Shown here: positions 1 through 35,555 of the stretch, piece after piece | Layout of the letters: every line of letters starts with the position of its first letter | How positions within the stretch are numbered: position 1 is the first letter of the stretch | DNA from: Patescibacteria group bacterium | GTDB taxonomy: Bacteria; Patescibacteriota; CPR2; UBA1875; JAMCYV01 | Assembly (NCBI GenBank): GCA_023473595.1 | Contig: JAMCYV010000032.1 | Coordinates: 1 to 35,555, forward strand | Direction: 5' to 3' | DNA: 35,555 bases | Program-made: the position numbers and the translations under genes | Notes under the pieces: model-generated | Seen by the model: the letters and a program-made list of their open reading frames with translations, nothing else | Databases searched by the model: none | Told to the model about the DNA's origin: nothing

Positions 1-1
1 T

Positions 2-490
2 TTAACAACGCCTTTGCAGATGATTAACGCTTTTGCTGCAATCGCCAACGGAGGAGTTATAATGCGGCCGCAAATTATAGAAAAAATTATTGATAAGGAT
101 GGCAAGGAAGAAGAGAAACAACCCGAAGAGATTAGGAGAGTTATTTCGGATAAGGCGGCGGCTGCCATGACAGCGATGCTTGTTAGCGTGGTTGAAAAAG
201 GACATGGCACTCAAGCCAAAGTCAAAGGCTATAAGGTTGCCGGAAAGACTGGGACAGCCCAAGTCCCTTTAAAAAACGGTCTTGGATATGATCCTTCAAG
301 AAATATAGGTTCATTTATAGGCTTTGCACCGGCAATGTCGCCGGAATTTGTAGTTATGGCGAAAATTGATTCACCTAAAGGTGTTTCTTGGGCAGAAAGC
401 ACAGCCGCCCCAATTGTCGGCCAAGTTTTGGATTATTTGCTTAAATATTATCAGGTTCCACCAACAGAGTTAAGCGAATTAAACCAATAG
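2..490 (+). CDS. ftsI: Penicillin-binding transpeptidase (FtsI/PBP2-3 class), C-terminal part; 5' end outside window
   Basis: Open frame from base 2; AGKTGTAQ (KTG box) and 'AFAAIANGGVIMRP' typical of class B PBPs; first gene of a dcw-like cluster. Confidence 0.88.
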   Translation, partial: LTTPLQMINAFAAIANGGVIMRPQIIEKIIDKDGKEEEKQPEEIRRVISDKAAAAMTAMLVSVVEKGHGTQAKVKGYKVAGKTGTAQVPLKNGLGYDPSRNIGSFIGFAPAMSPEFVVMAKIDSPKGVSWAESTAAPIVGQVLDYLLKYYQVPPTELSELNQ

Positions 491-525
491 TAAAAAAGTT
501 AAAATTATACTAAAATATACGAAAT

Positions 526-1560
526 ATGATATTTGACGAGAAAACTCTGATTGTTGAAATAACAAAGATTTTGATCTTTGCCTTTGGGGCTTTTGCGCTT
601 TCTATGGCTTTGACGCCTATCTATACTCATTTTGCTTATAAAAATGAATGGTGGCGCAAAGTCAGAACTAAAGCGGTTGATGGAAAAGCGGCTCCAATCT
701 TTTTGAAATTGCATGCTGAAAAACATAAGAGACATATTCCTACTATGGCTGGGATGGTAATCCTTTTTTCAGTCAGCATTATTACTCTTATTTTTAATTT
801 AGATAGAGCTCAAACGTATCTGCCACTATTTTCGTTTATTTTTGCTGGACTTTTAGGACTTGCAGATGATTATTTTCATGTAAAAGGGATTGCTGATAAG
901 ACAGGAGGCCTAAGTGCTAGAGCCCAGGCTTTCTGGCTGACAATTATTCCTCTTCTTGGGGCTTATTGGTTTTATTTTAAACTAGATTGGAGTATTATCC
1001 ATGTTCCGGCCGTAGGTAACTTTAATATTGGTTGGCTTTATATACCCCTCTTCATTATTGTTATATTTGCGACTTCCAAGTCAGTAGGGCTTACAGACGG
1101 GCTAGATGGGCTTGCTGGAGGGCTTTTATCTCTGGCTTACGGTTCTTATGGGTTTATATCGCTTGTTCAAGGAAAATATGGACTTGCGGCTTTCTGTGCC
1201 ACGGTAGTAGGGACGATGCTGGCTTATACTTGGTTTAATATTTATCCAGCTAGGTTCTTTATGGGGAATAGCGGCTCAATTTCTTTAGGAGCGACATTAG
1301 GAGTTATTGCAATGCTTACAAATTCTGTTTTTATTCTGCCTATTATCGGGTTTGTTTTCTTTGTCGAATCTGGTTCTTCAGCTATTCAGCTTTTATCTAA
1401 GAAAATAAGGGGGAAGAAGATATTTTTATCCGCTCCGATTCATCACCACTTTGAAGCTATCGGCTGGCCGGAGACAAAAGTTACAATGAGATTCTGGATT
1501 ATAGGGGGGGTAATGTCGGTTCTTGGAATAATTATCGGACTTTTAGGAAGAGGTCAATAA
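526..1560 (+). CDS. mraY: Phospho-N-acetylmuramoyl-pentapeptide-transferase
   Basis: 344 aa multi-TM protein with DDxxK-like 'LADDYFHVKG', 'GLTDGLDGLAGG', 'APIHHHFEAIGWPETKVTMRFWI'. Confidence 0.96.
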   Translation: MIFDEKTLIVEITKILIFAFGAFALSMALTPIYTHFAYKNEWWRKVRTKAVDGKAAPIFLKLHAEKHKRHIPTMAGMVILFSVSIITLIFNLDRAQTYLPLFSFIFAGLLGLADDYFHVKGIADKTGGLSARAQAFWLTIIPLLGAYWFYFKLDWSIIHVPAVGNFNIGWLYIPLFIIVIFATSKSVGLTDGLDGLAGGLLSLAYGSYGFISLVQGKYGLAAFCATVVGTMLAYTWFNIYPARFFMGNSGSISLGATLGVIAMLTNSVFILPIIGFVFFVESGSSAIQLLSKKIRGKKIFLSAPIHHHFEAIGWPETKVTMRFWIIGGVMSVLGIIIGLLGRGQ

Positions 1561-2741
1561 TGGCAACAATTTCAAGAGGCAGGAGGCTAAGACCAGATTA
1601 TACACTTGTTATCCTTGTTCTTCTTTTATCAATTGTTGGTATTATTATGGTCTATTCTGCTTCAGTAGTCTCCAGTTATAAAGTAACAGGGGATCCTAAC
1701 TTTTATTTTACGAGGCAGCTTATAAACATTATTATTGGTATTTTTTGTCTTTTCTTTGTGTCTAGAATTCCTTATGTTTTTTGGAAAAAAGTTGCTTTCT
1801 TTGTCCTTCTTTTAGGCCTTATTCTCTCCACTTTAGTTTTTATTCCTGGATTTGGGATGAGGCATGGCGGAGCGAGCAGATGGCTGGAATTAGGATTTAT
1901 TCAACTTCAGCCATCGGAAGTCTTAAAGCTAGGTGTAATTCTTTACTTGAGTGCTTTCTTTGAAAGAGTAGGAGAAGGAGTGAAGACATACAAAGCTTTT
2001 CTTCCATTTGTTATCGTACTTGGCTTAGTGGGAACACTTATTATGCTTCAACCGGATATGGGGACTTTTATGGTGATTGCTATTTTTTCTTCAATAATGT
2101 ATTTTGTTGCCGGGGGAGGGTTAACCTACATAGGTTCTTTGCTTGTTGCAGGAATAGCTGGAATATGGACACTTATTAAAATTGAACCCTATAGGATGCA
2201 AAGATTCCTAGTTTTTTTAAATCCGAATGCTGATACTAGTGGTGCCGGCTACCAGATAAACCAAGCTCTTATTGCTATTGGTACTGGCGGACTCTTTGGC
2301 TTGGGATTCAACCAATCGAGGCAAAAATATAATTATCTTCCTGAAGCGCAGACTGATTCAATTATTGCTATAATAGGGGAGGAATTGGGATTTGTAGGAA
2401 TAGCAGTCTTAATATTTATTTTTCTTTTGCTTACAGTAAGGGGATTAAGGATCGCAAAAAAGTCTCCTGATGTTTTTTCGAGAATGTTTGCAATCGGTCT
2501 TATATCCTGGGTTGCAGTTCAATCTCTCTTAAATATAGCTGCTATGATCTCCTTGGTTCCGCTTACAGGCGTCCCATTGCCGTTTATTAGTTTTGGAGGG
2601 ACATCTGTTGTTGTTCTTTTGGTTGCTTTCGGCATTTTGATTAATATATCCAGGTTTGTGGAAGGAGGAAAGTCAAATGAGAGTCATCTTAGGAGGGGGT
2701 GGAACTGGCGGTCATATCTCACCAGTTTTAGCCGTAATTGA
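1560..2741 (+). CDS. ftsW: SEDS-family peptidoglycan polymerase FtsW
   Basis: 393 aa, multi-TM, 'LQPSEVLKLGVILYLSAF', 'LPEAQTDSIIAIIGEELGFVG', 'GVPLPFISFGGTS'; start ATG overlaps mraY stop. Confidence 0.95.
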   Translation: MATISRGRRLRPDYTLVILVLLLSIVGIIMVYSASVVSSYKVTGDPNFYFTRQLINIIIGIFCLFFVSRIPYVFWKKVAFFVLLLGLILSTLVFIPGFGMRHGGASRWLELGFIQLQPSEVLKLGVILYLSAFFERVGEGVKTYKAFLPFVIVLGLVGTLIMLQPDMGTFMVIAIFSSIMYFVAGGGLTYIGSLLVAGIAGIWTLIKIEPYRMQRFLVFLNPNADTSGAGYQINQALIAIGTGGLFGLGFNQSRQKYNYLPEAQTDSIIAIIGEELGFVGIAVLIFIFLLLTVRGLRIAKKSPDVFSRMFAIGLISWVAVQSLLNIAAMISLVPLTGVPLPFISFGGTSVVVLLVAFGILINISRFVEGGKSNESHLRRGWNWRSYLTSFSRN

Positions 2742-3849
2742 ATCTCTAGAAGGAAAAGTTAAAGATTTAGACCTCGTCTATATTGGTTCAAAGCAGGGGA
2801 TGGAAAGCATGATAATTCCAAAGACAGGCATTCCTTTTTATAGTATAAGCGCCGGCAAGTTCAGACGCTACTCCGGCGGGTTTTGGGATCTCTTAAATCC
2901 AGTCACTATTTTTAAAAACTTAGTGGATTTTGGCAGAGTTATCAAGGGATTTTTTGAATCTCTAAAATTGATAAAAAAAATAAAGCCAGATGCCATCTTT
3001 TTAAAAGGAGGCTTTGTCAGTGTTCCTCTTGGACTGGCCGCCAAAGTTCTAAATTATCCCTTTATTTTGCATGAATCAGATAGTGCACCAGGTCTTGCAA
3101 ACAGAATTTTAGCAAAGTTTGCTAGAAAAATATGTGTTTCTTTTAAGGATGATTATTTTCAACAAAATTATCCCAACAAAGTAGTATATACCGGCAATCC
3201 CGTTCGTAAGGAGCTTGTAGAGGGGGATAGAGAAAGAGGCTACAAAGAATTTAATTTAAAAGACAATTTGCTTATTATTCTTGTCATTGGGGGAAGTCAA
3301 GGATCGTTGAAAATAAACCGACTAATTGAAGAGATATTAGAAGATATTCTTTACAAATATCAATTAATTCATATTACCGGGGAGAGAGATTATGATTGGA
3401 TTGATTTTCGAGCTAAGAGACTTCCTGAAGAGTTGAGGGGCAATTATCGCTACTACAACTTCATTTCTAAAGAACTTAAAGACGCCTACAAAATTTCTGA
3501 TTTAATTATCTCAAGGGCTGGCAATAATGTTCTTACCGAGATCGCTGCGAACGGCAAGCCAAGTCTTCTTATTCCACTTCTTAGTTCTACAAGCGGCCAT
3601 CAGCAAAAAAATGCTCTTCTTTTTTCTAGAAACGGAGCCGCTTATATATTAGATGAGTCGATTGTGACAGCTTCCGAACTTCTAAGACAGATTAATTTTG
3701 TTTTAGAAAGTAAGGAAGAAAGAGAAATAATGTCAAAAAAAGCATCTGAATTTTTTGTCGCAGGGGCTTCAGAGGCTATAACTAGCGAAATATTAAGATT
3801 AAAGAAAAAGGCTTTTAAAAATGAGGGGCAGAAAGCTAAGGCAGATTAG
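2677..3849 (+). CDS. murG: UDP-N-acetylglucosamine--LPS/peptidoglycan N-acetylglucosamine transferase MurG
   Basis: 'MRVILGGGGTGGHISPVLA', 'GGSQGS', 'SRAGNNVLTEIAANGKPSLLIPL'; SD ggaagga upstream of ATG 2677; the ORF track start at 2656 is less likely. Confidence 0.95.
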   Translation: MRVILGGGGTGGHISPVLAVIESLEGKVKDLDLVYIGSKQGMESMIIPKTGIPFYSISAGKFRRYSGGFWDLLNPVTIFKNLVDFGRVIKGFFESLKLIKKIKPDAIFLKGGFVSVPLGLAAKVLNYPFILHESDSAPGLANRILAKFARKICVSFKDDYFQQNYPNKVVYTGNPVRKELVEGDRERGYKEFNLKDNLLIILVIGGSQGSLKINRLIEEILEDILYKYQLIHITGERDYDWIDFRAKRLPEELRGNYRYYNFISKELKDAYKISDLIISRAGNNVLTEIAANGKPSLLIPLLSSTSGHQQKNALLFSRNGAAYILDESIVTASELLRQINFVLESKEEREIMSKKASEFFVAGASEAITSEILRLKKKAFKNEGQKAKAD

Positions 3850-4624
3850 AAAAGGATTTTTAAAGAGAAGAAATCCCCAGATTTATTCACGGACGACTGC
3901 AATAGCGAGTGGAAGAAATCCTTTAAAAATTTTCAAATATGTTGGATTTTTTCTCTTGACTGTTTTAGTTTACATAGTTATTTTCTCCCCTGCTTTTAAG
4001 GTCAAAAAGGTCATTATCTCGGGCCTAGAAATGGCTAACAGCCAGAAGCTTGAAAAAAAATTTCTGGGAAAAAATCTAATATTTTTAAGAACTCAAGCTG
4101 TTTCAGAAAATATTGAAGGGGATCAGAAAGTAAAAGAATTGAAAGTTGAAAAAAATTACTTTTCTGGAACCTTAAGAATTATGGTTATTTTAAGAGAACC
4201 ATTTGTGATTTTAACAGAAAAAGGGAAACGCTATTTAGTTGATACCGATGGTATCCTTTTTAAGGAAATAGGGGAGACGGAAGAGAAGAGCCTTAATTTA
4301 ATAAAAATAAATAATAATTTAATAAGCTTCTCGCATAACCTGGGTGATGAACTCATTGAACAAAAAAAATTATTTTTCTTAAAAGATTTAATTAATAATT
4401 TTCCAACTAAAACTGCCGAGACTATTTCTGCTATAAGTTTCGATAATTCCAATGATGAAATCACTGTTTTAGCTAATTCTAACTACAAGATTTTCTTTGA
4501 CTTAAAAAGGAGCATTGATAGCCAAATTGAGAGTGTAGTCATGATTAAAGATGAAACAGAAAAAAGTAAAAGAAAGCTTGAATATATTGATTTAAGAATT
4601 GAAACTCGTATTTTTTATAAATAA
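3821..4624 (+). CDS. ftsQ: FtsQ/DivIB-like cell division protein (single TM, POTRA-like region)
   Basis: Basic N-terminus, one TM, 'VKKVIISGLEMANSQKLEKKFLGKNLIFL' POTRA-like start; position after murG. Confidence 0.72.
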   Translation: MRGRKLRQIRKGFLKRRNPQIYSRTTAIASGRNPLKIFKYVGFFLLTVLVYIVIFSPAFKVKKVIISGLEMANSQKLEKKFLGKNLIFLRTQAVSENIEGDQKVKELKVEKNYFSGTLRIMVILREPFVILTEKGKRYLVDTDGILFKEIGETEEKSLNLIKINNNLISFSHNLGDELIEQKKLFFLKDLINNFPTKTAETISAISFDNSNDEITVLANSNYKIFFDLKRSIDSQIESVVMIKDETEKSKRKLEYIDLRIETRIFYK

Positions 4625-4650
4625 CTTGACCGGTTGGTTAAGGGTATCTA

Positions 4651-4678
4651 ATGTCGTACAAGATACATTGTGCGACAT
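4651..4678. promoter_or_regulatory. Inverted repeat ATGTCGTAC-N10-GTGCGACAT, possible operator or hairpin
   Basis: 9-bp arms with one G/T mismatch, directly after ftsQ. Confidence 0.35.
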
Positions 4679-4845
4679 AATGTTTTGATTGGTTTTGTTA
4701 TTCCTTTTTCTTTAACTTTTAAAAGTAGTAAGTATCGGATCTTGAACTTTTTAAAATTAAAAGAAAGGCGAGGGGAATAGAGCTTCTCTTTCCAACGTCT
4801 TTCTAATTAATAAAATATTTGGCCTGATTAAATAAAATAATAAAA

Positions 4846-4868
4846 AGACTAGAGTGTTTATTCCCTAG
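4846..4868 (-). terminator. Possible intrinsic terminator of the TraG/VirD4-like ATPase gene (weak)
   Basis: On minus: CTAGGGAATAAACACTCTAG followed by TCTTTTTATT. Confidence 0.4.
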
Positions 4869-4896
4869 CCTTCCCTTTTAAAATTTTAAAAAATAA

Positions 4897-7800
4897 TTAT
4901 CTTTTATTTAAATCTTCAAAAACTATCGTCTCTCCCTGCTTGATCTCTTGGGGATTATTTTCTTGAATAATTACCTTTTCATTTGGATGGATTTTAGTAA
5001 CTTCTTTAAAGTTTTCAGGGGTAATTATTTTCTCTTGTTTTTCTATTTTATGGGTAATTTCTTCCTTTTCATTTATTAAAGGTTTTTCCGTTTTTTTTTC
5101 AGATTCTAGTTCTTTTGGCGGAGTATATAGAACCTCTTTATCCTCCTTGTCCAAAGCATTATTAATTATTTTTTTAACAGTTTCATTATTTACTGGCTTA
5201 GGAATTCCTTCTTTGGGAGTCTCAGGTTTTTCTTCGATATTATTAATTTTTTTTATATTCTGATCCGTCCCCTTAGGCGATGCTTTCTTTAGAGCGTCTT
5301 TTAAAACATCAAAATTTACCTTTTGGTGTTTTTTCTTCTTATCTCTTCTTTGGTTATCCCCTTTTTCAAACTTTTTAACTATCGGAGGTTCAAAAGATGA
5401 AGATTTTGGTTTTTCTTTAAAATTGTTATTTTTAACTACTGGAGCTTCAAAGTGAGAATTACTTTCTTTTTTTACGATTGGAGAAGTAAATTTTTTTTCT
5501 GAAATTTCCTCATCCCCTGTATCCAGACCATGCCACTTAGCTATATCATCTTCTACTTCTTTCCTAGTTTTACTATATCTTTCACGGCTTAAATTTATAA
5601 TCTTCTCAGTATTTCCCATGTCTTCAGAGGTAATATCTAGGGTTCTTGCAGAAAACGGATTGCTTGTTTTACCATCAATCGTCATCTTCAAGTAAATCTG
5701 TTGCCTATCAAGATTTATAATATCATTCACCTCAAAAGGCGGATTTAATTCTTTCTCCAGCATTCCCGCATCTTGTGCTCCCACCCTAAAGGTTATCATT
5801 GTTCCAACATTTCCAAAAACTGCATCTCTAACTGTTTCATCCATTTGGGCAATGTATTGGTTTGCTACAACAAGGCTTAAACGATATTTTCTAGCTTCGG
5901 AAAGAATAGTAGCAAAAGACTCGGTTGCAAAATGCTGAAACTCATCAACATAAAGAGTAAAATCAACTCGATCTTCAAGCGGGATATTAGCTCTACTCAT
6001 AGCAGCCAGTTGAATTTTGGTAATGATCATCCCGCCTAAAAGAGCGCTATTAGTCTCCCCTACTTTTCCAGTCGAGAGATTTATAAGAAGAATCTTTTTT
6101 TCATCCATTATCTTTCGGATGTCAATTGTGCTCTTTGGCTGGCCAATAATATTTCGAATAAGAGAGCTTGCCACAAATTGTCCAACCTTATTAAGTATTG
6201 GGGCAACGGCTTCAGTGGCAAATTTTTCATTAAATGAGGCAAATTCTGTTGTCCAGAATTTTTTTACAACTGGGTCTTTAATCTGTTCGACTACCTTTTT
6301 TCTAAAATTTTTGTCCGTTAACATTCTAACGATTCCGAGAGTGGTTGAATTTGGATAATCTAGAAGAGCAAGGATAGTATAATTTAAAATATATTCCAAA
6401 CGAGGTCCCCATGAATGGCCGAAAAGCTTTTGTAAAATTCCGACAAATCCATTAGCAATAAAATGTTTCAAATTATCATCATTTACTTCCAGGGGGTTAA
6501 ATCCTACTGGATATTCTTGGTCAGCAGGGTCTAAAAGGATGACATCATTTACTCTAGAATCAGGAATTTTCTTCAAAGTATCGACAATAAGATCGCCGTT
6601 AGGGTCTATTATGGCAAGTCCTCTGCCCTTATTTATATCTTCCTCAATAAATTTCTCGAGGAGCTTGCTCTTCCCCATTCCGCTCTTACCAATTAAGTAT
6701 GAATGTCGTCTTTTGTCATCCGTCTTAATCCCGAACAATATTCTTTGGTGCCTGAAATTAGTTTCAGCAAAGAGTGTTAAGTCATTTACATCGGTATTTA
6801 AGGGGTTTGGGAGCTCGGTCGGAGGCTCCCCTGTCTTAGAAGAAGTCCAGTTAATATTCGGGGTCTCAACAGAAGTATGAGGCAAGTGAAAGATACTGGC
6901 TAATTCTTCAATATTGAAAATAAATCCTTTGTCATAGAAAGCTCTATTCCGATAATCATCTAGAAAAGCTTTTCTGTTTTTAATTCTTGTAGCAACAAAG
7001 CTATTTAAATTAATTGTACTAAATTGTTTGAAAGCGCCGATAGCTGCATTTAAGCGAAGATCTGCTTTGCTTTTTTCCTTAGCAAGGCTAATAAGTCTAA
7101 GCTTTACCTGAAAACCAAGTTTGGATATTTTCTCTTGAATTCCGGCTATTTCTAACTCTTGATTTTGCGATAATTTAGGCGGCTCTTTGCCCCCACTTTC
7201 TACAGAGAGAGCGTGTTTCATAAGTTCGTGCAGAAGCTTAACGGGGGCATTTAAAATCGCTTTAAATAAGTTGTCGCTTGTAAAAGTAAATTGGCCGGTT
7301 TTTTTGCTTTGGATATAGGCTGCACCTCTAGCCTGCCATGTATCCGGAACTGGTCTGGCCAAAATTTGAATCCAGACTTTTTCTTTTTCATTATCGAGTT
7401 TAGCAAGAGCGCTAGTAATACCCGCTAAAGGATCGACTTTAAAGCTTTGAAAAGTCTTGATTGGTACAATCTGGCTTCTTTTTAGGGTAAGTTCAGCACA
7501 TGCATAGGCATCATCTTGCCCATCATTATCGATGTCGATATTCGTATAATCTTTGGTTTCTGAAATTTCAGCTGAGGGGTATTGGGCATAAATCTGGCTT
7601 TCGACAAAGTCTCTTAAGTGAGTCGGGACGCCGGTGTAAAAATGAATAGCGTCATTTGTAGCAACCATTTCAAAACTTAGATACTCTTGGAGGGAACCTT
7701 CTTTGACTCTGGAAGTTTTTGGTTTCAGAATCCCATGAAGCGAGGCAAACATCATTTCTGCAGCTGTCGAATCTTTATCATTGCTCCTAGGAATTTTAAT

Positions 7801-7947
7801 ATTCAGAAGGACATGGTCTTGCTTTTCAGCCCAATGAGCTTTCCTGTAGTTTTGCCAAGCGGCAAAACCTAAAATACCAGCGATAAGCCACCAGAACCAC
7901 AAAATCATCTGAACAACACTCTGCATTATAAATGAAAAAATATCCAT
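4897..7947 (-). CDS. TraG/TraD/VirD4-like membrane-anchored ATPase (type IV secretion/conjugation superfamily) with long charged C-terminal tail
   Basis: 1016 aa; N-terminal TM, Walker A 'LIGKSGMGKSKLL', Walker B-like 'FTLYVDEFQHFA', 'IIDPNGDLI'; C-terminal ~250 aa low-complexity K/E/P-rich. Confidence 0.85.
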   Translation of the reverse strand: MDIFSFIMQSVVQMILWFWWLIAGILGFAAWQNYRKAHWAEKQDHVLLNIKIPRSNDKDSTAAEMMFASLHGILKPKTSRVKEGSLQEYLSFEMVATNDAIHFYTGVPTHLRDFVESQIYAQYPSAEISETKDYTNIDIDNDGQDDAYACAELTLKRSQIVPIKTFQSFKVDPLAGITSALAKLDNEKEKVWIQILARPVPDTWQARGAAYIQSKKTGQFTFTSDNLFKAILNAPVKLLHELMKHALSVESGGKEPPKLSQNQELEIAGIQEKISKLGFQVKLRLISLAKEKSKADLRLNAAIGAFKQFSTINLNSFVATRIKNRKAFLDDYRNRAFYDKGFIFNIEELASIFHLPHTSVETPNINWTSSKTGEPPTELPNPLNTDVNDLTLFAETNFRHQRILFGIKTDDKRRHSYLIGKSGMGKSKLLEKFIEEDINKGRGLAIIDPNGDLIVDTLKKIPDSRVNDVILLDPADQEYPVGFNPLEVNDDNLKHFIANGFVGILQKLFGHSWGPRLEYILNYTILALLDYPNSTTLGIVRMLTDKNFRKKVVEQIKDPVVKKFWTTEFASFNEKFATEAVAPILNKVGQFVASSLIRNIIGQPKSTIDIRKIMDEKKILLINLSTGKVGETNSALLGGMIITKIQLAAMSRANIPLEDRVDFTLYVDEFQHFATESFATILSEARKYRLSLVVANQYIAQMDETVRDAVFGNVGTMITFRVGAQDAGMLEKELNPPFEVNDIINLDRQQIYLKMTIDGKTSNPFSARTLDITSEDMGNTEKIINLSRERYSKTRKEVEDDIAKWHGLDTGDEEISEKKFTSPIVKKESNSHFEAPVVKNNNFKEKPKSSSFEPPIVKKFEKGDNQRRDKKKKHQKVNFDVLKDALKKASPKGTDQNIKKINNIEEKPETPKEGIPKPVNNETVKKIINNALDKEDKEVLYTPPKELESEKKTEKPLINEKEEITHKIEKQEKIITPENFKEVTKIHPNEKVIIQENNPQEIKQGETIVFEDLNKR

Positions 7948-7949
7948 AT

Positions 7950-8993
7950 CTACCCTACAGTATAAACCGCCTTCCCTACTCTTTTAAACCTTTGGAGGTT
8001 TAAGATAATCGTCGTGTCTTTGACAATCCTTTTATCCTTTACCTTCTTAATAATTTCTTTTTTATGAAGCGGTTTTCCTTCTTCTATTAAAATTTCTCTA
8101 ATTACCTCTTCTACAGTTCCCTTTTTATAGCCCCAATCTTTTAGAGCATAAATTCCCCTACCAACTAAGATGAATTCTTTATTTTTTATAAGTTCATTAT
8201 GGACAGACTGATGAGTAACTTTCTTCTTCGGTGCATAGTTGTTATTAAGATGGAGGGTAATTTCTGAATAATGAAGCGGCTTTTTGCTTTCATTTAGAAT
8301 AATTAGGATTTTATCTTTAATACTTTTTGGATTTAAAACCCGATTGCTTGTAAGGCCGTAAAACTCCCCTATTTTTATTAATTTTTTAGAGACTTTAAAT
8401 ACATTTTTTAAAAATTTTTCACTAAAAGCTTTGCTTTCAAAAAGAGAAATTGCTTCATTTTCATGCAAGGGTTCATTTCTTTTTTCAAGTTCACTTACTA
8501 CCCCTTCGATAATTTTAATAATTTCTTCGTAATTTATCTCTTTTTTAGTCCAAATACCTAAATGAGCTTTATTTTCGTTAAAATATTTTAATTCATTATT
8601 TAAATTTAAGAGAAAATTGACCTCGTTTTTATATCCTCTAGTGTTTTTAGCTATATTTTCAGTTTCAATGTCTAAAATTATATGGCCATTGATTTCAAAA
8701 TGCTTATTTACAATCTTATTAATCTCATCAATATATTCTTTACTTTTTTTGTTATTAGAAAGCTTTTTTAGGGCATTTTTCTCTATTTGACGAACTCTCT
8801 CTCTAGTAATTCCGTATTTCTTACCAATAAAATCAAGAGTTTTTGGGGACTCGCCAAAAAGACCATATCTTTCTTTTAAAATAATCTCCTCCCTATCTTT
8901 TATAGTTCCTAATCCAAAAATCTCCTCAATAGTTTTTTGGGGGTTAAAAAGTCCCTCGGAAGGTTTTTCTTTTATGGACAAAGTTTTTACCAT
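7950..8993 (-). CDS. Sigma-70 region-4-like HTH protein with C-terminal HARE-HTH-like domain
   Basis: 'EEIILKERYGLFGESPKTLDFIGKKYGITRERVRQIEKNALKKL' (sigma r4 signature); C-terminal 'KPLHYSEITLHLNN...', 'KPLHKKEIIKKVKDK...' HARE-HTH-type repeats. Confidence 0.8.
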   Translation of the reverse strand: MVKTLSIKEKPSEGLFNPQKTIEEIFGLGTIKDREEIILKERYGLFGESPKTLDFIGKKYGITRERVRQIEKNALKKLSNNKKSKEYIDEINKIVNKHFEINGHIILDIETENIAKNTRGYKNEVNFLLNLNNELKYFNENKAHLGIWTKKEINYEEIIKIIEGVVSELEKRNEPLHENEAISLFESKAFSEKFLKNVFKVSKKLIKIGEFYGLTSNRVLNPKSIKDKILIILNESKKPLHYSEITLHLNNNYAPKKKVTHQSVHNELIKNKEFILVGRGIYALKDWGYKKGTVEEVIREILIEEGKPLHKKEIIKKVKDKRIVKDTTIILNLQRFKRVGKAVYTVG

Positions 8994-9039
8994 TTTTCTT
9001 AATTATTTTAATAAATTATAGCATAAAAATGTTTAACTG

Positions 9040-9945
9040 TCAATCGAAATTTATATTAACAAGCGGCCATCTCAACTCCCTTTTAATTTCATTTAATCTC
9101 TTATTATATTCCTCTTCAGTATATTGCTTATTTAAGAGGCAAAATTTTTTGTTCGTAAGTTCAACGCATCCGAAGCAGTGGTCGCAATCGTCGCAGCTAT
9201 AAAGATAGGCGGAATCTGTACATCTTGCGCAATAGCTTGAAAAAAAAGTATTATAACAGCTCTCACAGTCATTTGTCTCATAGCATTCTTTGCAGTCGTA
9301 AGAATACAAAGAATCCCAGCAGCTCTGTGAAAGGCTGGAATTTGTTAAATACCCCGAGTCTTCACAATTATCGCTATTAAAAATGAAATAGCAATTACTG
9401 CATTTATAAACATAATCTCCATAATCAGAGTTTTCATTGCTGAAATAATGGCCATATAGATTAGGAAATTTTTTCTTTAAGTCATCCAAACGTTTTAATA
9501 TTATATCCCTAGGGGTAGCCAAAAGCTGTTTTACTTTTCTCTCATATTCTTCCTTTTCATATTGTTTGTTTTCAATGCAGAAGCTTTTGTGCTCTATATT
9601 AGCGCAAAGAAAACAATCGTGGCAGTCATCAAGCTTATAACAAAAATAGCAGTTATAACTATTGTCACAATTATCCAAATAAAAGGAACTATAGCACTGG
9701 AAACAGTCATTGCACTCATAGCATTCTTGGCATTTAACACACCAGGCTAAGTCCATAGAATTTTCTACCTGATAACAATCATAGGTATAGAAGGAATCTA
9801 CCGATTGAGAACTGTCAAAACCGTAGTAGACATTTTTACAGTGGAAAAGATAATCTCCATAATCGGAGTTTTCATTTTCGTATCCAAAACCTGACCTTAA
9901 TGGCATTGACTTCTTTAATTTTTGAAATTCTTCTAAGAAAGCCAT
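9040..9945 (-). CDS. Cys/Tyr/Asp-rich repeat protein with two ~150-aa internal repeats
   Basis: Each half carries NENSDYGDY, ECYE.NDC..CY and K.FC..NKQY..EEY; periodic C-x(2-4)-C throughout. Confidence 0.85.
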   Translation of the reverse strand: MAFLEEFQKLKKSMPLRSGFGYENENSDYGDYLFHCKNVYYGFDSSQSVDSFYTYDCYQVENSMDLAWCVKCQECYECNDCFQCYSSFYLDNCDNSYNCYFCYKLDDCHDCFLCANIEHKSFCIENKQYEKEEYERKVKQLLATPRDIILKRLDDLKKKFPNLYGHYFSNENSDYGDYVYKCSNCYFIFNSDNCEDSGYLTNSSLSQSCWDSLYSYDCKECYETNDCESCYNTFFSSYCARCTDSAYLYSCDDCDHCFGCVELTNKKFCLLNKQYTEEEYNKRLNEIKRELRWPLVNINFD

Positions 9946-9953
9946 AGAAAGAA

Positions 9954-10250
9954 TTAATCCTCACTAGGTTTGACCGGGTCAAAAGTTTCAAAATATTTAA
10001 GATAGCATTCTTTGCAGAAAACTTTTTGATCCTCTGGAGGTTTAAAAGCAATGATGATATCTTTGCCACACTTATCGCAGGTAGAACTATAAAGCTTTTG
10101 TTCACTTCTAAGCGATAATCTTCTGTTTTGCCTGCATGTAGGGCATTCCTTCGGCTCAGGAAGCCCCTTTTCATCCAAAAATGCTTTTTCTTGTTCTATA
10201 ATCAAGAATTCCTCATGGCATTTTGAACAAATTCTTTTTATTGAAGCCAT
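9954..10250 (-). CDS. Small double zinc-ribbon protein
   Basis: 98 aa; 'CSKCHEEF...CPTCRQNRRLSLR' and 'CDKCGKDIII...VFCKECYLKYF'. Confidence 0.85.
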   Translation of the reverse strand: MASIKRICSKCHEEFLIIEQEKAFLDEKGLPEPKECPTCRQNRRLSLRSEQKLYSSTCDKCGKDIIIAFKPPEDQKVFCKECYLKYFETFDPVKPSED

Positions 10251-10305
10251 TTTTTCTCCAATTCTTTTTTATTTTATATTAATTAGCTTAAAAACTAAAG
10301 TACAA

Positions 10306-10334
10306 AGATAAGATGCTTGTAAAGCATCTTATCT
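10306..10334 (-). terminator. Intrinsic terminator-like hairpin overlapping the PBP1A stop codon
   Basis: AGATAAGATGCTT-GTA-AAGCATCTTATCT, 13-bp perfect stem; TAA stop lies inside the stem. Confidence 0.55.
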
Positions 10335-12821
10335 AGAAGGATTATTCGGGGAAATTGGTTCCGGTACCACGGGAGTAGGCTCCGGATTCTCTTTTTTAGG
10401 AGGTGGTGTAGGAGTCGGAGAGATAACAACTGGCGGCTTTTCTACCGGAAGCGGAGTTGGCTCGCTAGGTTGTGGGTTTGGTGATACAACTGGTGCAATA
10501 ACTGGTTCTATTTTTATTGGAGCAGTAACGACCGGCTCTTCATTTTTAGGAGTATAATCTTTAGGAACAGGCACAATTTCCTTATCTTTTGGTTCTGTCC
10601 CTGCAACAAAATATTCCAATTTAGCGCCGCTAGACCCAGCACTGACTATTCTGCCATCAGAGCGGACAAATTTTTCGACAATATTATCCGGTTTTTTAAA
10701 TTCTTCAACGGGCATATCATTTAATGCTTTTTCCATATAATTTTTCCAGACATAACCGGCGCCAAGAGCACCAGGAAGCTCAAGCATCGGAATATTGTCG
10801 TTGTTTCCTATCCAGACACCGGTTACTAAATTTGGAGTATATCCCATAGTCCATCCATCTCTATATTCATTAGTAGTACCGGTTTTGGCTGCCGCTGGCC
10901 TTGAAAGTTTCAAGGGAGAATTGGGGCCAAAAACTTCTCTTCTGGCATCCTCATCAGAAAGAATACTTGTAATAAGAAAAGTATAAGCATTGTCGAAAAC
11001 TCTTTTCCTACTTACTGCCTCTTTTGGTTTTGTTATGACTTTATTCGTTTTGTCGATAACCTTACTTACAAAAACTGGCTTTACGTAAACTCCCCCATTT
11101 GCCAGTGTTCCATAAGCAGATACCATATCAGTAAGGTGGACGTCGCATCCTCCTAAGACCAAGCTTAATCCGTATTTGTATTTACTCTGATCAAGAGTTG
11201 TAATGCCGGCTGTTTTAGCGGTATTAATAGTATCATCTACTCCTGCAAACTGCAGTGTTTTAATAGCTGGGACATTCAAGGAATTTGCCAAAGCTCTTCT
11301 TACGGTTACATTGCCATGAAATTTTCCGTCGTAATTTTTAGGGACATAGGACAAAGTGCCGTCAGGAAAAGAAACCGGCTCATCCTTAATTGTAGTGACA
11401 GTAGTCCAGCCTTTTTCTAGAGCTGTAATGTAGGCGAAAGGTTTAAAAGCAGAGCCTGGTTGTTGGAAAGTATCAGCAATGTCAACTTTCCCCCATTCTG
11501 AATTGCTCCAATCAATGCTTCCCACGTAAGCTAAAATTTCACCGGTTTTAGGGTCGGCTGAAACTAAAGCAGCGTTTGAAACATTTTTTCCTTTTAGCTT
11601 GTCCATTTCCTCTATTACTGCATTTTCGGCGACTTTTTGCTTTTTCATATCCAAGGTTGTATAAACTCTTAAACCTCCTTTTTCTACGAACTCATTCCCA
11701 TATTCTTTTCTTAAATCTTCCAAGACGGCCATTACAAAGTGAGGGGCTTTAATCTCGGTTTTCTGACCCATGAGTGAAAGTTGCTTAGTAAAGGCGGCTT
11801 CAGATTCTTCTTTGGTAATCATTCCCAGTTTCTCCATTCTATCAAGGACATACTTCTGTCTTTTTTTTGCATCATCTGGATTTAAAAATGGAGAATAAGC
11901 AGTCGGTGCTGCCGGCAAACCTGAAAGCATCGCTGATTCAGCTAGATCAAGATCTTTTGCTTCTTTCCCGAAGAAGACTTTGGCTGCATCTTGAATTCCC
12001 CAAGCTCCTTCTCCATAGTAAATCTCATTCAAATACATTTTTAAAATATCGTCCTTTTTATATCTTCTTTCAATTTCTAAAGCCAAAAGGACTTCTTGGT
12101 ATTTTCGAATAAGATTTCTATCCGGATTAAGAAGAGTATTTTTAACAAGCTGTTGAGTGATGCTGCTCCCGCCCTGGCTAATGCTTCTAGTCTCTATATT
12201 TTTATATATTGCTCTTAAGATCCCCTTTCTGCTAACTCCGGAATGGGAATAAAACTCCTCGTCTTCGGAGGCAATAGTAGCATCTTTTATATATTTAGGC
12301 ATTGCTCCAAGCTCTAGAAGCTCTCGGTATTTTGCTCCAAAGGCTTCATAAATAATTTCACCATTTCTATCGTAGATTATTGTCCCGGTGTTTTTCCTAT
12401 TTACTAATCTATTTGGGTCAGAAATATCTTTGGCAAAATAATAATAGCTAGCAGATGCAAAAATACCACTGAACGCTAAAACTGTAAAAATAATAATAAG
12501 ACTTATTTCCAATGTTTTGGTGAAGCCTTTTATAACTTTAAAGGTGATTACAAGACTATTGCATTTTAGAATTGAATTTGTTTTGGTTCTTAGAGAATCT
12601 AAAGCTTTTTTTGCTGTTTTAAATTTTTTTGTAAAGTCTTTTCTGATAATAAGCTTAAAGGCGGAAACTCTTTTTTTTGATGCTTGCTTTTCTCTTTTTC
12701 TTAAATTAATTTTTATTTTTTTCTTATTTTTTAAGAGAAAAACCTTGCTGTTTTTAGCTCTTTTTGCAGTCTTTCTTATCTTGCTGTTTTTCTTATTTTT
12801 TCTTCCATAGCTATTTTTCAT
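10329..12821 (-). CDS. Class A penicillin-binding protein (PBP1A family, GT51 + transpeptidase)
   Basis: 830 aa; 'ATIASEDEEFYSHSGVSRKGI', 'QGGSSITQQLVKN' (GT51), 'PGSAFKPFAYITALE' (SxxK), 'AAKTGTTNEYRDGW' (KTG); Pro-rich C-tail. Confidence 0.95.
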   Translation of the reverse strand: MKNSYGRKNKKNSKIRKTAKRAKNSKVFLLKNKKKIKINLRKREKQASKKRVSAFKLIIRKDFTKKFKTAKKALDSLRTKTNSILKCNSLVITFKVIKGFTKTLEISLIIIFTVLAFSGIFASASYYYFAKDISDPNRLVNRKNTGTIIYDRNGEIIYEAFGAKYRELLELGAMPKYIKDATIASEDEEFYSHSGVSRKGILRAIYKNIETRSISQGGSSITQQLVKNTLLNPDRNLIRKYQEVLLALEIERRYKKDDILKMYLNEIYYGEGAWGIQDAAKVFFGKEAKDLDLAESAMLSGLPAAPTAYSPFLNPDDAKKRQKYVLDRMEKLGMITKEESEAAFTKQLSLMGQKTEIKAPHFVMAVLEDLRKEYGNEFVEKGGLRVYTTLDMKKQKVAENAVIEEMDKLKGKNVSNAALVSADPKTGEILAYVGSIDWSNSEWGKVDIADTFQQPGSAFKPFAYITALEKGWTTVTTIKDEPVSFPDGTLSYVPKNYDGKFHGNVTVRRALANSLNVPAIKTLQFAGVDDTINTAKTAGITTLDQSKYKYGLSLVLGGCDVHLTDMVSAYGTLANGGVYVKPVFVSKVIDKTNKVITKPKEAVSRKRVFDNAYTFLITSILSDEDARREVFGPNSPLKLSRPAAAKTGTTNEYRDGWTMGYTPNLVTGVWIGNNDNIPMLELPGALGAGYVWKNYMEKALNDMPVEEFKKPDNIVEKFVRSDGRIVSAGSSGAKLEYFVAGTEPKDKEIVPVPKDYTPKNEEPVVTAPIKIEPVIAPVVSPNPQPSEPTPLPVEKPPVVISPTPTPPPKKENPEPTPVVPEPISPNNPSR

Positions 12822-12884
12822 GTTTCAATTTTCCCTTTTTAAAAGAATTTATTTTAGATAAGAAGAGAACAAATATAAAAAATT

Positions 12885-12908
12885 AACTTCCAAATTAATT
12901 TGGAAGTT
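12885..12908 (-). terminator. Palindromic terminator downstream of topA
   Basis: Perfect 24-bp palindrome AACTTCCAAATTAATTTGGAAGTT followed on minus by AATTTTTTATATTTG. Confidence 0.6.
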
Positions 12909-12969
12909 TAAATGAAATAGAATAAGGACTATAGAATATTAAAGATTAGAAATGCCTAAAATCTGTCAT

Positions 12970-15009
12970 TTAACCGCATTTTTCGCAAATAATCTTATTC
13001 CTCTTCTTTTTGGCTAATCCTTTGCATTTTGGGCATTCTGCTGGCTCTTCCCAGCTGGCATAATCACATTCAGGATATTTGGAGCAGCCCCAGAAAACTC
13101 GACCTTTTTTTGTCCTTCTGGCAATAATTTCGCCACTTTTGCATTTAGGACAGGTAAATCCAGTGCTTTTGGCTAAAGGCTTAGTTGTTTTGCATTCAGG
13201 GAATCTAGAACAAGCTAAAAACTCTCCGTATCTCCCGGTTCTTATAACCATTTTTGCACCACATTTCGGGCATAATTCCTTAGTTTCTTTTACAGGTATC
13301 TCAACCTTTTCTATTTTTTCTTGTTTTTCATCAAGGTCTTTTTTGAAAGGCTCCCAAAACTCTTCCATTAGCTTCTGCCACTTTAATTTACCTTCTGCAA
13401 TATCGTCTAATTCCTCTTCCATATGAGCAGTGAAATCAACATTAACAACAAATGGAAAATTCTCTGCCAAAAGGTCAGTAACTATAAATCCAATTTCCGT
13501 TGGTTGAAATTTTTTATCTAAAAGTGTCACATACCCTCTCGTTTGAATGGTTGAGATTGTCGGGGCATAGGTGGAAGGACGACCAATCCCTAATTCTTCC
13601 ATTGTTTTTATAAGGGACGCTTCGTTATATCTGGGTGGGGGTTCTGTGAAATGCTGGGCTGGCGTAATAGAAATAAGCTTTAGAATATCTTTCTCTTCTA
13701 ATTTTGGCAAAGTTTTTAGTTCTTCTTCTTTTTTCTCATTGCCTTCTTTATAAAGTTTAAAGTAGCCGTCGAATGTTTGGCTTCTCCCAGTTGCTCTAAA
13801 AATGAAACTTTCTCCTGTCTTTCCTTTGGCTTCAATATCGGCGGTTACTTGATTAAACAACGCTTCTTTCATCTGACAAGCCATTGTTCTTTTCCAAATA
13901 AGATCATAAAGCTTAAGCTGATCATCTGAAAGAAAGCTTTTCATTTTTTCTGGTTCTCTTTTTAGATAAGTTGGTCTTATGGCTTCGTGCGCTTCTTGGG
14001 CTGATTTTACTTTCTTATATACTCTCTTTTGATCAGGCAAATAACTTGAACTAAATTTTTGCTTAATCAAATTTCTTATATCTGAAACAGCTCTTTCAGC
14101 CAGATGGAATGAGTCCGTTCTCATGTAAGTAATAAGACCGACATTTCCTTCCGGCCCGAGCTCCACTCCCTCATAAAGGTTTTGGGCAATCATCATTGTC
14201 TTTTTAACAGAAAATCCGAGTTTTCTGGCTGCTTCTTGCTGCAATGTCGAAGTAATAAAAGGCGGTGGCGGGAATTTTCTGACTTCCTTACTTTGAACAT
14301 TTATTACCCTGTAGACTGGGTCTTCGAGATTTTTCAAAATTTCTTTAGCTTCTTTTTCGCTTTTAATTTCGACTTTTTTGCCTTCTTTTTTTATTAAAAT
14401 CGCCGTAAACTCGCTATCCTTTTTAAGGATTATCGTAATGTCCCAATATTCTTTGGGAATAAAACTCTCGATTTCTCTTTCACGATCGACAATGAGCTTG
14501 ACTGCCACTGATTGAACCCTTCCGGCAGAAAGCCCTTTTCTTATTTTTTTCCACAAAAGAGGGCTTAAATTATATCCGACCAGTCTGTCTAAGACTCTTC
14601 TTGCCTGCTGGGCATTTACTAGATTGTAGTTGAGATTTTCGGGATTCTTAATAGCCGAGTTAATTGCTTCTTCTGTTATCTCATAAAACCGAATTCTTTT
14701 TGCTTTTTCTTCCTCTATGCCAGTTAATTCTAAAATATGCCAAGCGATGGCTTCTCCCTCTCTATCAAGGTCAGTTGCCAAATAAAGTTCTTCAGCTTTT
14801 TCCGCTTCTTTTTTTAAAATGTTGACATTTTTTTGAGCCGCTTTCGGGACAATATATTGAGGTTCAAAATTTTTATCAATATCAACTCCAAGCTTTGATT
14901 TTGGCAAGTCTCTGACGTGTCCGTAAGAAGCAATGACTCTATAACCTTTGCCAAGGTATTTTTCTATAGTTTTAGCTTTTGCCGGTGATTCTACAATAAC
15001 TAAATTCAT
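12970..15009 (-). CDS. topA: DNA topoisomerase I with three C-terminal zinc fingers
   Basis: 'MNLVIVESPAKAKTIEKYLG', 'DLDREGEAIAWH', 'GLITYMRTDS'; three CxxC...C(x3-5)C Zn-finger motifs at C-terminus. Confidence 0.97.
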   Translation of the reverse strand: MNLVIVESPAKAKTIEKYLGKGYRVIASYGHVRDLPKSKLGVDIDKNFEPQYIVPKAAQKNVNILKKEAEKAEELYLATDLDREGEAIAWHILELTGIEEEKAKRIRFYEITEEAINSAIKNPENLNYNLVNAQQARRVLDRLVGYNLSPLLWKKIRKGLSAGRVQSVAVKLIVDREREIESFIPKEYWDITIILKKDSEFTAILIKKEGKKVEIKSEKEAKEILKNLEDPVYRVINVQSKEVRKFPPPPFITSTLQQEAARKLGFSVKKTMMIAQNLYEGVELGPEGNVGLITYMRTDSFHLAERAVSDIRNLIKQKFSSSYLPDQKRVYKKVKSAQEAHEAIRPTYLKREPEKMKSFLSDDQLKLYDLIWKRTMACQMKEALFNQVTADIEAKGKTGESFIFRATGRSQTFDGYFKLYKEGNEKKEEELKTLPKLEEKDILKLISITPAQHFTEPPPRYNEASLIKTMEELGIGRPSTYAPTISTIQTRGYVTLLDKKFQPTEIGFIVTDLLAENFPFVVNVDFTAHMEEELDDIAEGKLKWQKLMEEFWEPFKKDLDEKQEKIEKVEIPVKETKELCPKCGAKMVIRTGRYGEFLACSRFPECKTTKPLAKSTGFTCPKCKSGEIIARRTKKGRVFWGCSKYPECDYASWEEPAECPKCKGLAKKKRNKIICEKCG

Positions 15010-15067
15010 ATAAAAAGGTTAGCATCTTTTACCGAGTTTAAACAATAGAAAAAGAAAGAGCATTATA

Positions 15068-15941
15068 AAGAATCTGGAACAAAAGCAGTAAAATCTAAGG
15101 ATAGTAAATGGAGGAAACAAGCTGTGAAGAAAAGACTTCTAATAAATGTTTCAGAGAGTAAGGCAATAAAAGATCTAAGGAGCAATATTGGGAAACATAT
15201 CCCTTGCCCAAAATGTTCTAGGAAGAAGTATGTAAGGAGACTTAAGGGCAAGGATAAAAGATACTTCTGTGCTAAATGCAGATACAAGTTTTCATTAAAG
15301 AATCTAGTGGGCTTTAAATACTCTAATCTAAACTACAAACAGATCTATCATTTACTTCATTGTTTCGGTAACAATAAATCTCATCAAGATGTCATAGATT
15401 GGACAGGAGTCTCTTATCCAACCTCAAGACTTAACTATAGTCGAATCAGAACAGGCTTAAAGCCTCATTTAGATACAGATAAACTAACCGGTAAGTTTGT
15501 TTGTGATGAATGTTTTGTAGGTAAACAAAAGACCAATAATCAGGCTATTGTAATGGGTGCCGTAGATAGCACGTTTACTAATCTTAGATTAGAAGTTATC
15601 CCAGACAGAGAACAAGACTCAATTGAGAAGTTCTTAGAGATTCATATTGAACCAACTTCTTTAATTGTTTCAGACGCTTTCTCTTCGTACTTTGATATTG
15701 GCTTTATGGGTTACAATCATTTAATTGAAAACCACAGTAAAGGACGCTTTCAAGAGACTGTGCCAATCGAGAGAGTCTGGGGACTTTTTAAAACTTCTAT
15801 TACCAGAAGCTATCATCATATTCATAAAGAAAAACTACCTGAATACCTGGTGGAATTTCAGTTTAAATTTATCCACCGAAAATACCGTAGAAACCCCCTT
15901 TATATAGCTAAAATGTTAACCAAGACTGTTCCAGATTGTTG
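15068..15941 (+). mobile_element. IS1595-family-like insertion sequence (boundaries approximate)
   Basis: Single transposase ORF bounded by inverted 11-mers AATCTGGAACA (15071-15081) and TGTTCCAGATT (15927-15937). Confidence 0.7.
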
Positions 15942-15942
15942 A
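15124..15942 (+). CDS. IS1595 (ISXO2-like) family transposase
   Basis: N-terminal zinc ribbon 'CPKCSRKKYVRRLKGKDKRYFCAKCRYKFSLK'; catalytic-region motifs 'CDECFVGK', 'IVSDAFSSY', 'IERVWGLFK'. Confidence 0.82.
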   Translation: MKKRLLINVSESKAIKDLRSNIGKHIPCPKCSRKKYVRRLKGKDKRYFCAKCRYKFSLKNLVGFKYSNLNYKQIYHLLHCFGNNKSHQDVIDWTGVSYPTSRLNYSRIRTGLKPHLDTDKLTGKFVCDECFVGKQKTNNQAIVMGAVDSTFTNLRLEVIPDREQDSIEKFLEIHIEPTSLIVSDAFSSYFDIGFMGYNHLIENHSKGRFQETVPIERVWGLFKTSITRSYHHIHKEKLPEYLVEFQFKFIHRKYRRNPLYIAKMLTKTVPDC

Positions 15943-16068
15943 CATTACTGAAAGAAAAAGTAAATAAAAAATTTATAGTAATCAGGAATAAGTAATAAAA
16001 GATAGAAAGGTTTTTTAGATACCTTTTAGTTATTGTTTAATAATTTTTAATCAATAATTGACCTTTGG

Positions 16069-16488
16069 CTATGATTTTCTCCAAGTTTCCTTTAAATCCT
16101 TTGGCAGTTGGGCTTCGATGTCTTCAGCTTCGCCTTTGGTAATTTGATCTTTCAAAGTGGAGAAAACAGCCGTAGTTGCCTTTTCCGGATTTTTCAATTG
16201 ATGCTCAGTCATTTCATCCACTCTTCTTAAAAATTCTCCTTTATGAAGCTTTTCAACGGGTTTCCTTAAACCCAACCGCCCGAAAAAAGCAGTCCTATAT
16301 TCCTCATCTCTTTCCCCGATTAATTCTCTTTCTCCCTTTGAAAGCTGGCTTTCCATATCTTTTTCTTCTTCTGGAGTGATTCTTTTTGCGAGCGTGTTTA
16401 AAACTGCTTTTGAAGCTGATTCAGCTTGGAAGAGGTCTTTGAGTTCGCCTCTTGTTTTCACTTTTTCTACAAATTCTTTTTTATTCAT
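16069..16488 (-). CDS. DUF2267-domain protein
   Basis: 139 aa; two similar halves 'AVLNTLAKRITPEEEKDMESQLSK' and 'AVFSTLKDQITKGEAEDIEAQLPK' typical of DUF2267. Confidence 0.78.
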   Translation of the reverse strand: MNKKEFVEKVKTRGELKDLFQAESASKAVLNTLAKRITPEEEKDMESQLSKGERELIGERDEEYRTAFFGRLGLRKPVEKLHKGEFLRRVDEMTEHQLKNPEKATTAVFSTLKDQITKGEAEDIEAQLPKDLKETWRKS

Positions 16489-16540
16489 GTCTAAATACTA
16501 TTTTGAAAATAAACTTTCCGCATTAAAAAAACTGACAAAT

Positions 16541-18001
16541 CTAATCTTCCAGCATAGGTTGTCTTTTCTTTGAAATCTTTTCGATTGATTTCTGCTTTTC
16601 CGGTCTTACAAAAGTCCCTCCCCAAATTTTTTCCCAGTTTTTCACCCATTTGTATTCTTTTTTCCAGATAGGGTCATAAATTTTAGCTACTTTTTTAGAA
16701 TAATTTTTTAGATCAGGCAAAAGCTCTCCAAAAAGCGACTCTGCTCCTTTATGAGAAGGTTTGGCGCCATGTTTTTGGGCAATTCTTGCCATAACTCCAG
16801 GATAATCTATCAAAGGGCAGGGCCTAATCTCATTTCTTCCGAAAGGCTGCGACATCCTGATTTCCCTAAAAAAATTTGAGTTTAAGGCTTTATATAAGGA
16901 TTTATTTTTAATATTATCAGTCGAGAAGTGGCAAAAAATACAAGGCTCAACATCGCCATTATTATTGATATGAACATAATGTCTTCCGCCGGCAAGACAA
17001 CCGCCGACCACGGGTCCGTCGCCGAAAAAATCAATAACTAAAAGCGGGTATTTATCTCTTATTTCTATCGCTTTTTTGCGCATATAGTTTCTCTGGGCAG
17101 GAGTCAGCATTAAATTTAGGTTGGGTTTCCTGCCTACCGGCATATAATTAAAATACCAGCCGACTGAAGCTCCTTTCTTTATCATAAACTTAATAAAGCT
17201 ATTGCTTGTAATGGTCTTAATATTTTTCCTAGTGATAGTGGCAGAAAAGAAGAAAATTACCCCCTTTTTTCTTAAAAGATCCATGGCGTTTTCCAGCTTT
17301 GCAAACGTTTTTTTACCTCTTCTCTCTTCGGTTTCTTTTTCAAATCCCTCGATACTTAAGGTTGGAATAACATTTCCCATCTCGGCAATTCTTTCAGCAT
17401 TCTTTTCGTTTAAAAGAGTGCCATTAGTATAAATCTGAAAAAGAACGTCCGGGTGTCTTTTAAGAATGTCCCAGATAGATTTGTATAAAAGAGGCTCGCC
17501 GCCAAGGAAAATATAAAAGTTTATCCCAATTTCCTTGCCTTCTTTAATTATTCTTTCAATTAATTTTGGATCCATATCAGTCGACGTGTCATATTCGCTT
17601 GCAAAACAGCCTTCGCATTTTAAATTACAGCGCATAGTCGGACTTATGAGGATAGTAAATGGAGGGGCGACTCCATATTTTTTTAAATAGATAAGTCTTT
17701 TATCTTGGCAGCGGGTCATTGAGTCAGAGATCCAATCGGCGACTCTTTTTCGCATTTTCTTATTGGTTTCTAAGGAAACTCTTCTTATAAGCCAAGAAAG
17801 CGGAAGATTCTTACTAAAAGCATTTCCCATTGTTTTCATCATATATTTTTGGGATTTAGTTCCTGCAAAATATTCTATCCACTTGTAGGCCCTAGCAATT
17901 TTTTTATTGGAATTTCGCCCAAGGAAAGCCAAAATTTTGGGAGTAGTCTCTTTGATATACCAATACTTCAAGTCTTTTATTTTGTTTCTAATTTTCCCCA
18001 T
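16541..18001 (-). CDS. Radical SAM protein with SPASM-like C-terminal region
   Basis: 'PTMRCNLKCEGCFASEYDT' (CxxxCxxC), 'IFLGGEPLL'; C-terminal Cys 'GDVEPCIFCHFS'; ATG at 18001 preferred over upstream TTG. Confidence 0.86.
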   Translation of the reverse strand: MGKIRNKIKDLKYWYIKETTPKILAFLGRNSNKKIARAYKWIEYFAGTKSQKYMMKTMGNAFSKNLPLSWLIRRVSLETNKKMRKRVADWISDSMTRCQDKRLIYLKKYGVAPPFTILISPTMRCNLKCEGCFASEYDTSTDMDPKLIERIIKEGKEIGINFYIFLGGEPLLYKSIWDILKRHPDVLFQIYTNGTLLNEKNAERIAEMGNVIPTLSIEGFEKETEERRGKKTFAKLENAMDLLRKKGVIFFFSATITRKNIKTITSNSFIKFMIKKGASVGWYFNYMPVGRKPNLNLMLTPAQRNYMRKKAIEIRDKYPLLVIDFFGDGPVVGGCLAGGRHYVHINNNGDVEPCIFCHFSTDNIKNKSLYKALNSNFFREIRMSQPFGRNEIRPCPLIDYPGVMARIAQKHGAKPSHKGAESLFGELLPDLKNYSKKVAKIYDPIWKKEYKWVKNWEKIWGGTFVRPEKQKSIEKISKKRQPMLED

Positions 18002-18029
18002 GCATTCAGTTAACACCAATCTTTGCTAC

Positions 18030-18440
18030 TTATTTCTTGGCAATCTTTATTTTTTTTGCCTTCTTTTCTTCAACGATTGGGATAGTAATCATTAAGACTC
18101 CGTTTTCATATTCAGCACTAGCTTTGTCTTTCAATACTGTAGTTGGTAATTTTACTGTTCTCTCAAAATCCCCCCTTCTTATTTCTTGATAATAATAGTT
18201 TTTTTCTTCTTCTTCACGGCTACCACTTATCTTTAAGTAGCTATCCTCGATCTGGATATCGATATTGTCTGGATTAATCCCCGGAAGGCTCATTTTGGCG
18301 ATGATATTTCCTTTTTCTTCATAGAGATCAATAGCTAAATCCCAGCCGACTCTTTGTAATGCGGAGAGCGGTCCTCCTTCCTCCTCAAAAAACCTTTGGA
18401 TATCTCTAAAAGGCCCTGGTCCCCATTGTACAATTGGCAT
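18030..18440 (-). CDS. Hsp20/alpha-crystallin small heat shock protein
   Basis: 136 aa; 'IIAKMSLPGINPDNIDIQIEDSYLKISGSREEE', 'AEYENGVLMITIP'. Confidence 0.93.
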   Translation of the reverse strand: MPIVQWGPGPFRDIQRFFEEEGGPLSALQRVGWDLAIDLYEEKGNIIAKMSLPGINPDNIDIQIEDSYLKISGSREEEEKNYYYQEIRRGDFERTVKLPTTVLKDKASAEYENGVLMITIPIVEEKKAKKIKIAKK

Positions 18441-18478
18441 AACTACCTCCTTATTTAATTATTTCTCTTAATATAAAA

Positions 18479-18508
18479 ATCCCCCGCTCTTTTTTCTTCG
18501 GGAGATTT
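18479..18508 (-). terminator. Intrinsic terminator after the def/HD genes
   Basis: Minus: AATCTCCCG-loop-CGGGGGATTTTT. Confidence 0.6.
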
Positions 18509-18529
18509 TCTAGTTCCTTATTTAGCTAT

Positions 18530-19093
18530 TTATTTTTTTGATTCCTCTAGTTTTCGAATTGCGTCTTCATAGAAAGGCTTGGCAAGCTCCTTGGCTTTTT
18601 TTGAAGTGATTCTATTGTACATCCAATCAACCTTTCTTTGTACTTTACTTGGATTATCTGTAAATCTTTTTATAATTCCTAGATATCCTTTACCTTTAAA
18701 GAAGCTTAAGCTATCTGCATCCTTTAAAAGATTTTCTTCTTTATTACCGCCTATCTCATGCTTTGAAATCAAATTTGCTACCTCTTTAATAAATCGAGGA
18801 TCGGTTTTTAAATCATTTAAGTAATCGCTAATAATTTTGGCACAAGTTGTTTGATGGTAGTCTAAATAGTCAGGATTGTTAAACTCTTTTTCAAATTTAT
18901 GGTTGATAAAAGCTCTGTCAATATCATGCGATACTGCAGCTATTAACAATGCCTCATTTGGGTTTGGCTCTAGTTCTCTTAAGCATTCAGCGGTTAATTT
19001 TAGGTGTATGGGAGTATGCCTATAAGGTGCATTTTCTTTAAATGATTCCTCAATAAACTTTTCAACTTTTTTATAAAGCTCAGTTTCGGTCAT
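18530..19093 (-). CDS. HD-domain (putative phosphohydrolase) protein
   Basis: 'RHTPIHLKLTAECL...LLIAAVSHDIDRAF' H...HD pattern; start overlaps def stop by 4 nt. Confidence 0.75.
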   Translation of the reverse strand: MTETELYKKVEKFIEESFKENAPYRHTPIHLKLTAECLRELEPNPNEALLIAAVSHDIDRAFINHKFEKEFNNPDYLDYHQTTCAKIISDYLNDLKTDPRFIKEVANLISKHEIGGNKEENLLKDADSLSFFKGKGYLGIIKRFTDNPSKVQRKVDWMYNRITSKKAKELAKPFYEDAIRKLEESKK

Positions 19094-19638
19094 TTTATTT
19101 TCCCTTCTTTCATCAGCTTTATGTAATTATTTCGGCTTAAAAGTTTGGTATTATCAGTTACTTTATCAATAAAAAGAATTCCCTTCAAGTGGTCGCATTC
19201 ATGCTGGATTACCCTTGCTAGAAGGCCGGAAGCTTTCATATTGAATTTTTTACCGTTTTTGTCGAGAGCTTCAACTTCAATGCTAATCGGTCTTTTGACG
19301 GGCCCGAAAAGTTTGCCATTCATAACACTTCCGCACCCTTCGTAAATTATTTCTTCCTCTTTTGAAAGATTTTTAATAATGGGGTTAATATAAACCCTCA
19401 AAGGGTCGATATCCTGCACTTTCCTATGTGGAAGCTCTCTTAGTTCAGTAATTATTATATTTAAACTATGTCCAAGCTGAGGGGCTGACATACCTATAAG
19501 TTTAGCCTCTTCAATAGAATCGCAAAGATCTGAGATAATTTGTTCGATTCTTCTTGTTTTTATTTCTTTCAATTGAACAGGGGCGCATTCTTTTCTCAAG
19601 ATTTCACTGCCAATTTGTGGAAGATCTTTGATGACCAT
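19090..19638 (-). CDS. def: Peptide deformylase
   Basis: 'IGMSAPQLGHSLNI' (GxxxAPQ), 'YEGCGSVMNG' (EGC(L)S motif variant), 'RVIQHECDHLKGILFID' (HExxH-like HECDH). Confidence 0.9.
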   Translation of the reverse strand: MVIKDLPQIGSEILRKECAPVQLKEIKTRRIEQIISDLCDSIEEAKLIGMSAPQLGHSLNIIITELRELPHRKVQDIDPLRVYINPIIKNLSKEEEIIYEGCGSVMNGKLFGPVKRPISIEVEALDKNGKKFNMKASGLLARVIQHECDHLKGILFIDKVTDNTKLLSRNNYIKLMKEGKIK

Positions 19639-19643
19639 TAAAA

Positions 19644-20249
19644 TTATTTTATAAGCTTTTTAATTTCTTTTATTAGATCCTCTTTTTTCTTGGTGCTGAA
19701 ATAACCTTCCACCTTACCTATTAACTTTTCGTTTCTAAAGAAAAGAAGGGTTGGTAGTTTAGTAACTCCGAACTTTTCCTTAAGCGAATTATCAGTCAAG
19801 TTAGTTTTGCAATAATTAATATCTTCCCCCTTTACTAATTCTTTAATTGGGATTGAGTAAAGAAGGCATTTTATTGAATCATTATCAAAAAGTTCGGCCA
19901 TCAAAGGCAATTTTGACTTTAAAATAAAAGCCTGAAGTTGTTCTTCTGGGACAGAAAAAGTTGATTGAACCGGTTGGGCGCCATATCTATCGATAAAAAG
20001 ATCGGAAATTTTACGAGGATCTTCATCTATCTCTTTTTGAATTGTTTTATATTCCTCTTCATTTTCAGCAACTTTAATTGCTCCGATTTCACATTGCTTT
20101 ATGCAGCTTTTGCAGCTTATACATTTAGTATTGTCGATAGCTACTGTTTTATTGACGTCATCCCAATACAGAGCGCCGATCGGACAGGCTGCAATGCCAC
20201 CGCATTCTTCGCTATTATCACAAATTTTGAAATTGATTAAGACTGACAT
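19644..20249 (-). CDS. 4Fe-4S ferredoxin domain fused to thioredoxin-like domain
   Basis: N-terminus 'CISCKSCIKQCEIGAIKV'; C-terminus 'LKEKFGVTKLPTLLFFRNEKLIGKVEGYFSTKK' thioredoxin cis-Pro region. Confidence 0.75.
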   Translation of the reverse strand: MSVLINFKICDNSEECGGIAACPIGALYWDDVNKTVAIDNTKCISCKSCIKQCEIGAIKVAENEEEYKTIQKEIDEDPRKISDLFIDRYGAQPVQSTFSVPEEQLQAFILKSKLPLMAELFDNDSIKCLLYSIPIKELVKGEDINYCKTNLTDNSLKEKFGVTKLPTLLFFRNEKLIGKVEGYFSTKKKEDLIKEIKKLIK

Positions 20250-20302
20250 TTATTCTTTTTAACATTAGTATTATATCAGAAATTTAAGCTTCTAAAAGGC
20301 TT

Positions 20303-20836
20303 TTATTTAATTAAAATTTTCCAATTATCCTTATAGTGCTTGAACATTTTATCAAACTCTTCTCTAGAGATTAAGGGAATCTTAAGACTGGCTAGTTTTT
20401 GCTTTAATGTATCTAAAACTTTGTCTTTTTCATTTTCATTAGCTAATTTCTCAAGTTCGATTATATAACCATAACCTTTAGTATAATCCAAACAGACCTT
20501 GATTCCCTGCCATTTGAAAGTGTTTCTAGTCCTGAACCACTTTATTCCAACCTTATAACCGAGAGCTAAAAAAGCTTGCTCTAACTTTTCAAAATCTTCT
20601 TTATCAAACTTGATTTCAATTTCTTCTCTGGCTTCATCATGAATCTTGCCGCTTTTTAACCATATTTTAGAAAAGTTATTGTTCTTTTGAATCCTCAAGT
20701 CTTCCTTGCAATCAAAATAATAAGTCTCTTGATAGTCTTCGCCAAGCCACTTGCCTTCTTTTTTAAAAAATCGAAGAAGCTTATGGTATTTATTTTCATC
20801 GATTAAACTTCTGATTTCTACTTCAATATTTTTCAT
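20303..20836 (-). CDS. CYTH-domain protein (class IV adenylate cyclase / triphosphatase-like)
   Basis: 'MKNIEVEIRSLID', 'EEIEIKFDKEDFEKLEQAFLALGYK', 'IKVCLDYTKGYGYIIELE'. Confidence 0.72.
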   Translation of the reverse strand: MKNIEVEIRSLIDENKYHKLLRFFKKEGKWLGEDYQETYYFDCKEDLRIQKNNNFSKIWLKSGKIHDEAREEIEIKFDKEDFEKLEQAFLALGYKVGIKWFRTRNTFKWQGIKVCLDYTKGYGYIIELEKLANENEKDKVLDTLKQKLASLKIPLISREEFDKMFKHYKDNWKILIK

Positions 20837-20850
20837 ATATTTCTTTTTTT

Positions 20851-20990
20851 GTCATCCTGAACTTGCCTGTCCGACCGAAGCTGGGCGAAGGCGGGATTCA
20901 GGATCTATAGATTCCGGTCCAATGACTCCGACGAGTATCGGACTCGCCGGAGATAAACTGTTATTTTTTAATGGAATAGTCCGGGATGAC
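20851..20990. repeat. Dispersed palindromic repeat (copy 1), GTCATCCTGAACT...AGTCCGGGATGAC, with two nested hairpins
   Basis: Terminal arms GTCATCCTGAACT / AGTCCGGGATGAC complementary at 11 of 13; nested CTCCGACGAG-tatcgga-CTCGCCGGAG. Confidence 0.8.
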
Positions 20991-21000
20991 AATTTTAGAT

Positions 21001-21057
21001 GTTTAACTGTTCAATTGCTTATTATTTACTGTTAATTGTTATCTATTTACTGTATAA
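21001..21057. repeat. Degenerate heptad array (TATTTAC TGTTAAT TGTTATC TATTTAC TGTATAA)
   Basis: 7-nt periodicity across 21023-21057, weaker upstream; runs into the dprA stop region. Confidence 0.55.
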
Positions 21058-22115
21058 ACCATTCCGCCGAGGTTTTTGACATAACCCTTGATTTCCATCA
21101 TTGTGAGGGCTGAAGAGACTGCTTGGGACTCGATTCCTGTTGTCTTTATAATATCATCAATGTGCTTTGGCTCGCTTTCTAAAAACTCAATAATTTTTCT
21201 CTCTTCTTCAGACTTGGGGTAAACTTTCCTGGCTTCCTTCTTTTGCGGCAGGTTTTTGAGATTTAATTCTTCTAAGATATCTAGAGCATTTGCTACCGGC
21301 TTTGCTCCCATTTTAATAAGGTTGTTAGGCCCAAAGGAGTTTTTGTTGTAGATATTTCCCGGAAGGGCAAAGACATCTCTATTTTGTTCCAAAGCATCTT
21401 TTGCCGTAATAAGGGCGCCGGATTTTTCTCCAGCCTCAACTACCAAAACTCCAAGCGAAAACCCGGCAATAATCCTATTTCTTGCCGGAAAATTCTGTTT
21501 TAAAGGAGCAGTGCCAATTGAATATTCGGAGACTAAGGCTCCTCCATTTTCTACGATTTGATTTGCTAAATTTGAATTGGAAGTTGGATATGGTTTTTCT
21601 AATCCGCAGCCTAGGATTGCAATAGTTCTTCCGTGAGATTTTAAGGTAGATTCGTGAGCAAAGGTATCAATTCCTAAAGCCATTCCTGAAACTACCGTTA
21701 CTCCGGCTTGCGCTAAACCTGCAGCGATGTCTTTTGTAGCTTGGATTCCATAATCGGTTGGTTTTCTAGTACCGACAATAGCAATACATTCCTCTTCTTT
21801 CTTAAGCTCTCCTTTGTAATATAGAACAAAAGGCGGTGAAAAAATTTCCTTTAATTTTTCTGGATAATCTTTATCAAAAAAAGAGACATATTTTATCCCT
21901 TGCTTTTCTAAAAGTTCTTCTTCTTTATCACAATCAGTTTTTTCGATATGTTCAGTAATTGCATAGACCAATTTTTGGTCTATTCCGGCTTTTAAAAGAT
22001 CAGAAGGTCTGGCATACCAGATATCTTCGGCAGATTTAAAGTACGAAAAAAGCTTTTTAAAAGTTATGGGTCCGATTTTGACACATTTATCTAGAGTAAT
22101 TAGATACTTGTCCAT
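21039..22115 (-). CDS. dprA: DNA-processing protein DprA
   Basis: 358 aa; Rossmann 'AIVGTRKPTDYGIQATKDIA', 'VVSGMALGIDTFAHESTL', 'GKSGALITAKDALEQNRDVFALPGNI'. Confidence 0.95.
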   Translation of the reverse strand: MDKYLITLDKCVKIGPITFKKLFSYFKSAEDIWYARPSDLLKAGIDQKLVYAITEHIEKTDCDKEEELLEKQGIKYVSFFDKDYPEKLKEIFSPPFVLYYKGELKKEEECIAIVGTRKPTDYGIQATKDIAAGLAQAGVTVVSGMALGIDTFAHESTLKSHGRTIAILGCGLEKPYPTSNSNLANQIVENGGALVSEYSIGTAPLKQNFPARNRIIAGFSLGVLVVEAGEKSGALITAKDALEQNRDVFALPGNIYNKNSFGPNNLIKMGAKPVANALDILEELNLKNLPQKKEARKVYPKSEEERKIIEFLESEPKHIDDIIKTTGIESQAVSSALTMMEIKGYVKNLGGMVYTVNR

Positions 22116-22214
22116 TATTCTTTATGCTTGACTTAATATAATAAGATTATTATATCTTTAGATAAAGGAAAATATAACCCTTAATACCTTTTTAATTAAA
22201 ATAGCAAAAAAGGG

Positions 22215-22243
22215 TTGACAAATTATCCCTTTTATGCTACAAT
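22215..22243 (+). promoter_or_regulatory. Sigma-70-type promoter driving the structured RNA
   Basis: TTGACA (22215-22220), 17-nt spacer, extended -10 TGcTACAAT (22235-22243). Confidence 0.85.
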
Positions 22244-22249
22244 CCTATA

Positions 22250-22480
22250 TCAGATTGAAATATTAAGTAATTTCTCGGTTGTGGGTTGAATCCTACATGC
22301 CAAGTTCTCCTTAAGTCACCCTCCTTTAAGGCAGAGCTTCACATGTAGGATTCTCCCTGCAACAACGCCAATCTAATATATATTGAGATTTGGTCAAACC
22401 TATAAGGTAGCTTGTTCGATTATAGGGAGAAATTAGAAATTAATAGTTTAGCGTCCTTTCGGGGACGCTAAACTATTTTT
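22250..22480 (+). ncRNA. Stand-alone structured small RNA, family not identified
   Basis: Promoter plus terminator with no ORF; P1 22268-22276/22427-22435; P2 22289-22299/22342-22352 with apical 22309-22314/22326-22331; P3 22368-22374/22386-22393; P4 22399-22405/22420-22426. Confidence 0.78.
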
Positions 22481-22481
22481 A
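22442..22481 (+). terminator. Strong intrinsic terminator of the sRNA, probably bidirectional with pth
   Basis: AATAGTTTAGCGTCC-TTTCGG-GGACGCTAAACTATTTTTA, 15-bp perfect stem. Confidence 0.88.
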
Positions 22482-22492
22482 TATAGTAAATT

Positions 22493-23038
22493 CTAAGTGC
22501 TTACGTTTTTTATACCTTCCTTAAGAGATTTCTTTATTAATTTAATAGTTTTTTCGATTACTTCGTTTAGCATTCCTAGCTCTTCTTTATCGAACTTTTG
22601 CAAAACAAATTTCTCTGACGGCATAGTATCTGCTTTTTCATTCTTAATTCCTACTCTGAATCTTGGGAAACGTTCTGTACCTAAAAAATTTATCACCGAA
22701 ATTACCCCCTTGTGTCCACCGGCACTTCCCCCTTCTCTGACTCTTATGGTACCTAAATTAAGGTCGATATCGTCGTGAACCACCCAAACCCTATCGGTTG
22801 GAATATTTAAGAATCCGACAAAATTTCGAACTGCTTCGCCTGATTTGTTCATATAAGTTTGGGGTTTAATGAGCATGACATCCTGGCCTTCAATGTAGGT
22901 ATGACAGATCTCGGCTTTGAATTTCTTTGAGTATTTCCAGCTAGAATCAGCTAATCTATCCAAGATCATAAAACCGACATTGTGTCTGGTCTTTTCGTAT
23001 TTTTTATCAGGATTTCCTAAACCAACGATGATGTTCAT
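22493..23038 (-). CDS. pth: Peptidyl-tRNA hydrolase
   Basis: 'MNIIVGLGNPDKKYEKTRHNVGFMILD', 'KPQTYMNKSGEAV', 'VHDDIDLNLGTIRVREGGSAGGHKG'. Confidence 0.97.
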   Translation of the reverse strand: MNIIVGLGNPDKKYEKTRHNVGFMILDRLADSSWKYSKKFKAEICHTYIEGQDVMLIKPQTYMNKSGEAVRNFVGFLNIPTDRVWVVHDDIDLNLGTIRVREGGSAGGHKGVISVINFLGTERFPRFRVGIKNEKADTMPSEKFVLQKFDKEELGMLNEVIEKTIKLIKKSLKEGIKNVST

Positions 23039-24399
23039 TTTTCTTTCTCTCTAAACTCTATTTTAATGCTTGTGCCAGAAAAATCAAAGTTCTCTCTTAT
23101 CCTGTTTTCAAGAAATCTCAAGTAAGAAAAATGGATTTTGTCAGTTTGAGTGCCGAAAATGGTGAAAGTCGGAGGATTTGTCCCAGTTTGGGTTATATAT
23201 TTTAATTTTGGCTTGAAATTTTTAATACCGACTGGAGGATTTTTTATAACTATTTTTTCCAAAACATTGTTTAAGAAGTGAGTTCGGACTTTTTTGCTTC
23301 GTTCTTCAGCGATTTTTAATACAAGCTCAAGAATATTTTGGACATTTTTACCACTTAAAGCAGAAACAAAAACAAAAGAAGCAAAAGGGATGAATTCGAA
23401 TTTTCTTTTTAGAAGGCTTGTTAAGGCACTGATATTTAAATTAGGGACAGCGTCTATCTTATTTACAACTAAAATAATCCCCTTGTTCAAATCTTTAGCA
23501 AGTCCTGCCAAGTGCTGGTCTTGAGCCGTTATTTCTTCTGTTGCATCAATAACTAAAAGAATAATATCGGCTTCACTAGCTGATCTCATTGCTCTTAGGG
23601 CACTGTATTTTTCAATACTTCCTATTTTAGTTTTTTTTCCTGTCCCAGCTACTTTTCCAATTTTACCTCTTCGCCTCAAACCTGCGGTATCTACAATTGC
23701 GATTTTATTTTTATTAAAATTAAACTCGGTTTCAATAATATCTCTGGTAGTTCCTGGGATTTCACTTATCATTGCTCTTTCTTTTTTTAAGATAGCATTA
23801 AGCAAAGTCGATTTTCCGACGTTCGGCCGGCCTAAAATAGTTATTCTTATTTTTTTCTCTTCGGGTTTTTCCTTTTTCAATTTTGGGGCAGGAATTTTAC
23901 TTAATTCCTGAACTATCTTATCTAAAAGGTCGCCTGTGCCTTTGCCGCTTAAAGCAGAGATAGAAATGGGCTCGCCGAACCCTAATTTATAAAAATTTGG
24001 TAATGCATCTTGTTCTTTTAAAGAATCTATCTTATTTACAGCTAAAATTACATTTCTATTCGCTTTTTTTAATTTTTTAGCGGCAAACCAATCTAAATCA
24101 GTGATGTCTGTCTTTCCATCGGTTAAGAAAAGTATAAGGTCAGCTTCATCTATGGCTATTTCAATCTGGCTTTGAATATCTTCTTTAAATCTTTCTTCAA
24201 AAGCGTATTCTAAGCCTGCGGTATCTACTAAAATAAATTCTTTTCCTTGCCAATTTACAATTTCATATAAGCGGTCTCTAGTAGTACCGGCAACATCGGT
24301 AGTAATAGCAAGCCTTTCTCCTATCAGCCGATTAAAAAGAGTCGATTTTCCGACGTTCGGCCGGCCTATTATAGTAACTATGTAATTTTCTTTTTGCAT
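23035..24399 (-). CDS. der: Ribosome biogenesis GTPase Der (EngA), two tandem G domains
   Basis: 'GRPNVGKSTLFNRL' and 'GRPNVGKSTLLNAI' G1 motifs; 'DTAGLE', 'DTAGLRRRGK'; two NKID motifs. Confidence 0.97.
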   Translation of the reverse strand: MQKENYIVTIIGRPNVGKSTLFNRLIGERLAITTDVAGTTRDRLYEIVNWQGKEFILVDTAGLEYAFEERFKEDIQSQIEIAIDEADLILFLTDGKTDITDLDWFAAKKLKKANRNVILAVNKIDSLKEQDALPNFYKLGFGEPISISALSGKGTGDLLDKIVQELSKIPAPKLKKEKPEEKKIRITILGRPNVGKSTLLNAILKKERAMISEIPGTTRDIIETEFNFNKNKIAIVDTAGLRRRGKIGKVAGTGKKTKIGSIEKYSALRAMRSASEADIILLVIDATEEITAQDQHLAGLAKDLNKGIILVVNKIDAVPNLNISALTSLLKRKFEFIPFASFVFVSALSGKNVQNILELVLKIAEERSKKVRTHFLNNVLEKIVIKNPPVGIKNFKPKLKYITQTGTNPPTFTIFGTQTDKIHFSYLRFLENRIRENFDFSGTSIKIEFREKEK

Positions 24400-24433
24400 A
24401 AGGGTTATTTTAACATTTTTTGCCTTTAAAGTG

Positions 24434-24463
24434 AATAAAACTATTCTTAAGAATAGTTTTATT
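24434..24463 (-). terminator. 30-bp perfect palindrome, probable terminator
   Basis: AATAAAACTATTCTT|AAGAATAGTTTTATT between two minus-strand genes. Confidence 0.5.
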
Positions 24464-24492
24464 ATTTCTAGCTATTAAAGCTTTATATTAAA

Positions 24493-24786
24493 TTATTTGC
24501 GTCTAAGGTTCTCCCTTTTTGCTTCGTAAAAAGTTTTTAATTTATGAGAATTTTTTTTGATTATGTAATAAGCAGCGCCAAAAAAAAGAATAATTTTTAT
24601 CATAGCCTTTATAGATTTATAAAAAATTTTAACAACAAATCTTGCTGTTTTTAGAGAGAATCTTGCTAAGCTTTTTTTATCGATTTTTGTTTCCATTTTA
24701 TTTGCAAATATTATATTTATAATTCTATTTTTGCTAGTCAATTTCATCAGCGCATAGCTTCTCTTTCCAAAAGGCATTTTAGGCAA
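24493..24786 (-). CDS. Small basic single-TM hypothetical protein (start may be METKIDKK at 24696)
   Basis: ORF with hydrophobic 'AMIKIILFFGAAYYII' and basic flanks; no family recognised. Confidence 0.5.
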   Translation of the reverse strand: MPKMPFGKRSYALMKLTSKNRIINIIFANKMETKIDKKSLARFSLKTARFVVKIFYKSIKAMIKIILFFGAAYYIIKKNSHKLKTFYEAKRENLRRK

Positions 24787-24829
24787 AAATAAAAATTAAA
24801 ACATTGTAGAAAATGTAAAAAGCTCTTAA

Positions 24830-25723
24830 TTACCAGTTAAAATTTTTATTAATCCAGTCAGCAATTTTTCTTGTCTCACCGAATCTATCGCTGCTTCCCA
24901 AGACAACTATTAAAATTTTATTTCCTTTTTCTTTTGAAAGGGCTAGAAGGCATTCGCTTGCTAGAGGGGTGGAGCCGGTTTTTATTCCCAAAAATCTTTC
25001 TCCATCTAAAAGAATATTCGTATTTGTAAGATTATAAGCTGTGCCTGATTCCGTCACTGCAGTATAATTTTTTGATTTAATCGTTTCTTCAATTAACGGG
25101 ACTTTTAAGGCATATCTTGCAAGGTTTAGAAGATCAGTTGAACTTGAATAATTATCCAGATAATCCAGACCGGAAGGGTTTGTAAAATGGGTATCTGTTA
25201 GTCCCAGATTTAGGGCCTTCTGGTTCATAAGATATACGAATCTATCCTCATTGCCGGCAGTATGGATGGCTAGTGATTTGATGGCATCGCCTACAGAGCT
25301 TATTAGAGCACTTTTTATAAGCTCTCTAACTTTCATTTTGTCTCCAGCTTTAAGTCCGATTCTTGTTTCATCAGGATGAAGCGTAAGTTTAGGAATAGTA
25401 ACAATTTCATCTTCTTTGGCATTTTCCAAAACTATAACAGCTGACATAAGTTTAGTTACGCTTCCAATATAAAGCTTCTCATTAGGATTTTTAGCTAGAA
25501 AATTGTAATTAGTAGTGAGATCGACGGCTTTGTATGATTTAGCGCTTATTTCAGCAAAATTTTCCTCGGAGTTTTTATACGGCAAAGGGCTTGTAAGATA
25601 AAGTGGTGGCTCTTTTTCATTTATCTTAGAAATATCATAATTTATCGCATTCGGGATAAATAAAGAAATCAAAAAAACTGTTGCAAGAACAAAAAAAGCG
25701 AATTTTAAATCATTTTTAGTCAT
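24830..25723 (-). CDS. D-alanyl-D-alanine carboxypeptidase-like (PBP5/S11 family)
   Basis: 'GSVTKLMSAVIVLENA' (SxxK), 'FLGIKTGSTPLA' (KTG), N-terminal TM. Confidence 0.86.
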   Translation of the reverse strand: MTKNDLKFAFFVLATVFLISLFIPNAINYDISKINEKEPPLYLTSPLPYKNSEENFAEISAKSYKAVDLTTNYNFLAKNPNEKLYIGSVTKLMSAVIVLENAKEDEIVTIPKLTLHPDETRIGLKAGDKMKVRELIKSALISSVGDAIKSLAIHTAGNEDRFVYLMNQKALNLGLTDTHFTNPSGLDYLDNYSSSTDLLNLARYALKVPLIEETIKSKNYTAVTESGTAYNLTNTNILLDGERFLGIKTGSTPLASECLLALSKEKGNKILIVVLGSSDRFGETRKIADWINKNFNW

Positions 25724-26408
25724 TTTTTAATTTCTCTATTTCTTCCATTTTAAGCGGTCTGTATCCCCCTTCTTTTAAATCATTTATAATCAGAGAATCG
25801 ATTCTGATTCTCTCTAAATCCTTGACAGGATGGCCAATTTTTTCAAACATTCTTCTTACCTGCCTTTTTCTACCCTCTTTAATTGTAATCGAATAAGTGG
25901 TTGTCTTTAATTTTTTTATCTTTGCTGGTCTAGTAATACCGTCTTCTAGCTTAATCCCCTCTTCTAATCGTTTTAATTTTGAATCTTTGATTTCTTTCTC
26001 AACTTTTACCAAGTATTCTTTCTCTTTCTCGAAGGAAGGATGGGTCAATTTTTGAGCAAGGTCGCCGTCATTCGTCAAAATAATAAGCCCTTTGGTGTTT
26101 TTATCCAGCCGTCCTACAGGGTAGAGTCTTTCGCCCTTTGGAACCAAGCCAAGGACTGTTCTTTTCACATGGATATCTGAAACAGTGGAAGTATAGCCTT
26201 TAGGCTTATTTAAAAGATAATAAATTAGTTTCGATTTTCTTATTTCTTTTTCGTCAACAGTCACTTTATCTCTTTCAGGGTCGACTTTTATCCCGAGTTT
26301 ATCTTGAACTATCCCATTTACCATTACTCGACCGGCCAGAATTAGCTCTTCAGCCTTGCGCCGAGAAGCGACACCTGACTTAGCCAAATATTTAGAAAGC
26401 CTTTCCAT
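25716..26408 (-). CDS. 16S/23S rRNA pseudouridine synthase, RsuA/RluB family
   Basis: S4 domain 'MERLSKYLAKSGVASRRKAEELI', 'YPVGRLDKNTKGLIILTNDGDLAQKLTHP', 'GRKRQVRRMF'. Confidence 0.94.
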   Translation of the reverse strand: MERLSKYLAKSGVASRRKAEELILAGRVMVNGIVQDKLGIKVDPERDKVTVDEKEIRKSKLIYYLLNKPKGYTSTVSDIHVKRTVLGLVPKGERLYPVGRLDKNTKGLIILTNDGDLAQKLTHPSFEKEKEYLVKVEKEIKDSKLKRLEEGIKLEDGITRPAKIKKLKTTTYSITIKEGRKRQVRRMFEKIGHPVKDLERIRIDSLIINDLKEGGYRPLKMEEIEKLKND

Positions 26409-26413
26409 AAGAC

Positions 26414-26959
26414 CTATTCCCCAATCGACAACTTTTCCCTTATCTCCACAGTTTCTTCTATTTTCGGGAGCTGGTTCTCATTTTCCAAGCCCAAATATTG
26501 CAAAAATTCCATAGTAGTCCCATAAAGAATCGGCCGGCCTATTGCTTCTTTGCGTCCGACTTCTGTTATGAGTCCCCTTATCATTAAATTTCTAATCAGA
26601 GCCTCGCAATTTACACCTCTTATCTCCTCTATTTCCATTCTGGTAACAGGTTGTTTGTAGGTAATGATTGCCAAAGTTTCTAAAGCGGCTTCTGAAAGGT
26701 CATGTCTTAACTCCTCGTTTAAATACTTGGCAATGGTTTCTGAATTTTCTGGCGCCGATACAAAATGAAAATACTCGCCTTTTCTTATAATCCTTATCCC
26801 TTTTTTCGAGTACTCGTCAATTAGTTCCTTCATGGTCTGCTGAACATCAGTAATCATAGCGCCAGTAAGTAATGCCAGCTCTTTTAGGCTAACTGGCTTC
26901 TCAGCTACAAAAAGGATACTTTCGATTTTGCCTTTTAAAATAATTTGATCCCTCGCCAT
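26414..26959 (-). CDS. scpB: Segregation and condensation protein B
   Basis: 'KIESILFVAEKPVSLKELA', 'LSEAALETLAIITYKQPVTRMEIEEIRGVNCEALIRNL'; ATG 26959 preferred. Confidence 0.94.
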   Translation of the reverse strand: MARDQIILKGKIESILFVAEKPVSLKELALLTGAMITDVQQTMKELIDEYSKKGIRIIRKGEYFHFVSAPENSETIAKYLNEELRHDLSEAALETLAIITYKQPVTRMEIEEIRGVNCEALIRNLMIRGLITEVGRKEAIGRPILYGTTMEFLQYLGLENENQLPKIEETVEIREKLSIGE

Positions 26960-27120
26960 AAAGTATAAAAATAATAAATTCCAGCAAAAAAGCAAAGAAT
27001 AGCCAGAGCTTTTAAAAGAATTTTAAAAGCTCTGAAATTTACAAATACTTTTTTAATTAAAATGAAAAGAACAGTCGGTACGGTTATAAAACCTATTAGT
27101 ATAAGCAAGCCCGATTTCAT
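26935..27120 (-). CDS. Small two-TM hypothetical protein between scpA and scpB
   Basis: 61 aa hydrophobic ORF overlapping the scpB start. Confidence 0.5.
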   Translation of the reverse strand: MKSGLLILIGFITVPTVLFILIKKVFVNFRAFKILLKALAILCFFAGIYYFYTLWRGIKLF

Positions 27121-27139
27121 AAAGCAAATTTAGCTAATA

Positions 27140-27838
27140 TTAAATCTCTCTTATAATTATATCACCAAAGTGCTTGTCTTGCTCGGCGGATATAACTTTT
27201 TGCTTTAGAAGATCAAGGATTGCTAAAAAGGAGACGATAATCTCATGTTTAGTCTTTACTTTTTTTAAGAGTTCAGAAAATTTGGCTTTTTTCTTTTTTG
27301 AAAGATAATCTTTTAATTCTGTTACTTTTTCTTCGACCGAAACGGCTTTCTCTATTTCTTTTTCGCCTTTTTCAATTTCTTCTTTAGGCATCTTCGAAAG
27401 AGTATTTTTTAGGATTTCCAAAAGCATATTTATATCAACAGATTCCGGAGGAGAAAAGTTTCTCAAATCCAAATCAAATATTCCTTGCCGCCTGTAAGAT
27501 CTCTTCCTTTCTTCTAAAATTGTATTAAAAGCTTGGGCTGCTTCTTTGTATTTCTTGTATTCTATAAGCCTTCGCTCTAAATCCTCTATCTCTTCTTCCT
27601 CTTCACTATTTGCGATTTGGGGGAGAAGTACCTTTGATTTTAAATAGATAAGCTTCGAAGCGATTAATAAAAATTCAGCGATGTTATAATCTCTTTCATC
27701 TAATTTTGAGAGGCAGTTTATGTATTCGTCTGTTATTTTGGCAAGAGAAATCTTAGTTATCTCAAGTTTTTCGGCCTCTATAAGCTGAAGCAAAAGATCA
27801 AGCGGACCCTCAAATTGTTCCTGGCTAACCTTAAGCAT
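27140..27838 (-). CDS. scpA: Segregation and condensation protein A
   Basis: 'FEGPLDLLLQLIEAEKLEITKISLAKITDEYI', 'AEFLLIASKLIYLKSKVLLP'. Confidence 0.94.
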   Translation of the reverse strand: MLKVSQEQFEGPLDLLLQLIEAEKLEITKISLAKITDEYINCLSKLDERDYNIAEFLLIASKLIYLKSKVLLPQIANSEEEEEIEDLERRLIEYKKYKEAAQAFNTILEERKRSYRRQGIFDLDLRNFSPPESVDINMLLEILKNTLSKMPKEEIEKGEKEIEKAVSVEEKVTELKDYLSKKKKAKFSELLKKVKTKHEIIVSFLAILDLLKQKVISAEQDKHFGDIIIREI

Positions 27839-27841
27839 CTC

Positions 27842-29149
27842 TTATGGTCTTAATCTATTTATGTCTCTTGGGAAGAGGCTGGTTTCCCTGATATTTTCGA
27901 GTTCTAAAAATTTCATTGTCATTCTCTCGAGGCCATGGCAATACCCGCCTAATGGCGGCATTCCATACTTAAAAGCATCTAGATATTCTTTAAAATCAGC
28001 CGGTACCATATTTCTAGCATGCATCTTCTGAATTAACTCGTTATAATCATTAATTCTCTGTCCGCCTGTTGTCACTTCAAGGCCTCGGAAGAGAAGATCA
28101 AAGCTTAAAGTTTCGTCCGGATTTTTAGGATCATCGATAGTATAGAAAGGCCTTTTTTTAGTTGGATAATGGGTAATGAAAACAAATTCACTTCCGTTTT
28201 TCTTCTCAAAATATTCGCAGATCTTTTTTTCATGATCGGGCTCTAAGTCCGGTTCTCCTAAGCACTTTATCTTATATTTTTTCTCTAAGATTTCTTGAGC
28301 TTCTTTAAGCTTAAGAACCGGAATTTTCTTAAATTCGGGGATCTTTGCTCCTAAAAGTTCAAACTCATCCTGACAGTTTTTCTTTAGCCAATCGATTATA
28401 AATTTGACTTCCTCCTCGTGAATCTCTAAGAGGTCTTCAAAACCGTCAATGAAAGCCATCTCGATATCCAAACTCATGTATTCATTCAAATGTCTAGAAG
28501 TCGAATGCGGCTCGGCTCTATAGACATAAGCTGTCTCATAGACCTGTTCGTAGACTGCAGCCATTATTTCTTTATAAAGCTGTGGACTTTGGGCAAGATA
28601 TGCTAGTCCTTTTTTAAAATATTTAAGACTGAACATTTCGGCGCCGCCGGTCTCAGCACCGGCTGAAACAATTTTCGGCGTATTAATCTCGGTAAAACCT
28701 TTTTCTTCAAAGAAAGCTCTGAAAGCTTTTAAAATTTCAGCCTGGACTTTAAAAATTGCCCTTTGTATAGGATTTCTTAAAGTAATAGTCCGATTATCAA
28801 GCAAAGTATCGAGGTTAACGTTCATTTCTTTCTTATTTATCTCCACCGGAATATCTTCCTTGACAGCAGAAAGGACTTCAACTTTTTTAACCAAGATTTC
28901 AGCACCTCCAGGTGCGCGGTCTTCTTTTTTAACTTTGCCTGTTATCTTAACAACACTTTCAGTAGTCAGGCCCTCAAGCTTGGCATTGTCTTCTTTCTTA
29001 TCAACAATAGCCTGAACCAAACCCTCTTTATCTCTTAAAACGATAAAAGTAATTCCCCCAAGTTTCCTTATCTTGTGAATCCAGCCGGCAACTGCTATTT
29101 CTTTGCCAATTTTTTCTTTTACTTGACTTGAATAAATTCTATCTTTCAT
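27842..29149 (-). CDS. aspS: Aspartyl-tRNA synthetase, short archaeal-type (probably aspartate--tRNA(Asx) ligase)
   Basis: 435 aa; 'GAETGGAEMFSLKYFKKGLAYLAQSPQLYKE', 'YRAEPHSTSRHLNEYMSLDIEMAFI', 'GLERMTMKFLELENIRETSLFPRD'; no GAD insertion. Confidence 0.93.
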   Translation of the reverse strand: MKDRIYSSQVKEKIGKEIAVAGWIHKIRKLGGITFIVLRDKEGLVQAIVDKKEDNAKLEGLTTESVVKITGKVKKEDRAPGGAEILVKKVEVLSAVKEDIPVEINKKEMNVNLDTLLDNRTITLRNPIQRAIFKVQAEILKAFRAFFEEKGFTEINTPKIVSAGAETGGAEMFSLKYFKKGLAYLAQSPQLYKEIMAAVYEQVYETAYVYRAEPHSTSRHLNEYMSLDIEMAFIDGFEDLLEIHEEEVKFIIDWLKKNCQDEFELLGAKIPEFKKIPVLKLKEAQEILEKKYKIKCLGEPDLEPDHEKKICEYFEKKNGSEFVFITHYPTKKRPFYTIDDPKNPDETLSFDLLFRGLEVTTGGQRINDYNELIQKMHARNMVPADFKEYLDAFKYGMPPLGGYCHGLERMTMKFLELENIRETSLFPRDINRLRP

Positions 29150-29190
29150 AAGGATAATTATAGCTTATTTTGCTTAAGGAAAGAAGCTAA

Positions 29191-29222
29191 AAAGCGCCCC
29201 GATCTTTATCGGGGCGCTTTTA
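29191..29222 (-). terminator. Intrinsic terminator after the response regulator gene
   Basis: AAAGCGCCCCGAT-cttt-ATCGGGGCGCTTT, A/T tracts on both sides. Confidence 0.85.
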
Positions 29223-29230
29223 AAAGTAAT

Positions 29231-29614
29231 TTAAGCTTTCTGCCTGGGTTTTTCTAAAATCTCCTTTACCTTGCTTATGACTTCTGAAAGAGTTACTTGG
29301 GATTTCACCAAGTATTCATCGGCACCTAAAGCCTTCCCTTTTTCTATATCAGCCGTTTGAGAAAGAGCGCTCATCATTATGATCTTGGTCTCCTTGGTCT
29401 CTGGCGTGGCTCTTAAAATATCTAAGGTATCAAAACCGGAAATCTTGGGCATCATAATATCCAAAACGATTAAGTCAGGCCTTTCCTTGACTGCGACCGT
29501 TAGAGCTTCTTCTCCGTCAGAAGCTGTCACTACTTCGTATCCCTCGGCTTCCATGCGGGAAGAATAGATATCCCTCAAAGCCACATCATCTTCAACTATC
29601 ATTATCTTTGTCAT
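29231..29614 (-). CDS. Receiver-only response regulator
   Basis: 127 aa CheY-like: 'KIMIVEDDVALRDIY', 'PDLIVLDIMMPKISGFD', 'KIIMMSALS', 'GADEYLVKSQ'; no output domain. Confidence 0.94.
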   Translation of the reverse strand: MTKIMIVEDDVALRDIYSSRMEAEGYEVVTASDGEEALTVAVKERPDLIVLDIMMPKISGFDTLDILRATPETKETKIIMMSALSQTADIEKGKALGADEYLVKSQVTLSEVISKVKEILEKPRQKA

Positions 29615-29689
29615 ATTGTTCGTTTACTCTGTCTCGTCTTGCGACATAATTTAATTTTATAATACTTATTTTATATTTTCAAGAATATT

Positions 29690-31342
29690 TTAATCTAATG
29701 ATTTAGGGATTGTAAAGGTAAATTTACTACCTTTCCCCTGTTCGCTTTCGACCCAGATTTTACCGCCAAATTGCTCAACAATTGAACGAGTTATAAAAAG
29801 TCCCAAACCTGTCCCCCCGACTTCTCTGGTTGCTGAATTATCTACCCTATAAAATTTTTCAAACAGATGTTTTAGGCTTTCCTTTGGGATGCCCATGCCC
29901 GTATCTTCTACAGAAATGATAGCGAAATCTTTATCTTGATCAAGATTAACTTTTACGCCGCCTTTCATTGTGAATTTGATTCCGTTTTCGATTAAGTTTG
30001 TTAAAACTTCTCTAATCATTGATTGGTCGGCAACTACTCGGATGGGAGGTGCAAGAGATTTCTTCCCTTTCTCAACCCCCTTAGACTTTTCAAACTCTAA
30101 GGAAATTTCTTTTTTCTTTGCAAGCTGGGTTAGATCGCCGACTACTTGTTCAATCAAACTATTAATTTCAAATTTTTCAATATTCACCTCTAATTTTCCT
30201 TCTTCTATCTTGGTAACGGAAAGCAAGTTTCTAACTAAAGTGGACATGCCGATAATGGCAGCATGAGCTTTATCTAAATATTCTCTGGCTTTGTTATCTA
30301 TCTTTGTGATTTTCTCATTCGATGCCAAAGAGATATAACCTTCCAGAGTCGTAATCGGTGTTCTAAGTTCATGAGAAGCAGTAGAGACAAATTCGTTTCT
30401 AAGTCTTTCTACTTCCTTTTGCTTAGTAACATCTCGAAAAACGCAAATTGCTCCCGTAGTATTTCCACTTATATCTTTTATCGGCGAGTAACCGGCAGAG
30501 ATCTGAATGTTCTTCTTACTCTTATTAACAAAGCAAAGATCATCTCTTACTACATTTTCACCGCTATTCCAAACTTGAAGAACCGGGCAATCTTTCTCAC
30601 AAATGCTGACATCTTGTTCGTTTTTAAGCTTCATAACTGTCCAGCATTTGATACCTAAAGCTGCTTTCTCTTCCCAACCGGTCATTTCTTCAGCAGCTTT
30701 ATTGAAAAGGACGACATTTCTTTCAGTATCGACAGCATAAACACCATCAGCAATGCTTGAGAAGACGGCTTCTTCTTGGCTTTTGTCTGAAGATAATTTC
30801 TCGGCAAAGGCAATCATCTTGGCCTTATCCGCTAAGCTTTTCCTATATCTTTCTCCAATTAAATATGATGGGATGGCAATTAAAACAATAGGAGCTAATC
30901 TAGGGGTTAGCGATGAAAGATCCAAAAGAATGGCATATTTTTGATAAATTATGATATCGACTATGAAATAAATCATCGAGGCTAGATAAGCTATAAGGCC
31001 ATAGAAATTAGAGACATAAAACCCGGCTATTGTTAGAAAAAGCAAAACAAAAATCAAAGGTGAACTTATGCCGCCAGTAATATTTAAAAGAGCAAAAACG
31101 TATAAAAAGTTTAACCCGAAAAGAACGATTAAAGCATTTTTGGGAGATTTAAGGTAGAGCTTATTAAAAAAGAAGAAATAGACAATGCATAAGGCACCTA
31201 CAACACTACTTACTCTTAGGAAATTTAATAAAGATGGGTTTATTTCCTTTACAAAAAGAGAAATAAAAAGAAAAACAGGCGGAATAATAAGTCCAACAAT
31301 TAAAGAAATAATATTAAGCTTTTTCCCCCAAGTATTTTGCAT
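29690..31342 (-). CDS. PAS-domain membrane sensor histidine kinase
   Basis: Multi-TM N-terminus, PAS 'IADGVYAVDTERNVVLFNKAAEEMTGW', H-box 'STASHELRTPITTLEGY', N/G boxes 'LTNLIENGIKFT', 'DTGMGIPKESL', 'GGTGLGLFI'; ATG 31342 preferred. Confidence 0.94.
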   Translation of the reverse strand: MQNTWGKKLNIISLIVGLIIPPVFLFISLFVKEINPSLLNFLRVSSVVGALCIVYFFFFNKLYLKSPKNALIVLFGLNFLYVFALLNITGGISSPLIFVLLFLTIAGFYVSNFYGLIAYLASMIYFIVDIIIYQKYAILLDLSSLTPRLAPIVLIAIPSYLIGERYRKSLADKAKMIAFAEKLSSDKSQEEAVFSSIADGVYAVDTERNVVLFNKAAEEMTGWEEKAALGIKCWTVMKLKNEQDVSICEKDCPVLQVWNSGENVVRDDLCFVNKSKKNIQISAGYSPIKDISGNTTGAICVFRDVTKQKEVERLRNEFVSTASHELRTPITTLEGYISLASNEKITKIDNKAREYLDKAHAAIIGMSTLVRNLLSVTKIEEGKLEVNIEKFEINSLIEQVVGDLTQLAKKKEISLEFEKSKGVEKGKKSLAPPIRVVADQSMIREVLTNLIENGIKFTMKGGVKVNLDQDKDFAIISVEDTGMGIPKESLKHLFEKFYRVDNSATREVGGTGLGLFITRSIVEQFGGKIWVESEQGKGSKFTFTIPKSLD

Positions 31343-31390
31343 AGGCTTTACTTTTATGGTAGCAAAAAAAATAGGTAGCGACAATAATAA

Positions 31391-31421
31391 GGTCCGTCCT
31401 TTGCTTTGCAAAGGACGGACC
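31391..31421 (-). terminator. Intrinsic terminator after the second DD-carboxypeptidase gene
   Basis: GGTCCGTCCTTTGC-TTT-GCAAAGGACGGACC, 14-bp perfect stem. Confidence 0.8.
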
Positions 31422-31431
31422 TTTGTAAGCT

Positions 31432-32388
31432 TTAAGGATTTTTTACCTTTCCTACGACCATAAACCCATAATCCAAGAGGTTTGTAATATCAGAATTTGG
31501 GTTCTGACTGTTTAAAACGACTACTACCAGCCTTTTATCTCTAAGAGCAGTTCCGATGAAAGTATGGCCGGCTTCCCAGGTATAGCCAGTCTTCGCACCG
31601 TCCATCCCTGGATAAATTTTTAACATATCGCTTATGTGATAAAGCCAATGGGCTCCATGTTTGTCAGTTTTTGGAATATTTATATCTTCCTTTTGTCCCA
31701 TATACTTTAAGATTTGAGGATATTTCTTAATAGCATAACGAGTAATAACTCCGAGGTCATAAGCGCTAGATTTATGATTCGAATCATCCAGACCGGCAGG
31801 GTTTGTAAAATTAGTATTTTTTAGTTCTAGCCACTTGGCTTTGTCATTCATGGCTTTTACAAAATTATCATACCCTAGAGTGCCTTCAGCTAAAGCAAAA
31901 GAAGCGTCATTTGCAGAAAGCATCATCATCCCATACATTAGATCTTCCGCTTTCAGCTTCTCTCCTTCCTTTAAATCCATGCTGTTGGGGATCTGGCTGG
32001 CGGCATTTTTAGAAACGGTAATTTCCTTGTTTAAATTGGCATTCTCCAAAACAATTACGGCTGTCATGATTTTGGAGATGCTAGCTGTAGGCCCTTTGAA
32101 ATCCGGATTTTTGGTATAAAGTATCTGGCCTGTTTCTTGGTCGAAGACAACTGCCCCATCGGTTAATGTATTAAAAGGGGTCGAACCATTTTCGTCTATA
32201 AAATTGGTTTTCAAGAAATAATCGTTTCTTTCCTTATCAGTGATCTTATTTTCTAGGATTTTAGGAATGGGGTTTTGAGAACCACTTTCTTTTTTCTTTT
32301 CAGTTATTTTTTTAAAACCAGCGACTAAAATTACCGCTAGTACAAAAAAAGCACCCAAAATAATAAGGATTCTTTTGTTATGAGACAT
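31432..32388 (-). CDS. D-alanyl-D-alanine carboxypeptidase (S11 family)
   Basis: 'ASISKIMTAVIVLENA' (SxxK), 'LSANDASFALAE' (SxN), 'GAKTGYTWEAGHTFIG' (KTG). Confidence 0.92.
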   Translation of the reverse strand: MSHNKRILIILGAFFVLAVILVAGFKKITEKKKESGSQNPIPKILENKITDKERNDYFLKTNFIDENGSTPFNTLTDGAVVFDQETGQILYTKNPDFKGPTASISKIMTAVIVLENANLNKEITVSKNAASQIPNSMDLKEGEKLKAEDLMYGMMMLSANDASFALAEGTLGYDNFVKAMNDKAKWLELKNTNFTNPAGLDDSNHKSSAYDLGVITRYAIKKYPQILKYMGQKEDINIPKTDKHGAHWLYHISDMLKIYPGMDGAKTGYTWEAGHTFIGTALRDKRLVVVVLNSQNPNSDITNLLDYGFMVVGKVKNP

Positions 32389-32463
32389 ACTTTAGCAGTA
32401 TAACACAATTCCGAAGGTTTAAGAAGCAATATTCTTTCAATTGAGGTCCGATTGGTCGATATC

Positions 32464-32501
32464 AAAAAGAACTCCTAGAATAAATCCCGGCAGTTCTTTT
32501 T
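32464..32501 (-). terminator. Terminator of tRNA-Glu
   Basis: AAAAAGAACT...AGTTCTTTTT 10-bp stem immediately 3' of the tRNA on minus. Confidence 0.65.
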
Positions 32502-32575
32502 GGCACCGCCAAGGGGAATCGAACCCCTGTTACCAGGATGAGAACCTGGCGTCCTGACCGCTAGACGATGGCGGC
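32501..32575 (-). tRNA. tRNA-Glu (anticodon CTC), CCA encoded
   Basis: GCCGCCATCGTCTAGCGGTCAGGACGCCAGGTTCTCATCCTGGTAACAGGGGTTCGATTCCCCTTGGCGGTGCCA; complete cloverleaf, anticodon loop TTCTCAT. Confidence 0.96.
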
Positions 32576-32584
32576 ATAAACAAA

Positions 32585-32647
32585 TGTCATCTCGAGCGAA
32601 GTCGAGAGATCTGCTTTAAAGATTCCTCTGCTTCGGTCGGAATGACA
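32585..32647. repeat. Dispersed palindromic repeat (copy 2), TGTCATCTCGAGCGAAGTCGAGAGATC...GGAATGACA
   Basis: Same TGTCAT...ATGACA ends and AGATC..AGATTCC core; internal CTCGA(gcgaag)TCGAG hairpin. Confidence 0.8.
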
Positions 32648-32680
32648 GTAAAATTATAGCAAGATTCGCCTCTTTTTTCA

Positions 32681-32734
32681 ATAAAATAGCCCTGCCAATA
32701 AGGTCGAGTGACCCTAAAGGCAAAGCTATTTTAT
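32681..32734 (-). terminator. Nested hairpin/terminator downstream of the 48-aa gene
   Basis: ATAAAATAGC/GCTATTTTAT outer stem, TGCC/GGCA, GGTC-gagt-GACC inner. Confidence 0.5.
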
Positions 32735-32758
32735 AAATAAAAACTCCCTAAAGAGTTA

Positions 32759-32905
32759 TTAAGCCTTAACAAATTTGCACATAGTAGTACCACATGTTGG
32801 GCATTTGCCCTTGATCATAGTTCTACCATTTTTAGTCTTAACTGTAGATTCGCCAGCCATTTCAACATCTTTCTTTTTGCATTTTACGCAGTATGCTTTT
32901 GTCAT
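32759..32905 (-). CDS. 48-aa zinc-ribbon protein (DUF5679-like), not in the supplied ORF track
   Basis: MTKAYCVKCKKKDVEMAGESTVKTKNGRTMIKGKCPTCGTTMCKFVKA; SD GGGAGGTGA upstream; two CxxC. Confidence 0.88.
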   Translation of the reverse strand: MTKAYCVKCKKKDVEMAGESTVKTKNGRTMIKGKCPTCGTTMCKFVKA

Positions 32906-32943
32906 TCCCTTTCACCTCCCTTCATAATTTTATTTAGCCTAAA

Positions 32944-32986
32944 GCTTACTAAAATAGTATAGCTTGCCTATACTTAAATAGTAAGC
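32944..32986. promoter_or_regulatory. 43-nt nested palindrome overlapping the -10 of the 48-aa gene
   Basis: GCTTACTA-AAAT-AGTATAG-CTTGC-CTATACT-TAAA-TAGTAAGC; both arm pairs perfect. Confidence 0.8.
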
Positions 32987-33005
32987 ACAAAAAAGGGCTT
33001 GTCAA
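32978..33005 (-). promoter_or_regulatory. Sigma-70-type promoter of the 48-aa gene
   Basis: Minus: TTGACA, 16-nt spacer, TACTAT. Confidence 0.78.
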
Positions 33006-33073
33006 GAGTAAAAATTAAATTTTTGAGTTCAAATGTAAATATTTTACTTTTACAAAGCGAAAATAATGTTAGG

Positions 33074-33982
33074 CTAAGATTTCTTTAATTTAAGGTAAAT
33101 AGCGTTTGCAGCAATAGCTCCTTCGGCTGCCCCGGTTATAATCTGCCTTAAGTTGTTTGAGCCTGTGGATATATCTCCTACGGCGTAAACCCCCTCTACG
33201 GAGGCTTTCTGGCTAGAATCGACAGTTATATATCCTTTATCATCAGTTTGAAGATTTAGCTCCTTTATTAATACTACTGAAGGGATTGAACCGGCCTCTA
33301 TAAAGACTCCATCGACTGAAATTTCTTTTCCATCTTCTTTTAGAATAATGCTTTGGACTTTGTTATCCCCCTTTATCTCTTTTAGATTTCGTTCTAAGAT
33401 TACTTCAATATTTTTCTTTTCTTTCAATTTCTCAGTCCAAGCTGGTTCGGCTCTTAGCTCGCTTCTCCTGTAGATTAAATAGACTTGCTCCGCCAAATCT
33501 GCCAAATAAAGAGCGGAGGTAACCGCACTGTCGCTGCCGCCAATAACAGCAACCTTTTTGTTTTTATAGAAAAAAGCATCGCAAGTGGCGCAATATGAAA
33601 CTCCTTTTCCAACAAATTCTTTTTCACCCGGAATTTCAAGCTTTCTTCTCTCAGTTCCTAAAGCAAGGATAATATTTTTGGCTTGCCATTCCTCATTTGA
33701 GCTTTTTAGTAAGAAGTTTCCATTGTTTTTAGTTATCGATACTATCTCGGTTTCAATAATTTTTTGCCCGAAACTTTTCAGATGTTCTTTGAATTTGGCC
33801 GCTAATTCGACACCTGGAACACTATTGAAGCCGGGATAATTTTCGATTCTATGAGCTTCGTTTACTGTCCCGCCGTTCATTTTTCCGACGATAAGAAAAT
33901 TCATCTTATATCTAGCTGCATAAATAGCGCAGGCAATCCCAGCCGGCCCACTGCCAATAATGATAAGATCATAAATTTGCAT
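33074..33982 (-). CDS. trxB: Thioredoxin-disulfide reductase
   Basis: 'IIGSGPAGIACAIYAAR', 'GVSYCATCDAFF', 'AVIGGSDSAVTSALYLADLA', 'VYAVGDIS'. Confidence 0.95.
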   Translation of the reverse strand: MQIYDLIIIGSGPAGIACAIYAARYKMNFLIVGKMNGGTVNEAHRIENYPGFNSVPGVELAAKFKEHLKSFGQKIIETEIVSITKNNGNFLLKSSNEEWQAKNIILALGTERRKLEIPGEKEFVGKGVSYCATCDAFFYKNKKVAVIGGSDSAVTSALYLADLAEQVYLIYRRSELRAEPAWTEKLKEKKNIEVILERNLKEIKGDNKVQSIILKEDGKEISVDGVFIEAGSIPSVVLIKELNLQTDDKGYITVDSSQKASVEGVYAVGDISTGSNNLRQIITGAAEGAIAANAIYLKLKKS

Positions 33983-33991
33983 ACAATTATT

Positions 33992-34024
33992 GTAAATAGT
34001 AAATAGTAAACAGTAAACAGTAAG
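33992..34024. repeat. Heptad tandem repeat GTAAATA GTAAATA GTAAACA GTAAACA GTAAG
   Basis: Four full 7-mers plus a partial, read directly. Confidence 0.9.
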
Positions 34025-34061
34025 TCTTATTCTTCAAGCAGAGTTGAAAAATTTCCAGATT

Positions 34062-34122
34062 TGTCATCCTGAACTTGATTCAGGATCCACATTATAGATT
34101 CCGGATCAAGTCTGGAATGACA
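34062..34122. repeat. Dispersed palindromic repeat (copy 3), TGTCATCCTGAACTTGATTCAGGATCC...GGAATGACA
   Basis: TGTCATCC/GGAATGACA ends; shares GTCATCCTGAACTTG, TTCAGGATC and ATAGATTCCGG with copy 1. Confidence 0.85.
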
Positions 34123-34163
34123 TAAAAAATAAAGTATTTCTCCAAAAGGTTGAAAAATAAGTT

Positions 34164-35000
34164 TTAGGCGATGCTTGTGAAACTTAAAATGAGTAGCAAG
34201 AAAAGAGTTATATTTAAGACAAGAGCCTGCCTGAATTGATATTTATGGTAGCGGTGGTTATGAATTCCCAGTCTGTGCAGCATTCGAGCGTCTAGGATAA
34301 TAAAGGTAAGAATAATAAACCAGAGCGAGAGATAAGGAATATTGCCGACTGACAAGATATTTGAAAGATTAATGCTTGGCTTAGTAACTTGCTCCCCTAG
34401 GACCAATGAATCAGGGTTATTTCCAGCCATAGCAGTTCCCGGTTTACCAAAAAGCTGGACAACAAGAGTTGTCTCTTGGCCGCCTATTCTGCCGTTTCCG
34501 GTGGCTATCCCTATGTCTTTAAATTCCGAGTTCAATAAATTTTCTCTATGGGTTTTGCTTCCCATCCAAGCAGATACTGTATTTGAGGCACTTGTAAAGC
34601 CTTTAGCTAGATTTTCTCCTGCCAAACTGTAATTGTAACCTTCTTTATCAATAAAAACCCAGACTTCAAGGCCGTCTTTGCTTTTATGATCCCAATAGTC
34701 GTCTTTGAGCATATCTGCCAGTTTGTCATTGGCGGCTCTGTCTAAGGAAGGGTTTTCATTTAGGCTTGCAAAACCCTTAGCCATTCTTTCCTGATTTGTA
34801 TAATTAATGATATCTTTAGAAAAAGCATTCGTATCTTTGATTATAGGGCCGGAAACCGCCACCCCGAACATAAAATAATGCAAAATAATCCCTATAGAGT
34901 ATATAGAAAGCCATTTGTGGCGAATGGCATGCGGGCGGTACTCATTATGTTCATGCGGTATAAAGATATGTCTTAGTCTTATCTTTAGATTCATACTCAA
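34164..35000 (-). CDS. CAP/SCP-domain (YkwD-like) membrane protein
   Basis: 'YTNQERMAKGFASLNENPSLDRAANDKLADML', 'AGENLAKGF', 'WMGSKTHRENLLNSEFKDIGIA'; flanking TM segments. Confidence 0.88.
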   Translation of the reverse strand: MSMNLKIRLRHIFIPHEHNEYRPHAIRHKWLSIYSIGIILHYFMFGVAVSGPIIKDTNAFSKDIINYTNQERMAKGFASLNENPSLDRAANDKLADMLKDDYWDHKSKDGLEVWVFIDKEGYNYSLAGENLAKGFTSASNTVSAWMGSKTHRENLLNSEFKDIGIATGNGRIGGQETTLVVQLFGKPGTAMAGNNPDSLVLGEQVTKPSINLSNILSVGNIPYLSLWFIILTFIILDARMLHRLGIHNHRYHKYQFRQALVLNITLFLLLILSFTSIA

Positions 35001-35072
35001 ATTATACCCTTATGGTTAAATTGAACCAAATCTTAGCACAAGTTAAATTGAATTGCAATACTTCTTATGGTA

Positions 35073-35101
35073 TTGACAAAGACTTGGCAGAAGAAAATAA
35101 T
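35073..35101 (+). promoter_or_regulatory. Putative promoter of the tiny-ORF unit
   Basis: TTGACA (35073-35078), 17 nt, AATAAT (35096-35101). Confidence 0.5.
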
Positions 35102-35178
35102 AGAGATGGATACAAAAATCTAAGGATTCAACGTTTTTTGTCAGAGAGGTGCAGGTTTCTGCTACAGAGGAGGTTTTC

Positions 35179-35289
35179 ATGCGATCGTTGATCACAGGAA
35201 TTTCCAATGAACTTCGCGACTTCATGGAGGGGCTACGGCGAAGAGGACCATATTGGCGTCGATTGGGGCTAGGCTCTACTACGGCCTAA
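35179..35289 (+). CDS. 36-aa Arg-rich small ORF
   Basis: MRSLITGISNELRDFMEGLRRRGPYWRRLGLGSTTA; SD AGGAGG 7 nt upstream of ATG. Confidence 0.5.
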   Translation: MRSLITGISNELRDFMEGLRRRGPYWRRLGLGSTTA

Positions 35290-35300
35290 AGGAGGCCGTG

Positions 35301-35432
35301 ATGAGAAAGCGTAGAACTCTACCCAATTACCGGAAGCGTGCAATATTGGACCGCATAAAGCTGGAAGAGTTAACAAGACAAATTCACGCATTTCTTTCAG
35401 CTTCGGGTCCAATAACTGCTTATCAACGATAA
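35301..35432 (+). CDS. 43-aa Arg-rich small ORF
   Basis: MRKRRTLPNYRKRAILDRIKLEELTRQIHAFLSASGPITAYQR; SD AAAGGAGG upstream, 11 nt after the previous stop. Confidence 0.5.
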   Translation: MRKRRTLPNYRKRAILDRIKLEELTRQIHAFLSASGPITAYQR

Positions 35433-35466
35433 GTCTACCGACAAAAACGAAACGGATCTTTTTTCT

Positions 35467-35485
35467 GGGCGGCCTCTGGCCGCCC
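35467..35485 (+). terminator. GC-rich hairpin, possible terminator of the tiny-ORF unit
   Basis: GGGCGGCC-TCT-GGCCGCCC, 8-bp perfect stem; weak T tract downstream. Confidence 0.5.
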
Positions 35486-35555
35486 TCTCACTATTTATAA
35501 ATGAATAATGAATCGTTTTCCTTAAATATGAAATTTTAATTTAAACACTAAACGG

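Follow-up and report, generated by a model that had tools for sequence, protein, structure and literature searches.

A previously uncatalogued, free-standing structured RNA in the dprA-pth gap of Patescibacteria and its predicted pairing with the mraZ-rsmH-ftsL operon

The gap between dprA and pth in ultrasmall bacteria of the Patescibacteria holds a previously uncatalogued, free-standing RNA with a conserved structure, whose invariant apical loop, ACCCUCC, is complementary to sites in the mraZ-rsmH-ftsL operon of division and cell-wall genes. We studied this RNA in a 35,555-nucleotide stretch of a Patescibacteria group bacterium (assembly GCA_023473595.1, contig JAMCYV010000032.1, positions 1 to 35,555), hereafter the window, and in related genomes. 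The best explanation, which we hold to be fairly probable, is that of a trans-acting antisense RNA controlling translation of the division and cell-wall operon. Patescibacteria make up a large share of bacterial diversity and have tiny genomes and host-attached lives; to our knowledge, little is known of regulatory RNA among them, and a literature search of limited scope found no such small RNA from Patescibacteria.

The RNA lies on the plus strand between two minus-strand genes, dprA (21039-22115), which flanks it throughout the order, and pth, encoding peptidyl-tRNA hydrolase (22493-23038), which flanks it across the phylum. As a first-pass annotation of this gap had claimed, the plus strand bears a promoter (22215-22243) composed of TTGACA (22215-22220), a 17-nt spacer, an extended TGc element, and TACAAT (22238-22243), matching the consensus at 11 of 12 positions; it has no ORF longer than 24 amino acids across the RNA; and it carries a strong intrinsic terminator (22442-22482) in which a stem of 16 pairs (22442-22477) is followed by TTTTTATA, with the T-run TTTTTA. 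Transcription is predicted from the promoter position to start at about 22250, and the promoter and terminator positions, the fold z-score, and the absence of an ORF point to a transcript of ~230 nt (22250-22482). Homologs in relatives of the same order likewise have their own promoter and terminator; of 22 homologs, 20 retain the form TTGAC[A/T/C], exactly 17 nt, TG, TAnnnT, and the plus strand has T-runs after the terminator, in homologs too. The locus thus has the promoter and terminator of its own and the lack of an ORF that mark a trans-acting base-pairing small RNA. A protein-coding origin was rejected on this lack of an ORF and on homolog lengths, which change by non-triplets.

Nucleotide searching, the first step in finding homologs, returned relatives of the same order with the same dprA-RNA-pth setting. 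With a first covariance model, built from nine sequences, we recovered the RNA from 12 of the 13 order genomes, from all three other genomes of the class (a sister family), and from distant families. The second model, built from 15 sequences, was run on 389 genomes sampled from the phylum and matched 24, a count that takes in G063 and G211, which are among the weakest new matches, by model score alone. Nearly every homolog stands beside pth or dprA, and in those distant families that were inspected the homolog sits between mfd and pth or adjoins dprA with pth nearby. The occurrence of the RNA in several distant families of the phylum contradicts the earlier suggestion that it is lineage-specific; and because the order has a member with the label Candidatus Howlettbacteria, it is an RNA of the Patescibacteria (Candidate Phyla Radiation). 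Rfam 15 was searched as the first-pass annotation had proposed, and no named family matched at gathering thresholds; at permissive thresholds (E up to 10) there were only the terminator hairpin and chance scores, and the sub-threshold mir-299 and rli51 matches were rejected as being that hairpin. The RNA family is real and is not in Rfam, and the promoter, the Rfam negative, and the covariation described below lend good support to the annotation's view that this is a structured RNA standing alone, regulatory or housekeeping in role and belonging to no known family.

Folding of the RNA gave -87.4 kcal/mol (z = -9.25 against 200 shuffles), with z = -6.66 once the terminator was removed, and all the helices of the first-pass annotation are present and together form the minimum-energy fold of the window sequence. 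The covariation on which that annotation had made its structural call depend was found in two alignments. An independent MAFFT alignment had two-sided changes with pairing kept at 12 of 42 pairs, compared with 1-3 in slid controls, a level reached by none of 500 shuffles; the 15-sequence alignment, which was fitted to the model and hence leans to it, had compensatory changes at 29 of 42 pairs (slid controls, 2-6; shuffles, 0 of 500), and the RNA is therefore real. Covariation bears out both the P2 rod, formed by GAATCCTACATG (22288-22299) and CATGTAGGATTC (22342-22353), in which 10 of 16 pairs show two-sided compensatory changes among 15 homologs, and P3 (CCAATCT/AGATTTGG, 22368-22393), in which 4 of 6 pairs covary. 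The same proportion, 4 of 6, covaries in the apical hairpin CTTAA-GTCACCCTCC-TTTAAG (22310-22330).

The 3' domain differs from the earlier drawing. In an alignment that was fitted to a second structure and leans that way, pairing was kept in only 53 of 94 cells for P4 (CCTATAA/TTATAGG), in 45 of 45 for a small hairpin, ACC-TATAA-GGT, and in 45 of 45 for a CCC/GGG pairing of that second structure, so that P4 does not stand as drawn; P1 (TAATTTCTC/GAGAAATTA) is present in the minimum-energy fold of the window and has counterparts in few lineages only. The coaxial four-way junction proposed earlier is therefore only one of two folds that exclude each other, the more lineage-specific one, and is state A of the window species. 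State A pairs GTTGTGGG (22278-22285), the 5' arm of an outward extension of the P2 rod in the minimum-energy folds, with CTCCCTGCAAC (22353-22363), and it is the predicted minimum-energy fold in most species. State B takes the contested strand CTCCCT (22353-22358) from this 5' partner and pairs it with AGGGAG (22424-22429), as covariation and pairing counts indicate; CAACAA (22360-22365) pairs with TTGTT (22412-22416; 97.3% of cells paired, 3 of 5 pairs covarying), and the small hairpin (22398-22408; 100% paired, 3 of 3 pairs covarying) replaces P4. CUCCC/GGGAG and CAACA/UGUUG, together with this hairpin, are the better conserved 3' pairing. The duplex energies of the two states are equal in the window (state A, -11.1 kcal/mol, p = 0.02 against shuffles; state B, -11.3 kcal/mol), and both CUCCC pairings recur in most homologs, with a modest excess over shuffles in many single sequences. 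The 3' domain may thus exchange CUCCC between its 5' partner and the 3' GGGAG, either as a refolding step during transcription or as a switch.

The loop ACCCUCC (22318-22324), which we propose as an antisense seed, is present in 22 of 22 homologs inspected and is predicted to be unpaired, with P(unpaired) of 0.94 in the window and 0.94-1.00 in 21 of the 22 homologs (lower in G004). Its stem varies with compensation (CTTAAA/TTTAAG, CCTCA/TGAGG, CCTTAA/TTAAGG, GTCC/GGAC, CCTAAA/TTTAGG) and the loop stays fixed. Neither this loop nor the matching complement in the division operon was noticed in the first-pass annotation. That complement came to light in side matches of the nucleotide search in three genomes, which were rejected as second copies of the RNA; they are the rsmH-ftsL gap, carrying CTTAAAGGAGGGTGAT, the exact complement of the loop plus stem arm.

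Among the 11 RNA-bearing genomes of the order whose mraZ-rsmH-ftsL operon was retrieved, nine have the loop complement within it. It lies in the rsmH-ftsL gap of eight relatives, at 29-34 nt upstream of the ftsL AUG in seven genomes and split by an insert in G009, and in the window's genome it covers the rsmH ribosome-binding site, in a 20-bp helix whose end lies 3 nt upstream of the AUG. Near-genome-wide helix scans covered 767 kb in the window's genome and 1.02 Mb in G002, both strands in each case. With the RNA's own locus set aside, the rsmH ribosome-binding site was the top-ranked site of the window's genome (-41.0 kcal/mol; the next were -31.4 and then -26), and the rsmH-ftsL gap of G002 ranked second (-29.2 kcal/mol), a site in the tsaE coding region being better. 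Some complementarity is to be expected, because the matches resemble ribosome-binding sites. Cognate duplexes have energies of -33 to -40 kcal/mol versus -14 to -18 for the 16S tail, roughly 15 or more stronger, and the target sites are moderately open (P about 0.3-0.5). The flanking pairs follow lineage (UUGCUU/AAGCAA, GCUACU/AGUAGC, GGCA/UGCC), and such changes with complementarity kept would be expected from co-evolution, in sequences that are related and hence not independent. Taken on sequence complementarity, targeting of the mraZ-rsmH-ftsL operon is strongly suggested. The operon site is absent from G004, which has an ordinary ribosome-binding site only, and from G005, and the other class members examined (sister family, operon arranged differently) lack an ftsL-type site after rsmH; the loop must therefore have other partners there.

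Several further observations concern these loci. The insert in the rsmH-ftsL gap of G009 (L081) is palindromic, CCTGCCGGCAGGCAGG, and splits the predicted site between GGAGGG and TGA. We rejected the idea that a small leader ORF starts at the rsmH-ftsL site, since neither frames nor lengths are conserved. The second-best site of the window's genome complements the RNA loop perfectly over 16 nt and overlies the ribosome-binding site of an ORF judged by eye to be PaaX-like (175 aa; L174, minus strand, ~6048). Two genomes have a GGAGGGTGATCGG site a few kb ahead of 16S, with the loop match GGAGGGTGATCGGYTTTTA at L166:2548 and L203:3306; rRNA itself was rejected as a partner, GGAGGGU being absent from 16S and from the examined 23S region. 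The 16S rRNA match in the window's genome (L166:5911-7617) is 1707 nt long versus 1455 nt in G002, which suggests an inserted element. In the mraZ-rsmH gap (L077-L088, e.g., L086 and L087), the rsmH leader resembles another conserved structured RNA, with an inverted repeat TAGCTAGCAGCC/CTGACTGCTAGCTA around AACATCCACCTCAAATTTA..AAGCCCAA at most operon loci of the order; the repeat is also present in G001, a genome in which we found no dprA-pth RNA, and the element has no Rfam match. Positions 14-4624 of the window hold the rest of the division and cell-wall cluster (PBP C-terminus, mraY, ftsW, murG, and an ftsQ-like gene), and the contig with rsmH-ftsL (G000:C27) probably joins the window start, judged by gene content; the distance between the RNA gene and rsmH is 16-18 kb in G002, G006, and G011. 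An ORF at 15124-15942 of the window resembles, by eye, an ISXO2/IS1595-type transposase.

In the mechanism that we favor, the long P2 rod would present a hairpin whose single-stranded ACCCUCC loop and easily opened adjoining stem arm pair with AAGGAGGGU(GA) in messenger RNAs, the main predicted target in the order being the mraZ-rsmH-ftsL-pbp operon. In the window's genome, pairing would mask the rsmH ribosome-binding site; in relatives, it would fall ~30 nt upstream of the ftsL start, next to a CA/A-rich stretch and to the genuine ribosome-binding site. Most likely it would block 30S loading or coupling and so lower the output of the operon. We infer that the RNA is transcribed and pairs in cells, and also the direction of this control, repression rather than activation, by analogy with C-rich-loop RNAs such as Staphylococcus aureus RsaA (PMC3961350); activation or mRNA processing are other conceivable outcomes of the pairing. 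The exposed, conserved seed, complementary to translation start regions of mRNAs, places the RNA among the trans-acting base-pairing small RNAs, with a predicted effect on expression.

Small RNAs of the S. aureus RsaA/RNAIII type carry an unpaired C-rich motif, pair with Shine-Dalgarno regions, and block ribosome binding (PMC3961350, PMC2837412). The dprA-pth RNA resembles them in being structured and having an unpaired C-rich loop, with predicted Shine-Dalgarno pairing; it differs in phylum, in an apical ACCCUCC kept across families, and in that it is known here from a single contact region, and no Rfam match points to homology. DicF, a prophage-borne small RNA, targets ftsZ, and others also act on division genes (PMC5069750, PMC10907235). 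Like DicF, the dprA-pth RNA would be an antisense RNA directed against a division gene, here predicted to be rsmH/ftsL, but its own gene belongs to the core chromosome.

A wider anti-Shine-Dalgarno role of the loop is a serious rival, to which we give perhaps one chance in a few: as a global mimic of the 16S rRNA 3' end, ACCCUCC would bind many ribosome-binding sites or a factor recognizing the rRNA tail and so adjust translation generally, and the division operon would be merely its strongest partner here. The loop is invariant across the phylum and the operon target is not; CACCCUCCUUU closely resembles the tail of the same genome's rRNA, CACCUCCUUU, both sharing CACC(C)UCCUUU; and GGAGGGT precedes other starts, e.g., that of dnaB, and that of ppdK in two genomes. 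The loop nevertheless departs from the anti-Shine-Dalgarno in one extra C, its three Cs being strictly kept, and is presented in a hairpin by an RNA that is not part of the ribosome; GGAGGGT is not over-represented at starts relative to GGAGGTG or GGAGGAA, and in the window's genome one operon is ahead of all others by about 10 kcal/mol.

We regard as improbable a housekeeping RNA with a protein partner, i.e., a diverged 6S- or SRP-like RNA or an unknown particle, in which the loop would bind protein and the mRNA matches would be incidental. Deep conservation, fixed synteny, and a strong promoter would suit such an RNA, as would the recognition of SRP RNA in none of 10 genomes; the Rfam result to E 10 argues against it. 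The RNA is like 6S RNA in standing alone, in its similar length, and in its long rod, but it does not have a central open bubble as its main feature, and no 6S covariance-model (RF00013) match fell at its locus in 10 genomes. Sub-threshold 6S-like candidates occur on other contigs of two genomes that also carry the dprA-pth RNA (L251 in G232, E 2.5e-6; L252 in G087, E 2.1e-5) and are possibly the divergent 6S RNA of the phylum. For the small bacterial SRP RNA there was no RF00169 match, and the apical loop in all homologs is ACCCUCC and not GGAA-type; ARAGORN found no tmRNA (tRNA-like ends, tag frame) at the locus; and RNase P and tmRNA signatures lie elsewhere in G002. These four identities were rejected for the dprA-pth locus, in agreement with the annotation's remark that the fold does not obviously show the hallmarks of the 6S rod, SRP helix 8, tmRNA, and RNase P. 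A cis-acting minus-strand element, either a dprA leader or a pth trailer, is very unlikely: dprA and pth do run on that strand and the reverse strand folds (z = -8.05), but the canonical promoter and the T-runs of the homologs are on the plus strand, and in distant lineages the RNA stays where mfd or other genes replace dprA.

The translational control that we favor suggests that the RNA is a built-in brake or timer on division. More tentatively, and with less than even expectation, the RNA may be an ancient, phylum-wide, two-state riboregulator, a modified anti-Shine-Dalgarno copy that gates the division and cell-wall operon or a wider set defined by Shine-Dalgarno sequences; if so, it perhaps holds host-dependent cells in a non-dividing state. 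The dprA-pth RNA constitutes a family that could join Rfam; with its conservation, strong promoter, fixed loop, and predicted division target, it offers a testable entry into growth control in these bacteria.
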